IMG/VR virus record: IMGVR_UViG_3300012929_000018
Location: 1-64,000 of that record
Source: a virus
Reading direction: 5' to 3' (one strand)
DNA length: 64,000 nucleotides
Under the pieces are notes generated by a model. It ran no database searches. It had not been told where the DNA came from and saw only the letters and a program-made list of their open reading frames with translations. Below are positions 1-64,000 of the stretch, one piece after another (positions within the stretch are counted from its first letter, which is position 1; each line of letters opens with the position of its first letter). The position numbers were made by a program, and so were the translations under genes.

Positions 1-46
1 AGGACCGAAATTACCAAACTGCAGAGTGCGATTGCGGTTACAGGAT

Positions 47-784
47 TCACGGCTTTTTGCCTGTTGCGCTACTTTCGCCTTCCAAACCTTCGAGACCCGC
101 CCCACCTATACCGCCCCCTTGTCCGCCACCCAACCCGCCTTGTCCGCCTTGGCCCCCGCGTCCACCGCGCCCGCCTTCACCGGGCTCTCCGCGTTCACCT
201 TGAATACCTTGAATACCTTGAATACCTTGGATGCCCTGACGCCCCTGCTTAATCTCAATCCCGTGTGCCATTAACAACTCCGAAACTTCCGGCGGGTGTC
301 GACTTTCGAGTAAGGCCACGGTGTAGAGCAACGCCGTCATAACGATGGGCGCCTGATCGACAGCGATGTGAGGCCATGACATTTGAACGCCGTCAGCATA
401 TCGTTGCATCACAGTGCAGTAAATTCCGTTGAAGGCGCTGCACCACAGAACGATTTGCTGCGGGATTAGAAACAACGAAAGCGAACTCATCGAGAGCTTG
501 GTCCGTAACCTAATATCGAGGAAGGCCATAGCCAGGAACGACACGAACAAAAGAACCGCGACGGTGAATGTTCGGTCGTGTTGGCAGAGAACGTAGATGA
601 TTGAAAGTGGTGTGGCGTTTACGCCACGAACGTCGACTAAGATGACAGTCGCCCACACGACATGGAGTAGGCAGGCAAAGGCAATGATGTATTTGCCCAG
701 CGCAGCGCGCGCGATCTTGAGTGTGCCCGACGGCGAATGGGCGAGTAGGGTGCCAAAAAGGGCTCTTAATACATTCATTGGCAT
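47..784 (-). CDS. membrane protein with collagen-like C-terminal tail
   Basis: A 245-residue protein of two parts. The first 165 residues hold about four hydrophobic segments (near 32-50, 73-90, 103-120 and 143-160), so it should sit in a membrane. From about residue 181 it becomes a Gly-rich tail: four GIQ triplets, then GER-GEP, then Gly-Gly-Arg/Gln and Gly-Leu-Glu repeats. In DNA the GIQ part is a 9-bp tandem repeat near 200-230. It is the last gene of the minus-strand virion module inside the window. Not a known family to me; an envelope or host-membrane role is inference only. Confidence 0.7.
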   Translation of the reverse strand: MPMNVLRALFGTLLAHSPSGTLKIARAALGKYIIAFACLLHVVWATVILVDVRGVNATPLSIIYVLCQHDRTFTVAVLLFVSFLAMAFLDIRLRTKLSMSSLSLFLIPQQIVLWCSAFNGIYCTVMQRYADGVQMSWPHIAVDQAPIVMTALLYTVALLESRHPPEVSELLMAHGIEIKQGRQGIQGIQGIQGIQGERGEPGEGGRGGRGGQGGQGGLGGGQGGGIGGAGLEGLEGESSATGKKP

Positions 785-825
785 GGCTTCACAAGTCTAA
801 CAAATACACGCTAACGAGCTAACAA

Positions 826-1884
826 TCAAGCTGAATACCAGCCGGTGTTGCGGAGCGTCCCAAGTGCCTCAAACCAAGCCTGGTATTTGGGGGCGGTCGC
901 TTCGAGAGAATACTGTGAGCGCGCCCAGCCGCGAACCATCTTTGGGTCTAACGAGGCAACATCTTTGACCGCTTGCACAGCCTCGCGGAGCAGTCGGAAG
1001 CGAAATCCGCCGACGCCGGTCGGCACGGTTTCCGAGAACACGCCTTGATCGGTGGCGATCACAGGTGTTCCGCAGGCCATGGCCTCGATTGCGACGTTGC
1101 CGCCGGGTTCGAGGTAAGTGGTGGGCACGAGGAGCGCCTTAGCCCCGGCAAGGAAACGCGCGCGAGCCGCCACATTGAGCGGCCCAAGATATTGAACGTC
1201 GCCTTCTTCCACAGTCATAGTGCCTGCGCCAGCCACCAACAAAGGAAGTCCTGCTTTCTCCGCGATAATCGCCGCAGTCTTGAGTCCCTTGCGCTCGATG
1301 CGCCGACCGAGGAACGCGAGGTATTCGCTCTTGCCGGTGTTGAGTTTCTTAAAGTCCGCGGGGTCGTAATAAGGTGGGACGACGCGGTCGAAGTATCGAA
1401 CGTCATTCACGTTGGTCTTGGCGTAAACGTGGGCCAGCCAAGAATAGCTCTCGAACGCTGCGAAAATATTGCCGCCGATGACGCCCTCGTAGCCGACCGT
1501 CCACTCGGCATAGATGTTGTCGGTGAGGGTTTGGGCGATGGGCATGTGCGTGCGGCCTGCCGTCAGAAGCACAAGGTCCTCTTTAGCCACGCTGCCCTGC
1601 AACGCTGTAATCACGTTGAGGTTGAACATGGCAGTCTGCGCATCGGTAGGCCAGTCAGGAAGCCGGGCCGGGTCATCCTTGCCGAACGTCGCAATACGCT
1701 CGTCATTAGGGAGGCAGGGTATCAGGGTTGCACCTTCGACCGGCGGCCCCTCGGGGGCGTAGAGAAGAATCTCGTAGCGATCCTTCATCATCTTGCAGAA
1801 CCGGCGGACCTTGCCTGTGTAGGCGCAGCCCTCGAAAGCCTTACTGACCTGCGTGTGAGGCAGAGCCACGAGATGTAATTTCAT
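826..1884 (-). CDS. glycosyltransferase family 4 (GT-B fold)
   Basis: A protein of about 352 residues that should transfer a sugar from an activated donor. The C-terminal half has the GT4 signature EPGGN followed by EAMACGTPVIATD, where the Glu residues bind the donor nucleotide sugar; an FLGRR-ERKG stretch marks the start of the C-terminal Rossmann domain. I chose the ATG at 1884; GTG codons lie just upstream (ORF to 1902), and no clear ribosome site separates them. It is co-directional with the collagen-like fibre genes, which raises the possibility that it glycosylates virion proteins (inference). Host surface sugars are the alternative target. Confidence 0.85.
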   Translation of the reverse strand: MKLHLVALPHTQVSKAFEGCAYTGKVRRFCKMMKDRYEILLYAPEGPPVEGATLIPCLPNDERIATFGKDDPARLPDWPTDAQTAMFNLNVITALQGSVAKEDLVLLTAGRTHMPIAQTLTDNIYAEWTVGYEGVIGGNIFAAFESYSWLAHVYAKTNVNDVRYFDRVVPPYYDPADFKKLNTGKSEYLAFLGRRIERKGLKTAAIIAEKAGLPLLVAGAGTMTVEEGDVQYLGPLNVAARARFLAGAKALLVPTTYLEPGGNVAIEAMACGTPVIATDQGVFSETVPTGVGGFRFRLLREAVQAVKDVASLDPKMVRGWARSQYSLEATAPKYQAWFEALGTLRNTGWYSA

Positions 1885-1926
1885 GTGGTTTGATTTCACC
1901 ACAAACGCCGTTCGAGCGCAATATAA

Positions 1927-2802
1927 TTATTCAAACAAGAGTGCGTATTCGCAATCCGAGTTGATTGTGTTCAAGGATTTGGCGCCGGAAGTCGCTGGTC
2001 GCAAGAATAGGTAAGTATGCGCTGCTCCGTAAATTGTAACTAAACTAGTCGTCTCCGGAGTAAAATCCGCTCGCGCGCAAACCAACACGCCCCGCATAGG
2101 ATTGCGCATTGGACCGTATTGAACCCTTACAGGTGCAACACCAACATTTCCGCCGCCGGTTTGGTTCGCAGCAGTGCTAATTAGCGCATACCACGTTGCG
2201 TCATTTGTGCCGACACTTCCCGAAGCTGGAATAAATTGACTTCCCAAAAATTGCACAGAACCTGCTTGAACCCATTGAGTAATTACACACACTCCACTCG
2301 TAGTTTCGGTTCCAGAAGCATCAAGATCACGTTCAATCGCGAACATGAAACCATTTCCACCGCCGTTGGTATCCCAAAATGACATGCGATATGCGCTGGA
2401 CGTTCCTGCACTTCTAACGTTTACTGAGGAAGCGTTAGCTGTATTTCCAGAAAGCGTTTGCTGTGTCCCTAGCTGACCTGTAAGTGCACCTGCTCCGTCT
2501 GTGCCTCCGATTGCGACTTGTAGTTTGAACGCTGGAACATCTGTTTGGGCTCCGGTGCCGAAGTCGAGTCGCATAAAGACCGCTGTCGTCGCCTGCAAAC
2601 TATCATTCATTTTGTAAACGGCATAGCCTTGATAGGTATTAATTGCCGTGGGACGGGTTACCGTCACAAAATTGATTTGCCCAGTGTCCGAAGTTTGGAG
2701 CCAACCGAATCCGGTCAGTCCACTGTGGATTTCATTTATCCACGCTCGAAAACTAGCATCCGATACGTTGGTCTGCGCAAGAGGATTTGTGCGAGTGGCC
2801 AT
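1927..2802 (-). CDS. virion protein, paralogue of 4074-4952
   Basis: A 291-residue protein clearly homologous along its whole length to the product of 4074-4952. Shared blocks include FRAWINEIH, GFGWLQT-DTGQINF, TYQGYA-Y-MND-LQ, MRLDFGT, FAIERDL, GGGNVGV-PVR and an L-NP-RG/KG motif. No enzyme motifs are visible; small Gly/Ala/Thr-rich beta-type sequence fits a structural protein. Position in the fibre block supports a tail, fibre or capsid-decoration role. The family name is not known to me. Confidence 0.75.
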   Translation of the reverse strand: MATRTNPLAQTNVSDASFRAWINEIHSGLTGFGWLQTSDTGQINFVTVTRPTAINTYQGYAVYKMNDSLQATTAVFMRLDFGTGAQTDVPAFKLQVAIGGTDGAGALTGQLGTQQTLSGNTANASSVNVRSAGTSSAYRMSFWDTNGGGNGFMFAIERDLDASGTETTSGVCVITQWVQAGSVQFLGSQFIPASGSVGTNDATWYALISTAANQTGGGNVGVAPVRVQYGPMRNPMRGVLVCARADFTPETTSLVTIYGAAHTYLFLRPATSGAKSLNTINSDCEYALLFE

Positions 2803-2811
2803 TCAAAATCA

Positions 2812-3552
2812 TTAGTAGGCTGCGACTTCCATCCAATCCACTGAAACCACAACTTGATGCGAGCCGGAAGCAGGTCCCGCTAAAGGTGCCTGAATCGCGA
2901 GCCCTTCGTTTTGAGCTAAGATAATTGGGTATCCATCGATATTATCATCCCAAAGATTAGCTGGATTAGCCCCGAAAAATTGCTGGCCGATTGGAGCCGA
3001 AGCTGAAATCCCACCACCGATTGTAGCAAGAGCGTCTGTATCATTTCCGAGCGTCTGACCAGTCATTCCCGCGGCAGCCGTTCCCAGAATCCACATACCA
3101 CCCAAAAGAGTTGTGCCCATGTTAGTGCGACGTTTGCCATTTCCGCCGGTGAGAGTAGCTGTGGTGCCAATATTCGTGGTAGGGCTTACCGTAAATCCGC
3201 GAGCCAAAAATAGTTGTAAATTGTAAGGAATGCCTGTGGTAACCGCTGCGGTCACTACTGCGTTAACACGAATGCGCTCAATTAAACAAAGCTTTCCAGT
3301 TGAATCTGTCCACCGCATAGCCCAAATCAAAGCATTTGTAGAACCTGTAGGGACGATAATTCCAGAAGTAAGCGATTTCGAATATGCGCCGAGCGCGCCG
3401 AAGGCCGGGGCTCTAACTTGCACTTTCAAACTACCGTCGGAGTCAACTTTGCAGGGCGTCCCTGTTGCGTCGTAAAGCGTTGTTCGCGCGGCTTTGGACG
3501 TGGGGTCAATGGTCAGAAGGTCGACAGTGACGCCGGATTGGATTTGTGCCAT
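2812..3552 (-). CDS. probable virion structural protein
   Basis: A 246-residue protein without motifs I recognise. It starts with a T/V-rich stretch and ends WMEVAAY. Composition (Gly, Thr, Ala, few charged residues) resembles phage tail or decoration proteins. It lies 9 nt upstream of the 291-residue paralogue and in the same operon as the other fibre-like genes, which is the main evidence for a virion role. Confidence 0.65.
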   Translation of the reverse strand: MAQIQSGVTVDLLTIDPTSKAARTTLYDATGTPCKVDSDGSLKVQVRAPAFGALGAYSKSLTSGIIVPTGSTNALIWAMRWTDSTGKLCLIERIRVNAVVTAAVTTGIPYNLQLFLARGFTVSPTTNIGTTATLTGGNGKRRTNMGTTLLGGMWILGTAAAGMTGQTLGNDTDALATIGGGISASAPIGQQFFGANPANLWDDNIDGYPIILAQNEGLAIQAPLAGPASGSHQVVVSVDWMEVAAY

Positions 3553-3590
3553 AGATTAGGGATTATCGCTCATTGTTCGAGGAACGCAAG

Positions 3591-4070
3591 TTACAAGGTT
3601 CCAATGGTGTAGCCAAATTTGTATTTACCGCTGACCGGCATTCGCGAAGAAATGTAAAGCCTAAGAGTGCCATCAGCCGGGACGCCGGGGCAGCCGACGA
3701 TATTGAACATATCCATTTCATTCTCATCGATTGGGCGGCCTGTAGGTGCCACGCCAACCTGCACGCAGATCACGGAAACACCAGATGTTACTTCCGCGTC
3801 GGTAATATCCTGCACCTTAGTATAAGTCGCAGCACCGCCGAAATCGATTTCTACAATTTTTTGTTTCACGTCTGAGGTAAAGGAATACACGCCCTGCGGA
3901 AAGATCTGACCCTCGCCGGGAATTGTGACGCCGCCGCTGATTGGTGTAAAATCATAACCTGTAGACTTGCCCAATTTGGAAGCCGCGATAGAATCATAGT
4001 TCCAAAAAGGAGTCGCCGTGTGATTAACAGGATCATTTTCAGAACTGTTGAAGTTTAAGACAATCGCCAC
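3591..4070 (-). CDS. probable virion protein, 159 aa
   Basis: A small beta-rich, Gly/Thr-rich protein without recognised motifs, lying 3 nt after the stop of the 292-residue paralogue upstream. The middle has a PIDENEMD segment and the C-terminus a GYTIGTL end. Function inferred only from position among structural genes. Confidence 0.6.
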   Translation of the reverse strand: MAIVLNFNSSENDPVNHTATPFWNYDSIAASKLGKSTGYDFTPISGGVTIPGEGQIFPQGVYSFTSDVKQKIVEIDFGGAATYTKVQDITDAEVTSGVSVICVQVGVAPTGRPIDENEMDMFNIVGCPGVPADGTLRLYISSRMPVSGKYKFGYTIGTL

Positions 4071-4073
4071 ACA

Positions 4074-4951
4074 TTACTCCCATAACAGAGCCCAACCAGT
4101 ATCGGCGTTCAAACCATTAAAATTCTGCGCTCCAACTATATCACGCAACATTACATAAGTATGAGTAGAGCCATAAATCGAAACTGGATTAGTCGTTTGA
4201 TCCGCGAAATCGCCCTTTGCATAAATCAAAAGCCCTTTCATAGGATTTCGGAAAGGCCCTAATTGGGTTCGAACCGGCCCCACTCCCACGTTCCCGCCAC
4301 CTGATTGTGTGGCAAGTGAATGCACCATTGCATACAATACGGTCGTGAGTGTGCCTGTGCCCCCGGCGGTTTCCAAAAATTGACTTCCAAATACTGCAGT
4401 TGAGCCGCCCGCGTGATTGATATAAGCCCAGCTAACTCCCGTCGATTGTTCCACTCCTGCGGTATTCAGGTCTCGTTCAATTACTAAACTCCAACCACGC
4501 GCCGCTGATGCAGAGTGTGGCCACATAGACATACGAAAAGAACTGGAAGTTCCAGCAGTTCTGCCGTTAAAGGCCGTGCCTGCCACCACTGTATCGCATC
4601 CCAGAACAAGAACTGCCGATACATTTCCTGTTAAAGTGCCCGCACCATTTGTGCCCCCAATACAAATCTGAAACTTCATTCCAGGAGTATCAGTGTTGGC
4701 GTTCGTTCCAAAATCCAACCGAATGAAAACTGCGCATGCCGATTGCAAGGCGTCATTCATTTGATAAATCGCATAGCCTTGGTAAGTAGATCCGGCAGTA
4801 GGACGGCCGACTGTAGTAAAATTGATTTGTCCTGTATCGGCAGTTTGAAGCCAACCGAAGGCGATTAGAGAATTATGAATCTCGTTAATCCATGCACGAA
4901 ATTGAGCGTCCGTGCTGTTGTTGGGAACTAAAGATGAGACGCGAATTGCCA

Positions 4952-4952
<1 letters not shown>
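4074..4952 (-). CDS. virion protein, paralogue of 1927-2802
   Basis: A 292-residue paralogue of the product of 1927-2802, with matching FRAWINEIH, GFGWLQT, TDTGQINF-TV, DFGTNANTD and VGVGPVRTQ-GP-RNPM blocks. The start at 4952 is well fixed: a strong AAGGAGA ribosome site precedes it and the ATG overlaps the TAA of the large collagen-like gene (TAATG), which indicates translational coupling. The open frame continues upstream to 5084, but that extension lies inside the upstream gene and lacks a ribosome site. Confidence 0.78.
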
Positions 4953-8637
<3,685 letters not shown>

Positions 8638-8681
8638 ACGATGAGGACTTTAGCACACGTTTGAAGAATGCACGAATTGTT

Positions 8682-10119
<1,438 letters not shown>

Positions 10120-10120
<1 letters not shown>

Positions 10121-11349
10121 TAGTTCGGAAGCTCGATTGCGCTCACTTGAAGGTCTGTAACAGTCGCGGTGCCGCCAGTGATCGCTGCAAGGCCTAGGTC
10201 GATCCAGTATTGGGTATTCGGTGTCATCGGCACAATAATTGTCGTGATGCTAAAAGGCACTTTGCCCGCAGTGGTAGACGAAATGTATTGAAGAAAAGTT
10301 GAATACCTGCTGCCAGTAAGCGCCGCAGCATTAGCAGGAGCAGCACCCGTCCCAGCGTATATCGCGACTTTTGCTCCATCGCCCACACCGCCAGCATTAA
10401 ATATCGTGCCACAAATAGTAACCAGAACGGCTCCCGTTCCCAAGTTTACCTTAAACCCGACGTTGGCCGGACTAGCCCCCAACCCCATCATTTTACCGGT
10501 CAAATCTGTGGTGCCTGTTGGATTAGCCGGTTGAGTGTTAAGTTCATACGCCGCCCCAGTAGTCGGGTGAAATTGAACGAGCACCGGCATGTTATTCGTA
10601 AAGGTTCCAGCACTAGCTAGCTTACCTTCCCAACCAGTTTGGAAATCGAAGTGAGTAGTGTCGTCAGTTTTCTTATTGACCACAAGCGTCGCAAAAATTG
10701 ACGGATCGCTTTGCGCCGTAATTGTAACAAACGTGCTGCCGCAGTAGGAAAGCACAGAAGAAAGTAGCGTCGCAATACTGTGTCCATCTGCATCGGTTTT
10801 GTTAAATCGAATGTAAGTCGCCGCGTCAGGCGTATCGTCGCCGGAGATGTTTCCAGAACCGGGATCAACGTCAGTCGTCGCAGTGAGCCACCTAAATTTT
10901 AAGCCTGCGGAAGCGCCGCCCGCTCCTGTTCCGCCAGCCGCGCCACTCGCGCCAGTCGTGCCAACGCCCGTCGCGCCCGTAACTCCAATTGGACCAGTGA
11001 CGCCAGTCGCGCCACTCGCTCCGGTGCTTCCCGCGGTGCCTTGGCTTCCAGTCGCGCCCGCAACGCCAGTGGATCCAGTTGGACCCGTGGCTCCTGTGAC
11101 ACCAGTCGTGCCGACACCAGTCGTCCCTGTTGGGCCTGTCGCGCCTGTGACGCCAGTAATGCCAACACCCGTCGGACCCGTCGCGGCAACAGGGCCGGTT
11201 GGGCCAGTTGCGCCAGTTGCGCCGATTGTGCCAGTCTTGTCTAAAATCTGTTGAATGCTCGCGCGCTTGCTTACGCCGCCTTGAACAATCTCGACCAATT
11301 CAGGGCCGGTCAAACCTGCGGATGCCGTTAATTCAGAAATCTTTTTCAT
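10120..11349 (-). CDS. collagen-like fibre protein with ISEL-type anchor
   Basis: A 409-residue protein. The first 40 residues ([29 protein letters not shown]) match the anchor common on many phage tail fibres. Residues 42-150 are Gly-X-Thr/Ser collagen-type repeats; the remaining 255 residues form one or two beta-rich cap domains ([30 protein letters not shown]). Its start overlaps the stop of the 51-residue gene upstream (ATGA). A trimeric fibre attached through its N-terminus is the likely form. Confidence 0.8.
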
Positions 11350-11501
11350 AGGTCTAACTGTTCAATGATTCCGTCTTCGTAGTCTCGAGTTGAGCCGTCT
11401 TCCGTAACTCGATACGATCCAGAGGGAATACCGTTAGCGGAGACAAGACGTGCAGTGGGGGCACCGGACGTGGGCGGGGTTGCGGTTGGTTCATCGGCCA
11501 T
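11346..11501 (-). CDS. small protein, 51 aa
   Basis: A short frame in the gap between the Ig-like gene and the collagen-like gene. It begins [15 protein letters not shown] and continues with a polar tail ([16 protein letters not shown]). Its TGA overlaps the next ATG (ATGA) and its start is 3 nt after the upstream stop, which together support a real coupled gene. Function unknown; possibly a small head or fibre accessory protein. Confidence 0.6.
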
Positions 11502-11504
11502 AGG

Positions 11505-11855
11505 TTACATCGGCCCATCGTTTAGCGCAAGGAAGGTTCCTTCCTCGGGCGTGAATACTTCGCCGCCCGGCGTGGTGACTCGAAGCTGCCAATAATAAAG
11601 TCGGCCGTAGCGAAGCAGCGCGGTTCGGTCGTTTGAAATGGTGACGGTAATGACGCCCTGCTGCGCCGTATAAGTGAACACGATGCCAAGAATCAGGGTT
11701 CCATGGAACAGGGCTGCATCGTCGGAGTCCTGCCGGGAGCGTTTGACGAGAAATTCGACGGTGTGATCGGCCAGATTGTAGGCGTCGCCGTTTGGTTGGG
11801 TAACCTCGAAGGTCAGCGGGACAGTATCGCCGATTAGGATATTAGTGGGCAGCAC
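11505..11855 (-). CDS. Ig-like virion protein, paralogue of 9779-10120
   Basis: A beta-type protein of about 116 residues with VPLTFEVTQPNGD, YNLADHTVEFLVKR, GVITVTIS, LLRYGRLYYWQLRV and an acidic end. The order matches the 113-residue product of 9779-10120. The frame is open back to a TTG at 11927, but that extension would run through the terminator hairpin after the capsid gene. GTG codons at 11870 or 11855 are better; 11855 gives MLPTNILIGD, which aligns with the start of the paralogue. No clear ribosome site, so the start remains uncertain. Confidence 0.6.
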   Translation of the reverse strand: MLPTNILIGDTVPLTFEVTQPNGDAYNLADHTVEFLVKRSRQDSDDAALFHGTLILGIVFTYTAQQGVITVTISNDRTALLRYGRLYYWQLRVTTPGGEVFTPEEGTFLALNDGPM

Positions 11856-11871
11856 GCGTGATACTAACACA

Positions 11872-11901
11872 AAGGGCCGAGGAATCAACCTCGGCCCTTC
11901 G
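11872..11901 (-). terminator. hairpin after the capsid gene
   Basis: On the minus strand an 11-bp stem (AAGGGCCGAGG / CCTCGGCCCTT) with a 6-nt loop begins about 17 nt after the capsid stop codon. A short U-rich stretch follows. It should terminate or reduce transcription after the capsid gene. Confidence 0.75.
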
Positions 11902-11917
11902 GAAACTGAATCAGCTA

Positions 11918-13138
11918 TTAGCTGCAAGCCACGAAATCAGTCGCAGCGGAGCAGCGCAAGTGACGAATCACGAAGCCCAAGTCAGGACGTTCCAACTTGA
12001 TGCCATACGCGAACAGCGCGCGGAAGAACCCGATGTTGCCATCGATGTTACAATCGCGATCTGGGATGTTACGCCACACGAACTCGCCAGCCCAGGAGAA
12101 CTGTTGTTGGTAGCTCATGCCGCCCATCGCCACGCCCGGTTTCGGAATGAGAACTCGGAGCACTTCGTCGTGATAGACGACCGTGTCGATGTAGGCCGCG
12201 TTTTTGTAAACGCTGTCCACTTCCCATTTCTTACCGCGGGTTGCGTTGGAGCTAACATACGGGTAGCGCCGAGTATACACAGGGCCCGCCGTAATGTCGT
12301 ACCGAGGAGCGAACTGGATCGCGGCGAATTTGAAGCCGTGATACACTTTGCCGCCCAGTGTCGGAGCGCCGAGCATAGAACCGGTGACCGGTCCTTGGCC
12401 TTCGAATGCGAACAAGAAGTCATTTCGACCGTTGCTCGATTGGCGCTTTAGCTGGTTGAATTGATAGGTGTCACCAACTGCGGTGTAAACGGCGGTGCCG
12501 TCTTCAACTCGCGCGCTCGGGTTAATCGAGCCACCGTTGAATCCGAGTTGCTGGTGAACCTCTTCGAGAATACCAAACGTCAACTGTGAAGTTGGCGGAA
12601 GGGCCGGGTCAAAGGACGCGGCAATCGTGTTGCGGCCTGCGGCGACGCAGTTACCGGCAGCAGCGATATACTCACTCTGATAGGTGTTTGACCAAACCCA
12701 CTTCGTGTTCTCGCTCATTACGCGGGTCACGTTTTTGATTTGATCCATGACTTGCCACTGGAACTTCAAGTCGTCCAAGCAAATGTCGGGCGAGTTGATG
12801 GCCGCTTTCTTCAAAGCGACTGTGCGAGTCGTGATACCGAACGAATCGATCTTGAACCCAGCAAGCGTACACGCACCGGTGTCGGGCAAGTTATTATCCG
12901 AAAGCGGGGTTGTGTTCAGCGTTGCCATGTTCACGAAGAAGTCCGCGTCGGTGACGGCTTTTGTCACGAGCGACCGCTCGTAGATAGGGTAGCTATACTG
13001 ATAGCCATTCCCGTCGAGCCACGGTTCTTTCGGAAGTTTCTGAATGTAGAAGTCACTCATCTCAATCGACTTCACAACGTCGTTACGAACGAGCATTGCG
13101 TGATCGAGAAACAAGTTCTCCAAGGTTGTACAAGGCAT
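11918..13138 (-). CDS. probable major capsid protein
   Basis: A 406-residue protein placed directly after the scaffold-like gene and the portal, the usual place of the major capsid gene. It has its own promoter, structured leader and downstream terminator, as expected for the most abundant virion protein. Sequence features are mixed alpha/beta with FDPALPPTSQLTFGILEEVHQQL, RVEDGTAVYTAVGD and FVWRNIPDRDCNIDGN blocks; I recognise no signature of the common HK97 or T7 families by eye. The ATG at 13138 is fixed by an in-frame TAG immediately upstream, although no strong ribosome site is seen. Evidence for function is mainly gene order. Confidence 0.72.
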   Translation of the reverse strand: MPCTTLENLFLDHAMLVRNDVVKSIEMSDFYIQKLPKEPWLDGNGYQYSYPIYERSLVTKAVTDADFFVNMATLNTTPLSDNNLPDTGACTLAGFKIDSFGITTRTVALKKAAINSPDICLDDLKFQWQVMDQIKNVTRVMSENTKWVWSNTYQSEYIAAAGNCVAAGRNTIAASFDPALPPTSQLTFGILEEVHQQLGFNGGSINPSARVEDGTAVYTAVGDTYQFNQLKRQSSNGRNDFLFAFEGQGPVTGSMLGAPTLGGKVYHGFKFAAIQFAPRYDITAGPVYTRRYPYVSSNATRGKKWEVDSVYKNAAYIDTVVYHDEVLRVLIPKPGVAMGGMSYQQQFSWAGEFVWRNIPDRDCNIDGNIGFFRALFAYGIKLERPDLGFVIRHLRCSAATDFVACS

Positions 13139-13171
13139 ATGAAATTTCTAACTGATGAGGCAATTAGGATC

Positions 13172-13298
13172 GCCTCTGTTGACCCTCGGAAGTTCCCATT
13201 CTGCAAATGCAGCGGGCCGAAGATTGGTTTCGCCGGGCAACGAAAATAGACCCGAAAACTAACAGAGGCTTTATTTACGCTCGCGCATCACGAGCGAG
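13172..13298 (-). promoter_or_regulatory. structured leader of the capsid gene
   Basis: Within the 160-nt leader two inverted repeats can be seen: GCCTCTGTT (13172-13180) with AACAGAGGC (13261-13269), and CGCTCG with CGAGCG near 13279-13298. A smaller CGAA/TTCG stem lies between the arms of the first. Such a folded leader may stabilise the capsid mRNA or control its translation. Confidence 0.45.
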
Positions 13299-13300
13299 CC

Positions 13301-13328
13301 AATATGGCACAGTCGAAGTGGCTGTCAA
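13301..13328 (-). promoter_or_regulatory. sigma70-type promoter for the capsid gene
   Basis: On the minus strand a perfect TTGACA (-35, 13328-13323) is followed after 16 nt by CATATT (-10, 13306-13301). It lies between the terminator of the scaffold gene and the capsid start, so it would drive the capsid gene alone. Confidence 0.6.
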
Positions 13329-13332
13329 GTGT

Positions 13333-13360
13333 GTTTACAAAACTACCCTACTTTGTAAAC
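13333..13360. promoter_or_regulatory. 9-bp inverted repeat upstream of capsid promoter
   Basis: GTTTACAAA and TTTGTAAAC are separated by 10 nt, just upstream of the -35 box of the capsid promoter and directly after the scaffold terminator. It could be an activator or repressor site, or extend the terminator structure. Confidence 0.4.
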
Positions 13361-13361
13361 A

Positions 13362-13393
13362 AACGGGCGGCCTCGTTGTTGAGGCCGCCCGTT
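13362..13393 (-). terminator. rho-independent terminator after scaffold gene
   Basis: A 13-bp GC-rich stem (AACGGGCGGCCTC / GAGGCCGCCCGTT) with a 6-nt loop is followed on the minus strand by a T-rich tail. It lies about 20 nt after the stop codon of the scaffold-like gene. Confidence 0.85.
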
Positions 13394-13414
13394 CTACCGG
13401 TTCTTATGCTGAAA

Positions 13415-14749
13415 TTACGGGGGAAGGACGCCTTGAAGCGCCGTCTTCATCGTTCCTGCGAAGGACGCAGTCTGGTCGACTTTCTTCGGCCCAGTTTCGG
13501 CGACTGTCGGAATCTGACCGTTACCGGCCGGAGCCGCGGACGTGCCGCTGAGCTTCAAAATTCGCGCTTCCTTCTCGCCGATCGTTGCCATAGCCGCACT
13601 CAGTTCTTCGAGCAACAGCGGGAACGCATATGCTTTGTAAAGGGAGTTCGCCAAGTCCTCGTTCGACAGTTTCGCAACGTCCATGTTCTGCACCATCGTT
13701 TGAACTTTCACGATTTCGGCATCACGGGCAGCGTTACCTGTCGGTTTGAAGAATCCGTCAGCGTTCAACTTTCCGGCGGCCGTTTGCAGCGCGCTTTTCC
13801 AGTTGGAATCGAAGGCAGAAGCGGCTTGCGCGGCCTCTGCATCTCGCTGAGCTTGAGTGCTTTTCCACTTCTCGGCGGCGTTTGAAATCTCGGACTGTTT
13901 TCGCTCACTCAACTGATCGATCTTGCCGATAAGTTGGTCAAAACGAACCAAATCCATTCGATTGAAGTTCGCAGACAACTCAGAGAGCTTGTCGGTGCGC
14001 GCAATAGGATCCGGATTAGCCAGAGCCGCAGCAAAATCTGCCGCCGGGACTTGATATTTACCGATGATCGCCTGCAAATCAGTGTTTGCTTTCGCCAAGG
14101 GTTTCGAAATTTCTTTTTGGAAGGCTTCGGTCGCCTCAATGTTGGAAATTGCCAACGCACTTTCGTATCGGGCAATTTTCGCCTTCAACTCGGTTACTTC
14201 GGCAGCGTCAGCGGGAGTGCCCGTCGCGCCTTCCATCGATTTGACCTTGGCAACAAGGGCCGCATTCGCTTTTTGAAGCTCCGCGTTCTGGTCGCGGACG
14301 TGTTTGAACGCCGTTCCAGCCTTAATGTCCATTTTCTTGCCCGCTTCATCAAGCTGAGCATCAGTCGGGCCGCTTTCGGCAGGGCCTGTCGCCGCGCCTG
14401 TGGGCCCCGTGGTCGCATCGGCCGGGCCTGTAGTGGCTGGCGGTGGTCCAGAAGGTCCTGACGCGCTGGGCGCGCCTGTAGCACCTTCCACGCCTGTATA
14501 GGCTTGGCCTGTGACCCCAGTTTGTCCAACTACACCGGGGCCGCCAGTGGCGCCAGTTTGTCCGGCAACCGGACCCGTGGCCGCGGGCGCGCGGTAACGA
14601 GGATCGCCGGGCGCTAGTTCGCCAGAGCGAAGGGCAGTCGCTTCCGGCAAAACGCCGTTAGGAAATAATTCTTGGAGTCGTGCGGCAATCGCTGTCTGGG
14701 CGCTTGAAGGCGCTGAACTGGCGTGCGTGATAGGAGCTTCTTCGGGCAT
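13415..14749 (-). CDS. scaffold-like head protein with collagen-type segment
   Basis: A 444-residue protein between the portal and capsid genes. Residues about 55-135 are a Gly/Thr/Pro-rich segment with collagen-like TGATG, TGVTG and TGPTG units. Residues about 145-345 are strongly helical and charged (ALVAKVKSMEG, ELKAKIARYESALAI, IGKIDQLSERKQSEI) and predict a long coiled coil, as in phage scaffolding proteins. The C-terminal 90 residues are mixed. Position and coiled coil support a scaffolding role; a collagen-like segment in such a protein is unusual. A minor capsid protein is the alternative. Confidence 0.65.
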   Translation of the reverse strand: MPEEAPITHASSAPSSAQTAIAARLQELFPNGVLPEATALRSGELAPGDPRYRAPAATGPVAGQTGATGGPGVVGQTGVTGQAYTGVEGATGAPSASGPSGPPPATTGPADATTGPTGAATGPAESGPTDAQLDEAGKKMDIKAGTAFKHVRDQNAELQKANAALVAKVKSMEGATGTPADAAEVTELKAKIARYESALAISNIEATEAFQKEISKPLAKANTDLQAIIGKYQVPAADFAAALANPDPIARTDKLSELSANFNRMDLVRFDQLIGKIDQLSERKQSEISNAAEKWKSTQAQRDAEAAQAASAFDSNWKSALQTAAGKLNADGFFKPTGNAARDAEIVKVQTMVQNMDVAKLSNEDLANSLYKAYAFPLLLEELSAAMATIGEKEARILKLSGTSAAPAGNGQIPTVAETGPKKVDQTASFAGTMKTALQGVLPP

Positions 14750-14751
14750 AA

Positions 14752-15087
14752 TTAGGTGCTAGCAGGTTGGGCCGGTTTATCCGGCGAGGGAGATTTCCAT
14801 GGCACAAGCGGCGTTTGTGACACCGGTGCCGGTTCGAGTAACGCGAATAGGTTATCGAGTGATTCAAAATAACCGTCTTTGCGCGACCCCATGAGTGCAG
14901 CAACAGCCAAAGGCTCTACTGCGGTAACGGGAGTGAGTTTCATTCCCTTGTCGGAAACGATGGTGAGTGCTTTCTGAAAAACGTCGCTAAGGAGCATCGC
15001 TTTCAAGTCTTCTCGGAAGCTCGGATGAGCGTCCCACTGTTTTTGAGTTATGTGACCGAACATTAGATTTATCGCCTTCCCAGGCAC
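14752..15087 (-). CDS. small head-module protein, 111 aa
   Basis: A 111-residue protein between portal and scaffold. The first two thirds look helical and globular (TQKQWDAHPSFREDLKAMLL, FQKALTIVSDKGMKL) and the last 25 residues are Pro-rich. It ends 2 nt before the scaffold start. No family recognised; a portal- or scaffold-associated role is inferred from position. Confidence 0.6.
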   Translation of the reverse strand: MPGKAINLMFGHITQKQWDAHPSFREDLKAMLLSDVFQKALTIVSDKGMKLTPVTAVEPLAVAALMGSRKDGYFESLDNLFALLEPAPVSQTPLVPWKSPSPDKPAQPAST

Positions 15088-15120
15088 GACAACTATTACA
15101 CGATTTTTTCGTGTGTCAAA

Positions 15121-17412
15121 TTATTGTGGCGGCGCGGGAAGAACCGGAGGATTTGGATTTGGAGCTAACGCGGGTTGGACGCCCGGCGGCTGCACGGCGA
15201 TAGGCGCGCCTGTGCCAATCGCACCGTGACGAAGTTTCGCGGCTGCTTCGGCATCTTTGAGCGCCCGATTCTGCTCGGACTCGCGCTGCTTAATTTCGCG
15301 ACGAACCTCAGCGTCCTTCACTAACTCTTGGCGTTTGACTTGGCCGTCCCTCATCATTTCCTGCTCTTTAGGAGTAGGTGGCAGGGGTTGCTGTGATTGC
15401 TGCTGTTGCTGCACTGCGGCATGCCGCATAGCATGTTCTTGCGCTGCGCGGATTCGTTCGGAAGTGTTATTCCATTGCCGGGTCAACTCGCCCACGAGAT
15501 TCTTCTGCAACGAATCCGGTTTGAGCAACTTCATGTGCTCGGCGGTGTGCTGACCCTTCAATTGGATGATTTGTAAAAGTTGGTCGTCGCCGCCGCCGGA
15601 TTCAGTTGTGGTCAAATCTAGGTCCAGATCAGGCAAGTGAGTCTGCAAATGAATGATGTGATTGTCGTTGCCGCGCTCTGTCATCGGCTTTCCCGCGGAC
15701 ATAGCGAAATTCTGCAACTCCGCGATTTCCTGATCGGCTGGCGCGCGAGCGCCCTTATCGAGTCGCGGCACGTATTCGTCCACCTGAGCGTAACCTACCC
15801 GCTGCGCGAACTTGTCGCGAAGAAGGTTGTTCTGACCGACGGGGTCCAGCGAGCCGTAGTATTGCATGAACTCGTCAAAGGCCAGTAATCGGTTGGTCGG
15901 AGAGCCGTAACCAACCGCGCGGAACGGAGTAATAACATCTGCCTGCAAAATTGCTTCTAGTGGAACTTCGCGTTTCAAGCAGCGTTCGCGCATCGCCAAA
16001 ATTTCTTTTCCGCCCGGCTGCTCTGCGGTTACGTCTTTGCGACGCGCGCGGCGCCATACTTCGGAAAGGTGGCGGCCCCATGGCTGATAAAACAAATTCA
16101 AGTTCGCAGTCGGGAGAATAGCTTCCTTCGTCAACTGAGCAGCAATTTCGAGGCGCGTCTTATCGTTCGACGTGTCCGCCTTGCTGCTCTGCAAATCTCC
16201 GGAGTTTTGCCGGAGCGTCAGACTCATTTCCTGAATAATGGGCAGGATACCTTGCGACGGGTTATTGAGTTCCCCATTCTGCACTTTGACATTCGGTGGG
16301 ATATAAGTCGCGCCCGCGTAGAACAGAATCGCCATGTCCTCGGCGGACGTTTCGCTCTGCGGCTGCAGCAATAAGCTGCCGGACAATTTGGCGTTGTCTA
16401 CCGTCTGACAGCGCAGGGAGTTGAGCACCTGCACCGCCGCTAAAATTTCATGACCGAGTCCGCGGACAGAATGCAGCGACCCGTTAGATCCCATCTCGTA
16501 GGCGAAGTAGGTGAAGCACTGGTCGATGCCGTCATAACGGTTCTCGCATTTGAACAGATACTCTGTGTTAGACCCGTCCCGCAAAGTCAGGTAGTAAGAA
16601 ACCGTTCCATCAAATTCTCGTATCCACGCGTGAGCCAGCGAAATGTTAGTCTGGGCCGAAGCGGAGGCGAACAGATCATTGTTCTTCGCCATCTCTTGCC
16701 ATTTCTCCCATACACCCGGAGCAGTTAGTTGCTGGCCCGGAGCGTGTGCGTTAAGAATTGCTTGGCGAACGGCATCTTTGTTCCAGCGTTTATCGGCATC
16801 GTCGGCTTCTTCCATCCACTTATACATTTTGCCGACGGTGATTTCACGGAACACAACCGCCATATCCAAATTGTCCTCAACCATGTCGACCTGACGTGGG
16901 AGTTTGAAATCATCTAAACCGGCGACAGACCAACGCCAGTCAATGTCATCCGAAAAATAAAGGAAACCCAAACCATGCGAAGTAAACTTCTGAACGAGAA
17001 GCTGGAAAGAAGGATCGAACGCCTTCCAGTCTTTGAGCATGCGATGAAACTCTTCGGAGATAATGTTACTCCAATGAGCGCGATCGGTGTCATCACCAAT
17101 CGGGGTAAAGATTCGGGCCAGCAGAGGAACTGAATCGGTCAGATCATAATAACCCGCCTGCTCAGCTTTTACACGCGCCTTACCGTCACCGAAGTTAAGG
17201 TTACAGCGACCCTCTTGGCCGGACTGCTGAATCTGCACCGGATCGAATGGCGGCGCGCCGTCGAGCATTTTTTGCACGTCTATGCGGCCCAAAGCGGAAC
17301 CTTCATCAGCGGTCACCATTGCCTTGATAACGAAATTCAGACTCTGCGCGTCTTTAATTCGGTTCTTTGGCGCGGCCTTAGTTACTGGATCGAGTGTTTC
17401 TAGGTCAGCCAT
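15121..17412 (-). CDS. portal protein
   Basis: A 763-residue protein directly downstream of the terminase gene. It carries portal-like features: an N-terminal acidic helix-rich head region with repeated aromatic positions, a Gly/Asn/Leu-rich core (LGFLYFSDDIDW, GLGHEILAAVQVLN), and a long charged, Gln-rich helical C-terminus (QQQQQSQQ, then REIKQRESEQNRALKDAE), as in the large portals of short-tailed phages. It would form the ring at one capsid vertex for DNA passage. The ATG overlaps an upstream in-frame TAA (TAATG), with an AAGAAG ribosome site. The length points to a podovirus-like portal, but the assignment rests on order and overall character. Confidence 0.75.
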   Translation of the reverse strand: MADLETLDPVTKAAPKNRIKDAQSLNFVIKAMVTADEGSALGRIDVQKMLDGAPPFDPVQIQQSGQEGRCNLNFGDGKARVKAEQAGYYDLTDSVPLLARIFTPIGDDTDRAHWSNIISEEFHRMLKDWKAFDPSFQLLVQKFTSHGLGFLYFSDDIDWRWSVAGLDDFKLPRQVDMVEDNLDMAVVFREITVGKMYKWMEEADDADKRWNKDAVRQAILNAHAPGQQLTAPGVWEKWQEMAKNNDLFASASAQTNISLAHAWIREFDGTVSYYLTLRDGSNTEYLFKCENRYDGIDQCFTYFAYEMGSNGSLHSVRGLGHEILAAVQVLNSLRCQTVDNAKLSGSLLLQPQSETSAEDMAILFYAGATYIPPNVKVQNGELNNPSQGILPIIQEMSLTLRQNSGDLQSSKADTSNDKTRLEIAAQLTKEAILPTANLNLFYQPWGRHLSEVWRRARRKDVTAEQPGGKEILAMRERCLKREVPLEAILQADVITPFRAVGYGSPTNRLLAFDEFMQYYGSLDPVGQNNLLRDKFAQRVGYAQVDEYVPRLDKGARAPADQEIAELQNFAMSAGKPMTERGNDNHIIHLQTHLPDLDLDLTTTESGGGDDQLLQIIQLKGQHTAEHMKLLKPDSLQKNLVGELTRQWNNTSERIRAAQEHAMRHAAVQQQQQSQQPLPPTPKEQEMMRDGQVKRQELVKDAEVRREIKQRESEQNRALKDAEAAAKLRHGAIGTGAPIAVQPPGVQPALAPNPNPPVLPAPPQ

Positions 17413-17466
17413 TAGATCTTCTTATCGTGCATAAGAACCGCAAAGTCGCTCGGCAGTGGGCTATTG

Positions 17467-19278
17467 TCAAGGACGTAACCACCTTGGGTTAGGATTAGCT
17501 CGCACAAGTTGGGACGGCATACTGCCCTGCGCTCCCAGCCGACGGCGAAGCATGCCCCAGCCGGTGTTGCCGACAAGAGGTTTATTAGTCGCGCGCATAT
17601 TCTCGGGAATCTTCGGCGCAAAACCAAGCCGCTGGCGCGCCAAGTCTAGAACGATAAAGCCAGAATCTGCGTAGTCAGGGCTGCATTGCATTCGGAGCTT
17701 CATGAATTTCTTCGACTCCGCGTAGATCAGTTTGTCGGCACCTGTGGTGCCATATTTGCGTTGGCACATCTGAGTCGCCATCATGCCGGGAATATTCTTC
17801 AACTGCCCGGCGCGAAGATACTCTTTACCCGAATACCAAATCTCCGTAACCCGGTCGTAGTATCGCTTATCCGCCGGAGTAGGATCGGTGAAACTAACTG
17901 GTCGGTCGCTGGGAGCGCCGCCAAACATGACGCGGAGCATACCTCGGCCCCACACAAGGTCCATCACATCACAGAACGGGGAGCCAGCGCCAGTGGCATC
18001 GCACGCCGTGTTGACGATTTCGATGTTGCGCTTGACGCACTCGTCCATGAACAGCTTGCATATCTGCTGTGAGCGATTTTCTACTTCCAATTTCCGAACA
18101 TCTTCCACCAGTTCGATTTGCTCGCCATAACTGAGCGTCAGGAGCCCAGCGGTCGAGTAACCGATTGTGGCGAGTGTCATAATCGACTTATCGCCGCCAT
18201 TCGTGAAGCCGGGGTCAAGGCCCGCGCACTGCACGATTGGGCGCTCGTCCCAAACCACCGGCCCGTCGCCTTCATTCGCGATAATGTCCGGCTGGGTATA
18301 AATCAGGTCTTCCTCTCCGACAGGCGATGGAAAGCCGCGGATCATACGCCAAAAGCGTAAAGAGTTTTCGCCGCCCTCGGCTTTACGTGCCGCTTCGATT
18401 TGATCGGCCGTCGGTAAAAATGGATATAAAGTCTTGCCGGCAATAATGTTAGGAGATTTCATGGCGTCGAAGTGCATCGACACGCCGTGCTCAGACTCCC
18501 AGCGATAGCTCTCGACGTTGATTTCTCCCCAGCCTTTCTTCGGCTTCCAAAGCTTCGCGAATGGGTCGAAATAGCCGGGCGGGTTGGCAAGGCCGATAAA
18601 TTGGTGCTTCGGGTTGGTGCACAGGTTTCCGCCCGGTAGGGCATATTCCAAGATCGCCTCGGTGAGTTCTGACAACTCATCGCCGACGATGATGACTTCC
18701 TCGTTGTGCATACCGATCAGTTTACCGACGGCCTCTTTCGCCTTCGAGCGTTCCGCCGCAATCAACGCCAAGCTGCTTTTGTCAGACGACACAAACGTCG
18801 GGGAAACGTAGCGAATCACGTTCAACGACGCCATGACTTTGAGAGGCAGCGCCGGGACCGCGTTCACCAAATCCGTCATAGAGCCCCAGATACGACGCTT
18901 GGCCGCCGGGATCGAGGTTGAGAGGACGCCGCCGAGAATCTTGCGCGCGTTCGCGAGATACTTAACTAGCAGCCACAAACCCGCGGTCTCTGATTTAGTC
19001 GTGCCACCACCGCCGCCGAAGGCTGCGTAGGAATAATGGCACAATTCTTCAATCATATCCTCGCTCCATGGGTTGCGGACGAAAATTTTTGTGCGGTTGT
19101 TTACGACGTTCTTTGGGCCCCAAACCATTTCGACGACCTTCCAAAAGTGTTCGGCTTGGCCGAGGCCGCCCTTGTCAACGGGGTGCGCGATCCGAAAGCA
19201 ATAAAGCTCTTGGTCGAGGCGACTCCACTTGGGCGAGAACTTTAGCTCATACCGCTGATTCGTCTGTTCTGTAGGCAT
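17467..19278 (-). CDS. terL: terminase large subunit
   Basis: A 603-residue packaging motor and nuclease. The ATPase domain has a variant Walker A loop (GGGGGTTKSE, residues 88-97) and Walker B VIIVGDE (195-201). The nuclease domain has the RNase H-like acidic positions: GLDPG (Asp 355), CDATG (Asp 427) and PDYADSG (near 535-538). It would translocate and cut DNA at the portal. It is the first gene of the minus-strand virion operon and is divergent from the RuvC-like gene. No small subunit adjoins it; the HTH protein at 42962-43540 is a possible partner. Confidence 0.92.
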   Translation of the reverse strand: MPTEQTNQRYELKFSPKWSRLDQELYCFRIAHPVDKGGLGQAEHFWKVVEMVWGPKNVVNNRTKIFVRNPWSEDMIEELCHYSYAAFGGGGGTTKSETAGLWLLVKYLANARKILGGVLSTSIPAAKRRIWGSMTDLVNAVPALPLKVMASLNVIRYVSPTFVSSDKSSLALIAAERSKAKEAVGKLIGMHNEEVIIVGDELSELTEAILEYALPGGNLCTNPKHQFIGLANPPGYFDPFAKLWKPKKGWGEINVESYRWESEHGVSMHFDAMKSPNIIAGKTLYPFLPTADQIEAARKAEGGENSLRFWRMIRGFPSPVGEEDLIYTQPDIIANEGDGPVVWDERPIVQCAGLDPGFTNGGDKSIMTLATIGYSTAGLLTLSYGEQIELVEDVRKLEVENRSQQICKLFMDECVKRNIEIVNTACDATGAGSPFCDVMDLVWGRGMLRVMFGGAPSDRPVSFTDPTPADKRYYDRVTEIWYSGKEYLRAGQLKNIPGMMATQMCQRKYGTTGADKLIYAESKKFMKLRMQCSPDYADSGFIVLDLARQRLGFAPKIPENMRATNKPLVGNTGWGMLRRRLGAQGSMPSQLVRANPNPRWLRP

Positions 19279-19352
19279 CTGCGAGGTTGCAGCTTACTCT
19301 GAAAAATAATTGTTGCAACTGTTCATCGAGTCTGTCATTGTCGGAAACACAA
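19279..19352. promoter_or_regulatory. divergent control region between terL and ruvC-like gene
   Basis: This 74-bp gap separates the minus-strand virion operon from the plus-strand replication operon, so it must hold signals for one or both. A GTTGCAAC palindrome lies at its centre, and TTGCAA could serve as a -35 box on either strand. No consensus -10 box is clear. Confidence 0.4.
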
Positions 19353-19796
19353 ATGATTGCTATCGATCCCGGTGCATCTGGCGGAATGGTTTCAGCAGGA
19401 CTCGCTCTCATCGCGACTTCCATGCCGAAAACCGAACGCGATATTGTCGACTTCATCAAGTCTGACTCTAACGGGATTCATGCTACCGCTTATCTCGAAG
19501 ATCTTGTGAAATACACGGGCAGTAATATGCCTTCGTCGAGCATGGCGGTGTATGCCTCAAATTGGGGCATCATCAAAGGTTGCCTACTTACTCTCAACTA
19601 TCGAATCGTATTGGTGCCGCCAAAGAAGTGGCAAGCTGCCCTCGGTCTCGGCTCCGCAAAAGGATTAACAAAAACACAATGGAAAAACAAACTGAAACAG
19701 AAAGCACAGGAACTCTTCCCCCAGCTACCGGTAACTCTTTCGACGGCGGATGCCCTCTTGATCTACGAAGCCGCCCGCCGCAACTTGTTAGGTTAA
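19353..19796 (+). CDS. RuvC-like Holliday junction resolvase
   Basis: A 147-residue RNase H-fold protein. It begins MIAIDPGASGGM, the first acidic motif of RuvC-type resolvases; the following TAYLEDLVKY supplies the Glu, and DALLIYEAARR at the C-terminus supplies the last acidic residue. VPPKKWQAALGL is typical of phage members. I start at the ATG at 19353 because the preceding 22 in-frame residues lack family similarity. It would resolve branched DNA before packaging, next to the terminase gene. It overlaps the next gene by 118 nt. Confidence 0.82.
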   Translation: MIAIDPGASGGMVSAGLALIATSMPKTERDIVDFIKSDSNGIHATAYLEDLVKYTGSNMPSSSMAVYASNWGIIKGCLLTLNYRIVLVPPKKWQAALGLGSAKGLTKTQWKNKLKQKAQELFPQLPVTLSTADALLIYEAARRNLLG

Positions 19797-20101
19797 AAGG
19801 CGATAAGATTTTATTCATCGGCGGGCCGTATGATGGGCAGAGAAAGTGCCTGCCGAGAAACAATTATCCGATGACTCAAATCCACGGCTACGTGCCGCAT
19901 GGCAACAATGCCGCCATTGACTCCGCGTGTGGAATCACCACCATCGACTATAACGTCGAACGGATTCGAGACGGTCACGGTAACTACTACGAAGTTGCAG
20001 TAGACCCGAAAATCAAGAATCTCATCGAAGCCTTAATGAAGGGCTACCATTATCATCGCAGGGATGCAGGGTTGCGGGGCTGCAGGCGCTCACGCTACTA
20101 A
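19679..20101 (+). CDS. small protein with IGGPxDGQ motif
   Basis: About 140 residues. The recognisable part starts KILFIGGPYDGQ, a motif of many small phage proteins, and recurs at 62968-63207 (LLCIGGPFDGQ). The start is uncertain: the ATG at 19679 lies inside the upstream resolvase gene, and no start codon lies closer to the conserved block. The last 12 residues are encoded by an 8-bp repeat tract (20058-20087). Function unknown. Confidence 0.55.
   Translation: MEKQTETESTGTLPPATGNSFDGGCPLDLRSRPPQLVRLKGDKILFIGGPYDGQRKCLPRNNYPMTQIHGYVPHGNNAAIDSACGITTIDYNVERIRDGHGNYYEVAVDPKIKNLIEALMKGYHYHRRDAGLRGCRRSRY
20058..20087. repeat. 8-bp CTGCAACC-type repeat tract
   Basis: About 3.5 units of an 8-bp repeat (GCAGGGAT/TT/GG-type, the complement of CTGCAACC) occur at the 3' end of the gene. 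The same unit is scattered through the window, for example at 30647-30670, 33489-33505, 39761-39780, 44979-45004, 48516-48531 and 57904-57925. Confidence 0.75.
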
Positions 20102-20103
20102 AA

Positions 20104-20280
20104 ATGAGTGGCGAGGCAGGAAAAGGATTCCGCGGTGGACGGCCGGTGAACCAAAAGGTTTACGGACCCAACTTCGATTTTATTAACTGGCATAAAGGTA
20201 AACAGGTCACACTCCCATGCGGATGCGCCGGAGATAAAGACGGTCCTGTGTTCTTGTGCCCTACCCACAGAAGTAAATGA
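20104..20280 (+). CDS. small Cys-rich protein, 58 aa
   Basis: A 58-residue frame filling the gap before the methyltransferase gene. It starts MSGEAGKGFRGGRPV and ends with CGCAGDKDGPVFLCPTH, whose Cys and His residues could bind zinc. Its TGA overlaps the next ATG (ATGA). Function unknown. Confidence 0.65.
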   Translation: MSGEAGKGFRGGRPVNQKVYGPNFDFINWHKGKQVTLPCGCAGDKDGPVFLCPTHRSK

Positions 20281-20870
20281 ACGAGACTGCAAAAGCAATG
20301 CGCCGTCGATATGTCGAGGACGCGACCGGAATCTTCCCTTGGATGAAGATATTCAGGGGCAAAGGAATTGACGTAGGCTGCGGCCCCGACAAACTCCCAT
20401 TCGCGGATTGCCGCGGGTTTGATCTATCCGACGGCGACGCGAACCTCCTAGCCACCTATTTTGTGGAAGGAGAGTTCGACTACCTTCACGCATCCCAATG
20501 TCTTGAACATATGATCGACCCTAAGCTTGCACTGCAGACTTGGGCACAGGTAGTCAAACCCCGCGGATACATCATCTTCACCGTTCCAGATTGGGTGCTC
20601 TACGAGGGCTGCAAATTTCCTTCCCAATATAATCCCGATCATAAGTCCACGTGGTCGATGCTCTACAAAAAGAGCAACGCCCCTATTCATGTCCATGTGC
20701 CAACTATGATTCGGGAAGCTTTGCCAAAGGCCGAAGTAATGCGGGAGATGTTGATCGACAACAACTATAATTACAATATCGGCACATCAGTAGATCAAAC
20801 CTTTGACGAGTCTGATGGAGTAGAAGCTTTCATCGAAGTCGTTCTTCGACTTCCGCCCAAATCTAAATGA
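20277..20870 (+). CDS. class I SAM-dependent methyltransferase
   Basis: A 197-residue protein with the SAM-binding loop GIDVGCGPDKLP (motif I), an acidic residue in GFDLSDGDANLL, LHASQCLEHM (motif IV region) and VKPRGYIIFTVPD (motif VI), typical of the Methyltransf_11/23 type. The substrate is unknown. It overlaps the glycosyltransferase gene by ATGA, so it may modify the same glycan or a related one. A role in nucleotide or DNA modification is less likely given that neighbour. Confidence 0.8.
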   Translation: MNETAKAMRRRYVEDATGIFPWMKIFRGKGIDVGCGPDKLPFADCRGFDLSDGDANLLATYFVEGEFDYLHASQCLEHMIDPKLALQTWAQVVKPRGYIIFTVPDWVLYEGCKFPSQYNPDHKSTWSMLYKKSNAPIHVHVPTMIREALPKAEVMREMLIDNNYNYNIGTSVDQTFDESDGVEAFIEVVLRLPPKSK

Positions 20871-22264
20871 GTAGATCAACTTACCTTCCCGCCGTAATAG
20901 TTCGCTGTGACGCACAGGCTGTGCAAGTAGACCGTTTGGTTCGACATTGCCGCGAACTTGACGGCACTGAATTAATCGTGATTGAAAATCCCGACAAGAG
21001 TGTGGCCGATAAAGGCTCATTCGAACTCAATCAGATTGCCGCGAACGCCCTGCATCTGGCATTGACCCAAATGAAGGGCCGTCCGTTCATTTGGTTAGAG
21101 GCTGATTCAATTCCGCTTCGCTCAGGGTGGCGAGCAGCTATTTCCGCTGAATACAAGAAGGTTGGAAAACCGTTTCTTCTACCTGACATGACTCGGTGCG
21201 CGAAGGAAGATATGGCTTCCGGCATCGGCGTTTACCCCGGCGATTCTCATTATCTAATTCCCAAAGGATTCCCTACTCACGGTTGGGATGCGTGGGTTGA
21301 AAAACATTTGCAGCCGGTGATTGGGCGATCGCGGCTGATTCAACATCGTTACGGCAAATATTTCATGGGCGACGCCGTTCCGTGGGAGTTCCCACGCGAC
21401 AAATCCATTCTTGACCCCGACGCCGTGATATTTCACAAAGACGGCGCACAGTCTCTAATCGACTGCTTTAGCCCTTCACCGTATGCCCTCGACTTTGCGA
21501 CCGTAACCGGCCGTAAACCCGAAGCGCCTTTGTTCCGGCACGCCGGAGATATTGGCGATGTGATCGCTGCGCTTCCCATCTTTCGTGCAATGGGCGGCGG
21601 AAACTTGCTGCTTTTCCACGACAAGGATGCGAAACCTGGAATGGCGCCGCGCGAGTCGATGGAAGGTAAACGCTTCGAAGCTATCAAGCCCCTACTCGAA
21701 GCTCAGCCATATATTTACAGTGTGGAGTGGGGCACGGGAGTCTCAACCAAAGGATTCCGCGAAGTCCTGCGCCCCCGCTTCGAGAGCCTCACTGAGCGGC
21801 AGGCCAGACATATCGACCAATGGCCGGTTGACCTTTCCCCATGGCTCACTGTGCCCGGCGACGTGCAGCCCACCGATCGGGTAATCTGCTGCCGGTCTCC
21901 GAGATACCACAACCAATATGCGTTCCCATGGAAAGCCGCGGCGGAAGCTTACGGTAACCGACTTCTTTTCATCGGTTTGCCAGACGAACATTCTGCGTTT
22001 GAAGGGATGCTGGGCTGCAGGGTTGAACACGCCAAGACGGAAAACTTTCTTGAAATCGCCCGCATCATGGCCGGAGCAAGACAGGTGATCGCCAATCAAA
22101 GCTCCCCATTATGGGTCGCGATGGGGCTCGGCAAAAAGGTGATCGTCGAAGGATGCTATCATTGCCCCAATACCGAGATTCCGCGTCCCGGTAGTTACTG
22201 GGCTTATTCACCCGAGCAAAACGAAGTCGTTCGCCAAGCGTTCGCGGCCGTGGCGCGCAAATGA
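20867..22264 (+). CDS. two-domain glycosyltransferase-like protein
   Basis: A 465-residue protein. The first 210 residues resemble a GT-A-like domain (IVRCDAQAVQVDRLVRH, FIWLEADSIPLRSGW with an acidic ADS in place of DXD, and a VIFHKDGA end). From about 225 on it resembles a GT9/heptosyltransferase-like GT-B protein: FRHAGDIGDVIAALPI, then VIANQSSPLWVAMGLGKKVIVEG, the acceptor and nucleotide-sugar region. The parts join near a SPSPYALDFATV linker. It probably adds sugars to a phage or host glycan; the substrate is unknown. Confidence 0.65.
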   Translation: MSRSTYLPAVIVRCDAQAVQVDRLVRHCRELDGTELIVIENPDKSVADKGSFELNQIAANALHLALTQMKGRPFIWLEADSIPLRSGWRAAISAEYKKVGKPFLLPDMTRCAKEDMASGIGVYPGDSHYLIPKGFPTHGWDAWVEKHLQPVIGRSRLIQHRYGKYFMGDAVPWEFPRDKSILDPDAVIFHKDGAQSLIDCFSPSPYALDFATVTGRKPEAPLFRHAGDIGDVIAALPIFRAMGGGNLLLFHDKDAKPGMAPRESMEGKRFEAIKPLLEAQPYIYSVEWGTGVSTKGFREVLRPRFESLTERQARHIDQWPVDLSPWLTVPGDVQPTDRVICCRSPRYHNQYAFPWKAAAEAYGNRLLFIGLPDEHSAFEGMLGCRVEHAKTENFLEIARIMAGARQVIANQSSPLWVAMGLGKKVIVEGCYHCPNTEIPRPGSYWAYSPEQNEVVRQAFAAVARK

Positions 22265-24861
22265 AGAAACAGCTTTATCCTGAGCAGGTAGCGCACGCGG
22301 GCCTGCTGGCAAAATCCATTGAGCGCAATAACCATGCTCTCGACGGAAGCTCAACCGGCTGCGGCAAGACCTTGATCGCTTGCTCATTGCTCGCGCAATA
22401 CAAACGCCCCGCGCTGGTAGTCGGCATGAAAAGCACCCTGCCTATGTGGGAGCAGGAAGTCAGGCAAACTTTAATCGACGCGAAGGTGAAGCCAAAAGAC
22501 TGGCCCAAAGTTGGCGTCATCAATTATGAGAAGCTTCGCCGCGGCAGCGCGCAGTGGGGCGATTGGATCCGCAAGGGGCAGTGGCAGTGGAACCTGCCGA
22601 AAGATACCATCATCGTGTGGGATGAATTCCAAAACTGTCAGGGAATGAACACCCTCAATTCCAAAATGATGATCGCAGCGAAACCCTACACGAATATCCT
22701 GCTATCCGCCACCGGCGCCGAGGATCCGACAGATATGCGTGCCAGCGGCTACATCCTTGGCCTGCATGGGTTACGCGACTATTGGCAGTGGTGCCGTAAA
22801 AATGGGTGCAACCCGAACCAATGGGGCGGGCTCGAGTTTGAGGGCGGCGACGAGATAATGGACCGCATTCACAAATACATTTTCCCCAACCACGGCAGCC
22901 GCCTCACGCTCGAAGACATGAAGGCGCACTTCACCGAGACCCAAATTGTTACCACTCCGCTGAACTTCGGCGAGGAGATTGAACAGATTTACGAGGAGAT
23001 GGCGAAGGAAATCGCCAAACTCGAAGAGATTATGACCAGCGACTCCGATCACCCGGCGGCGCAAGCCCTGATCGAGAAGCTGCGCGCGCGGCAGCGGGTG
23101 GAGTTTTTGAAGGTCCCGACCATGATCGAAATGGCTGGCGACCTAATCAAAGAGGGGCGCAGCGTGGTGATTTTCGTCAATTTCCAAGAATCTATCAATG
23201 CCATTCGCGAGCGGTTCCCCGGCTCGTTGGAAATCAGTGGCCGCGTGACCGGGCAGCCACGGCAGGACGCGATCGCTGCGTTCCAAGAGAACCGGTGCAA
23301 GTTGCTCGTCTGCAATTCTCAGGCCGGGGGCGTCAGCCTAAGCCTACACGACTTGGATGGTAACCATCCACGCACCGCGATCATATCGCCCGACTGGAAC
23401 TCCAAACGTATTCTACAAGTGCTGGGCCGCGTGCACCGCGCCGGAGGCAAGTCGAACACCCAGCAGCACGTTTTGTTCGCCGCTGGCACCGTCGAGGTTC
23501 AGGTGGAGAAAGCTGTGCGCCGCGGGATGGAGCGCATCGGAATCTTCAATGACGGGTTGAAAAACGATTACGGAGATGGAAATCCTGTTATTATTGCACC
23601 ACCGGCGCCGAAAATTATTATTCCGGTTCCGACCACAACCCCCAACATTGGCTTGTCAGAAAAAGTGATATGTTTTTCCGACAATTCTATTGCATTTAAT
23701 CAGCCTTTACGCGACAATAAACCCACAATGACGGATGAGAAACCAGTGCCCGCGGAGTCTCTCGAAGAGCCAGCACACGCCGAGTTCAGCCCCTCAAGTC
23801 TCTCGATGTTCGAGAAGTGCCCCGGCTGGCGCAACCGAAACGAAACCACTCCCCAATCGGAAGCGGGCACCCGCATCCACAAGGCGTTAGAGAAGAACGA
23901 TATTGAGTCTCTACCGAATGACGAGGAGAAAGCTGTCGCCCAGTCATGCCAAGATTTTATGGATTCCCTCATCGCGGAGCGCGGAGTTCCAGACACAGAC
24001 CATCGCGAAGTTCGCCTCTATATCGACCTTGGCGCTGAGCTAAAAACTTTCGGAACCTGCGATCGACTTATGACGTGGGGCAAACTCGGTATCCTAACGG
24101 ACTACAAATCGGGCTACCGACTAGTCGCCGACGCCGAGGAGAATGCGCAGGGATGGTCTTACATCATCGGCACCTTCCAGCGGCCGGATATGGCTCACTT
24201 GGAAGAAGTCATCATTTACTTTCTTATTCCCAACCGCGACGAGATTTCGAGCGCAGTGTTCAAGCGCAGCCAACTCCCGGCGATGCAGCTTCGGTTGAAC
24301 ACCATCGTTCGCCGCGCCATGGCCGACAACGAATCGCAATACAACCCGCAGCCTGAGTTATGCGAGTATTGCGCCAGACAGGAGACTTGCCCGGCTCTCG
24401 CGTTGAAGGCTCTCATGATTTCCAAGCACATTGCAGCAGGGCTGCCTGTGCCAGCAAACGCCAGTGTGTCGAAAGACCGTCCGGCGGACATTCCGCAGTT
24501 GCTCCGGCTCGCGCCTCTCATGGAAGCGTGGGCGACGGGCGTGCGCAAAGAGGCGCTCAGACTGCAGATGGAAGAAGGCGTAGACGTTCGTGGGTTCAAA
24601 CGTATCGAACGCTCCAACCCTCGTTCCGTCAACTCTGTAATCGGCACATGGAAGGTTATCAAAAACAAAGGCGTCAGCCTTGAAGATTTTTTGGACGCTT
24701 GCGGCAGCGTAAGCATCCCCAGTTTAGAAGAACTTGTCGCGTCACTAGCGGTGCGCGGTCAAAAAGGACCTGCAGCCAAGCAGTTCATCAACGACCTGCG
24801 CACCGCGGATATTCTCAATGAAGGTGGAAAATCGTTCTACCTGAAAGAGCAGAAAAAGTAA
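22261..24861 (+). CDS. SNF2-like helicase fused to Cas4-like nuclease
   Basis: An 866-residue protein joining two machines. Residues 1-440 form a two-lobe SF2 helicase: GSSTGCGKT (Walker A, 29-37), WDEFQN (motif II, 120-125), LLSATG (motif III), then SQAGGVSLSL and LQVLGRVHRAG (motifs V and VI). From about residue 515 comes a PD-(D/E)XK domain of the Cas4/RecB type: FSPSSLSMFEKCPGW, HKALE, GTCDR, GILTDYKSG and the Cys group CEYCARQETC, with the early Cys likely completing an iron-sulphur site. Residues 440-510 are a Pro-rich linker. It would unwind and trim DNA ends in replication or recombination. A methionine at residue 490 could start a separate nuclease, though no ribosome site is seen there. 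Confidence 0.82.
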   Translation: MKKQLYPEQVAHAGLLAKSIERNNHALDGSSTGCGKTLIACSLLAQYKRPALVVGMKSTLPMWEQEVRQTLIDAKVKPKDWPKVGVINYEKLRRGSAQWGDWIRKGQWQWNLPKDTIIVWDEFQNCQGMNTLNSKMMIAAKPYTNILLSATGAEDPTDMRASGYILGLHGLRDYWQWCRKNGCNPNQWGGLEFEGGDEIMDRIHKYIFPNHGSRLTLEDMKAHFTETQIVTTPLNFGEEIEQIYEEMAKEIAKLEEIMTSDSDHPAAQALIEKLRARQRVEFLKVPTMIEMAGDLIKEGRSVVIFVNFQESINAIRERFPGSLEISGRVTGQPRQDAIAAFQENRCKLLVCNSQAGGVSLSLHDLDGNHPRTAIISPDWNSKRILQVLGRVHRAGGKSNTQQHVLFAAGTVEVQVEKAVRRGMERIGIFNDGLKNDYGDGNPVIIAPPAPKIIIPVPTTTPNIGLSEKVICFSDNSIAFNQPLRDNKPTMTDEKPVPAESLEEPAHAEFSPSSLSMFEKCPGWRNRNETTPQSEAGTRIHKALEKNDIESLPNDEEKAVAQSCQDFMDSLIAERGVPDTDHREVRLYIDLGAELKTFGTCDRLMTWGKLGILTDYKSGYRLVADAEENAQGWSYIIGTFQRPDMAHLEEVIIYFLIPNRDEISSAVFKRSQLPAMQLRLNTIVRRAMADNESQYNPQPELCEYCARQETCPALALKALMISKHIAAGLPVPANASVSKDRPADIPQLLRLAPLMEAWATGVRKEALRLQMEEGVDVRGFKRIERSNPRSVNSVIGTWKVIKNKGVSLEDFLDACGSVSIPSLEELVASLAVRGQKGPAAKQFINDLRTADILNEGGKSFYLKEQKK

Positions 24862-24902
24862 CCCAAACCAAATAGAGAAAGGTAATGAAAACCAAATAAG
24901 AT

Positions 24903-25709
24903 ATGGCAACCACATCATTCAAACCCAGAGTAGCAAAAGCAGACCCGGCCCCTCAGGCCGAACCCGCGTCCGTGGACAACGGCGGTCTTACCCGCGTGAG
25001 CGAGGAGACCACAGATAGCAAAGCAGTCGCAGTCCGTGAGGACCGCGCACCGGCTTTAGCTAATGGCGATCAAGCTTTCGCCGGAGCATGGGATCGAGAC
25101 GACATTCGCTTGCCACGAATCAACCTCGTCCACAAAACCTCAGATAACGAACTGATCAAAAAGTTCGGCATCGGCGGTTTCTGCTTCAACAAGGAAGTGA
25201 AACTCAGCGACGGTGAAGCGCCAGGCATCACGGTTGTAGCAGTTCGCGCAGCCAAGGATTATGTCCAAAAACTGCCATACGGCTCTCCGGAAATGCCAGC
25301 GGTATTCAAGAACGCTGACGAAGTCGAAGCCAATGGCGGCTCTTTGAACTACAAAGACGCCGACAGCGGTAACTTCTTCGGCCCGCGCGCGCACATCCAA
25401 CTCCTGATCGCGGCTCCGGAAGGCGCCAGCGATGCGGACTTGGCGTTGTTCCCTTACGACTTCAATGGCAAGGCGTATGGCTTCGCGATCTTGACGGTAG
25501 CGTCGAGCGCATTCACGAGCGTCGGCAAAGAACTGGCGACCCTCTGCAACAACAATAAGGTCATGCGTAAAGGGATGCGTTACGGCGCCCTCGCACTGAC
25601 GAGTGAGATTCGCAAGAATGCGAAGAACTCGTGGCACATCCCGGTGATTAAGTTCACTGGCGAGAATGACGCGAAGCTCGTCGAGTTCATCGAAGGCTTA
25701 CTGGCCTAA
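24903..25709 (+). CDS. replication-module protein, possible ssDNA-binding
   Basis: A 268-residue protein. The first 65 residues are a low-complexity Pro/Ala/Glu region; the rest is a compact domain with RDDIRLPRINLVHKTS, GITVVAVRAAKDYVQKLP and HIPVIKFTGEN. I see no catalytic motif. It lies between the helicase-nuclease and the deoxynucleotide kinase, where phages often place single-stranded-DNA binding or recombination mediator proteins. That role is inference. Confidence 0.7.
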   Translation: MATTSFKPRVAKADPAPQAEPASVDNGGLTRVSEETTDSKAVAVREDRAPALANGDQAFAGAWDRDDIRLPRINLVHKTSDNELIKKFGIGGFCFNKEVKLSDGEAPGITVVAVRAAKDYVQKLPYGSPEMPAVFKNADEVEANGGSLNYKDADSGNFFGPRAHIQLLIAAPEGASDADLALFPYDFNGKAYGFAILTVASSAFTSVGKELATLCNNNKVMRKGMRYGALALTSEIRKNAKNSWHIPVIKFTGENDAKLVEFIEGLLA

Positions 25710-25749
25710 TTCAAACCCTGCGCCTGCACTGCGGGCGCAGTCTTGAATT
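25708..25749 (+). terminator. hairpin between replication genes
   Basis: Nested inverted repeats AATTCAA/TTGAATT and CTGCGCC/GGCGCAG fill the gap between two genes, ending directly at the next ATG. There is no T-run, so this may reduce expression of downstream genes or act on translation rather than stop transcription fully. Confidence 0.5.
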
Positions 25750-26001
25750 ATGAACATGTCCAAAAAGATCAATATCACAGGCGACTTCGTCGACTTCAAG
25801 AGAGTGTGGTCTGACGACGGCCAGAACCTTACCGCTGAAATCGGCGGCCAAACCACCAAAGGAACGTTCGTGAAGGTCAACGTCAAACTTAACTTCGATT
25901 GCTTGGCATACATCATGCCCGGCGTCAAAAAAGCATGGGAGACCGAGCGCGAAATCAGACAGGGCGCTATTCAGTCCATCGACAAAGCTCTAGGAATATG
26001 A
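25750..26001 (+). CDS. small protein, 83 aa
   Basis: A basic, mixed alpha/beta protein beginning MNMSKKINITGDFVDFKR, with a KVNVKLNFDCLAYIMPG core and a helical end. Its stop overlaps the kinase start (ATGA). It is preceded immediately by a hairpin and lacks a clear ribosome site. Function unknown. Confidence 0.6.
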   Translation: MNMSKKINITGDFVDFKRVWSDDGQNLTAEIGGQTTKGTFVKVNVKLNFDCLAYIMPGVKKAWETEREIRQGAIQSIDKALGI

Positions 26002-26537
26002 AACTAATCGGATTGGTAGGACGCAAGAGCGTCGGAAAAGACACGGCAGCCATGGTGCTCACGCAGCAGGGCTACCAGATTGCAAAGTTCGCGGGCGGGC
26101 TGAAAGCCATGATCGCGGGATACCTCGCATACATCGGCGTGCCGGAAGACGCTATTAAGGCGATCATTGAAGACTACCGGGTGAAGGAAACTCCAAGTGG
26201 CTACTTCGGCGGCAAAACTCCGCGCTATGTCATGCAGACCCTCGGCACCGAATGGGGCCGTGACCTAATCGCCCCGCAACTATGGGTGCAATCCTGCCTA
26301 TGGCACTGCGAAAGTCTTGGCAAAGCCGTCATTACAGACGTGAGGTTTCCCAACGAAGTTGCCGCGGTCAAAGAACAAGGCGGCACAGTAATACGCATTG
26401 TGCGTAACGCATCACGCGTAGACAACCACGCCTCAGAAAATTTTATAGATTCCCTTGCAGTTGATCACGAAATCAGCAACAATGGAACCATCGACGAGCT
26501 TCATCAGAAGCTTTTAACCATAGTGAAAGGACAATAA
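25998..26537 (+). CDS. deoxynucleoside monophosphate kinase
   Basis: A 179-residue P-loop kinase: GLVGRKSVGKDTAA near residues 5-18, then AKFAGGLKAM (substrate side), LGTEWGRDLI and VITDVRFPNEVAAVKEQGG, the DVR block of the T4 gp1-type family. It should phosphorylate deoxynucleotides for phage DNA synthesis. The start at 25998 overlaps the upstream TGA; the longer frame back to 25899 lies inside the upstream gene. Confidence 0.88.
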   Translation: MKLIGLVGRKSVGKDTAAMVLTQQGYQIAKFAGGLKAMIAGYLAYIGVPEDAIKAIIEDYRVKETPSGYFGGKTPRYVMQTLGTEWGRDLIAPQLWVQSCLWHCESLGKAVITDVRFPNEVAAVKEQGGTVIRIVRNASRVDNHASENFIDSLAVDHEISNNGTIDELHQKLLTIVKGQ

Positions 26538-26538
26538 C

Positions 26539-27048
26539 ATGGACGGAACAAATAAATATGACGACACAGCCAAAGGCGGATACTCCTACGCGGAGAAGCT
26601 TGAGGCAGTAGCGGCGGGCAATATGGCCCCCGAAGAAATCGGATTGGCAAGCGCCGAGGAAGCCCAGCTTCAAATAGTGCCGGACGAGAAAAAGAAACCG
26701 GTATTCGGAACGACAATGATGTTCCGCGCTGGTGTGGTTCCTCTGGAACTGCGCGCGTTTTGGGCAGAGCAGGAATACAAGCAGGAGCGTAAGATCGTTT
26801 CTGCCGACTCCACCTTCGACAAGGATGCGTGGATGAAAGAGCACGAGAATGAATTTCCAATTCAAGGCGATCTGATCTGCGGACAGGCCGCGGCCAAGTT
26901 TTCTCGAAATTTCAAAGACCCGATTCTCGGAATGTGCCAGATGCTCCGCGTAGCAGCGGACATGTTGGAAATGAAATATACGGAAACCGACGCGCCACAA
27001 ACGCCCGCAACCGAACAGCAAAATGAATCACCGGCTCAAACTCAGTAG
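26539..27048 (+). CDS. replication-module protein, 169 aa
   Basis: An acidic, helical protein with a YAEKLEAVAAGNMAPEEIG start, a VPLELRAFWAEQEYKQERK core and a Gln/Thr-rich end. It begins 1 nt after the kinase stop. Family unknown to me. Confidence 0.65.
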   Translation: MDGTNKYDDTAKGGYSYAEKLEAVAAGNMAPEEIGLASAEEAQLQIVPDEKKKPVFGTTMMFRAGVVPLELRAFWAEQEYKQERKIVSADSTFDKDAWMKEHENEFPIQGDLICGQAAAKFSRNFKDPILGMCQMLRVAADMLEMKYTETDAPQTPATEQQNESPAQTQ

Positions 27049-27208
27049 TCGTAAACGCGACCGGACATTCTACACACCGAAGAAAGCCGCCCCAAACTCG
27101 GGGTTGACCGATCGGTATGGCAGAATCTACGTCACTGAGGCATCGGGCGCGATTCGCCTGATTAAAGATATTCTAACTGGCCCCGACGATCCGCGTCGGC
27201 GCAACTAA
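27023..27208 (+). CDS. small basic protein, 61 aa
   Basis: The start overlaps the previous gene in another frame. The second half, GLTDRYGRIYVTEASGAIRLI, matches GITDSYGKQYIRMSDGSLRKL in the 57-residue product of 42274-42447, suggesting a small duplicated family with a common fold. Function unknown. Confidence 0.6.
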   Translation: MNHRLKLSSRKRDRTFYTPKKAAPNSGLTDRYGRIYVTEASGAIRLIKDILTGPDDPRRRN

Positions 27209-27211
27209 TCT

Positions 27212-27330
27212 GGAATGCGCGCGAATGGTGTGCAGGCCGCAAGGCCCAGCGAGATGCTGCAACGGGTTCCTAGCTACGGTTTGCTGTCCGTGGCTTGTCT
27301 CATAGACCCTGTGAAACACGTGCGCATTCC
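27212..27330 (+). ncRNA. candidate structured RNA upstream of polA
   Basis: The 131-bp gap before polA is nearly filled by a segment able to fold as a closed structure. GGAATGCGC (27212-27220) pairs with GCGCATTCC (27322-27330); inside, GTGT/ACAC and CAGG/CCTG extend the stem. Two internal hairpins are exact: CAGC-GAGAT-GCTG (27247-27259) and AGCTACGG/CCGTGGCT with an 8-nt loop (27272-27295). A GGCC-GCAA-GGCC stem is a competing option. No reading frame explains the segment. A leader regulator of polA or a small phage RNA are both possible. Confidence 0.5.
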
Positions 27331-27339
27331 TTCACTTTT

Positions 27340-29211
27340 ATGAAAAATTATGCAATCGATTACGAAACGTTCTACTCCAAGGAGTATTCCATCAAGGACC
27401 TTGGAAACTGGGCTTACGTCCACCACCCTGAGTTCGACGCTTACATGTTGGCGGTCTCATGTGAAGAAGGAGACTGGGTGGGCAGGCCATCGGATTTCAA
27501 TTGGGAACTTCTCAGAGGCCAACGTGCAATCGCTCATAATGCCGGATTCGAACACGCAGTAACCACCCGGCTCATCGAGCTTGGAATTATCCCTTACGTG
27601 GAGTTCGGCGACTTCGTCGACACCGCGGACCTTGCGGCCTACCTCGGCTTTCCGCGCAGCTTAGCGTCCGCCGCCAAAGGATTGCTAGGCGTGGCCGTCG
27701 ATAAGACCACCCGCGCGACCATGTGCGGCCAAAAGTGGGATGAGATGACGCCCGACTTCCAAGCCGAAGTAACCGCTTACGCTGGGGAAGACTCCCACCT
27801 TGAGCTTCGGCTCTGGAATGAACACGGCCACCGCTGGCCGGAAAACGAACAACTAATTTCAAAACTCACTCGCGAGATGTGTTGGCGCGGGCTACCTATT
27901 AGCATACCGCGTATTGAGGAAGGTATTGGAATACTCAGCGCCGCGTTGAACCGCACCCGCGATCGCATCCCGTGGATGAAACCGACGGGCAATCCGAAGA
28001 TCGACAAGAAAAAGAGGCCAACCTCTCCCAAAGAGTTCAAAGCCGCCTGCCACAATGCAGGAATCGAGGCGCCTTCATCATTGGCGAAAACCAGTGAAGA
28101 ATTTGACGCATGGTTGAAAGAACATGGCGCGAACCTTCCGTGGGCCCGAGCGGTCGGCGAGATGCGCTCGCTCAACATGAAGTTGAAGAAACTCGAGACC
28201 ATGCGGACGCGCGCGAATGGCAGCATATTGCCATACTCGCTCAAATACTGTGGCGCCCATACTCTGCGCGACTCAGGTGACGCCGGTTTCAACCCGCAGA
28301 ACCTGGACCGATTGCCGATGTTCATTACGACCGAGAAGATCGTGACGGACGACACCGAGATTAAAGATTTCATGGTCATGCGCAAAGCAAATCAGATGCC
28401 CGCGGACGTGGGTGTGATCGACATGCGCGGCATGCTCGAAGCGCCAGAAGGAAAGATCTTCGGCGTCGTCGATTTGTCAGCGATTGAACCGTGCGTCATC
28501 GTTACCCTCGCAGGCGACTATGCGATGGTCGCGATGCTCAAGGCCGGAATGGACCCGTATGAGGCGCAGGCGCGCGCAGACGGCGAGTTCGGTGGCGAGG
28601 GCACTCTCAAAGATTTCGACAAGGAAAACGGCACCCAACTTCGCCAATATAACAAGGTCAAAGTCCTTGGTTGCGGATACGGCGCTGGGCCTGAGAAGGT
28701 GCAGTTTATTGCAAAGACAATGGTCGGGCTCGATTTGGAGTTCAACGTCGTTGCGGCACTGGTCTCCAAATTTCGCTCGCGCGAGTTCATCCCGAACTTG
28801 TGGAAGCGGCTCGAATGGGATATGCGCCAATCCACCGGCGGCGATTATCAGATGGTTTTGCCAAGTGGCAGGGCTATGCTCTACCGCGACGTTAAGACGT
28901 GCGGGGGAATCACGGCGGTCATTCCGCGCAACGGCGTATTCATGCGCCTCGGATTCTGGGGCGGAACGCTAGCAGAGAACGCGACGCAGGCGGCAGCACG
29001 CGACGTATTCATGGATCGAGTGATCGCCGTGAATGCCGAGAACTACGACATTCGCCTCCGAGTGCATGACGAAATCGTCACACTACTCGACGAGGAAGTG
29101 GCCGAATCAGATTTGAAAGTCATCACAAACATCATGGGAACCTCCCCGGCTTGGTGGCCTGAGCTACCGGTGCGCGCGGAAGGTCACCTCTGCAAGATTT
29201 ACCACAAATGA
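27340..29211 (+). CDS. family A DNA polymerase with 3'-5' exonuclease
   Basis: A 623-residue replicative polymerase from the ATG at 27340. The proofreading domain is intact: AIDYET (Asp 7, Glu 9), HNAGFE (66-71) and YAGED (147-151). The polymerase domain has motif A DLSAIEPC (378-385), motif B RQYNKVKVLGCGYG (435-448) and motif C RVHDEIV (574-580, with catalytic HDE). Motif A departs from the usual DFSAIEAR: the Arg is Cys and a Pro is inserted after Glu. No 5'-3' nuclease domain is fused. It lies directly after the candidate RNA. Confidence 0.92.
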   Translation: MKNYAIDYETFYSKEYSIKDLGNWAYVHHPEFDAYMLAVSCEEGDWVGRPSDFNWELLRGQRAIAHNAGFEHAVTTRLIELGIIPYVEFGDFVDTADLAAYLGFPRSLASAAKGLLGVAVDKTTRATMCGQKWDEMTPDFQAEVTAYAGEDSHLELRLWNEHGHRWPENEQLISKLTREMCWRGLPISIPRIEEGIGILSAALNRTRDRIPWMKPTGNPKIDKKKRPTSPKEFKAACHNAGIEAPSSLAKTSEEFDAWLKEHGANLPWARAVGEMRSLNMKLKKLETMRTRANGSILPYSLKYCGAHTLRDSGDAGFNPQNLDRLPMFITTEKIVTDDTEIKDFMVMRKANQMPADVGVIDMRGMLEAPEGKIFGVVDLSAIEPCVIVTLAGDYAMVAMLKAGMDPYEAQARADGEFGGEGTLKDFDKENGTQLRQYNKVKVLGCGYGAGPEKVQFIAKTMVGLDLEFNVVAALVSKFRSREFIPNLWKRLEWDMRQSTGGDYQMVLPSGRAMLYRDVKTCGGITAVIPRNGVFMRLGFWGGTLAENATQAAARDVFMDRVIAVNAENYDIRLRVHDEIVTLLDEEVAESDLKVITNIMGTSPAWWPELPVRAEGHLCKIYHK

Positions 29212-29465
29212 TCTGTGACGTTATTAATGGCAGCTTCGAATTGGTCGGCGGAATCATGACTTGGTTCAACGTCCGGCGGCTGCTCAGAGACAAGAAGGTC
29301 CGCGGGGTCGACTGGCGCATCGCCGGATTCTGGTCCTCGTGGAGCATCTGGAACATCTTATACTACCCGCTGCTCAATCAGCCTATGTCGTGGTTGGCCG
29401 GGTTAGTGTTAGCAGTTGGAAACTTGGCGTGGCTTGGCCTCGCCTACATTTACAGAAACGCATAA
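29208..29465 (+). CDS. small membrane protein, 85 aa
   Basis: A widespread type of phage membrane protein with two to three membrane segments: VINGSFELVGGIMTWFNV, then a charged RRLLRDKKVRGVDWR loop, then two Trp/Tyr-rich segments. It overlaps the polA stop (ATGA). Its role is unknown. Confidence 0.7.
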   Translation: MICDVINGSFELVGGIMTWFNVRRLLRDKKVRGVDWRIAGFWSSWSIWNILYYPLLNQPMSWLAGLVLAVGNLAWLGLAYIYRNA

Positions 29466-29466
29466 T

Positions 29467-30099
29467 ATGATCGAACAACCTGATATTGAAAAACCTCAAG
29501 ACTACTTGAAAGACCGGATTCCGGAGCCGGTTCTCGGCGGGTGGTTCACAACCTATTCCGGCAAGAAGTGGTATATCCTTGAGCCACGTCCGGAAGATGT
29601 AAACATCAAAGACATTGCCCACGCGCTCTCGCTCATCTGCCGGTTTGGTGGGCATTCTCGAAATCACTACTCGGTAGGCGACCACTCAGTAATGTGCCGT
29701 ATTCGGGCAATCGAACTTTGGCCGACGGACTGGATGCTACAACTTCACATCCTTCTCCATGACGCCTCCGAAGCATACATCGGCGATATGGTTCGCCCGA
29801 TGAAGGAAACAATGCCTGCTTTCAACGCTCTCGAAGACAAAACTCAGACCGCGATCTATATCGGGCTTGGGTTGCCAAAACCGACTGACGCTGAATATAC
29901 TAAGATCAAGCGAGTCGACAACGAGCTTCTCATGGCCGAGCGCCGGGATATTATCAACAACGGCGGTCACGAATGGAACATTCCAGCCGAAGCATGGGAT
30001 TTTCCGATTGGGTCTATGACTCCTGAGCAGTCCGAAAGCGCCTTTCTAAAGATGTATGGATTCCTTCGCTGGGCAGTTGGCCAGTCCGCGTCTCGTTAG
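29467..30099 (+). CDS. HD-domain phosphohydrolase
   Basis: A 210-residue YfbR-like hydrolase. It has the metal-binding His residues: RFGGHSRNHYSVGDHSV (early His), ILLHDASEAYIGD (HD dyad near residues 98-99) and RVDNELLMAERRD (late Asp). It should remove phosphate from nucleoside monophosphates and help balance nucleotide pools. The ATG at 29467 follows the previous stop by 1 nt. Confidence 0.83.
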   Translation: MIEQPDIEKPQDYLKDRIPEPVLGGWFTTYSGKKWYILEPRPEDVNIKDIAHALSLICRFGGHSRNHYSVGDHSVMCRIRAIELWPTDWMLQLHILLHDASEAYIGDMVRPMKETMPAFNALEDKTQTAIYIGLGLPKPTDAEYTKIKRVDNELLMAERRDIINNGGHEWNIPAEAWDFPIGSMTPEQSESAFLKMYGFLRWAVGQSASR

Positions 30100-30134
30100 C
30101 TCTAAGTAGTTAGCTCTGAGTCGTTAGCAATGAG
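30093..30134 (+). repeat. three 14-bp tandem repeats over a start codon
   Basis: Three copies of a 14-bp unit (tcGTTAGCTCTAAG, taGTTAGCTCTGAG, tcGTTAGCAATGAG) run from the end of the HD gene into the nuclease gene. The third copy supplies the nuclease start codon, so the repeat may affect its translation. Confidence 0.75.
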
Positions 30135-30702
30135 TCATCCACTTGAAGATCTATGGGGAGAGAGCGCGAGCACTATACTCGATGCCATTTACTCATCGGG
30201 TGGTTACACTCAGCGCAGCGTCCGTGGAGTATTAGGCGAGCATTTGTTTAAGCCAATCCTCGTCGCTACCATGCCCGAATGGATAGTTGCTAAGGGTGAC
30301 GGCAAAGGTGCAGTCGATTATAGTCTATCGCGTGGAGACGAAGAGCTTTTTATTCAGTGCAAGGTAATGCGATCCCAGAAGGGCAAGCCGTTGTATAAGG
30401 ATGGCTGCCCTGTCGTCGAATGCCAGAAAACCAACGGCAAGGTTAAAGGCACCCGCACATACAAGCAAGACCAGTTCGATATATTAGCCGTTAGTTTGTG
30501 GCCTATCTCGCAGAAGTGGGATGATTGGGCCTATTGCTGTGCATACCATTTAGAACGCCAACCCCGCCGAGCGCATGAAATTAAACCCATGCAGTCGATT
30601 GACCTGCCACATGGATTATGGTCGAAGGACCTTAGGGTTATAGTTAGCAGGGCTGCAGGGAAGCGGGCTGTCAGACAAACTCAGCGACTTTTCAAAATAT
30701 GA
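30130..30702 (+). CDS. PD-(D/E)XK endonuclease-like protein
   Basis: A 190-residue protein with the restriction-endonuclease-type active site: GEHLF near residue 36, VDYSL (Asp 63), and EELFIQCK with the Q-x-K end (residues 71-78), then YKQDQFDILAVSL, the usual hydrophobic strand of this family. It could be a resolvase-, repair- or host-DNA nuclease. The start lies inside a tandem repeat and no strong ribosome site is seen. Confidence 0.65.
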   Translation: MSHPLEDLWGESASTILDAIYSSGGYTQRSVRGVLGEHLFKPILVATMPEWIVAKGDGKGAVDYSLSRGDEELFIQCKVMRSQKGKPLYKDGCPVVECQKTNGKVKGTRTYKQDQFDILAVSLWPISQKWDDWAYCCAYHLERQPRRAHEIKPMQSIDLPHGLWSKDLRVIVSRAAGKRAVRQTQRLFKI

Positions 30703-31004
30703 CCAAAGCAACCGACCCAATCCTCCAAGGCATCCGCGACGAACTGGATTCGCTCGACGAACAAATTGTAAAGCTCCTCGTGAAGCGTCACGCGGTTGCG
30801 GCCAATTGTTTGAAGTGGAAGCACGACAACAACCTCCCGCTTCACGCGCCCGAGCGTGAGTGGAGAATCACTCAGCGTGCGATTAGACTTGCACATGAAC
30901 TGGATTTCCAGGAAGATGACTTCATTAGAGCGATTTACTGGCTGATGCTGGCGAATCCGTTCAAAAAATATTATGCCCACCACTACTGGGTCGAAACAGC
31001 ATGA
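30699..31004 (+). CDS. AroQ-type chorismate mutase-like protein
   Basis: A 101-residue all-helical protein with the AroQ plan. Arg 13, Arg 30, Lys 41, Arg 53 and Glu 54 keep the exact spacing of E. coli residues Arg 11, Arg 28, Lys 39, Arg 51 and Glu 52, which bind the dicarboxylate substrate. The C-terminal helix lacks the Gln 88 equivalent; Lys 90 or Tyr 91 falls there, so activity is uncertain. Chorismate mutase makes prephenate for Phe/Tyr synthesis; alternatively the fold could be reused. The start overlaps the nuclease stop (ATGA). Confidence 0.8.
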   Translation: MTKATDPILQGIRDELDSLDEQIVKLLVKRHAVAANCLKWKHDNNLPLHAPEREWRITQRAIRLAHELDFQEDDFIRAIYWLMLANPFKKYYAHHYWVETA

Positions 31005-31843
31005 CCGAGAAGCTATTCCCACATAAGGACTGCCCGACCGCCGGAACTGGATGCCATTCGTGGCTCTATTACATGGCGCACAAGGTGAAAAAGCACGGCG
31101 TCTCAGACGAAGTGGCGATTCCTTATATCACCGAGCGTATGTCGCGCCCGCCTGCGCCGCCGATGGAAGTCGAGCACGCGCTGGATGCGGCCCGCGGTGA
31201 CGCCGGAACCCGAGTTACCCAACGGTGGCCGTCCAAGAGCTTCAAGCTCGTCCAAGAGATTTTCAAGAAACGGATCCCCGACTGGAAGCCCTTGCCGATT
31301 GACTGCGAAGAGGCAATAGACCGTTTGTTTCCCGGCAACCCACTTCTATGCGTCGGGCAAGCCTCATTCAATTTTTGCACCCGGCCCCGCGAAGCCCTGC
31401 GTGGTAAGCTAGGAATGCGCGCGCTCATTGTTCCCTCCCCGATGAGCGAGCGGTTCGGCTACACGCAGGCAGCGCGCCGGGAACTGGAACAGGGCAAGAA
31501 GTTCGTCAGAAAGAGCGAGCACTCGCTTGAAAACACCGGGCCGCGCCACTACCTTATCACCGAGTGGGATTGGGGGACGCCCGACAAACACATGCTCCTA
31601 ATCCGCTACCTCGCACAGTTCTGGCCTCTGGCTTGCGTCGTTCACAGCGGCGGCAAAAGCACGCACGGCTGGTGGGATGTGCGAAACATTGATGAACAGA
31701 AGGTTAAAGATTTTTTCATGTTGGCCGCCGAGTGTGGCGCCGACACACGACTATGGCTGCGAAGCCAGTTCTGCCGGATGCCGGGCGGAACCCGTGACAA
31801 CGGCAAACGGCAGGAGATACTTTACATAAACCCAAAACTATGA
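31001..31843 (+). CDS. primase-like protein (archaeo-eukaryotic type)
   Basis: A 280-residue protein. An N-terminal Cys/His region (HKDCPTAGTGCHSWLYYMAHKV) leads into a domain with VVHSGGKSTHGWWDV and QFCRMPGGTRDNGKR, both characteristic of the AEP primase family. It overlaps the helicase gene by ATGA, and the two likely act together as primase and helicase. Acidic catalytic residues were not individually placed. Confidence 0.65.
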   Translation: MTEKLFPHKDCPTAGTGCHSWLYYMAHKVKKHGVSDEVAIPYITERMSRPPAPPMEVEHALDAARGDAGTRVTQRWPSKSFKLVQEIFKKRIPDWKPLPIDCEEAIDRLFPGNPLLCVGQASFNFCTRPREALRGKLGMRALIVPSPMSERFGYTQAARRELEQGKKFVRKSEHSLENTGPRHYLITEWDWGTPDKHMLLIRYLAQFWPLACVVHSGGKSTHGWWDVRNIDEQKVKDFFMLAAECGADTRLWLRSQFCRMPGGTRDNGKRQEILYINPKL

Positions 31844-33267
31844 GCATTCTAGGAGACGACGATTCTCAAGATCAATTCGCGGCTGAGGGCGGATTTGCCC
31901 CCATGACCGACAACCCAAAAGAGGCCAAAGCATCCAAGTCCGCCCAGAAGGAAGCGATGAAAGCGGAGCAGGACCAGCAAGCGCGCGAGGCTTTGCAAAC
32001 GGCGCTTCGCGACCTACATATGCATTTCGACGGCGAGAAGTATTGGTCGAAGCTGGAAGATGGGCGATGGGTCTCCGACACGGCGGCGAATGCGGCCGCG
32101 AATGTGCGGCAGGACTTCAACCTCTACAAACCGGACTACGTCGAGCAGGTGCTTCACCGGGTCCGTAAGAACAGCCGCATCGACGGCGTCTTCCCCTATA
32201 TCCATAACAAGCAGGAGATTATGCGGGAAGAAGGCGGCACCTTCCTCAACATTTCCCGGCGGCAGGTCATTGCTCCCGCACTCGAGCCCGGCGAGTTCAC
32301 GTGGCTGCAAACCTATTTCGACAACATCTTCGATCCAGCCCAGCCGATCCAACGCGATCTGTTTCTGGCCTGGTTCCAGCGGCTGTATAAGTCGTCCCTC
32401 GAAGGCAACCTGTTGGCTGGCCAAGCCGTGATTATCGCGGGGCCGACCGGCACAGGCAAGACGCTGATGAACTACAAGATCATCGGCGCGGCGCTGGGCG
32501 GCCATACAGATGCGGCCGAGTATCTGCTGGGCAAGACTGCGTTCAATAAGGAAGCGGCCGAGACCGCGGTGTGGTGCGTCGACGACAACCGCGGCGGCGC
32601 CACATGGGAGAAGCACGACGAGTTCGCGAACGCCCTCAAACGTTACGTGGCCAACCCCAAGATTCCCTATCACCCGAAGTTCTGCGATGCCACAACCGTC
32701 ACATGGCGGGGCCGAATCGTCGTCACCTGCAACTTGGACGAGAAGTCGCTTTCTATTCTGCCGGAACTGGACGACTCGATCGTCGACAAACTGCTGTGGT
32801 TCAAGACTTCATCATTCCGACCGGACTTCAAAGACGTGGAAGCCGTAATTGAACGTGAGCTTCCTTTCTTCCTGCGCTGGTTGATCGACTGGGCACCACC
32901 CGCCGACGTGATCAAAGGCGATGAGCGGTTCCGGATCCTGCCCTACCAGCACCCCGACTTGGTTGCCGCGGCCCGAACGGCCAGCGCCGACTATCAACTT
33001 TCTGAGATGCTCCGGATCGCGATCCACAAGTCGATCATCAACGACAAGAAAGAAGTCGAACGTTGGATGACGGCGTCGGAGATTCGCGAGTGCCTCGATA
33101 TTGAGGGGCTGCGTGGGTCGCTCGCCAAATTTGCCAACAATCGGCTGGGTATCGCCCTGTCCAAATTGTCGGAAACCGAAGATACCAAGCACCTTGTCCG
33201 CGGCGTCCGCCGGATCAAAGGGTTCAAGCAGTACCTTCTGACCCTCGACAAGACCGCGTGGCTGTAG
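31840..33267 (+). CDS. SF3-type replicative helicase
   Basis: A 475-residue protein. The ATPase core has GPTGTGKT (Walker A, 201-208), VWCVDD (Walker B, 244-249), and RIVVTCNLDEKSLSILPELDDSI with Asn 299 as sensor, typical of the D5-like/primase-helicase group. The first 55 residues are a charged Ala/Lys/Gln-rich linker. It should unwind DNA at the fork with the neighbouring primase-like protein. It ends at a hairpin-rich region that may be the origin. Confidence 0.85.
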   Translation: MSILGDDDSQDQFAAEGGFAPMTDNPKEAKASKSAQKEAMKAEQDQQAREALQTALRDLHMHFDGEKYWSKLEDGRWVSDTAANAAANVRQDFNLYKPDYVEQVLHRVRKNSRIDGVFPYIHNKQEIMREEGGTFLNISRRQVIAPALEPGEFTWLQTYFDNIFDPAQPIQRDLFLAWFQRLYKSSLEGNLLAGQAVIIAGPTGTGKTLMNYKIIGAALGGHTDAAEYLLGKTAFNKEAAETAVWCVDDNRGGATWEKHDEFANALKRYVANPKIPYHPKFCDATTVTWRGRIVVTCNLDEKSLSILPELDDSIVDKLLWFKTSSFRPDFKDVEAVIERELPFFLRWLIDWAPPADVIKGDERFRILPYQHPDLVAAARTASADYQLSEMLRIAIHKSIINDKKEVERWMTASEIRECLDIEGLRGSLAKFANNRLGIALSKLSETEDTKHLVRGVRRIKGFKQYLLTLDKTAWL

Positions 33268-33560
33268 CCACCACCGAAAAGGGTAGTGGCTACCTTAACC
33301 ACCACCAAGCCCACTTTCGTCGCAAGTGCTTTTAACGAATGGCCTTACGTGTATTTTGGGCACAAAACAGTGGTGGTAGCCAAATTCAAACCCTTCCGGC
33401 CGGAAGCTTGATTTTGAGCATAATATGATTATTTTTTTTTTCCAATGGAAGAAATAAGAAATGCCACTACCCACTACCTAAATCGAGAAGCCCTGCAACC
33501 CTGCTACATTCTACGCAATACCTATGATAAACGTTACCAAATTACAGGGCTGCAGGGCTT
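33268..33560. other. candidate replication origin
   Basis: This gene-free stretch follows the primase and helicase genes. It holds repeats of GTAGTGG on both strands: 33283-33289, CAGTGGTGGTAGCC at 33368-33381, and a perfect tandem pair on the minus strand at 33464-33477. A GTAGCCAC/GTGGCTAC hairpin (33264-33293) overlaps the helicase stop. The stretch 33411-33461 is AT-rich with a run of ten T, suited to strand opening. Two CTGCAACC-type tracts (33489-33505 and 33543-33559) can pair as a long hairpin. From 33561 to 33768 I see nothing further. Confidence 0.45.
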
Positions 33561-33768
33561 TAGGGAAGTAGGTGCCTAAGCAGGCAGTTACTCAGGGTGT
33601 CAAAATGGCACACTTCTTATATTTGCTGTTCGCGAATATCGAATATGAGAGGATTTGTAAAGGTTTCCGACGCTTTTCTTGAAACACTGTGGAGTTGGTG
33701 TCCGAATGCGCCAGTTTCTTCCGAATCGCGCCATTAATCCCGCCATTGTGTCGCGATTGGATGACGAG

Positions 33769-33841
33769 AGCCGGAGACAGGCTTCGAACCCGTGACCGTC
33801 GGTTTACAAAACCGCTGCTCTGCCGACTGAGCTACACCGGC
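33769..33841 (-). tRNA. tRNA-Thr (anticodon UGU)
   Basis: A 73-nt cloverleaf on the minus strand. It has a 7-bp acceptor stem with one U-U mismatch, D arm GCTC/GAGC, loop TTTGTAA with anticodon TGT, and T arm ACGGG/CCTGT with TTCGAAG loop. CCA is not encoded. The anticodon stem has one mismatch at its outer pair. Confidence 0.88.
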
Positions 33842-33852
33842 TCTCGTCGCCC

Positions 33853-33999
33853 TTAGCCGCCCTTCGCGTCTTTGCTCGGGAGGATATATTTGATCACAGC
33901 CGCAATCGCTTGCCCCGCCTTGTGGAGAGGATTTGCTTACGCCGGAACCGCCGCGACCATACTCGCAGCCACTAAACCGATCGTGATAAGTTTCTTCAT
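33853..33999 (-). pseudogene. signal-peptide gene broken by an in-frame TAA
   Basis: On the minus strand a frame begins MKKLITIGLVAASMVAAVPA, a clear signal peptide with a cleavage-type VPA end. Then comes TAA (33939-33937) and the frame continues for 27 more residues (ANPLHKAGQAIAAVIKYILP) to TAA at 33855-33853. A single base change would restore a 48-residue exported peptide. It may be a recent pseudogene, or the stop may be read through. Confidence 0.5.
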
Positions 34000-34081
34000 G
34001 AGCAGCAGCCTACTCCCCGCCCGGCGCCGCGCAACTACTAATTTCTTGAAAAATAGTAATTGGGGCGTATGCTCCCGGCCT

Positions 34082-34237
34082 ATGGCAGCTATTGTAACCC
34101 GCCCTGTGTGGCAACTGCTTCTGGCGATCTACCTGATCCTCGTTTGCGTCAACGCCTTCGTCGGCCTTGGGTCCGCGGCAATTATTGTCCCGATCCTCGC
34201 CGGTCTCGCTGGCCTCCTGATGCTTGTTGGAAAGTAA
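34082..34237 (+). CDS. small membrane protein, 51 aa
   Basis: A hydrophobic protein with two predicted membrane segments (WQLLLAIYLILVCVNAFVG and AAIIVPILAGLAGLLMLVG). I start at the ATG at 34082. The open frame extends upstream to 33872, but that part reads as a complement of the broken signal-peptide gene and is unlikely to be coding. Function unknown. Confidence 0.6.
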   Translation: MAAIVTRPVWQLLLAIYLILVCVNAFVGLGSAAIIVPILAGLAGLLMLVGK

Positions 34238-34240
34238 CCC

Positions 34241-34684
34241 GTGAAGCTCAAACTTATTTCTGAGGCCGGGCTCGGCTTAGCCCTGCTCTGCGCCCTCGTT
34301 GTAGTCCCGATTCTTCAACCGAAGCCCTATCGCCCGACTGGGCCGGACCCTGATGCCGACTCGCCTATTGTCATTTTACAGAGAATTGACGCAGACTCCG
34401 TGCAATGTAAGGCCAAGCCGACCTGTGTTTGGAAACGACACGGCGATGGGCACACTGCAACCTTTCATCTCGAACTTACTACCGTATGCCCGGCCGCTGG
34501 CGCCGACAAAACTTACGTTTCTCGCGAGGCTACCGTTGATGCGGCCAAGGACCAATCCGGTGAGGTTGGCGCGGCCCTTCTCGTGATGATGGCGAATGAA
34601 ATCGTCGCGGCGGCTGGGAAAGACGGATTCGAGATGACTCCTAAAGCCTTGCTGCAGAGTTGCAACATGGAAGAAGTGAAGTAA
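34241..34684 (+). CDS. exported or membrane-anchored protein, 147 aa
   Basis: Starts with GTG at 34241, 3 nt after the upstream stop. The first 28 residues form a signal-anchor (GLGLALLCALVVVPIL) and the rest is a periplasm-type domain with two Cys pairs (VQCKAKPTC; TVCPAAG) that may form disulphides. No family recognised. Confidence 0.65.
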   Translation: MKLKLISEAGLGLALLCALVVVPILQPKPYRPTGPDPDADSPIVILQRIDADSVQCKAKPTCVWKRHGDGHTATFHLELTTVCPAAGADKTYVSREATVDAAKDQSGEVGAALLVMMANEIVAAAGKDGFEMTPKALLQSCNMEEVK

Positions 34685-34692
34685 TATCCCTC

Positions 34693-34839
34693 ATGCCTGC
34701 TGAGAGCCAAGCCCAACGTGGATACCTGAATGCAAGATTCGGTCACGCATGGGTTAAGAAACATCATTTCGATAACAAGGGTGCTCTCCCCGCTCACGTC
34801 AAGCCAAAGCCGCGTAATCAACACGGCATCGGCCATTGA
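34693..34839 (+). CDS. small phage protein, 48 aa
   Basis: A 48-residue basic protein: PAESQAQRGYLNARFGHAW followed by VKKHHFDNKGALP and a His-rich end. The start resembles the small DUF3008-like 'PAKSKAQ' proteins of many phages. It stops 2 nt before the tRNA-Pro gene. Function unknown. Confidence 0.65.
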   Translation: MPAESQAQRGYLNARFGHAWVKKHHFDNKGALPAHVKPKPRNQHGIGH

Positions 34840-34841
34840 CT

Positions 34842-34914
34842 AGGGCAGTAGCTTAGCGGCTAGAGCATCTGGTTTGGGGCCAGGGTGGCGTGAGTTCGAA
34901 TCTCACTTGCCCTA
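34842..34914 (+). tRNA. tRNA-Pro (anticodon UGG)
   Basis: A 73-nt cloverleaf: 7-bp acceptor AGGGCAG/TTGCCCT (one G-U), D arm GCTT/GAGC, anticodon stem TCTGG/CCAGG with loop TTTGGGG (anticodon TGG), and T arm GTGAG/CTCAC with TTCGAAT. CCA is not encoded. Confidence 0.92.
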
Positions 34915-34923
34915 GTCAGCGGC

Positions 34924-35781
34924 CTAATAATCCATCCCGCACACGAACGCGCGAGCAATTATCTTGAGAATCTTGCGCCGGTTCCTGCGGTGCTTCCGGC
35001 TTTCCTCGCCGAGCAGCCTCATCATCGCGGGCATCCTTGTGGCCCTGTGATACTTCATCGCCAATCGGTCGTTTGCGTTTGCCCAGCCTTGTCCCGCCCA
35101 CTTCATTTCGCGGTAGCTGGCGCCGAGGCGCGGGTGCCACAGGTGAAGGATTTGGTTGCGAGTCGATTTGTGCTTGGCGTAAAGGGTGTCCAGAGACCGG
35201 AGCAGAGCCACATCCTCGCCGCCCCAGCCAACGAAGCGTTCGTCGAACCCGCCGAGAATGTTGTAAGCCTCGCGGGGAAACATCATAATCATCGCGCCAT
35301 ACCGGTGCCCGTAACTGGCTTTGGTCGTGCTCTCAACATCGCATGCGTCCGGCGGTGTCGGAAACTTGTATGGGAACTTCGGCGCAGAGCCTAGCACTTT
35401 CAAAGTAGCGGCCTCAGTCAGCCGATACAGCTTTCGGTAAGGAACGAACCACAGTCGGTTGCCTTCTTTCTGCTCCTCGATGATGCGGTCGGCGCACCTA
35501 TCAATCACGTCAGCGTCGATATAAGCGTCAGCGTCCAAGATCACGAGGACTTTACCGTTGGCCCGGCGAGCGGCTCGGTTCATCGCGCGCGTCTTGCAGA
35601 AAGGATTCCCTGCAGCCCTGCCGATGATAATCTCGCAGTCAGGCAGCGCGTTGCGCATATACTTAATCACCCAGCGTAAGATTTTGCGCCGATACTTGTC
35701 ACGCCCATGGAAGGGAATGAGCAAGCTGATCTTCGGCCGCCGGAGCTTGTGCTTATCTAAAATAGTTTTCCACATCTTCAA
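34924..35781 (-). CDS. glycosyltransferase family 2 (GT-A)
   Basis: A 285-residue sugar transferase: ISLLIPFHGRDKYRRK at the start of the Rossmann-like domain, CKTRAMNRAARRANG, then VILDADAYIDAD with the metal-binding DXD, and a GGFDERFVGWGGEDVAL motif near 185 as in the galactosyltransferase/polypeptide GalNAc-transferase-like GT2 group. It overlaps the pyruvyltransferase-like gene by 29 nt. It likely extends or modifies a surface glycan; phage or host target is unknown. Confidence 0.83.
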   Translation of the reverse strand: MKMWKTILDKHKLRRPKISLLIPFHGRDKYRRKILRWVIKYMRNALPDCEIIIGRAAGNPFCKTRAMNRAARRANGKVLVILDADAYIDADVIDRCADRIIEEQKEGNRLWFVPYRKLYRLTEAATLKVLGSAPKFPYKFPTPPDACDVESTTKASYGHRYGAMIMMFPREAYNILGGFDERFVGWGGEDVALLRSLDTLYAKHKSTRNQILHLWHPRLGASYREMKWAGQGWANANDRLAMKYHRATRMPAMMRLLGEESRKHRRNRRKILKIIARAFVCGMDY

Positions 35782-36490
35782 ATACCTCGAACAGTTGGTG
35801 CTGTAGATCGCTGATCTTGTGCGGGTCGGCAGTCATCAAGACACCAGGTTGAAATTTCATCCCTACACTAGCATGATAATCCCTCCACTTAAAGTCTCCA
35901 CCTTCTTGATGGGCGTGGGTGATCATTCGCGGCGCCAACTCGATCCGGCGAGGGATAATGAAAGCGTCGGCAACGATCGCTCCGTGAAGGGAAGAGGTTA
36001 CGATCTTTTTGCACCGGCTGATTTCGCGAAGCACTTCCATCGGGTCTTGGGAAACGTCGATGATCCTCGGGTTGAATTTGGTGAACCGCGGGTCAAGAGC
36101 CAACGTCTTGTCGGTCCAGTGGGGCACGATGCCAAGGTCGTATTCCTTATCGCGGTAGCCTACCAGTTCGTCTGCGAGTAAGCCGGGGTCGGCCATAACC
36201 ACATCCCTCTTCAAACCTTTGGCGGTAAGGGGCCCGCGCACGGCAAGAAAAGTAGCGTGAGGTAGGTCAATCACGGTGCTTTCGTGGAGCTTACCTACCC
36301 CGGCAACTACTCCGGTCCAGTTCTTAGGTAGATGCCCTAGAATGGATCCGATCACAACTAGCTCAGCTTCTTCTGGCTTCGCCCAAACAGACTCGAGATT
36401 TGCGAATCTTCGGAGCAACATGGTCGCCAGCCGGTCGCCGAAGTTTGGTTTGTCTTTCCAAAAATATGCTTTTACGGCGGCGTGGATCAC
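35753..36490 (-). CDS. polysaccharide pyruvyltransferase-like protein
   Basis: About 245 residues from the GTG at 36490. It has the family pattern: NFGDRLATMLLRR near the start, FLAVRGPLTAKGLKR, MADPGLLADEL, and CKKIVTSSLHGAIVADAFIIP with the hallmark SSLHG. Such enzymes attach pyruvate ketals to exopolysaccharides. The frame is open upstream to 36625, but this runs through the divergent promoter. It is coupled to the GT2 gene, and the pair may alter a capsule or lipopolysaccharide. Confidence 0.8.
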   Translation of the reverse strand: MIHAAVKAYFWKDKPNFGDRLATMLLRRFANLESVWAKPEEAELVVIGSILGHLPKNWTGVVAGVGKLHESTVIDLPHATFLAVRGPLTAKGLKRDVVMADPGLLADELVGYRDKEYDLGIVPHWTDKTLALDPRFTKFNPRIIDVSQDPMEVLREISRCKKIVTSSLHGAIVADAFIIPRRIELAPRMITHAHQEGGDFKWRDYHASVGMKFQPGVLMTADPHKISDLQHQLFEVFEDVENYFR

Positions 36491-36541
36491 AACATTTAGT
36501 GTATCACGGCTTCGTCCGCTTGCTGTGAAAAAGAAAAATTC

Positions 36542-36570
36542 TTGAAAAGTTTTTTGCCGGGGAGTAGATT
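36542..36570 (+). promoter_or_regulatory. sigma70-type promoter of the exported-protein gene
   Basis: TTGAAA (36542-36547) and TAGATT (36565-36570) are separated by 17 nt. The leader that follows holds TCAGCC/GGCTGA and GGTCC/GGACC hairpins and a strong GGAGG ribosome site before the ATG at 36638. Confidence 0.72.
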
Positions 36571-36637
36571 TTCTCAGCCCGAAGTGGATTAAAGGCTGAA
36601 CAGGTCCCAGCAGAATTGGACCCAACGGAGGTAATGA

Positions 36638-37174
36638 ATGAAGAAAGTAATAATCGGAACTCTGTGCAGCGTGGCCCTAGCACTAGGCGCCTATGCGCAG
36701 ACGAATGAGGTAAGCATCAAGCAAAGTGAACGCGGCCCAGCGATGGGTCAACATGAGCGGGTGCAAACCAAAACGGAAATGCGCGGGTCTCCCCGGCAAA
36801 TCCATCGCATGCAGCGAGACCAAATCCGAGAAACCGCAGGTGAGAACCGGCGTATCGAGGAGCATGGAAACGCTGTAATTGAGCGCGGCCATCCACGGAC
36901 TGAGGTGCGCTCGGAGCAGCGCGTTGAAACCCGCGGTGATCGGTTCTTCTTCTTCGGTGGGCGAGAGCTTCACCGTCGAGGCGACTTCGACCGTAACGAC
37001 GTGCACTTCCGCATCGGATTCCACCCTCGATTCTGGTGGACCCAGCACTACACCAACATCGTATTGATCAACGGGTGTTGGTATTACGAGGACGGCGGGT
37101 TCTTCTATCCGGCATACGGATACGACCCTGATTGCAGTTACCCTGACCAAGTGATCTTCTCATTTGGCGACTAA
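36638..37174 (+). CDS. exported protein with own promoter and terminator
   Basis: A 178-residue protein with a signal peptide (KKVIIGTLCSVALALGAYAQ), a polar Arg/Glu-rich middle, and a C-terminal aromatic domain (FRIGFHPRFWWTQHYTN, NGCWYYEDGGFFYPAYG) of a type seen in bacterial periplasmic proteins. A promoter, strong ribosome site and terminator make it an independent unit, the layout of a moron gene expressed from a prophage. Function unknown. Confidence 0.78.
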   Translation: MKKVIIGTLCSVALALGAYAQTNEVSIKQSERGPAMGQHERVQTKTEMRGSPRQIHRMQRDQIRETAGENRRIEEHGNAVIERGHPRTEVRSEQRVETRGDRFFFFGGRELHRRGDFDRNDVHFRIGFHPRFWWTQHYTNIVLINGCWYYEDGGFFYPAYGYDPDCSYPDQVIFSFGD

Positions 37175-37192
37175 GGGCGGCGGTTAGATAAG

Positions 37193-37229
37193 ACGCGTAG
37201 TTGGCAGAATCTGTCAGCTACGCGTTTTT
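37193..37229 (+). terminator. strong rho-independent terminator
   Basis: A perfect 15-bp stem (ACGCGTAGTTGGCAG / CTGTCAGCTACGCGT, two G-U pairs) with an AAT loop is followed by TTTTTA. It closes the transcription unit of the exported protein. Confidence 0.92.
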
Positions 37230-37257
37230 ACTTCTAGCATAATTTGGCTAATTTGTG

Positions 37258-37263
37258 TATAAT
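37258..37263 (+). promoter_or_regulatory. -10 box of the initiator-like tRNA gene
   Basis: A perfect TATAAT ends 7 nt before the first base of the tRNA, so transcription should start at or next to the tRNA 5' end. A weak TAGCAT lies 17 nt upstream as -35. Confidence 0.62.
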
Positions 37264-37269
37264 TCGCGC

Positions 37270-37347
37270 ACCGGGATAGAGCAGCCTGGCCAGCTCGTCA
37301 CGCTCATAACGTGAAGGTCGTGGGTTCAAATCCCACTCCCGGAACCA
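37270..37347 (+). tRNA. initiator-like tRNA-Met (CAU)
   Basis: A 78-nt tRNA with encoded CCA. Positions 1 and 72 are both A and cannot pair, the key initiator feature; the D arm GAGC/GCTC with A11-U24, the CTCATAA loop and the TTCAAAT T-loop match bacterial initiator tRNA. It departs in the anticodon stem, which is TCACG/CGTGA instead of the three G-C pairs that promote P-site entry. It has its own promoter. It may be a phage initiator tRNA with changed specificity, or an elongator derived from one. Confidence 0.82.
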
Positions 37348-37352
37348 ATTGT

Positions 37353-37613
37353 ATGCGCTTTATACTACTGTTCTTATTGCTGGTCTCACGCTTGACTTAC
37401 GCCGGTGATACCTACGACTGCATCAACTCGAAGGGTGACTACATCAATTACGGACCGCCCGCACCGCCGCGGAACACCTCAATCGTTGGCGCGATCGATT
37501 CCCGCCGATACGACCGGTGGCTCCCGATGTTGAGCCAAGAAGATGAACGCCGCCTGCTGTTTATACAGGCTGCTCGACTGCGCGAATACGCCATTCTTTA
37601 TGCCAACCCCTGA
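37353..37613 (+). CDS. small exported protein, 86 aa
   Basis: Starts at the ATG 5 nt after the tRNA. Residues 1-18 form a signal peptide (MRFILLFLLLVSRLTYA), followed by a short domain with DTYDCINSKGDYINYGPP. A frame reaching upstream into the tRNA is not used. Function unknown. Confidence 0.65.
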   Translation: MRFILLFLLLVSRLTYAGDTYDCINSKGDYINYGPPAPPRNTSIVGAIDSRRYDRWLPMLSQEDERRLLFIQAARLREYAILYANP

Positions 37614-37842
37614 ACAACGCGATGAAGGCCGCCCCTGTGATTGGGAGCCAGAAGAACACGACCCGATTATGGTGGCCGCAATCAAGCGGCTTACTGATGA
37701 AGTTCAGCGATTGAAGCGTGAGGAACGCGAGAAGGCCATCAATGCCGTCTCGGAACAATGCACCTGCACCGCCCTTTTCACGAACGCCTTATGCCCAATT
37801 CACGGCCCAGCGTTCACTCGCCACCTCGAAAATAGAAAGTAA
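37600..37842 (+). CDS. small Cys-containing protein, 80 aa
   Basis: Overlaps the previous gene by 14 nt. It has an acidic start, a helical KRLTDEVQRLKREEREKA segment and a C-terminal CTCTALFTNALCPIHG that may bind zinc. Function unknown. Confidence 0.6.
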   Translation: MPTPEQRDEGRPCDWEPEEHDPIMVAAIKRLTDEVQRLKREEREKAINAVSEQCTCTALFTNALCPIHGPAFTRHLENRK

Positions 37843-37844
37843 CT

Positions 37845-38105
37845 ATGCCCTCCCTCGTATCCGTATCCGAAGCAACCCGAGCCATTCAAAGCCCGTTGTT
37901 GCGCGCCATTGAAACCGTCGTCTCCGAAGAGATTGAAAAAGTCATCGAAGACGCGAAACGCAAAGTCGAGCAGAGAGTTCGCGGTGAAGTCGGTGCCATA
38001 GCCGCCCGTGTCCTTGAGAAGTTCAGCTTCGAGAGGCTGGGGCAGGAGTTAGTGATTCGTGTTGAATTCCCTGGCGCTAAGAGTAAGCTGCCGGGTGATC
38101 TGTAA
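37845..38105 (+). CDS. helical protein, 86 aa
   Basis: A strongly helical protein: EEIEKVIEDAKRKVEQRVRG predicts a coiled coil, and the end (LGQELVIRVEFPGAKS) a short strand. It begins 2 nt after the upstream stop. Family unknown. Confidence 0.6.
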   Translation: MPSLVSVSEATRAIQSPLLRAIETVVSEEIEKVIEDAKRKVEQRVRGEVGAIAARVLEKFSFERLGQELVIRVEFPGAKSKLPGDL

Positions 38106-38313
38106 ACCCGTAACCCCGATCCTCGAATGCCCGGTTTGTCCGGCGACGTGGGATCTGGGAAAGGTAGGAGTTCGCGGGCTCGATTATCAAGTGCCGATGC
38201 ATGTCCGAGTTCAATTTCGGGCACCGGCGATTCTCTGCGCGGGCTCGCACAAGAAGCTTCCGCTAACCTTTTACGACGCCGCGCCGTTGTCTCATGGCGA
38301 GCCACTGGCCTAA
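38095..38313 (+). CDS. small CPVC-motif protein
   Basis: About 72 residues from the GTG at 38095, which overlaps the previous stop. ILECPVCPATWDLG resembles half a zinc ribbon, with later Cys residues. The frame stays open to 38059 without a better start. Function unknown; start uncertain. Confidence 0.5.
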   Translation: MICKPVTPILECPVCPATWDLGKVGVRGLDYQVPMHVRVQFRAPAILCAGSHKKLPLTFYDAAPLSHGEPLA

Positions 38314-38329
38314 CCGCCGGTGCGTGAAC

Positions 38330-38374
38330 TGAGACAAGTTGGCTCCCTACGTTGGAGAGCGACTTTCTGTCTCA
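38330..38374. other. long hairpin before tRNA-His
   Basis: TGAGACA (38330-38336) pairs with TGTCTCA (38368-38374); inside, AGTTG pairs with CGACT and CTCC with GGAG around a 7-nt loop. No T-run follows. It may be a processing site for the tRNA or a terminator-like barrier after the small genes. Confidence 0.55.
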
Positions 38375-38388
38375 CTGGCGATTAAGGT

Positions 38389-38460
38389 GTGACCGTAGCT
38401 CAATTGGCAGAGCCCTCGGTTGTGGACCTTGAGGTGCGAGTTCGATCCTCGTCGGTCACC
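38389..38460 (+). tRNA. tRNA-His (anticodon GUG)
   Basis: A 72-nt cloverleaf: perfect 7-bp acceptor GTGACCG/CGGTCAC, D arm GCTC/GAGC, loop TTGTGGA with anticodon GTG, T arm GCGAG/CTCGT with TTCGATC, and discriminator C as expected for tRNA-His. The anticodon stem has two pyrimidine mismatches. The extra G at -1 is not encoded (T there). Confidence 0.85.
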
Positions 38461-38472
38461 CCTTAGTCGCTC

Positions 38473-38507
38473 ACCTTCGGGTTTTTATAGGAAAAAATTT
38501 TTTAACC
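38473..38507 (+). terminator. CTTCGGG-T5 / A6T6 terminator-like element
   Basis: ACCTTCGGGTTTTT is followed by a run of A then T (AAAAAATTTTTT-like). Nearly the same arrangement is found at 51363-51394 and 55295-55325, each at the end of a gene group, so this is a repeated end-of-unit element. Confidence 0.55.
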
Positions 38508-38575
38508 TCCCCTCATCACCTACACACCTGCACGTGCGGGGGCCCGCGGGGGTAGGGGTGGGTCTGCTTCTGGGA

Positions 38576-38617
38576 GCAGGCATAAGCGCGCTCGCGTGAT
38601 GCCTGCGCATAATGCGC
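38576..38617 (+). promoter_or_regulatory. palindromic control element, copy 1
   Basis: GCGCATAATGCGC lies at 38605-38617, 13 nt before the start codon at 38631. It overlaps an 8-bp inverted repeat (GCAGGCAT at 38576-38583, ATGCCTGC at 38599-38606). The CATAAT inside the palindrome could be a -10 box. Confidence 0.65.
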
Positions 38618-38630
38618 GGGAGATGGTCGA

Positions 38631-39173
38631 ATGAAAATCACACGAACAAGTCCATCGCTCAAACAATCGAACATCAATCACGTGTGCGAGAGCGCACGTA
38701 TGCACGGTCGAACACGCTCGCCTCATTGGAGTTGGAACGCCGAAGCAGAAGTCAATTCCCTACGGGAAAACCGGCACGATTTCAGAATGCCGAAGGCATT
38801 AGACCGGAAAGCCCAAGGCAAATGGGTGAACGAATACACGCCTAAGGTGCAGCCCTGCGACGGTGTAACCGTGACGCCTGTAAAGGGAAACAGGGTTGCA
38901 TGGCTGAGTGAGGAACAAACTAAACGTTTCAAAATCACAATCACGAATGACGCAGGCGTTGAAGAACAGGCACGCATGAGCATGAAATTCACCACCTTAG
39001 CAATTCTTACTTACGGAAAAGTAGTAGAATTTGTTCGCTGCCACCGCGGCGTAAACGTGCGTGACATGCGCACAGACACGCTCAGATCACCCGCGTATGT
39101 CACCGCTGAAATTCGCCGCTTAATTCCGGTTAATGCGGAACAAGCGATTGAGCAGCTATTCGCGACTGAATAG
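38631..39173 (+). CDS. hypothetical protein, 180 aa
   Basis: A basic N-terminal half followed by a mixed domain with RMSMKFTTLAILTYGKVVEF and AEIRRLIPVNAEQAIEQL. No family recognised. It is the first gene behind a palindromic control element; the spacing of 13 nt leaves room only for a very short leader. Confidence 0.62.
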   Translation: MKITRTSPSLKQSNINHVCESARMHGRTRSPHWSWNAEAEVNSLRENRHDFRMPKALDRKAQGKWVNEYTPKVQPCDGVTVTPVKGNRVAWLSEEQTKRFKITITNDAGVEEQARMSMKFTTLAILTYGKVVEFVRCHRGVNVRDMRTDTLRSPAYVTAEIRRLIPVNAEQAIEQLFATE

Positions 39174-39189
39174 CACGCACATCACGCTT

Positions 39190-39202
39190 GCGCATAATGC
39201 GT
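39190..39202 (+). promoter_or_regulatory. palindromic control element, copy 2
   Basis: GCGCATAATGCGT, one base different from the consensus, ends 15 nt before the start codon at 39218; a GAAGAAAG ribosome site lies between. Confidence 0.62.
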
Positions 39203-39217
39203 GTGAAGAAAGTAACC

Positions 39218-39352
39218 ATGAAAAACAAATTATCTGAAATCCTGTTCGATCTGAGTGAGCGCCTGCCTAAATGCCTGAACGCATTAGCGTGGACGCTCGA
39301 CCGTGTGAGCCGCGCTATGGTAGCGAATAGCGTTGACTCAATCGGACTTTGA
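39218..39352 (+). CDS. small protein, 44 aa
   Basis: A 44-residue helical peptide: MKNKLSEILFDLSERLPK, then a second amphipathic helix. It is framed by a control element and ribosome site upstream, and by the next control element downstream. Function unknown. Confidence 0.58.
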   Translation: MKNKLSEILFDLSERLPKCLNALAWTLDRVSRAMVANSVDSIGL

Positions 39353-39362
39353 CTGTCACACG

Positions 39363-39860
39363 CCTTCGAGCGCAGCGCGCTATGTGTGCGCATAATGCGC
39401 TCGAAGGAAGTGACCGCCAGTCGGTTGCTCGGAAATGAGCGAAGCAGAGTAGCGAGTGAATGAAAGCGGGTAGTCGCATGAGTCGCCACAGCGTCAATCT
39501 CATGTGTAAGCTGCGAATAGCTCGTGAGGGTAGCTACAAGCGTGTTCTAGTCCGGAAAATTAACCATCCGGTTTCGTAAGGGTGTTCAATGATGCTACAC
39601 CCACGGTGAGGCCCGAACAAACGGGTGCGTAGAAGCGAGTTGGCTCTCGTGGAACGCATCACGCAAAAGCCTGATCGTCGGATATTAAAAACCAAATTCA
39701 ACACGCATACGAGTGACGCGACGTTATTCGTAGATGGCTGCGCGACGCAGCTATCAGCGTGCAGCCCTGTGGCCCTGCTACAATGTTCCAGAATACGCGT
39801 GATGCGTAGGACGGCAGCATTTCAGGGACACTAGCCAGTGCATCTCACACGTGACGTGTG
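39363..39860 (+). ncRNA. candidate large structured RNA, first of two
   Basis: The gene-free stretch 39353-39888 holds many exact stems. CCTTCGAGCGCA/TGCGCTCGAAGG (39363-39374, 39396-39407) encloses control element copy 3. An 11-bp long-range pair ACGCATCACGC/GCGTGATGCGT (39654-39664, 39797-39807) closes a domain holding GATGGCTGCG/CGCAGCTATC (39733-39755, 10 bp, CGA loop). Further stems are GGGTGT/ACACCC (39580-39602), CCCG/CGGG (39612-39625), GCTC/GAGC (39427-39440) and CACACG/CGTGTG (39846-39860). No frame explains it. Confidence 0.42.
39388..39400 (+). promoter_or_regulatory. palindromic control element, copy 3
   Basis: GCGCATAATGCGC followed by a GAAGGAAGTGA ribosome-site-like sequence, but no gene starts here. 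It lies within a 12-bp inverted repeat, at the head of the candidate structured RNA, and may be its promoter. Confidence 0.6.
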
Positions 39861-39888
39861 ACGTGTTACAGGGTTGCAATCTGATACC

Positions 39889-40317
39889 ATGAGTGATTTA
39901 ACCATTCAAGCGAACGGTCAGGCTCTAACGCTCGGAAACTTCGGCGGGGTCACTAAACCCGACTTCCGAACGAAAAACGCGAAGGAGTATCTGTCCGCGC
40001 ATTTCGGTGTCACTGTAGTCAAAGGCATGAAAATGCCTGACGTGAAAGCGGCTGTCCTCGCGACGGGCGTTACGGAAGCGAATTTCAAACTCGCCCGTAA
40101 AACCTACGACGGGAACAAGCAACAGTATCACGTCGAGTGCCGCAAAGTGACGGCGCTTCTCGCGGCTGACCCGAATTATCGGCAGTCCATTCGCAAGATG
40201 AAAACGGGTGCGGTTGTGACGTTCCGTAAAATCGGGGCCGTTGCTGCCAAGCAATCTGCCGCCGCCCGTATCGCGCAGTTGGAAGCGAAGCTCGCAGCGG
40301 CGGGCATCGCGGCCTAA
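39889..40317 (+). CDS. hypothetical protein between two structured RNAs, 142 aa
   Basis: A basic, mostly helical protein from the ATG at 39889. It has NFGGVTKPDFRTKNAKEYL, a KARK-type middle and a C-terminal helix (KQSAAARIAQLEAKLAAAG) that could dimerise. It stands alone between two RNA-like regions, so RNA binding is a testable idea only. No family recognised. Confidence 0.62.
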   Translation: MSDLTIQANGQALTLGNFGGVTKPDFRTKNAKEYLSAHFGVTVVKGMKMPDVKAAVLATGVTEANFKLARKTYDGNKQQYHVECRKVTALLAADPNYRQSIRKMKTGAVVTFRKIGAVAAKQSAAARIAQLEAKLAAAGIAA

Positions 40318-40348
40318 TCGCGTCGGCGCGACTTCGGAGTGTGAATGT

Positions 40349-40728
40349 CTGTGGGTGCGCAAGCGCCCACAGCAATTCGCTCTCACCTAAGGTGAACAGC
40401 TAGGCATACGCTATGAAAACAGTGCGGCTTTAGGGAACGATAGCGAAGAAAAGTGGCGAAGCGTAAATCGGGTTGGCCCGTAAAGCCTAACGATCAGGCG
40501 CGCGCAAGTCGCACCCCGCGACTAGGCCCCAAACGGCGAAAGCACGTTGCAACGTGCCCGCTGCGTTGGTCAGCGGCGGGTGTGCGGCGCATGTTGAGTG
40601 CTCAGTCAGGCTGGGTGGAAGTAGGCGCGTGAACATGACGCGCGCTGAGAAGCGGCGGGCCAAAAGCTCGCAAAATAGGCCCATGCTGCCGCGCGGTGGC
40701 ATGTGACGCACCCGGCCTGACTGCGCAC
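40349..40728 (+). ncRNA. candidate large structured RNA, second of two
   Basis: The gap 40318-40828 contains a chain of exact hairpins: CTGTGGG/CCCACAG (40349-40372), TCACC/GGTGA (40383-40395), GGCTTTA/TAAAGCC (40426-40432, 40481-40487), CGGG/CCCG (40469-40480), GTCGC/GCGAC (40508-40522), GCACGTTG/CAACGTGC (40542-40557) and CCGCTG/CAGCGG (40558-40576). A 15-bp stem (40603-40617, 40709-40723), extended by GTGC/GCAC past one mismatch, closes a multi-branch domain with GCGCGT/ACGCGC, GGGCC/GGCCC and a 9-bp GCGC-loop hairpin (40682-40703). Large phage RNAs beside tRNA genes (GOLLD, ROOL types) are known; identity here is unproven. Confidence 0.55.
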
Positions 40729-40828
40729 AAGCGTAGTAGATGTGATTTCGGTTACAGCTAGTTCTTTGAATTACAACTAAGATTACGTTCTCACTGGCAC
40801 GCTGGCTCTGCCTAAACCAGCACAATTT

Positions 40829-41023
40829 ATGAACCATGCAATGACACCACGCGAAAACTATCGCCCTTATACGCCTGCGGAAATCCAGGCTATTCGTGCG
40901 GCCGGGCGCATCACGCGCGCCGCGCGATGGGACTGCGCCAACCTCGAACAAAGGATGGAAATGCACCCTGAATTGAACCCGAACAAGCGGTGGTTTGAGC
41001 AGAAGGCGTGGAAACTACTATGA
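40829..41023 (+). CDS. small protein, 64 aa
   Basis: Starts right after the RNA-like gap. It has PYTPAEIQAIRAAGRITRAA and a Trp-rich basic end (NKRWFEQKAWKLL), which suggests nucleic-acid contact, but no family is recognised. Its stop overlaps the next start (ATGA). Confidence 0.58.
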   Translation: MNHAMTPRENYRPYTPAEIQAIRAAGRITRAARWDCANLEQRMEMHPELNPNKRWFEQKAWKLL

Positions 41024-41220
41024 CCATCGAAGTAAAACGAGACGGAAAGACGGTCTGCACGATCATCAAAGGCTCGGGCAGAATTAGCAGCGACAAGCTG
41101 AAATTGCTCGCGATCAGATATAACGCGGGCCATTTAAGCACTTTCAACGATATGCGCGAGGTAGTTCGACAGGCGAAAGTCATTCGCTTGGAGAAAGCTC
41201 TCGCGGTAATGTGCGCATAA
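41020..41220 (+). CDS. small protein, 66 aa
   Basis: Begins at the coupled ATG at 41020. VKRDGKTVCTIIKGSGRI suggests a beta start, followed by a helical half. The stop codon lies inside control element copy 4. Confidence 0.58.
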   Translation: MTIEVKRDGKTVCTIIKGSGRISSDKLKLLAIRYNAGHLSTFNDMREVVRQAKVIRLEKALAVMCA

Positions 41221-41225
41221 TGCGC
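41213..41225 (+). promoter_or_regulatory. palindromic control element, copy 4
   Basis: A perfect GCGCATAATGCGC overlapping the TAA of the upstream gene, 32 nt before the start at 41258. An AAAGGAAA ribosome site follows. Confidence 0.62.
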
Positions 41226-41257
41226 GCGAAGCAGATAACCAACAACGAAAGGAAACC

Positions 41258-41449
41258 ATGAAACACACCATCACACTGACAAAGGACAAAGAGACGAAGA
41301 ACAAAATTCGTTTCTCGAACGAACCCACCGACGCGATTAGCGGAAGCTTATACATCGCGAAGGAACTCGTCGGCAACGTGAATGCGATTCAGTTCGCAAT
41401 CGAGTTGCCCGAGGTTGCGGTGACTGCTCCGACTCCGGTCGAAGCGTAG
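41258..41449 (+). CDS. small protein, 63 aa
   Basis: A beta-type protein (MKHTITLTKDKETKNKIRFS, SLYIAKELVGNV) with an acidic end. A good ribosome site and control element precede it. Family unknown. Confidence 0.62.
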   Translation: MKHTITLTKDKETKNKIRFSNEPTDAISGSLYIAKELVGNVNAIQFAIELPEVAVTAPTPVEA

Positions 41450-41499
41450 TTGATACGCAGCGCCCCGTGTGATAACGTGGGCGTTGCAATCAGTTACGT

Positions 41500-41575
41500 T
41501 GTAAGGTAGCTCAGTTGGTAGAGCAGGCGCCTGTTAAGCGCCGCGTCGTAGGTTCGACTCCTACCCTTACAGCCA
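41500..41575 (+). tRNA. tRNA-Asn (anticodon GUU)
   Basis: A 76-nt tRNA with encoded CCA: perfect acceptor TGTAAGG/CCTTACA, D arm GCTC/GAGC, anticodon stem GGCGC/GCGCC with loop CTGTTAA, T arm GTAGG/CCTAC with TTCGACT, discriminator G. Confidence 0.95.
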
Positions 41576-41579
41576 ACAC

Positions 41580-41650
41580 ACAGGGGGCGAAGGCAGTAGC
41601 GCGAACTCCAAATCCGCGTGTGATGAGTTCGATTCTCATACCCTGTGCCA
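41580..41650 (+). tRNA. tRNA-Trp (anticodon CCA), short D arm
   Basis: A 71-nt tRNA with encoded CCA, 4 nt after tRNA-Asn. Acceptor ACAGGGG/ACCCTGT has six pairs, the anticodon loop is CTCCAAA (CCA), and T arm ATGAG/CTCAT with TTCGATT is standard. The D arm is reduced to a two-pair GC/GC stem, and the anticodon stem has one A-C mismatch. Similarity to bacterial tRNA-Trp is clearest in the 3' half. Confidence 0.7.
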
Positions 41651-41655
41651 CTTTT

Positions 41656-41770
41656 TGACTAGGTTGGTTGCGCAACAATGACCTGCACCTTGCATCGCGG
41701 TAGCCGTTGCAGCGGTGGAACGAAGTAAGAGCGTTGTTGTCGATGGTCCGATTCCATCGCTGGTCACCCA
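41656..41770 (+). tRNA. tRNA-like element with CCA end
   Basis: TGACTAG (41656-41662) pairs fully with CTGGTCA (41760-41766), followed by C and CCA. A T-arm-like GATGG-TCCGATT-CCATC precedes the 3' strand. The 115-nt length is too long for a normal tRNA; starting at 41679 (TGACCTG, one mismatch) gives 92 nt, the size of a long-variable-arm tRNA. No convincing anticodon arm was found. Confidence 0.32.
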
Positions 41771-41774
41771 CTTT

Positions 41775-42008
41775 ATGAACGAGACAGACGAACGCCTGCA
41801 AAGGCAATGGGCGCAGATTGAGAGCAATCGACGCGCCGACAAGATCGTGCGCCGTCGTAAGATCGCGCAAGTCACGGGCGGCTGTGACCGCTGCCCGCCT
41901 CACGCGAAGGAGAACGCGCGCCTCAAAGGGCGTAAGCCGCGCGAGGATAAGCACAAGAATCACCGCACGGTTAAGTGGAGTAGCCACCATTCCGTGCCTA
42001 TTTACTAA
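41775..42008 (+). CDS. small CDRCPP-motif protein, 77 aa
   Basis: Starts 4 nt after the tRNA-like element. A helical basic start (RLQRQWAQIESNRRADKIVR) leads to GGCDRCPPHAKENA and a basic tail. The Cys-x-x-Cys unit with nearby His suggests zinc binding. Known in similar form from phage genomes; function unknown. Confidence 0.66.
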   Translation: MNETDERLQRQWAQIESNRRADKIVRRRKIAQVTGGCDRCPPHAKENARLKGRKPREDKHKNHRTVKWSSHHSVPIY

Positions 42009-42011
42009 TTT

Positions 42012-42200
42012 ATGAACAGAGGAAACAGACAGGCGGACATACAGTTCCGCGATATGCTGTGGCGTTACGACCCACGGTCAATCGAAAGCGATACACCCAC
42101 GGCCGAGTGGACGTGTGCGCCCGAACCTAAGTGCGTTGTCGCACGTAGTTTGGGTGAAAGTAGAGTTGTGAACGCACGGGGCGTTCGCAGAGCAGCATGA
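42012..42200 (+). CDS. small protein, 62 aa
   Basis: A small polar protein (MNRGNRQADIQFRDMLWRYD) with one Cys pair. Its TGA overlaps the next ATG. Family unknown. Confidence 0.52.
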   Translation: MNRGNRQADIQFRDMLWRYDPRSIESDTPTAEWTCAPEPKCVVARSLGESRVVNARGVRRAA

Positions 42201-42289
42201 GTTGGGAAACAATCGGGTGGCTATTGACGATACCGGGATGGTGCGTTATAGGCATCACAGCAATCATCAAACTATGCAAACCACAATAG
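42197..42289 (+). CDS. single-span membrane peptide, 30 aa
   Basis: A 30-residue peptide with one hydrophobic segment (WLLTIPGWCVIGITAIIKL). The start overlaps the upstream TGA (ATGA) and the end overlaps the next gene, as for its neighbours. Confidence 0.55.
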   Translation: MSWETIGWLLTIPGWCVIGITAIIKLCKPQ

Positions 42290-42447
42290 AAACGCTCCCT
42301 AAGCGCCGCGGCGTTGTCGCGCGAGCTAACGGGATTACGGATAGCTACGGCAAGCAATATATTCGCATGAGCGATGGTAGCTTGCGCAAATTAAACGCAG
42401 TTACTGAGCCGCAACAGCCGCTCGTTCTCGGTGGGTTCGAGGTATGA
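42274..42447 (+). CDS. small protein, 57 aa, relative of 27023-27208
   Basis: Carries GITDSYGKQYIRMSDGSLRKL, matching GLTDRYGRIYVTEASGAIRLI of the gene before polA. The start at 42274 overlaps the membrane peptide gene. A longer frame to 42202 runs through that gene and is less likely. Function unknown. Confidence 0.58.
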   Translation: MQTTIETLPKRRGVVARANGITDSYGKQYIRMSDGSLRKLNAVTEPQQPLVLGGFEV

Positions 42448-42680
42448 GTGAGATTCACACAGATGAGTGGAAGCATCGCCGTGACACGTTGGTCGGATTC
42501 GTGATTATGTGCAATAACAACAATTGCTCTAATCGCCCATTCGATGACGCGCGCAGCGTGCGACCTGTGATCACCTGTGAAAACGTGCTCGAAGCAATGC
42601 GCGAGCGCATGCCGGACATTACGGCAGCGCAGCGTGTGGATTTCGTGCATGTCGCGAAGGGATTCATACCAATCAAGTAG
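42444..42680 (+). CDS. small protein, 78 aa
   Basis: Coupled by ATGA. It has a MCNNNNCSNRPFDD segment with two Cys and a C-terminal helix (NVLEAMRERMPDITAAQRV). Family unknown. Confidence 0.58.
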   Translation: MSEIHTDEWKHRRDTLVGFVIMCNNNNCSNRPFDDARSVRPVITCENVLEAMRERMPDITAAQRVDFVHVAKGFIPIK

Positions 42681-42691
42681 GAGACAAAACT

Positions 42692-42934
42692 ATGGCAAAT
42701 CGACAGACAAGGTGGTTGCTCGCCCACGGGCGCGGCACCAAAAACGTGGTGGGCAGCAGCCCAGCGCGTGCAGAGCATATTGACCGCCCGCTATTTCATG
42801 GCGTGACGTGCAATACTGCGAACAAGAAAACCAAGCCGCGTGACTCACTCGGCAAGTTGCGGACGTTGAGCAGCAAGCGAGTGCTCGACAAGCGCATCAC
42901 GGCTTACGCGGTCAATCCAATTTACGCATCATGA
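42692..42934 (+). CDS. small basic protein, 80 aa
   Basis: A basic protein with a RWLLAHGRGTKNVVGSSPAR start and repeated KKTKPRD/KLRTLSSKR segments, which would suit nucleic-acid or ribosome contact. Family unknown. Confidence 0.58.
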   Translation: MANRQTRWLLAHGRGTKNVVGSSPARAEHIDRPLFHGVTCNTANKKTKPRDSLGKLRTLSSKRVLDKRITAYAVNPIYAS

Positions 42935-43098
42935 AGCCGCCGTTCTGGATTTTCTACCAAGTTATGATGGTAGTGATACTGGCGCTGTCGGCGCTGGTAG
43001 CTGTGCCGTTGTGGGCGGCGTTTGAGTTTGCGATGCTTCCTTGGCATCTTCACCGGATGCATCGGAGACAATCTCGCCCTCGATCACGACGGGAGTAG
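42931..43098 (+). CDS. possible membrane peptide, 55 aa
   Basis: Starts at an ATGA overlap with the previous gene. One hydrophobic span (VVILALSALVAVPLWAAF) and a basic C-terminus are predicted. It overlaps 137 nt of the HTH gene on the other strand, and its basic tail may be only the complement of that gene, so support is modest. Confidence 0.4.
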   Translation: MKPPFWIFYQVMMVVILALSALVAVPLWAAFEFAMLPWHLHRMHRRQSRPRSRRE

Positions 43099-43540
43099 GT
43101 TCATCGTCGGCGCTCATCGCCTCATTGATGTTGATGAGTGTCTGTGATACCACATCCTGAGTGTCGAGACCTGCGGCGCGCCGAGCAATTTTGTCAGCGA
43201 GTTCAGCTTCGCGGAAATTGCTCGGCGCCTTGGCCTTCATCAATTTCAGCGAATCATGGGCTAAGTTGAAAGCTACCTTGCGGTGGTTTTCACCTTTCTC
43301 CAACCATTCATCGGCTTTCTTGGCAATGGCATTCTCAGCGGCCTTTTCAGCGGCTCGCGTTTGGATAGCCCCGATCATGCGTGATACGAGCGTCAATCGC
43401 TTGCGGTTCACCCGCCTGCGAATGGTGTTCGCCGATACGCCAAATCGGGCCGAAAGCTCCTGAATGTTAAGGCATTCGGCGGTGGCTGCATCTTGAATGG
43501 CGACCCAAGGGATACCTTTGGTGGGCGGTCTCTTCTCCAT
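42962..43540 (-). CDS. HTH protein, possible small terminase subunit
   Basis: A 192-residue protein on the minus strand, isolated in a plus-strand region. Residues 24-46 (LNIQELSARFGVSANTIRRRV) form a helix-turn-helix. The middle is helical (AEKAAENAIAKKADEWLEKG, EAELADKIARRAAGLD) and the end is Pro/Thr-rich. Layout agrees with small terminase subunits, which recognise packaging DNA, but a transcription regulator is equally possible. The start at 43540 is chosen because the upstream extension has no sensible sequence. Confidence 0.6.
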   Translation of the reverse strand: MEKRPPTKGIPWVAIQDAATAECLNIQELSARFGVSANTIRRRVNRKRLTLVSRMIGAIQTRAAEKAAENAIAKKADEWLEKGENHRKVAFNLAHDSLKLMKAKAPSNFREAELADKIARRAAGLDTQDVVSQTLININEAMSADDEPTPVVIEGEIVSDASGEDAKEASQTQTPPTTAQLPAPTAPVSLPS

Positions 43541-43568
43541 GTGTGACCGCAACCTTACGACAAACTTT

Positions 43569-43784
43569 ATGGATAAGCAAGACGAAACGGTAGATCGTTG
43601 CACCCGCATACGCGCGCCATGGACAAAGTGGCGTTTGTGTGTCGGCGTGGAGACGAAATACATGCCGATCGTTATGGCCGGGCTCTCTAACGAGGGCGCG
43701 CTCAAGGTCGGCATGATTACAGCTTGCCAGAGCAAGCTTGAGGGCGGGATTATTGTTCTACGCCCTTTACACGGAGCAAATTGA
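43569..43784 (+). CDS. small protein, 71 aa
   Basis: Divergent from the HTH gene, 28 nt away. It has KWRLCVGVETKYMPIVMAG and a beta-type end (GGIIVLRPLHGAN). The TGA overlaps the next start (TGATG). Family unknown. Confidence 0.55.
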   Translation: MDKQDETVDRCTRIRAPWTKWRLCVGVETKYMPIVMAGLSNEGALKVGMITACQSKLEGGIIVLRPLHGAN

Positions 43785-44047
43785 TGGACATAAATCAAAC
43801 GCACGACGCCATCCAGAAGGCGATGAGCGACGCTAGGGAAACTCCCGAATACAAGCAAGAAGGCGAGGAACTGAAAAAGTTTAACCCGCGGAAGCGCGGT
43901 GGCGCTGCGTATCCTAAACGCAGCGGCATGTCACGGCGCAAGCTACGAGCAAAACAACTCGCGCCGCCGATCACACAGGAGCGCACGAATGCGTTGCTCG
44001 ACGCTGCGCTGAAAGTTTGGAGTTTGAAGCATGGATACACAGACTAA
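43784..44047 (+). CDS. small basic protein, 87 aa
   Basis: A helical, Lys/Arg-rich protein (GEELKKFNPRKRGGAAYPKR, SRRKLRAKQL), likely nucleic-acid binding by charge. It overlaps the phosphoribosyltransferase start by 17 nt. Confidence 0.58.
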   Translation: MDINQTHDAIQKAMSDARETPEYKQEGEELKKFNPRKRGGAAYPKRSGMSRRKLRAKQLAPPITQERTNALLDAALKVWSLKHGYTD

Positions 44048-44780
44048 CGACAGACCCAAGATGCGGATAGACTTCCCATCGCAATACGCGTGGGAACAAT
44101 ACCTTCGCGACCAGCCTGTGCCAGCATTACTCGGCTATCGTTCGATGCTAGAAGTGGCACTCGACGCGCCAACCCCGCCCACGCAGCTACGCCTGGATAT
44201 GCGCACGCGCACAGGTAATGTGCCGCATCATGCCAGTGCTGATGTGGTGAAGTCGGATTACTTGTCGAATGTTATGTCACCCATCGGGTTACAGAAGGTC
44301 GTGCGTAAGGTGTGCTCGGTCATTAAGAAAAGCGGCGTCGAGTTCGATTCGATTGCATTCCGTGGATTCAGTGGAGCGTTGGTTGCGCCGCTGGTCGCCT
44401 GTCGATTGAAGAAAGGATTCCTCGCGGTGCGCAAGCACAAGGATAACGAGGATTGTCATTCGAGCTATCCTGTCGAGGGCGCAGTCAAAGCGCATTGCCA
44501 TTACATAATCATTGACGACATTATCAGCAGCGGCGCAACCGTCTGGAACATCGTTACCGAACTCAACACTTTCAAATATATTGATGTTTCCACTAACGGG
44601 AACACCGACTACCAGATCTTCAAACGCAAGTGCGTGGGTGTGTTCCTTTACAACTCATGGGTGAGCGATAAGGGTAAGGGACACGGCTTCGACTTCGAGA
44701 CGCGCGAGATTCATGCTGCCTACGGTGCTGACACCGAGGATTCATTTCATCTGCCTGTTTGGTCGTTCTCGGCAAAATAG
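44031..44780 (+). CDS. phosphoribosyltransferase
   Basis: A 249-residue PRTase. HYIIIDDIISSGATVWN (about residues 156-172) is the PRPP-binding loop; SIAFRGFSGALVAPLVA and GFLAVRKHKD match the earlier strands of the type I fold. The usual phosphate donor is PRPP, the acceptor a base or a related molecule. No neighbouring biosynthesis gene suggests which one. It may serve nucleotide salvage. Confidence 0.82.
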   Translation: MDTQTNDRPKMRIDFPSQYAWEQYLRDQPVPALLGYRSMLEVALDAPTPPTQLRLDMRTRTGNVPHHASADVVKSDYLSNVMSPIGLQKVVRKVCSVIKKSGVEFDSIAFRGFSGALVAPLVACRLKKGFLAVRKHKDNEDCHSSYPVEGAVKAHCHYIIIDDIISSGATVWNIVTELNTFKYIDVSTNGNTDYQIFKRKCVGVFLYNSWVSDKGKGHGFDFETREIHAAYGADTEDSFHLPVWSFSAK

Positions 44781-44818
44781 GCTTGACAACAACTAACGAA
44801 AAGGAGTAGAACGAATTT

Positions 44819-44959
44819 ATGACCAGATTAAAACAATGGATTGCGTGGCGCTATCGCCACCACTTCGTGTTCAAGTGCATTCATCCACGCGGCTGTGAGT
44901 TCTGCTCGTGGTGTGGGTTTGGGCACTACCGAAGCAAGTATTGGGCGGGACACAGATGA
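44819..44959 (+). CDS. small zinc-ribbon-like protein, 46 aa
   Basis: CIHPRGCEFCSWCGFGH holds four Cys in a zinc-binding arrangement, flanked by a basic, aromatic helix. An AAAAGGAG ribosome site precedes the ATG. The end overlaps the next start (ATGA). Confidence 0.6.
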   Translation: MTRLKQWIAWRYRHHFVFKCIHPRGCEFCSWCGFGHYRSKYWAGHR

Positions 44960-45330
44960 ACGGACGAAACAAAAGCACTGCAACCCTGCCACCCTGCAAC
45001 CCTGAACGGGGTAATCCGAACTTCGTGAGCATCATTGCTCAGTCACTGTGGTTCGTGGAAATGATGCCGCAGGGCTACAGGCACGGAGAGGAACGGCGCA
45101 ATGAGGTGTTCATGATGAACGTGACACCCGCTGAGTTCCAATGCCTGCAATACAAGAAGATGCGCGACTTCAAGCGAGTTCGCTTAGGTGAACAGGCGCT
45201 CGCGAATCATCGCAAGATCGACAATTTCAGGCCGATGTTCGGCACTCTGAGTCGGAGTCAACGACTCGCAAAACGGGAAAGGAAGAATGAAAGACGTAAA
45301 GATAAAGCTAACGTTCCAACGTGTGCATAA
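44956..45330 (+). CDS. hypothetical protein, 124 aa
   Basis: Near its start (residues 8-17) three units of the CTGCAACC repeat (44979-45004) encode TATLPPCNPE. A helical middle (MNVTPAEFQCLQYKKMRDF) and a very basic end (RLAKRERKNERRKDK) follow. Family unknown. Confidence 0.58.
   Translation: MNGRNKSTATLPPCNPERGNPNFVSIIAQSLWFVEMMPQGYRHGEERRNEVFMMNVTPAEFQCLQYKKMRDFKRVRLGEQALANHRKIDNFRPMFGTLSRSQRLAKRERKNERRKDKANVPTCA
44979..45004 (+). repeat. CTGCAACC 8-bp tandem repeat
   Basis: Three units (CTGCAACC, CTGCCACC, CTGCAACC) plus a partial unit lie inside a coding gene. Of the scattered copies in the window this is one of the most regular. Confidence 0.8.
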
Positions 45331-45520
45331 CATAGGCCGCGGCGGAACGGTCAACCAAAAGTATCAACTCAATCAAATTGAGAACGCGGTGACCGCGCGA
45401 GTTGCTAGCCCAGAGGCGGGCGCGTGGACGATCTATCGCGTGGGTGACATAGTGTCAGAGGCCCACGTGCAAGAGTTCGTCGCCGACAAACACTTCTACG
45501 AAGTGAAGGTGAAGTCATGA
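45287..45520 (+). CDS. small protein, 77 aa
   Basis: Beta-rich protein (MKDVKIKLTFQRVHNIGRGG, WTIYRVGDIV). It overlaps both neighbours. Family unknown. Confidence 0.56.
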   Translation: MKDVKIKLTFQRVHNIGRGGTVNQKYQLNQIENAVTARVASPEAGAWTIYRVGDIVSEAHVQEFVADKHFYEVKVKS

Positions 45521-45771
45521 CAGTTCAAGAATTCTACACCGACGAGAGTAAGTGGTGCAAGGACACGCTGTCAGACGGCAAAGGGGCGACGTGCCTACTC
45601 GGCGCGCTGTCCTCGTGTCATCAAACGAAGGGCGCCTACACGCAGGCATTGGGACAGCTTGTAGCTGCAATCCAAGCCTACGTGGGCTACACTTCGGTTG
45701 CTCGATTCAACGACGCCGAGACAACCACCTTCGCGGACATTGTGAAGGTAGTGAGAATGGCGGGTGTATAA
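45517..45771 (+). CDS. DUF6197-like protein, 84 aa
   Basis: Resembles the DUF6197 group: EFYTDESKWCKDTLSDGKG-ATCLLGALS, then FND and a C-terminal ADIVKVVRMAG helix. Function of the group is unknown to me. Coupled on both sides (ATGA and TAATG). Confidence 0.62.
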   Translation: MTVQEFYTDESKWCKDTLSDGKGATCLLGALSSCHQTKGAYTQALGQLVAAIQAYVGYTSVARFNDAETTTFADIVKVVRMAGV

Positions 45772-46058
45772 TGGAATCAATCAAAATGATTAAGCGTGAC
45801 GTGGTGGGCGCGGGCACCGGGCCTAAGTTGTGCCCGGTCGCACGCGCGTTGAAGCGCCACTTCGGAGCGGAGCAATCAAGCTGTGGCTTCACAACATGCA
45901 ATATCGAGATACGGAGCGGCCCTCGAACAGTCGAGCGGCGCTACTTCGATTTGGATAATAAAACTGCGGTGAAGATTCACAAATTCGAGGATATGCCGGG
46001 AACTGAGGTTGGGCCTTGGCGCCTGCCTCACACAATCAAACTAACGGAGACCACATGA
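45771..46058 (+). CDS. small CPVARAL protein, 95 aa
   Basis: The start at 45771 overlaps the upstream TAA. It contains KLCPVARALKRHFG, a motif of small phage proteins, then a beta-rich half. A longer frame from 45552 is covered by the previous gene. Function unknown. Confidence 0.58.
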   Translation: MESIKMIKRDVVGAGTGPKLCPVARALKRHFGAEQSSCGFTTCNIEIRSGPRTVERRYFDLDNKTAVKIHKFEDMPGTEVGPWRLPHTIKLTETT

Positions 46059-46228
46059 GCGTGGATACCAATCAAGATGAAACCAACCTGCGCTATGCGC
46101 TCACACAACCAGACCGCACCGTGTATGAGAAACTACGCGCGCACCTGATTGAGCAGCATGGCTATGATGGGTTTCGTGAGATTCAAAGGAGTGCATTTCG
46201 CGTGCTCGCGAGTTTGTGCTCAGGATAA
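46055..46228 (+). CDS. small protein, 57 aa
   Basis: A helical 57-residue protein (RYALTQPDRTVYEKLRAHLI, FREIQRSAFRVLASL). Coupled to its upstream neighbour by ATGA. Family unknown. Confidence 0.56.
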   Translation: MSVDTNQDETNLRYALTQPDRTVYEKLRAHLIEQHGYDGFREIQRSAFRVLASLCSG

Positions 46229-46231
46229 TTT

Positions 46232-46525
46232 ATGTTACTAAGCGAATGCTGTAGCGCCCCACCTTGGGGCACCGAAGAATACGGAATCTGTGGTGACTGC
46301 AAAGAGCATTGCGGATTCTATGACGACGAGGAACCTGTGCGCGAGCGCATGGAGTTCTCACCCGAACAACAGGCAATCATCGACAAGTTGATGCTGCCGG
46401 TATGCGTGGAGTGCGATCAGCCAGTGGCTGTATTCAGCGACGGCGGCACACTCCACCACAACAACAGCGGACAGATCGACGCCGAGAGCGACGCCGATCA
46501 TGCGCCGCGCATCAAGGAAGGTTGA
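46232..46525 (+). CDS. zinc-binding-type protein, 97 aa
   Basis: ECCSAPPWGTEEYGICGDCKEHC gives a Cys cluster typical of small phage zinc proteins; a second pair (VCVEC) follows. The acidic C-terminus has a His patch. Function unknown. Confidence 0.63.
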   Translation: MLLSECCSAPPWGTEEYGICGDCKEHCGFYDDEEPVRERMEFSPEQQAIIDKLMLPVCVECDQPVAVFSDGGTLHHNNSGQIDAESDADHAPRIKEG

Positions 46526-46684
46526 ATGAGCACATGGGCCAAGACTTTTGCGGCGGACCAGCACGCTAGGCGTGTATCTGGAATGCGAACATGGTCAGTG
46601 CGGTGCGATCAATGCGCCGTGCTGGTTATCAACAATGTGGTATGCCATGAGCACGGCTGCCCAACACAACGAAAGAAACGATGA
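46526..46684 (+). CDS. small Cys/His protein, 52 aa
   Basis: CDQCAVLVINNVVCHEHGC could bind one zinc ion. The start follows the upstream stop directly; the stop overlaps the next ATG (ATGA). Confidence 0.6.
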   Translation: MSTWAKTFAADQHARRVSGMRTWSVRCDQCAVLVINNVVCHEHGCPTQRKKR

Positions 46685-46908
46685 ACACAGAACAACGCAG
46701 AGATGTGCGCGGGGCGCTGATTAAGGTCGGCTTCAACCGCGGATATAGCATCGGCGACGATCAGATCGAACGAGTAGTCCATGCCGTCGCCGGTGTGGAA
46801 GGTGAGCGCCGCAAAGGGTGTTACACCGAGCTATTCAAACACCCAGACGGGACGCTCGTGTCGGTAACGTGGGCTGAGAAAAGCCACCTTCCGTCGAGGA
46901 ACTGCTAA
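46681..46908 (+). CDS. small protein, 75 aa
   Basis: Helical start (RRDVRGALIKVGFNRGYSIG) and beta end (DGTLVSVTWAEK). Family unknown. Confidence 0.58.
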   Translation: MNTEQRRDVRGALIKVGFNRGYSIGDDQIERVVHAVAGVEGERRKGCYTELFKHPDGTLVSVTWAEKSHLPSRNC

Positions 46909-46914
46909 CAATTT

Positions 46915-47613
46915 ATGGCAAGGGAAACCAAACAACAAAGAAAAGAATCCAAGCTACAACGCGACCGCTTGCGGATTCTGCTAGACGTAGTGTCGCAACT
47001 AGACGAGCACAAGCTCATAGCTGAGCAGGGCGTCTATGTTAAATTCAGCCCGAAGGTGTCCAGTCGTGCTATCAACAAGCGCGGCGACATGCAATCGAAC
47101 CTCAATAACCTCGTGAGCAAGCGTAAGCCGTGCCGAGTGTGCGCGCTTGGCGCATGCTTCATCAGCGCGGTGACGTTGTTCGACAAGGTGCAGACTCAGG
47201 ACATTCTGGCTGAGGAATTGCTTCTCAAGACGAACACTCGTGACGGGATTCGGCACGACGTTGAAGAAGCCAACATGCGCGAGAAGTTGCTGCCTTACTT
47301 CAACTCGTTGGAGTTGGGCGTAATCGAAGCCTTGTTCGAGGACAAAGCGAACTTCATCGGCGGTGAGACGCAAGACTTCCCCGATCAAGATTTCGAGGAT
47401 GAACGTCAAGCATACGACGACGCGGCGATACTTCAACAATTGTTGAATGCGACCGACTCGACGGCTGACCGGCTGCGTTGGATTATGAACGCGGCGGCGA
47501 ACCTCGTCCACACTGGCAAAGCGATCAACGTGCGTGGTTTCAGAGACCAAGTGCTCGTATCGCTTGGCAGCGATGATTGGTTCAATTCAGTTCGAGACAG
47601 CAACGACCTGTAA
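46915..47613 (+). CDS. hypothetical protein with CxxCALG motif, 232 aa
   Basis: A helical N-terminus (KQQRKESKLQRDRLRILLDV), a Cys motif PCRVCALGACFISAV near 75-90, then a helical half rich in Asp/Glu. CxxCALG with a following hydrophobic helix also occurs in the gene at 47646. No family or enzyme motif recognised. Confidence 0.63.
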   Translation: MARETKQQRKESKLQRDRLRILLDVVSQLDEHKLIAEQGVYVKFSPKVSSRAINKRGDMQSNLNNLVSKRKPCRVCALGACFISAVTLFDKVQTQDILAEELLLKTNTRDGIRHDVEEANMREKLLPYFNSLELGVIEALFEDKANFIGGETQDFPDQDFEDERQAYDDAAILQQLLNATDSTADRLRWIMNAAANLVHTGKAINVRGFRDQVLVSLGSDDWFNSVRDSNDL

Positions 47614-47645
47614 TCATGTCAGCGCCTCGGTGACGGGGCGCTGCA

Positions 47646-48158
47646 ATGATTATGAGCAAAATACAACTAAAACCAGAAGCTGTGCGCCTATTGCGCGCAG
47701 TCCAAAAACAAATCCGTAAGGCGCCCACATCTTTCGATATGAGCGTCATCGCGGAGAAAGCCAAGTATAAGGAAATCACGGCAAGCGTGATTCTAAACAA
47801 CGAGCTACTTCCGCCTTGCGGCACGACGGCGTGCATTGCAGGCTGGGTGCTGATCAAAAGCAATCAACCGTTCGAGGGTAATTCCCCGTTGAGTCGTGCT
47901 GCTGATATACTCGGCCTCAACAACGAAAGCGACGGAAGCGACTACGGACAGTTGTTCCTGTCGAGCAAGTGGCCCAAGTATAGTAAGCGCGACAATCAGC
48001 TTATGCATAAGCTGTTTCGGTTGGACAAGATTCGCGACGACAAGCTCATCAACGGGCGGTCCACGCGTATCATCAACAGTCGCATCAAGCGGGTGATTAA
48101 GGAGCGCGGTCAGTTAGCGATCAAGCGCATCGACCTGCTGATCGACAAAGGAATATGA
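47646..48158 (+). CDS. hypothetical protein with CGTTACIAGW motif, 170 aa
   Basis: Has PPCGTTACIAGWVL, a motif of small proteins found in phages and some bacteria, after a helical start; then ILGLN and a basic helical C-terminus.  The ATG could be 47646 or 47652. It overlaps the ligase start by ATGA. Confidence 0.63.
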   Translation: MIMSKIQLKPEAVRLLRAVQKQIRKAPTSFDMSVIAEKAKYKEITASVILNNELLPPCGTTACIAGWVLIKSNQPFEGNSPLSRAADILGLNNESDGSDYGQLFLSSKWPKYSKRDNQLMHKLFRLDKIRDDKLINGRSTRIINSRIKRVIKERGQLAIKRIDLLIDKGI

Positions 48159-49060
48159 TTACAAAGCCGATGCTGGCGGGCAAGTGCTCGTCAGCAGCGC
48201 GCCTCACCTACCCGGTGCTGGCGACGCCCAAGTTAGATGGTATCCGCTGCCTTATCATCAACGGCAAGGCGGTGAGTCGGGCATTCAAAGCAATCCCGAA
48301 CGATTATATCCGATACACGATAGAAGCGTGTATAAATAGCTATCAATTCGATGGTGAAATCATCATCCCGAATCGAAGCTTCAACGACCTAAGCGGCGAC
48401 GTGCGCCGTAAGGACGGGCGACCAACCAATTTCGAGTATCATGTATTCGATTACGTGCAGGAGTCCACGGCCTCATGCAACGGGTTGAAGGTCGTTTACA
48501 GTCAACGCATGCGCAACCTTGCAGCCCTGCAGAACCTAGCCCCGTTCGTGGTGAAGGTGCTGCCGGTTACAATCGCGAACGAAGCGGAGCTTCTCGCGTA
48601 TGAGGAAGCCCAACTCGCTCTCGGTTACGAAGGCGTGATGGTGCGCGGGCCGAACAGCCCATACAAGTGCGGCCGTTCGTCGGAGAACGAAGGCTACTTG
48701 CTCAAGGTCAAACGATTCGAGGACAGTGAGGCCGTCGTCGTAGGGTATGAGGAACTCATGCACAACGATAACGTGGCTACGCGCGACGCCTTCGGGCGCA
48801 CCGAGCGCAGCACGAACCAGGAAAACCTACGCCCCGCGGGCGTATTGGGCAAGCTGGTGTGCCAGTATCGCAACGCAGCCGGTAACATGGTTGAGTTCGG
48901 TATCGGCACAGGGTATGACGCCAAGACCCGCGCGGAGTTGTGGGTTAAGCGCGACAAACTCAAGAACAAGATCGTGAAGTTCAAGCACCAGCCAAGCGGC
49001 GCCGACGAGCGCCCGCGGTTCCCGGTGTTCCTTGGATTCCGCGACAAGTGGGATATGTAA
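48155..49060 (+). CDS. ATP-dependent DNA ligase
   Basis: A 301-residue ligase of the short phage type. TPKLDGIR has the adenylated Lys (residue 26); QFDGEI (about 64-69) is motif III, FEYHVFDYV IIIa, LGYEGVMVRG motif IV and YLLKVKRF motif V. An OB-fold follows. It would seal nicks after replication or repair. A CTGCAACC-type repeat lies in its coding region (48516-48531). Confidence 0.92.
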   Translation: MITKPMLAGKCSSAARLTYPVLATPKLDGIRCLIINGKAVSRAFKAIPNDYIRYTIEACINSYQFDGEIIIPNRSFNDLSGDVRRKDGRPTNFEYHVFDYVQESTASCNGLKVVYSQRMRNLAALQNLAPFVVKVLPVTIANEAELLAYEEAQLALGYEGVMVRGPNSPYKCGRSSENEGYLLKVKRFEDSEAVVVGYEELMHNDNVATRDAFGRTERSTNQENLRPAGVLGKLVCQYRNAAGNMVEFGIGTGYDAKTRAELWVKRDKLKNKIVKFKHQPSGADERPRFPVFLGFRDKWDM

Positions 49061-49062
49061 TT

Positions 49063-49305
49063 ATGAACACAGGACAAATCATAGTGAGGGAAACTACCGC
49101 CAAACACAACGGACGTAGAATCGTCATGGTGTTCGGCGTGCTCGCGTTGGATGAGAACTCCAACCTGAAAGGCGAGCATCAATACACGGTGGTCGGCGGT
49201 GGCGGAAGCCTTCGCTTCGACGACCGTGATGGAAAGGACATGACCGCGCGGTCAATAGGCAACACGCCTGACGGCTTGCTGCGGGAACCAATATGGAAAG
49301 TATGA
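49063..49305 (+). CDS. small protein, 80 aa
   Basis: Beta-rich protein (GRRIVMVFGVLALDENSN, YTVVGGGGSLRFDD). ATG at 49063 follows the ligase stop by 2 nt. Family unknown. Confidence 0.58.
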   Translation: MNTGQIIVRETTAKHNGRRIVMVFGVLALDENSNLKGEHQYTVVGGGGSLRFDDRDGKDMTARSIGNTPDGLLREPIWKV

Positions 49306-49529
49306 AGATGACATTTGAAAGTGAAAATCGAAAATCGATCACCAAACCTAGATCATTGATCTGGCAGTATGGGGTTGTTGATAATGCCGACCGGGTGCGA
49401 TACCCTGCTCGGCGCAGCAAGATCACAGGACGGGTGCAGGTTAAGCTGCGCCTGTGTAATTGGGTAACCATTAACGAGAGATGGATGTTCAATCCAGCCC
49501 TTTGGGTTGACTTCCGATTATTTCTATGA
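49302..49529 (+). CDS. small protein, 75 aa
   Basis: Begins at the coupled ATG (49302). Basic and aromatic (SLIWQYGVVDN, RWMFNPALWVDFRLF). Family unknown. Confidence 0.55.
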   Translation: MKMTFESENRKSITKPRSLIWQYGVVDNADRVRYPARRSKITGRVQVKLRLCNWVTINERWMFNPALWVDFRLFL

Positions 49530-49771
49530 AACTAACACTCGAACTGACAGAGGACCCCGAAGGCGGGTTCACAACCCGACGTGAGTGGTCGGGCACGAAG
49601 GACGCGCCGCCGCTATTCATCAAAATAGCCCAGCGCCTCGAACTCGCGGTGCTGTCAACGCTAGACATGTTCAGCCATTCGCTCGGCACCGGCGAAGGCA
49701 AGACCGAAGAAGAAGCGCGAATCAAATTAGACATTGACCGCTCCATTCGTAAGGCAGGGGAGCCCGAATAA
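49526..49771 (+). CDS. small protein, 81 aa
   Basis: A small alpha/beta protein (LTLELTEDPEGGFTTRREW; FIKIAQRLELAVLSTLDMF). It is coupled to both neighbours (ATGA, TAATG). Confidence 0.58.
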   Translation: MKLTLELTEDPEGGFTTRREWSGTKDAPPLFIKIAQRLELAVLSTLDMFSHSLGTGEGKTEEEARIKLDIDRSIRKAGEPE

Positions 49772-50028
49772 TGTTTACGTGGCATCCGATAAGCGAAGAC
49801 CCGCCGCGCACCGGCTACTACGTGTTGGCGCACTACGGGACAATGACAGCGCACAACTTCTGGCGCGGGCACGACAAGCCGTGGATTAACCCCGAGGGGA
49901 TAAAATACGGATGGGTGTCTGACCAATTCGGCAGAGACCCGTTGGCGTTCCGCCCTACCCACTGGATGTTCGTGCCATTTCCACCTTGCGAGGTTCCGCC
50001 ATCATGGGAAGCAAGACCAACAGGTTAG
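49771..50028 (+). CDS. DUF551-like protein, 85 aa
   Basis: Shows the DUF551 pattern: WHPISEDPPRTGYYVL, spaced Trp residues and a FRPTHWMFVPFPP end. The family is common in phages and has no firm function. Coupled to its upstream neighbour by TAATG and overlapping the next gene by 25 nt. Confidence 0.78.
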   Translation: MFTWHPISEDPPRTGYYVLAHYGTMTAHNFWRGHDKPWINPEGIKYGWVSDQFGRDPLAFRPTHWMFVPFPPCEVPPSWEARPTG

Positions 50029-50504
50029 GAATTAAGACGGCGGTTAGCGATCGTGAAGCACGAACGCTCCGCTCGCTCGCGACCGGCCAGAGGGTGATCG
50101 AGGTAGGCTCGTTGCTCGGCTATTCAACTATCACGTTGGCTAGCCGGGCGACGCACGTTGACGCGATTGACCCGCACAACGGCTACCCATATTACAACCC
50201 TGTTCCCACGCTGCCCTGCTTCCTTGCAAACCTGCAACGGTGGGGCGTGGACGCAAAGGTGACGGCGCGGGTAGGGTTGGCGCAGGAGTGGCTGGATAAG
50301 TTGAAGGCCGACATGGCATTCATCGACTGCACCGGCTTCTATGAGGACACTAAGTTTTGCCTCAACCATGCGCAGGCAGCTGTAATAGCGGTGCATGATT
50401 TCGGGCGGCGGGGCTGCGATGGCGTGGCACGCGCCGTAATTGAATTTGTTAGAGAAAGAAACCGAGAGTTGTCGATGATCGACACTCTTGCAATCATCAC
50501 ATGA
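50004..50504 (+). CDS. class I methyltransferase-like protein
   Basis: A 166-residue protein with GQRVIEVGSLLGYSTITLA (SAM motif I), VDAIDPHNG (acidic residue of motif II) and LKADMAFIDCTGFYED (motif IV region), as in O-methyltransferase-like proteins. The target is unknown. Its ATG at 50004 lies inside the DUF551-like gene. Confidence 0.72.
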   Translation: MGSKTNRLGIKTAVSDREARTLRSLATGQRVIEVGSLLGYSTITLASRATHVDAIDPHNGYPYYNPVPTLPCFLANLQRWGVDAKVTARVGLAQEWLDKLKADMAFIDCTGFYEDTKFCLNHAQAAVIAVHDFGRRGCDGVARAVIEFVRERNRELSMIDTLAIIT

Positions 50505-50506
50505 GC

Positions 50507-50519
50507 GCGCATAATGCGC
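50507..50519 (+). promoter_or_regulatory. palindromic control element, copy 5
   Basis: A perfect GCGCATAATGCGC just after the methyltransferase stop, 14 nt before the start at 50534. TTGCAA lies 16 nt upstream of the CATAAT, the best -35 match among the copies. A GAAAGGGA ribosome site follows. Confidence 0.68.
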
Positions 50520-50533
50520 ACTAGAAAGGGAAA

Positions 50534-50758
50534 ATGAGATACAACATAATCGACAAGAAAAAGCCAACGTCGGTTGAGCCGACCGTCAACCTCTCGTTTG
50601 AGCGTGAGGAAGATGGTAGTGTAAACGTAATGGCGGATAGATGGTATATCCTTACGTTTGAAACCAATGGCAAAATCCAACGCTGCGCGTCTGTGCCCTC
50701 GGGCATCGGCTTCAAGGTGGATGAAAAAGGCCACGTGCTCACGACCAAGGAACTATGA
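50534..50758 (+). CDS. small protein, 74 aa
   Basis: Beta-rich protein (VNVMADRWYILTFETNGK). Directly behind a control element and ribosome site. Family unknown. Confidence 0.6.
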   Translation: MRYNIIDKKKPTSVEPTVNLSFEREEDGSVNVMADRWYILTFETNGKIQRCASVPSGIGFKVDEKGHVLTTKEL

Positions 50759-50780
50759 AACCGCTAACAAGAAAGGTAAC

Positions 50781-51074
50781 ATGAAACAAATCAGAGAGTT
50801 TCCGTCGAGCTTAATGACGGGATACCAAACCTACACGCCCGGCAAGCTGCTCGACATTGCCGCGGAAATGACCCGCTCGGGTATCGAATCCATCGACTTC
50901 GAAATCGAAGAAGTATGGGAAAATTCCCACAGCATTCAATGTCGCGAGCGCAGGCTCGAGACCGATCAGGAATACATCGAACGCATCGAGAAAGATCGCA
51001 AGTTCGACGAACAGCGCGAGCAGTATGAGCACGCGACGTATCTCCGTCTTCAACGCAAGTTTGGAAAGCAATAA
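50781..51074 (+). CDS. hypothetical protein, 97 aa
   Basis: A charged helical protein (AAEMTRSGIESIDFEIEEVW; a coiled-coil-like Glu/Arg-rich end). AGAAAGG precedes the ATG. Function unknown. Confidence 0.62.
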   Translation: MKQIREFPSSLMTGYQTYTPGKLLDIAAEMTRSGIESIDFEIEEVWENSHSIQCRERRLETDQEYIERIEKDRKFDEQREQYEHATYLRLQRKFGKQ

Positions 51075-51077
51075 ACT

Positions 51078-51218
51078 ATGAAATGGAAAATAAACATACT
51101 GTTCCCGTTCCTGATCGCATTCACGATCTGGGCGGGAGTAACCGGACACGTATCGTGGTGGACAATCGCCCTGATCGTGGCTAGCCATGCCGAAGTGAAC
51201 GTTCACTTCACGATATGA
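51078..51218 (+). CDS. small membrane protein, 46 aa
   Basis: Two short hydrophobic spans (INILFPFLIAFTIWAGV and WWTIALIVASHAEV) predict a membrane peptide. Its stop overlaps the next start (ATGA). Confidence 0.6.
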   Translation: MKWKINILFPFLIAFTIWAGVTGHVSWWTIALIVASHAEVNVHFTI

Positions 51219-51364
51219 GCGAAACCAACAATCAAGTAGCGGCGCGGGCAGTCCGTGATCTGCGCAGGCAAAAGCAACATCGACCCCAAGTATGGCGGAC
51301 TGTGCGCGGCGAGCGCCGCGTCTACGTCTCCGACGGCGGCGGGTGTGTTGAGAGGGTAGAGTAA
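51215..51364 (+). CDS. small basic protein, 49 aa
   Basis: A basic protein (AARAVRDLRRQKQHRPQVW; RGERRVYVSDGGG). The last of its group: a terminator-like element follows immediately. Confidence 0.58.
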   Translation: MSETNNQVAARAVRDLRRQKQHRPQVWRTVRGERRVYVSDGGGCVERVE

Positions 51365-51394
51365 CCTCGGTTTTTTGAGGGAAAAAATTTTTAG
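51363..51394 (+). terminator. CCTCGG-T6 / A6T5 terminator-like element
   Basis: CCTC and GAGG can pair around a T-rich loop and are followed by an A-run and T-run. The sequence closely matches the elements at 38473-38507 and 55295-55325. Confidence 0.55.
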
Positions 51395-51416
51395 CGAAAT
51401 AACTAGCAAAAGTTTA

Positions 51417-51977
51417 ATGAACCTGCCAAAATCGAAATCACTAATGAATGCGTTACTCTACTCACCAACGGGCGTGGCAGAGTATGACCCATCACGGGGC
51501 ATATCCTACCCGCTTCCATTTGAACCTAGTCCCGAGGACTTTGCCTCTGGCCTCGTCGAGGAAAACCCGACGTTGCCTGACGAGGACACCGGCTCTGACT
51601 ATGCTACCTCTGATTATATGCAGCCCGAGTGGCGATCACTCCGCTCTGTGCTCGACCGTAACTTCGGCCCCGGCGGCGGTCGCTTCGTGTGGTATACCCA
51701 CACCGGCGAGGCGATGGACCCGGCAGACATGGCGACACCGCACGTATTCTATGCTCTGCGCATGGTCTGGAATCACAGCGTGCCGCGGGTAATGAAGGTC
51801 GGCGACGGCCCGAACTACCCTGACGTGCGCCTTTGGTGCGACGCCTACAAACAGGCAGCGATCACCACACTCGCGAATGAACTCGCGCAGCGAGACGACG
51901 AACTGAATGAAGATTTGCGGATGGAGTTGTTCGAGATGGTTCAAAAGACCCTCGTCATTCTCCAACTCGGCCTGTAA
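51417..51977 (+). CDS. hypothetical protein, 186 aa
   Basis: Starts at the ATG at 51417. The protein has SYPLPFEPSPEDFASGL, aromatic and His-containing segments (FVWYTHTGEAMDPADM; FYALRMVWNHSVPRVM) and an acidic helical end. A family of unknown function occurs with such motifs in phages. Its own terminator follows. Confidence 0.66.
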   Translation: MNLPKSKSLMNALLYSPTGVAEYDPSRGISYPLPFEPSPEDFASGLVEENPTLPDEDTGSDYATSDYMQPEWRSLRSVLDRNFGPGGGRFVWYTHTGEAMDPADMATPHVFYALRMVWNHSVPRVMKVGDGPNYPDVRLWCDAYKQAAITTLANELAQRDDELNEDLRMELFEMVQKTLVILQLGL

Positions 51978-51998
51978 TTTCTCCCGTTGGTAACCCGC

Positions 51999-52035
51999 GT
52001 GGCGACGCTCGCAAGGGCGTCGCCACTTTTCTTTT
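51999..52035 (+). terminator. rho-independent terminator
   Basis: A 10-bp GC-rich stem GTGGCGACGC/GCGTCGCCAC with 8-nt loop is followed by TTTTCTTTT. Confidence 0.92.
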
Positions 52036-52060
52036 AACGATACAGGAGTATCATATCTGC

Positions 52061-52073
52061 GCGCATAATGCGC
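52061..52073 (+). promoter_or_regulatory. palindromic control element, copy 6
   Basis: A perfect GCGCATAATGCGC after a terminator, so it must belong to the downstream rIIA unit. GAAAGGA and an ATG (52088, a two-codon ORF ATG AAA TGA) precede the gene start at 52093. Confidence 0.68.
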
Positions 52074-52092
52074 GCGAAAGGATCGAAATGAA

Positions 52093-52290
52093 ATGACTAT
52101 GCTCAAACTGCGGCTGATGTTGTGGTTCGCCAAACAATTATTTAACTTGATCGTGACGTGGGAAGGCCCCAACGGTCGGGCTGTGATGTTCTTGGCAGCC
52201 AATATACGCGACTTGAACTGCGGAGTGCGCAGCTACGTGGAAGCGTTAGACCAATCTTATATCGACAACGATAACAAACAGAAGGAGTAA
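52093..52290 (+). CDS. small protein upstream of rIIA, 65 aa
   Basis: A helical, hydrophobic start (LKLRLMLWFAKQLFNLIVTW) and a polar end. The first gene after control element copy 6, and followed after 2 nt by rIIA. A tiny upstream ORF overlaps its ATG region and could adjust its translation. Confidence 0.6.
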   Translation: MTMLKLRLMLWFAKQLFNLIVTWEGPNGRAVMFLAANIRDLNCGVRSYVEALDQSYIDNDNKQKE

Positions 52291-52292
52291 AC

Positions 52293-54464
52293 ATGAAAGT
52301 AGTGAGTGAGGGAACAGCATCCCTACTCGGCGGGACGGATGCGCCTATCAATATGGGCATATCCACAGACCCCGAGGACCAGCTTATGATCTTGAACGTG
52401 TTGAGCAATTCGCTCTACACCGACAAGGTCGCAGCCGTGTTAAGGGAATACGGATGCAATGGGTTCGACGCCAACGTCGAAGCAGGCCGAGGGCATCAGC
52501 CCATCGAAATTCGCCTGCCCAATAGGTTAGACCCGACGCTAGCAATTCGGGACTTCGGCTACGGCATGAGTGAGGCTCAGATTCTCAACGTGTTCTGCCG
52601 ACTTGGGCGCTCGACCAAGCGCCAGTCCAATACCTTCACCGGCATGTTAGGTATCGGCTCGAAGGCGGGCTTCGCTTATGGCGACAGCTTCGTCGTGACG
52701 AGCTTTAACGGCGGCAGCAAGACAGTGTATAATTGCTTCCGCGATCAGGGCGCACCACGCCTTGCCAAGATGCACGAAGAACCGAGCGACTCGCCGGATG
52801 GAATCGAAGTGAAGGTGCCGATTAGGGTCGGTGACTTCCAAGAGTTCATCACCAAAGCCGAGCGTATCTATCGTTACTTCAAGGTGCGGCCAATCATCCA
52901 CGGCGTAAGCGGGTGGACGTGGGCCGAGCGCGGCGTCGCTGAGTTCTCCGGCACAGGCTGGCGATACACCGGCGTCGGCAGTTCCGTGGCAATCATGGGC
53001 AACGTGGGCTACACGCTCACCGAAGCAGCCCTGCCACAGTCGGTCGATGCTCGCCTGCGAACGTTGATTAACCTCGGGGTCGAGTTGGACTTCGAGATTG
53101 GTGACCTTGAGATTGCTGCCAACCGAGAAGGTTTGCAGTATAAGGAGCACACAATCAAGTCGATTGTAGCGCGGCTCACCATTGTAGCCGACGAGGTTAC
53201 CAAGGTGTTCACCGATCGCATTGCAACGGCGCCGTCCCTCTGGGATGCGCACCGTATGTATGGCGACAACTTCGAGAAGATGGGCCAGTCCCAATACGGG
53301 ATGCGCACGTTGAAAGAAGTAGTGAACAAGGGCATCACGTGGCAGGGTAAGAAGATCACGACGGGCCGGTTTGCATTGCTGCCGAGCCAGTGGGTCGGGG
53401 TTACAATGCCGGGTGTGCACATCGTTGAGTATCACAAGGACAGATACTACGCGAGCCGCACGCAGAAGCGTGACAATCCTGGTGACACCTACGCGTCGGA
53501 GAAAACGCAGCTTTGCTTCAATGATCTGGCGTCGCAGACCAACAGTCCGTCGAGGGTGAAGGGGTTCTTTGAAACCAAGACCACGTTCGAGCGGTTGGTG
53601 ACGTTCACATTCGAGAACGATACCGCGAAGAAGAAATACATCAGGCTGGTTCAACTCGACGGAGCGCCGACGATAAACCTGTCGTCAGTTCCGCCGTCGA
53701 TCATCGTGAGCACGAGCAGCGGCAGCAGCGGGCCGAGTGAGCATCGCGCTAAACACAGCGCCAAGGTGTTCGAGTTGGCAGCAGCGCGCCCGGTGCAGGG
53801 CTCGTCGGTCAGGAGCAAGTGGTGGGAAAAGACGGAAGTCGATCTTGAGAATGACTCGGGAATTTACGTGAAGATTCACAAGTTCTCCGCGTTGCTCGCC
53901 GACGGCCCGATTGAACCGACTCAGTTCTGGAATGACTCGCGGGCCTTAATCAAGGCAGGCATCATCACCGGCAAGATCGTGGGTCTCAAGCAGGCAATGG
54001 TGGATAAGATCGGCAAGGGATGGGTGTCCCTCGAAGATCACATCAAAGCGAATCTCGATCAATGGGTGACCGCCAACAAGCAGACGGTAGCGGATGCTGA
54101 CGGGGCGCTTGCGCATAAGGAATGGATTCCGAAGAAGTGGGCGCGGCATTTCAGTCCGAAGTCCGCGATGCATCGGTATCTGCGAGCGTTCGAGTTGATG
54201 GTTGAGAACGGCAAGAAAACCTCGGACATGGTTGATTCCATTCGTCGCGGGTATAACTGCCTGCTCAAGAAGTCAGTGCTCGACAAGCTGCCGAGCCCGA
54301 CGCATGATTTGGATAAGCTCAGCAAGGAAGCGTTGAACACGTATACGTTGCTGGCTATCCTGAACAAGCAGTCGCCCTACGTGTGGGATGAACGCCATCA
54401 CGTCGGGGGCAATGCTTCACTCTTGCAATCGTGCAAGGAATATGTTCAACTAGTAAACCAATAA
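52293..54464 (+). CDS. rIIA: RIIA-like GHKL ATPase
   Basis: A 723-residue relative of T4 rIIA. The GHKL ATP site is visible: EYGCNGFDA (N-box, residues 52-60), DFGYGM (G1, 87-92) and GIGSKAGFAYG (G2, 120-130). The rest is long and weakly conserved. RIIA with RIIB acts at the host membrane in T4, affecting lysis timing and survival against prophage exclusion. Here it is directly followed by rIIB, as expected. Confidence 0.85.
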   Translation: MKVVSEGTASLLGGTDAPINMGISTDPEDQLMILNVLSNSLYTDKVAAVLREYGCNGFDANVEAGRGHQPIEIRLPNRLDPTLAIRDFGYGMSEAQILNVFCRLGRSTKRQSNTFTGMLGIGSKAGFAYGDSFVVTSFNGGSKTVYNCFRDQGAPRLAKMHEEPSDSPDGIEVKVPIRVGDFQEFITKAERIYRYFKVRPIIHGVSGWTWAERGVAEFSGTGWRYTGVGSSVAIMGNVGYTLTEAALPQSVDARLRTLINLGVELDFEIGDLEIAANREGLQYKEHTIKSIVARLTIVADEVTKVFTDRIATAPSLWDAHRMYGDNFEKMGQSQYGMRTLKEVVNKGITWQGKKITTGRFALLPSQWVGVTMPGVHIVEYHKDRYYASRTQKRDNPGDTYASEKTQLCFNDLASQTNSPSRVKGFFETKTTFERLVTFTFENDTAKKKYIRLVQLDGAPTINLSSVPPSIIVSTSSGSSGPSEHRAKHSAKVFELAAARPVQGSSVRSKWWEKTEVDLENDSGIYVKIHKFSALLADGPIEPTQFWNDSRALIKAGIITGKIVGLKQAMVDKIGKGWVSLEDHIKANLDQWVTANKQTVADADGALAHKEWIPKKWARHFSPKSAMHRYLRAFELMVENGKKTSDMVDSIRRGYNCLLKKSVLDKLPSPTHDLDKLSKEALNTYTLLAILNKQSPYVWDERHHVGGNASLLQSCKEYVQLVNQ

Positions 54465-54494
54465 CAAAACAACAAGAAAGGGAAAGCAAAGAGA

Positions 54495-55247
54495 ATGAGT
54501 AAGTTAAGTTACATTATCACCGGCCAAGGCATTACTGCCGTGGTTGACGGTGAGACCATGACCATCACTTCGGACAATCCAAGTTACGGTCAGGTGTTAG
54601 ACGCGATCAAGGACGGTGAGGAACCGTATCGCATCGCAGAGTTGTTCCGCGCGGCCAACGCCGTGAAGCGGTATCTGCAAGGCGTTGTCGAAGTCGACGA
54701 ACTGATGGGCGAAGTCACCTACAATGGTGAGCCTGTTGCGAACGTCATTGTCGACCGCATCCTGCAGTTCATGTCGGATGGATTGCCAGTCAATCCGCTC
54801 ATCAAGTTCCTTGAGAACCTGATGTTGAACCCGAGTCGCCGGTCGATTCAGGAACTGTATAAGTTCCTCGAACACAAGTCGTTGCCCATCACGGACGACG
54901 GCTGCTTTCTCGCCTACAAAGGCGTGGACGACAACTTCAAGGATTACCACACTGGTAAATACTCGAACACCGTCGGGTCGATCAACAAGATGCCTCGCGG
55001 CACTGTTGATGATGACTTCCGTGTATCCTGCGGCACCGGCTTCCATGTCGGCTCGCTCGAATACGCGACCACATTCGGCAACGGTAACACCGTCGTCGTG
55101 TGTAAGGTCAACCCGAAGGACGTGGTTGCAGTTCCGGAAGATTCGTCTTGCCAGAAATGCCGCACCGCGGAGTATGAGGTAGTTGACCTGTTCCAAGGTG
55201 CGATCAATCGCCCACTGGTTAATTCGGCCTCGCCGTATAGCTACTAG
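54495..55247 (+). CDS. rIIB: RIIB-like protein
   Basis: A 250-residue protein with the conserved RIIB core: CFLAYKGVDDNFKDYHTGKYSN, CGTGFHVGSLEYA, VVVCKVNPKDVVAVPED and AEYEVVDLF. It starts 30 nt after rIIA behind an AGAAAGGG ribosome site. It would act with RIIA. A terminator follows. Confidence 0.88.
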   Translation: MSKLSYIITGQGITAVVDGETMTITSDNPSYGQVLDAIKDGEEPYRIAELFRAANAVKRYLQGVVEVDELMGEVTYNGEPVANVIVDRILQFMSDGLPVNPLIKFLENLMLNPSRRSIQELYKFLEHKSLPITDDGCFLAYKGVDDNFKDYHTGKYSNTVGSINKMPRGTVDDDFRVSCGTGFHVGSLEYATTFGNGNTVVVCKVNPKDVVAVPEDSSCQKCRTAEYEVVDLFQGAINRPLVNSASPYSY

Positions 55248-55261
55248 TCGTTAGCGGAAAC

Positions 55262-55325
55262 AAGACACGCGCTGTTCTATCCGGTGCGTGTCTTAACCTC
55301 GGGTTTTTTGGGAGCAAAAAATTTC
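55262..55325 (+). terminator. terminator after rIIB
   Basis: AAGACACGC and GCGTGTCTT (55262-55270, 55286-55294) form a 9-bp stem, followed by AACCTCGGGTTTTTT and an A-run, the third copy of the repeated end-of-unit element. Confidence 0.7.
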
Positions 55326-55361
55326 TGAAATTTTGCGCCCTTTAGTTTAACACGAACCTGC

Positions 55362-55374
55362 GCGCATAATGCGC
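55362..55374 (+). promoter_or_regulatory. palindromic control element, copy 7
   Basis: A perfect GCGCATAATGCGC followed by GAAAGGA, 14 nt before the gene start at 55389 and after the rIIB terminator. It should control the gene group that begins here. Confidence 0.7.
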
Positions 55375-55388
55375 GTGAAAGGATTGAA

Positions 55389-55604
55389 ATGAAGATTGAG
55401 ATTTACAAGACAGCACTGTGTCGTGGATGCTTTAGCCGAGCGGCCATACTTCAAGTGCTGTATGAACCACATGATGTGCCATCTACAGGCATGTCCTTTT
55501 GGTTCTCGACCGTGCCTCGCGATCAAGGGGATGTGCTTGCCATCAACAAGCAGGCAGAGACCATCGCAGATCGGGTGAACGCGGAACGAGATGGAACAAT
55601 ATGA
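55389..55604 (+). CDS. small protein, 71 aa
   Basis: A CRGC motif near the start (IYKTALCRGCFSRAAI) and a helical end. First gene after element copy 7; its stop overlaps the gp88-like start (ATGA). Confidence 0.6.
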   Translation: MKIEIYKTALCRGCFSRAAILQVLYEPHDVPSTGMSFWFSTVPRDQGDVLAINKQAETIADRVNAERDGTI

Positions 55605-56305
55605 ACTACCTAAGCGTTGGCGTAGACGCCAAGACAAAGAAAGGTGAGAAGCAAGGATACCTCACAGGTATTCTTTACATGGCCCCGGCACAGGTGGCAG
55701 GCGGACGTAACATGTGTCCGTTCTCCACGGCGGGGTGTCGAGCGGTGTGCCTTTACACGGCAGGCCGCGGCGGTTTCAACAGCGTGCAAGAGGCGCGCAT
55801 CAGGAAGACGTTGGAGTTCCAGACGAACCCCGACGAGTTCTGCAAGCTCATCATCGAGGACATTGTGTCGCTCGTGAAGAAGGCAGCGAAGCAGGATATG
55901 ATTCCGGCGGTGCGGCTCAACGGCACGACTGACATTGAGTGGGAGAAGTATGGTATCATGGAACAGTTCCCTGACCTACAGTTTTACGACTACACGAAGT
56001 GGCCGTGCGGTAGGCGAATGGGTATTCCATCGAACTACCATCTGACCTATTCGTTTAGCGAAAGTCCGAAGGCGGAACTCAATGCGATCGGTTGGAAGAT
56101 ACGTGGGTTCAACACAGCGGCGGTGTTCGCTGGTGGGTTGCCGACTCACTTCAAGATAGGCGAGACGGGCGTGCCCGTGATCGACGGTGACCTTAGTGAT
56201 CTTAGGTTCCTCGACCCGAAGGGTGTCGTCGTAGGTCTCAAGACCAAGGGCAAAGCCCGCGGTGTAGTAGATGCTGGCACGGGCTTCGTGCAGAAAGGAA
56301 TATAA
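55601..56305 (+). CDS. gp88-family phage protein
   Basis: A 234-residue member of the 'gene product 88' family: NMCPFSTAGCRAVCLYTAGRGG, QEARIRKTLEF, IPAVRLNGTTDIEW, FYDYTKWP and VVGLKTKGKARG are typical. The clustered Cys (C-x6-C-x3-C) may bind a metal or iron-sulphur group; function is not firmly known. Its start overlaps the upstream TGA. Confidence 0.82.
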   Translation: MNYLSVGVDAKTKKGEKQGYLTGILYMAPAQVAGGRNMCPFSTAGCRAVCLYTAGRGGFNSVQEARIRKTLEFQTNPDEFCKLIIEDIVSLVKKAAKQDMIPAVRLNGTTDIEWEKYGIMEQFPDLQFYDYTKWPCGRRMGIPSNYHLTYSFSESPKAELNAIGWKIRGFNTAAVFAGGLPTHFKIGETGVPVIDGDLSDLRFLDPKGVVVGLKTKGKARGVVDAGTGFVQKGI

Positions 56306-56529
56306 TGAACAGAGAAGCAGCGGTCATCAAAGCCGCAAATGTATTAGGAAAAGCAAGCGAGCACCTGCGCAACAAAGGTTATGCAGGACTCGCATCGGAA
56401 TGCGACGGTGCGATCAAAGACTTGCAGGCAAGTGTGGCGGAAAGCCGCGCGCTTGATGAAGCGTCGGTCAGCGAACTGGTGCGCGCGGCAACGCTGTGCG
56501 TGAAGCGGTTCACAGCCATAAGACTATGA
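56305..56529 (+). CDS. helical protein, 74 aa
   Basis: Helical, amphipathic protein (VIKAANVLGKASEHLRNKG; ALDEASVSELVRAATLCV). Overlaps both neighbours by one to four bases. Family unknown. Confidence 0.6.
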   Translation: MNREAAVIKAANVLGKASEHLRNKGYAGLASECDGAIKDLQASVAESRALDEASVSELVRAATLCVKRFTAIRL

Positions 56530-56819
56530 GCTTCCCGTATCATAAATCACACGTGTCGCCGCTCGCGCTCCACATAGCTATCCACTATGCCACGCGATGT
56601 AACGACTTCGAGAACATGTGGTCGCCAGCACAGATCACCATCTTCAAGCAGTTCGTGTTGCAGGGAATCCTGCGAACACCAACGGACGCGGAGCGCGAGG
56701 CTGGTTGGGATAACAAGTATATCGCTACGGATAAGTGTCGCGCATGGGTTGAACTCCTGTGCAAGACACCGTTCCCAATCCAGATGTGGGTTGACCCACG
56801 CACCGAGGAAATGGTATGA
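56526..56819 (+). CDS. conserved phage protein, 97 aa
   Basis: A type common in phages: SPLALHIAIHYATRCNDF, then IATDKCRAWVELLCKTPFPI with WVDPR near the end. The arrangement resembles a small winged-helix-like protein. Function unknown. Confidence 0.7.
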   Translation: MSFPYHKSHVSPLALHIAIHYATRCNDFENMWSPAQITIFKQFVLQGILRTPTDAEREAGWDNKYIATDKCRAWVELLCKTPFPIQMWVDPRTEEMV

Positions 56820-57001
56820 AGTGGATACTCATAGCGATTGCTGTGACGGCCTTCGCCGTTGCACTCCGCGACTACTCTCGAACGCCCACTCCTACTCGGG
56901 AGTATGAGGAGTTCGACACGCCGCGCTTGGAACCAACTCCATCACAGGAAGAAATCAATGAGCGCGTGACGAAGGCGTTGCGCCTGAATCCACCACTATG
57001 A
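56816..57001 (+). CDS. small membrane-anchored protein, 61 aa
   Basis: Residues 2-16 form one hydrophobic span (WILIAIAVTAFAVAL); the rest is Pro/Glu-rich. ATGA overlap on both sides. Confidence 0.58.
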   Translation: MKWILIAIAVTAFAVALRDYSRTPTPTREYEEFDTPRLEPTPSQEEINERVTKALRLNPPL

Positions 57002-57168
57002 AGATACACCTGCGAGGCGATTGGGGTATGACGAGGTGCGGCCTTGAGGGTTGGCGCCGTTTGTGGGGTGGATGGGATAGCAAGTGGGCGCTGCCCAACA
57101 CCGACGACAGAAGAAAGGTTACGTGTCGCAAGTGCAAGCGAACCAAGAAAACAAAATTCACACTATGA
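56998..57168 (+). CDS. small CRKC protein, 56 aa
   Basis: A basic, Trp-rich protein with C-x-x-C (VTCRKCKRTKK) at the end, like half a zinc ribbon. ATGA overlaps at both ends support it. Confidence 0.58.
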   Translation: MKIHLRGDWGMTRCGLEGWRRLWGGWDSKWALPNTDDRRKVTCRKCKRTKKTKFTL

Positions 57169-57410
57169 ACGAATGGAAACAACTAGGCGCTGACCAGTGG
57201 GAGTTCACCGGCGAGACGACAACTCACAAGGATGGACTGGAATCTACCTTCACCGCGACGGTGCAGTGGATTGAACGGCGTTACCGAGAGTCCAAGAACT
57301 TTAGGTTCGAGGCAATCATCGGCGACAAGAGTTATTACTTCCGAACGCTCGCAGGAGCGAAGCGATTCGTGGAGAACTACGCAATACAGAAAGGCAAACT
57401 TGAAAGATAA
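57165..57410 (+). CDS. small protein, 81 aa
   Basis: Beta-rich core (TFTATVQWIERRYRESKNF, YYFRTLAGAKRFVENYA). Start at the coupled ATG at 57165. Family unknown. Confidence 0.6.
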   Translation: MNEWKQLGADQWEFTGETTTHKDGLESTFTATVQWIERRYRESKNFRFEAIIGDKSYYFRTLAGAKRFVENYAIQKGKLER

Positions 57411-57678
57411 CAACGGAATAGTAATTGAGGTAGGCGATCTAGTCGCCTACAATCGGAGCGGTGACGTGGTCAAAGGCGTCGTCGAGAAGTTTGGTCGGGT
57501 GCTGCCGATGGGTTGGCAGACACGCTCGCGTGACTTACTCAAGTATACTTACGTGCGCAATCAACGCGATAAGAAACTGTCGAAGGTAAAGCGTCCGCAA
57601 TCGTTGATGGTGATTGGGAAGATGGCTACGACTAACCAAATCGGCGAGCCCATCTGGCGACCCATGTGGTATCTATGA
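57400..57678 (+). CDS. small KOW-like protein with TTG start, 92 aa
   Basis: The only sensible start is TTG at 57400, with AGAAAGG before it. GIVIEVGDLVAYNRSGDVVKGVV resembles a small beta-barrel (KOW/SH3-like) of nucleic-acid proteins. The similarity is by pattern only. Confidence 0.5.
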   Translation: MKDNNGIVIEVGDLVAYNRSGDVVKGVVEKFGRVLPMGWQTRSRDLLKYTYVRNQRDKKLSKVKRPQSLMVIGKMATTNQIGEPIWRPMWYL

Positions 57679-57881
57679 ACTGGATGCTTACTTGCTTCAA
57701 GATACTCCGATGCTTCGGAGAAAACGAAGGCACGTGGTATAGTATAGATTGGGAATATTACGGCATCACACCCGCCGAACAAGAACACATCAGAAAGGAG
57801 TATCAGCTATGGGTAGACAACTTAACGTCCTCATCGCCTGCGAAGAATCAGGCGCCGTCAGAGACGCCTTCCGAGAGCTAG
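57675..57881 (+). CDS. small protein, 68 aa
   Basis: Coupled by ATGA. A helical protein with EGTWYSIDWEYYGITPAEQEH; its last third overlaps the methyltransferase gene in another frame, and that gene's ribosome site lies within it. Confidence 0.5.
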   Translation: MNWMLTCFKILRCFGENEGTWYSIDWEYYGITPAEQEHIRKEYQLWVDNLTSSSPAKNQAPSETPSES

Positions 57882-58600
57882 GGCACAACGCGTGGAGTTG
57901 CGACCTGCAGCCCTGCGACCCTGCATCCAAGTTCTCGGGCTACCATTTGCTGGGCAACGCGATCACGGCTGCATGCCAGCCTTGGACGTTCCCATCGCTG
58001 CCGACCGTAGTGATGGGGCCGTGGTGGGATCTGTTGATCGCGCACCCACCTTGCACCTACCTATGCAACAGTGGGGTGCGGTGGTTGTTCCGCGATACTC
58101 AGCCATTCGTCAGTTCTTTGACCCGCTCGTGCAATACACGCATCGCAACAACGATGGGTATGGTTACTCGCAAGGGGAAGTTCACACGCCCAGCCAACCG
58201 CACGCGGGTAGCATTGATGCATGACGCAGGGACGCTGTTCCGCATACTCTACAATCAAAGCTACATCGCACACATCGCAGTCGAGAATCCGATCATGCAC
58301 AGCTACGGCAAGCATGCGTGCGGCGTCGGCAAACCGTCACAGGTAATCCAGCCGTGGATGTTCGGGCACTCGGAGAACAAGGCGACCTGCTTGTGGTTGA
58401 AGAACCTGCCGAAGTTGACTTACGACAAACAGAATGCGGAGTTCACTAAGAACATGATGGTTTACTTGCCGAAGAAGATGACCAATCGCATCCACTATAC
58501 GAGCCCCGGCCCCGAGCGGGCGAAGCTGCGGTCCAAGACTTACCCCGGAATTGCGCTTGCAATGGCGACGCAGTGGTCCGACTATATTCAAAGCTTATGA
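57809..58600 (+). CDS. DNA cytosine methyltransferase-like protein
   Basis: A 263-residue protein of the type often annotated as phage C5-methyltransferase. LIACEESGAVRDAFRELGH matches the SAM motif I region, and LLIAHPPCTYL contains the PPC loop of motif IV with the catalytic Cys. WMFGHSENKATCLWLKNLP is characteristic of the group. Known relatives are often degenerate, so activity is uncertain. A good AAAGGAG ribosome site sets the ATG at 57809. A CTGCAACC-type repeat lies at 57904-57925. Confidence 0.72.
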   Translation: MGRQLNVLIACEESGAVRDAFRELGHNAWSCDLQPCDPASKFSGYHLLGNAITAACQPWTFPSLPTVVMGPWWDLLIAHPPCTYLCNSGVRWLFRDTQPFVSSLTRSCNTRIATTMGMVTRKGKFTRPANRTRVALMHDAGTLFRILYNQSYIAHIAVENPIMHSYGKHACGVGKPSQVIQPWMFGHSENKATCLWLKNLPKLTYDKQNAEFTKNMMVYLPKKMTNRIHYTSPGPERAKLRSKTYPGIALAMATQWSDYIQSL

Positions 58601-58764
58601 ACCTCACCGACAAAGACCCACTTCGAATGTTCGAGGACGAAGTCGAAGCCGAGATAGATGAGAACGAGCGCATCATCCTTGACGCGTGGAAGGATGCTGA
58701 GGAGAAATACTACCGACAAATTTATGAAGACGAACACTACAACTCACCCGAATGTAACCAGTAA
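58597..58764 (+). CDS. acidic protein, 55 aa
   Basis: Very acidic helical protein (EDEVEAEIDENERIILD). Coupled to the methyltransferase by ATGA. Family unknown. Confidence 0.58.
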   Translation: MNLTDKDPLRMFEDEVEAEIDENERIILDAWKDAEEKYYRQIYEDEHYNSPECNQ

Positions 58765-58906
58765 ACTATTTGCGTCATGGTCAGACCCCGTGTGGGATGG
58801 GCCGCCCAAGGCTGCCTCGAAAGAGGGAAGGGCGGCCCGCCCACACGAACCGGGCTATGCGCAATTCATCGGCTTGTGCCGACTCAACACAGAAGGAGAC
58901 GAATGA
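58724..58906 (+). CDS. small protein, 60 aa
   Basis: Starts within the previous gene in another frame. FASWSDPVWDGPPKAASKEG is Trp/Pro-rich. The TGA overlaps the next ATG. Modest support. Confidence 0.5.
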   Translation: MKTNTTTHPNVTSKLFASWSDPVWDGPPKAASKEGRAARPHEPGYAQFIGLCRLNTEGDE

Positions 58907-59076
58907 TAATAATTGAACCAGAAAATCTCGTGCTAGAAGGGCTCGATGAACCCGCGAACTTCATCGTGCGTAAAGCACTTGCCGCGGCGTTGACGGCCGA
59001 CCCATTGTTTCAAGCCGCCTATGAAACCGTATATCAAGCTACCATCGCCGAGATACTCCACGGAGTGACGCTGTGA
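58903..59076 (+). CDS. small protein, 57 aa
   Basis: ATGA-coupled at 58903; helical, acidic (PENLVLEGLDEPANFIVRKA). Family unknown. Confidence 0.58.
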   Translation: MIIIEPENLVLEGLDEPANFIVRKALAAALTADPLFQAAYETVYQATIAEILHGVTL

Positions 59077-59252
59077 AGTATCCAGACCAATGCGCATGCG
59101 GCGGCTTCTTCGCGCACAGTAGTAAGTGCCCGAAGTATCAGACGCCTGCCGAAGCCCACAAGCAATGGCTCGCAGAGCAGAAAGCGAAAGCGCCCAAGGA
59201 TAACTATACTTATACCGATGTGGTGAATCCCGCGGTCGCCGTAAGGATATGA
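59073..59252 (+). CDS. small Cys-rich protein, GTG start, 59 aa
   Basis: GTG at 59073 overlaps the upstream TGA (GTGA). CACGGFFAHSSKC gives three Cys and a His in zinc-like spacing. The stop overlaps the next ATG. Confidence 0.58.
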   Translation: MKYPDQCACGGFFAHSSKCPKYQTPAEAHKQWLAEQKAKAPKDNYTYTDVVNPAVAVRI

Positions 59253-59509
59253 CGACCATCGAGTGCGCGGCTGTGCAGCTACGCGACGGGCGCATCATCC
59301 GAGAGCGGACACATCGCGCGTGCTGGCAGATGATACTCGCGGGCGTGGGCCACGACCCCGACATGCTCCCGAAGGGACGCGAGGGATTCGTGACCAGCGG
59401 GGGAGACTTCGTCAACCCGTGGGCGGCTGCAACGTTGGCGCGAGCCGCGGGCACGTTCATATCTGACCCGAAGAAAGGGCTGCAAGACCACGATTTAGAT
59501 TGCTATTAA
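59249..59509 (+). CDS. conserved phage protein, 86 aa
   Basis: AAVQLRDGRIIRERTHRAC and EGFVTSGGDFVNPWAAATLAR match a small phage family of unknown function. Confidence 0.63.
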   Translation: MTTIECAAVQLRDGRIIRERTHRACWQMILAGVGHDPDMLPKGREGFVTSGGDFVNPWAAATLARAAGTFISDPKKGLQDHDLDCY

Positions 59510-59535
59510 ACACAAAAAGTAGGAGAATCAAACCA

Positions 59536-59742
59536 ATGAAAATCATGACCACGGCGATCCTCGCCATCACCTTAATCGCGAGCGAGTTTGCCTTTGTGCA
59601 GCACGAGCGCGCGCAAGCCGAAGCCCTCGAAGGCGCCTTCAAATTGATGGTGTTTTCCCAAGCCCTGCGTTCTGCCCTGCCCCCGGCTGCGCAACCGCAC
59701 AAGCCTGTATTTCCAGGTGGAGCGCAACAGGAAACGCTGTAA
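59536..59742 (+). CDS. small exported or anchored protein, 68 aa
   Basis: Residues 2-20 are a signal-type segment (IMTTAILAITLIASEFAFV). AGGAG lies 15 nt before the ATG. Function unknown. Confidence 0.55.
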   Translation: MKIMTTAILAITLIASEFAFVQHERAQAEALEGAFKLMVFSQALRSALPPAAQPHKPVFPGGAQQETL

Positions 59743-60113
59743 TGATCGGCCCGACAAGCGAGCCGAATCAATGCATGGGGTGTCAAAGCAAGTGGCCCAT
59801 ACTACGCGGAACTTACGACAGGCATATAGTTCCCGGCGGCTACCCCGGCGAAATGATTTGGTGCTCCAAAAATACTTATGACTTACCCACACCGGGACAC
59901 TGCTCCTTGGGAGCGTGTCGTCCGAGAACCGATGATCGGACAACTGATGCCACTTCAATACCGGCGGGTATTGCTTGCGCGGATTTTGCTGCGCCCGGCA
60001 CGAAAGACCAGACTGTCCTCTTTACGCACGTCACTGAGGAAGATTTTACTTTGATGCTCGAAGTCGACGTGGCCTTTATCGACTGGCTTCGGAGACGTTG
60101 TATAATTTTATGA
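59742..60113 (+). CDS. Cys-rich protein, 123 aa
   Basis: NQCMGCQSKWPILRG with a later His and CSK may bind zinc in the first 50 residues; the second half has an acidic helix (VTEEDFTLMLEVDVAFIDW). TAATG start overlap and ATGA end overlap. Confidence 0.6.
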   Translation: MIGPTSEPNQCMGCQSKWPILRGTYDRHIVPGGYPGEMIWCSKNTYDLPTPGHCSLGACRPRTDDRTTDATSIPAGIACADFAAPGTKDQTVLFTHVTEEDFTLMLEVDVAFIDWLRRRCIIL

Positions 60114-60436
60114 GCGACAACACACCAGCAGAACCATTGTTCAAAGCCCCGCCGTCTTTATTGGAGACGTTGCTGGGTTTGATGAAACGCGGTAGATCAA
60201 TGCGCCAAGTGGTGCAGATCTTACGCACGCAGCGTAAACGCCAACCCCTCGGGTATGGAGCGAAGCTCCGCATGCGCCGGATGGATTGGATTCGCGAGTC
60301 GCAGACCCAAGGTATCGCTGTCGCCCTCGACCGCAAAGTTTGCAGATCAGAAGGGCGGCTCTCCGCGCATCTAACGGCGTATTACCCGATGCATCGCCAC
60401 ACTAAAGCGGACCTGTGGGATGTTCGACGAGCCTAA
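60110..60436 (+). CDS. basic protein, 108 aa
   Basis: Basic helical protein (LLETLLGLMKRGRSMRQVVQ, RKRQPLGYGAKLRMRRMDW). Nucleic-acid binding is plausible from charge only. Confidence 0.6.
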   Translation: MSDNTPAEPLFKAPPSLLETLLGLMKRGRSMRQVVQILRTQRKRQPLGYGAKLRMRRMDWIRESQTQGIAVALDRKVCRSEGRLSAHLTAYYPMHRHTKADLWDVRRA

Positions 60437-60623
60437 GGTCGACGACATATACCGGCACAAGGTGACCGGCCTGACGTATCGCGTACTCGAAGTCACGTTC
60501 TACAAGGTGAGCGCGGTGCAGGAATGTCCCGTCCCTAACTGGTCGTGGCGTGGAGACCGTGCAGATTTCTTGATCGACTTTGTGCTCATCAATCACCACG
60601 GCTATTCGCATCAACGCATATGA
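60420..60623 (+). CDS. small protein, 67 aa
   Basis: A small alpha/beta protein (KVDDIYRHKVTGLTYRVLEV). It overlaps its neighbours in other frames. Family unknown. Confidence 0.58.
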   Translation: MFDEPKVDDIYRHKVTGLTYRVLEVTFYKVSAVQECPVPNWSWRGDRADFLIDFVLINHHGYSHQRI

Positions 60624-60904
60624 GTTGGCGCCCCGAACCAACTGATTGGCGTGGGTCGACGCGTAAGCGTCACATGGTGAAGTGGGACCCGCGGCCGGGA
60701 TGGAAGCGCGCGTGCGAATGGCCGCTGCGAAAGTTCTATCTTGTGGTTTACGACCCGTTTATCTGGGTTCCAGAAGAAGAACTGGTGTGGGACGATCAGC
60801 CGCATGACGCGGCGCGCGAAGGGCGTGCAGCTTTAGCATTGCTCTTTGCCTTCTTTGCTGCGATACTGGCAGCGATTTGGATTATGAGTTTCATTTTCAG
60901 ATGA
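60620..60904 (+). CDS. membrane-anchored protein, 94 aa
   Basis: Aromatic, basic N-terminal region and one C-terminal membrane span (LALLFAFFAAILAAIWIMSF). ATGA overlaps at both ends. A tail-anchored topology is likely. Confidence 0.62.
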   Translation: MSWRPEPTDWRGSTRKRHMVKWDPRPGWKRACEWPLRKFYLVVYDPFIWVPEEELVWDDQPHDAAREGRAALALLFAFFAAILAAIWIMSFIFR

Positions 60905-61002
60905 TAACACTAGACGAAACCGATCGCGCCGCCTTGACGTTGTTCGCATGCATCATAGTATTCGTCGGCAATATTTGGATGGCATTCTTTCGAAAACAAT
61001 GA
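60901..61002 (+). CDS. single-span membrane peptide, 33 aa
   Basis: A 33-residue peptide with one hydrophobic segment (LTLFACIIVFVGNIWMAFF), linked to both neighbours by ATGA. Confidence 0.58.
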   Translation: MITLDETDRAALTLFACIIVFVGNIWMAFFRKQ

Positions 61003-61385
61003 ACACACAACAAACATCCGCCAGTAAAATTGAGGACCTGCCCCCGGCCAAATCACAACGACACGAACTTCATCTACGCATCTGTATGGATGATTTTCGT
61101 GGAGACTTCGCGGGAAGGCGTGCGCTCGAAACCACATTCGAACTCATTGAGAAGGTGAAGGCAGCGGTCTTTTCCAAGGGCGGCAAGATCATGTCATTCA
61201 AATTCGACAATACTCCGACGCGCGATGCCAATCCAGGCGGCGACATTGCCACACTAAGCTTCGATATTCGCACGCCGTATCATTGCGTGGCTACGCTTGA
61301 GTATTTATTCTACAGTTGGGTTGAGCCACTGAGTCCACAGGGGCATCAGTCCACGGTGGCTATCAACTTCAAGGTTCAGCTATGA
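60999..61385 (+). CDS. hypothetical protein, 128 aa
   Basis: Mixed alpha/beta protein: [33 protein letters not shown], then strands FKFDNTP and [10 protein letters not shown]. No motif recognised. Confidence 0.62.
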
Positions 61386-62236
61386 GGAAATTCTTTTTGA
61401 TTTGCTTGCTCGCTGTAAGTCTGTGCGGTGCTGTCGCCGCACAGACGCCTGCGTTGAGCGGATTCGTTTACGACGGCGGCGTGTTCACCGATGGAACGAC
61501 TTTGATCCTTGGCCAGACCTACACGGTGTGGGGAATGGCGAACGCCGACGCGCACAGCGTTGTGTTCAGCAAAGACGGCGTCACCATGAAGGTCGATCAG
61601 ACAGACCCTTACTCTTTCACGTGGGCACCCAACGCACTAGGCGCTCACATCATTGCCGCAAGGCCGTGGAGTTCAACAACTGGCACGGGAATCTTCGGCT
61701 CAGTAATCCTAGTGCACTACAATGTAATCAATGCTACCCAAACACCTACCCCAACACCGACGCCTACCCCTACAGGAACTCCGACACCATCTCCAATTCC
61801 GACTCAGTCGCCAACGCCAACAGCGACGCCGACTCCTACAGGAACTCCAACACCAACCATTTCTCCAACAGGAACTCCAACTCCGACGCCAACAGGAAGT
61901 CCGACGCCGTCTCCGACTCCTACTGGGACCCCAAGCAGTACTCCGATACCTACCCCCACACCTATCGGTGGAACCAAAGTCGTCACTTTCGCATGGTCCG
62001 GCACCGCTGACACCTTATGGTATGGAGCTAAGAGCGAGGCAGTGGTTCAGAACTATACCGGTGTCATCTGCGCACCTGCCACAACGTGCACAGGCACAGC
62101 CTTCCCACTCTCCCATAGCCTCGTGCTACCCGTAGGAGTGCAGACGGTTAAGGTCAGCATGGCTACGGGGCAACATTACTTCGTTGTCGTTAGCAACGCT
62201 GGCGGCAACAGCAACCTGATTGAATTTGATTTATGA
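61382..62236 (+). CDS. exported two-domain protein with PT linker
   Basis: A 284-residue exported protein with a signal peptide ([18 protein letters not shown]), an Ig-like domain (to about 120), an 80-residue (PT)n/PTGTPTPTP linker, and a second beta domain ([16 protein letters not shown]...). The linker resembles those joining domains in bacterial extracellular enzymes. It should be secreted or surface-exposed, unusual for a phage gene in this position. Binding role is likely; target unknown. Confidence 0.75.
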
Positions 62237-62400
62237 TTAAAACATTAAAAGCAATCCAAACATCGGTTTGGGTTCTAGGTATTTTCATCCTCGTCGCCAT
62301 CACAGGAGTTGCGATTCAAGTCGACAACATCGAACGAAACCTGACCCGAACCGACAAGGCACTTACCGCAATCGAAAAGAAATTAGGTATTGAGCTATGA
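62233..62400 (+). CDS. small membrane protein, 55 aa
   Basis: One membrane span ([17 protein letters not shown]) then a helical charged tail ([19 protein letters not shown]), a layout seen in phage spanin- or holin-accessory-like peptides, though no lysis gene adjoins it. ATGA overlap on both sides. Confidence 0.58.
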
Positions 62401-62570
62401 GCGAAGGAAAGCCGCAGGCCCATGTGGTTCTTGGTCGGGGTGGATATAACCAATCCATTCTGCCTGCGGCGTTCCTTCGCTCACGCCCCAATGGGCCACC
62501 TCAATCTCCTGTGCCGGGCCTTAGCCGCCATGAATGTCGGGATGGTTGTTGCGTCATCTACTTTCGATAA
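62397..62570 (+). CDS. small protein, 57 aa
   Basis: ATGA-coupled at 62397. HVVLGRGGYNQSILPAAF and a Cys-rich end. It is 2 nt from the next gene. Confidence 0.5.
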   Translation: MSEGKPQAHVVLGRGGYNQSILPAAFLRSRPNGPPQSPVPGLSRHECRDGCCVIYFR

Positions 62571-62572
62571 TT

Positions 62573-62968
62573 ATGAAAGAGTTAAAAAACTACGAGGTAA
62601 AGATTCGTCAGTTCAACGGTCACTATGATGTGACCATCACTGATGTTTCATCTAACGAGGCTTTGATCGCCTCACAGAAGATGCGGCTGAACTCCCCAGA
62701 CGTGGACTTGAAAGACGACGAGTCACGGCGCCGGGCGCTGGACGCGTTCTTCTCGAACATTTCCTACATCTTGCGGCAGCGCACATTCCCCAATGACACG
62801 TTGGTCTACGACACGGTCGAGAGTGTCCACGGTAAGAAGCTCATCAACCCGCGCTACCCTGCGTTGTGTGGTTGTCCGTCTGGAAAGCCTGGTGAAAAAG
62901 GCCCAGAGGGGCTGCCTCTGCATCTCAAGAAAGACTTCGGCTGCTACGTGCCGGGATCGGATGACTAA
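62573..62968 (+). CDS. hypothetical protein, 131 aa
   Basis: A helical, charged protein with a Cys and short collagen-like segment near the end (CGCPSGKPGEKGPEGLP). Its stop overlaps the next start (TAATG). Family unknown. Confidence 0.6.
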   Translation: MKELKNYEVKIRQFNGHYDVTITDVSSNEALIASQKMRLNSPDVDLKDDESRRRALDAFFSNISYILRQRTFPNDTLVYDTVESVHGKKLINPRYPALCGCPSGKPGEKGPEGLPLHLKKDFGCYVPGSDD

Positions 62969-63207
62969 TGAGAATCATCAAAGAGACTGACAAATACGTG
63001 ATCGTGCGCTGGCACGAGGATTATGACTCGCTCAACGATAGCAAAGAGCAGAAACTACTCTGCATCGGCGGGCCGTTCGACGGCCAGATGAAAGCTGGTT
63101 GTCAGATTGAAGAGGCTTATTGCCAGTATAACCGCGGCGAGTATCGTCGCAAAGGCACACCGCATAAGGCTGTCTACATTCACGCCGCGGCGTTGGTATC
63201 AGAATGA
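62968..63207 (+). CDS. small protein with IGGPxDGQ motif, 79 aa
   Basis: KLLCIGGPFDGQ is the same motif as at 19679-20101. The remainder has aromatic and charged segments (VRWHEDYD). Function unknown; the motif is widespread in small phage proteins. Confidence 0.62.
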   Translation: MRIIKETDKYVIVRWHEDYDSLNDSKEQKLLCIGGPFDGQMKAGCQIEEAYCQYNRGEYRRKGTPHKAVYIHAAALVSE

Positions 63208-63575
63208 TTATCGCGATCGACTTCGACGGGACGTGCGTCACGCATGAGTATCCTCAGATCGGCCGTAGCATCGGCGCTGAGGATGTGCTGCAAAAACTGG
63301 TAGCGGCGGGGCACAAGCTTGTTCTTTGGACAATGCGCTCGGGTCCATATCTCGAAGACGCTAAGCTGTGGTTCGAGGCGCGAGAGATTCCCTTGTTCGG
63401 TGTGAATGAGAACCCTAATCAACACGTGTGGACAGATAGCCCGAAGGCTTACGCGCAACTCTACATCGACGACGCGGCGCTTGGCGCACCGTTGATTGAG
63501 CCACCCGGCGAACGATTTTATCTTGATTGGGGTGTCACTAAGATGTGGCTTTACCGGGACGGGGTGTTATTTTGA
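63204..63575 (+). CDS. HAD-like phosphatase
   Basis: A 123-residue HAD protein: IAIDFDGTCV (Asp 6 nucleophile, DXDGT), LVLWTMRSG (motif II) and AQLYIDDAALG (motif III acidic pair). A small hydrolase of phages; substrate unknown. Confidence 0.78.
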   Translation: MIIAIDFDGTCVTHEYPQIGRSIGAEDVLQKLVAAGHKLVLWTMRSGPYLEDAKLWFEAREIPLFGVNENPNQHVWTDSPKAYAQLYIDDAALGAPLIEPPGERFYLDWGVTKMWLYRDGVLF

Positions 63576-64000
63576 ATCGAGTGCTCGTCGGCAACTACGT
63601 GCTCGGTGCGGAGCGCGTCGAACTCTACGTGGACTACGAGCAGCAAGGCGCCAACCTATGCCTGTGTCCCGAGACTGGCTTTCCATGGATTAGTCTTGGC
63701 TTCGACTTCGCGGACGTTGAGGAGCTAGTCGACTGGCAGCACATCTATGCCAGCCTTATGCATGAGGTATTCGAGGCTGCAGCTATGCGCATGGGGCTGC
63801 GCCTGTCGGACACGCAGCAGGTATCAATGTCCACCAGCCGGTTCATCTTCCTGATGACACATGAGCAGTTCGAGGAATGCTCGACGCGCACAGCTTATTA
63901 CATGGCCGAGTGCGAGCCCGCGCTCAAACGACTTTTCATTCAGTGCAAAAAGAAACCAGTAAAAAGAAAGGCAATAATTGAAGCTCTTAAAATTAAGACA
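63572..64000 (+). CDS. hypothetical protein, partial at window end
   Basis: Starts with TTG at 63572, overlapping the upstream TGA (TTGA). The frame stays open for 143 codons to the end of the window without a stop. It has a Leu/Val-rich start, CLCPETGFPWISLGFDFADVEE and a basic end. No family recognised. Confidence 0.6.
   Translation, partial: MNRVLVGNYVLGAERVELYVDYEQQGANLCLCPETGFPWISLGFDFADVEELVDWQHIYASLMHEVFEAAAMRMGLRLSDTQQVSMSTSRFIFLMTHEQFEECSTRTAYYMAECEPALKRLFIQCKKKPVKRKAIIEALKIKT

Follow-up and report, generated by a model that had tools for sequence, protein, structure and literature searches.

Why should a protein with the appearance of a viral head scaffold contain a stretch resembling collagen? 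The question is raised by a protein of 444 residues encoded on the minus strand (13415..14749) of the window that we have analyzed, a stretch of 64,000 nucleotides corresponding to bases 1-64000 of the virus record IMGVR_UViG_3300012929_000018, which totals 82,502 bases. A previous sequence-only reading had seen in residues 55-135 of this protein a collagen-type segment preceding a long coiled coil, and had suggested that it might link head assembly to collagen-rich parts of the virion. In the available text of the cited sources, collagen-like parts of phages are reported for tail fibres (PMC5155283, PMC3368898) and for gp12 of SPP1 (PMC6813328, PMC6316719); among the matches listed, the open-licence literature contained no description of a collagen-like scaffold. 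Here we present evidence for an explanation to which we assign a probability of about 0.78: the protein is an internal head scaffold, the N-terminal flexible tether of which has drifted toward a collagen-like composition.

Gene Order around the Scaffold-Like Protein

The genes of interest follow one another on the minus strand, from terminase to a protein in portal position, an ORF of 111 residues, the 444-residue protein, a capsid-like protein, smaller proteins and finally three collagen-like fibre genes. The large subunit of the terminase (17467..19278) was recognized by a tblastn match to an annotated terminase (E 1e-7), its matches in the phage collection being only distant, and the terminases of two relatives match phrog_2. 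The next protein (15121..17412, 763 residues) is assigned to the portal from its position and size alone; it had no match to portal profiles, and tblastn of the phage collection was also empty. Between this and the scaffold-like gene lies the small ORF (14752..15087), for which family profile searches returned no match. The scaffold-like protein itself begins with an ATG codon and is followed by a protein of 406 residues (11918..13138) resembling a major capsid protein by virtue of its position and of a low-confidence model with weak fold matches. This model is poor (mean pLDDT 45); the 30 Foldseek matches listed against solved structures are mostly phage capsid chains, none of which is significant, with E never below 0.011, and the best Z of 7.7 falls within a range that the structure-comparison tool rates as common. 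Neither the scaffold-like nor the capsid-like protein had any tblastn match in the phage collection.

Relatives of this locus were sought among viral contigs. A query of viral_contigs with nothing but the scaffold-like protein of the window retrieved no relative. With the capsid protein as the sole query two contigs came up, each having a scaffold homologue devoid of a Gly-X-Y run, and a three-row scaffold profile retrieved only the same two contigs. A two-row capsid profile then identified 46 related loci, to which L056 was added with a profile of the portal-position protein, for a total of 47 loci; scanning genome_contigs yielded no relative. Searching the reading frames of these loci with a profile, we located in 44 of the 46 a homologue of the 444-residue protein lying upstream of the capsid gene; in L018 and L043, the remaining two, the match to the capsid begins at contig positions 108 and 578, respectively. 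The portal-position protein is present upstream in 23 of the 47 loci and the terminase in 7, many loci ending before it. The gene thus lies on the same strand as the portal gene, which is named by position only, and the major capsid gene, and between the two, as expected of a scaffold. Its distance from the capsid gene is 0.2-1.7 kb in ten measured loci, but the two do not always adjoin each other, for a gap of 3.7-4.1 kb is present in L040, L041, L047, and L048.

Identity with the protein of the window ranges from 18% to 40% in an alignment of 22 sequences, and residues 130-400 are 34-42% identical to those of the six closest relatives. The counts given below are based upon 34 distinct relatives plus the protein of the window, that is 35 aligned proteins, after leaving out exact duplicates (nine loci), L033 and L049, the scaffold frame of which is split, and L018 and L043, which have none within reach. 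Such counts are not independent, because several relatives are nearly identical.

Predicted Architecture

The protein was modelled as a monomer with AlphaFold2 using the 22-sequence alignment, obtaining a mean pLDDT of 66 and a pTM of 0.39. The model predicts a short N-terminal helix at residues 16-28 (14666..14704, minus strand as for all the features of this protein), with pLDDT of about 50-68 by block, which is alignable across the family among the 17 of 35 rows listed. Nothing is modelled with confidence in residues 32-126 (14372..14656; pLDDT below 50), which encompass most of the collagen-like segment. There follows a predicted helical core resembling a coiled coil at residues 130-400 (13550..14362), best modelled near residues 210-300, then a second loose linker at residues 402-430 (13460..13546; pLDDT below 50) and the C-terminal end (13418..13462), with a short helix at residues 430-437 in which F430 is nearly invariant among the 22 sequences. 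Fold searches with this model found no significant match among solved or viral structures (best E 2.2 and 0.11, respectively), and when the scaffold profile was run against the sequences of solved structures, no hit had an E below 0.3.

How might such a protein work? The short N-terminal helix would be tethered by a disordered, low-complexity linker to the long helical core, which could constitute the oligomeric body of the scaffold, while the second loose linker would bear the short helix of the C-terminal end, by which the scaffold probably holds on to the capsid protein. This layout is reminiscent of the scaffold of 80alpha, in which, according to the available text of the source, a C-terminal helix-and-hook sits on the capsid protein and a flexible linker has been proposed; the same text describes scaffolds as helical, prone to form coiled coils, and flexible, and refers to a conserved C-terminal motif (PMC5644958). 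The likeness is one of layout, as predicted by the model for the protein of the window.

Taken together, synteny and architecture indicate that the protein is probably a scaffold, as the sequence-only reading had supposed, with profile matches adding weaker support. With a cut of E 0.01, 5 of 22 members match phrog_4708, a head scaffolding protein, the best of them at 1.5e-5, and the protein of the window matches it with E 0.012; these weak matches span the linker and the start of the core. One member of the 22 also matches PF06810 (Phage_scaffold) with E 0.0056. The locus provides a lineage, known here from IMG/VR contigs only, with a likely scaffold family and the capsid protein that goes with it.

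The Gly-X-Y Pattern and Its Conservation

Gly accounts for 19 of the 81 residues at positions 55-135, Ala for 15, Thr for 14, and Pro for 12. The longest run of Gly-X-Y triplets in the protein comprises seven consecutive triplets at residues 63-83 (14501..14563) and contains a single Pro; a second run of three triplets spans residues 86-94 (14468..14494), past which all runs are shorter than three triplets. Shuffling the segment 20,000 times gave a run of seven on 14 occasions, and shuffling the whole protein 5,000 times never did, a rarity indicating that the order of residues in the segment is not due to chance. This evidence needs to be set against the collagen-like fibre proteins. Counting only runs of at least three, the scaffold-like protein has 10 triplets, and the window's three fibre genes have 32, 73, and 127; the products of these genes match Pfam Collagen (PF01391) with E of 2.4e-8, 1e-19, and 1e-35, whereas the scaffold-like protein does not match this family at E up to 1. 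Of the 14 Pfam Collagen matches in the whole record, none falls inside its gene.

The comparison with homologues shows that a Gly-X-Y stretch inside a protein ought to be examined in this way before it is named collagen. We defined the linker by alignment columns 54-251; that every protein has some linker is therefore partly a matter of definition, and it is the composition that provides the evidence. In the 35 aligned proteins the linker, which separates a short helical motif near the N-terminus from the helical core, is of low complexity and 60-129 residues long. It consists for 74-93% of P, A, G, T, S, E, K, and D, and bulky hydrophobic residues account for 6-17% of it versus 25-29% of the core. 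The claim that scaffolds normally lack such a segment hence fails in this family as far as low-complexity linkers are concerned, for all 35 proteins have one. In the 28 more distant relatives the linker, in which Pro, Ala, Glu, and Lys abound, measures 60-88 residues; it reaches 106-129 residues in the seven closest members, including that of the window, with a Gly content of 20% in the window, 14% in L056, 13% in L008, 8% in L051, 7% in L052, 6% in L009, and 3% in L007. Runs of at least four Gly-X-Y triplets occur in none of the 34 relatives, the longest having three triplets, in L056. What the homologues lack is thus the Gly-X-Y run and not the linker, which in them has another low-complexity make-up; this is one half of the result by which the sequence-only reading would have been refuted. 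A point against free drift of the linker is that the identity of aligned columns is not always lower there than in the core; gaps and composition differ more.

We conclude that residues 55-135 are rich in Gly, Thr, and Pro and precede a long, predicted helical region, as initially noticed, but that a collagen-type domain is not borne out: we rejected it in view of the missing Pfam Collagen match together with the homologues without the run. Most likely, the collagen-like stretch serves as a loose spacer that changes fast and separates two helical parts. In mechanistic terms, the flagged segment would be the first linker of the scaffold, having the job of providing reach and flexibility, and its make-up would drift because length and looseness matter more than the exact residues: Gly, Thr, Pro, and Ala in the window, Pro and Ala or Pro, Ala, Glu, and Lys in relatives. 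The seven triplets would then be a by-product of the growth of low-complexity repeats, probably without formation of a triple helix.

Collagen Genes and Scaffold Linkers in the Same Records

Does the linker follow the collagen content of the viruses possessing it? Pfam Collagen was searched in 28 records with a cut of E up to 0.001, finding 12 positive records, that of the window included, 10 of which exceed the cut-off of the family. The motif TGxTG, which occurs in the linker of four of the seven closest members, is absent from the scaffold linker in 9 of these 12 collagen-bearing records. The motif is present in 3 of 12 collagen-positive records and in 1 of the 16 that are collagen-negative (Fisher p 0.28, uncorrected for relatedness; some of the records are fragments, and for four of them a locus encoding the same protein was used). 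The absence of collagen genes from some records says little, because these are short fragments. On this basis we rejected a tie between the collagen content of a record and TGxTG in its linker. L007 has 16 Pfam Collagen matches, and yet its linker contains only 3% Gly. Collagen fibres do not need a collagen-like scaffold linker. The proposed link to collagen-rich virion parts found no support in these data; given that relatives have spacers of other make-up at the same place, the segment looks ordinary rather than like a collagen connection from head to fibres.

Alternative Explanations

Could the protein instead remain in the virion, its linker exposed, as a head fibre or a minor component of the capsid? 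In Gly-rich members, profiles of tail and tail-fibre proteins score as well as, or better than, phrog_4708: phrog_819 (E 0.0013) and phrog_30509, a tail/fibre profile, match the protein of the window, while phrog_8745 matches L008 (E 1e-8) and L056 (E 6.1e-7), and some of the matching stretches extend from the linker into the core, up to residue 327-337. It is for the matches in L008 and L056 that we have given this possibility more weight. The precedent comes from SPP1, the gp12 of which is a separate collagen-like protein of 64 residues, an accessory protein on the surface of the capsid; its gene lies between those for scaffold and capsid (PMC6813328, PMC6316719), so that in both cases, judging from the available text of these sources, a collagen-like segment is encoded within the cluster of head genes. 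In our window, however, the segment belongs to the scaffold-like protein itself, and the relatives do not conserve its Gly-X-Y pattern. Moreover, the window's collagen-like fibre proteins score with these tail profiles too, and in the scaffold-like proteins the matches start in the Gly-rich stretch, so that composition may drive them; position as well as architecture fit a scaffold. A lasting place in the virion thus appears unlikely.

The remaining alternatives take the Gly-X-Y pattern at face value. The run might form a short collagen triple helix within a trimer held together by the coiled coil, setting the oligomeric state or docking collagen-rich parts of the virion. Besides the seven consecutive triplets, so seldom reproduced by shuffling, the three fibre genes of the window and the TGxTG motifs of the closest members speak for it; the low pLDDT of the monomer model may be compatible with a triple helix that forms only in the trimer. 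We nonetheless consider it quite improbable, in view of the lack of conservation of the run, the single Pro, the missing Pfam match, and the collagen-bearing records without the motif. Phage tail fibres that are collagen-like have Gly-X-Y repeats as do the fibre genes of our window (PMC5155283, PMC3368898, in their available text), unlike the isolated run of seven triplets, without Pfam Collagen match, in the scaffold segment. The flavour that TGxTG gives to the closest group might reflect selection on the pattern, rather than drift alone. Extending this argument, the linker could now work as a short trimeric, collagen-like clamp, with the motif in four of seven members as the mark of selection; this we hold to be very improbable, and we know of no earlier case of a collagen-like clamp in an internal scaffold. 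A recent copying of the segment from the fibre genes of the phage by recombination would account for the TGxTG flavour common to both and for the weak similarity, at the protein level, to 7280-7408 (E 9.1e-4). Yet the longest of 42 DNA matches covers 20 bases with 2 mismatches, the longest exact match is of 12 bases, and the relatives have linkers at the same place anyway, making this origin, by gene conversion from the fibre genes, hardly credible.

Other Features of the Window and Related Loci

Additional proteins deserve mention. At the beginning of the window, on the minus strand (47-784), a protein of 245 residues judged by eye to be a membrane protein carries 15 Gly-X-Y triplets in a row close to its C-terminus, and toward the other end of the window, on the plus strand (61382-62236), a protein of 284 residues contains a long repeat of Thr and Pro along with what looks by eye like a signal peptide. 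Two minus-strand proteins of phrog_1084, a family of unknown function, adjoin the fibre genes at 9779-10120 (E 4.6e-19) and 11505-11927 (E 3.6e-12).

Among the related loci, L008 (7339-7800, 153 residues) and L009 (7142-7549, 135 residues) have an ORF between the scaffold and capsid genes, the site of the collagen-like capsid accessory gene in SPP1. In L051 (7815-9240) and L052 (7944-9238) the capsid gene is in two overlapping frames, owing to a sequencing frameshift or to a real one. Finally, the capsid protein of L047 (7971-9539) has 522 residues, whereas the 14 others that were aligned with it measure 388-446; as one member of this alignment matches tail-fibre and virion-structural profiles, with E down to 1.7e-18, an extra surface domain is possible.
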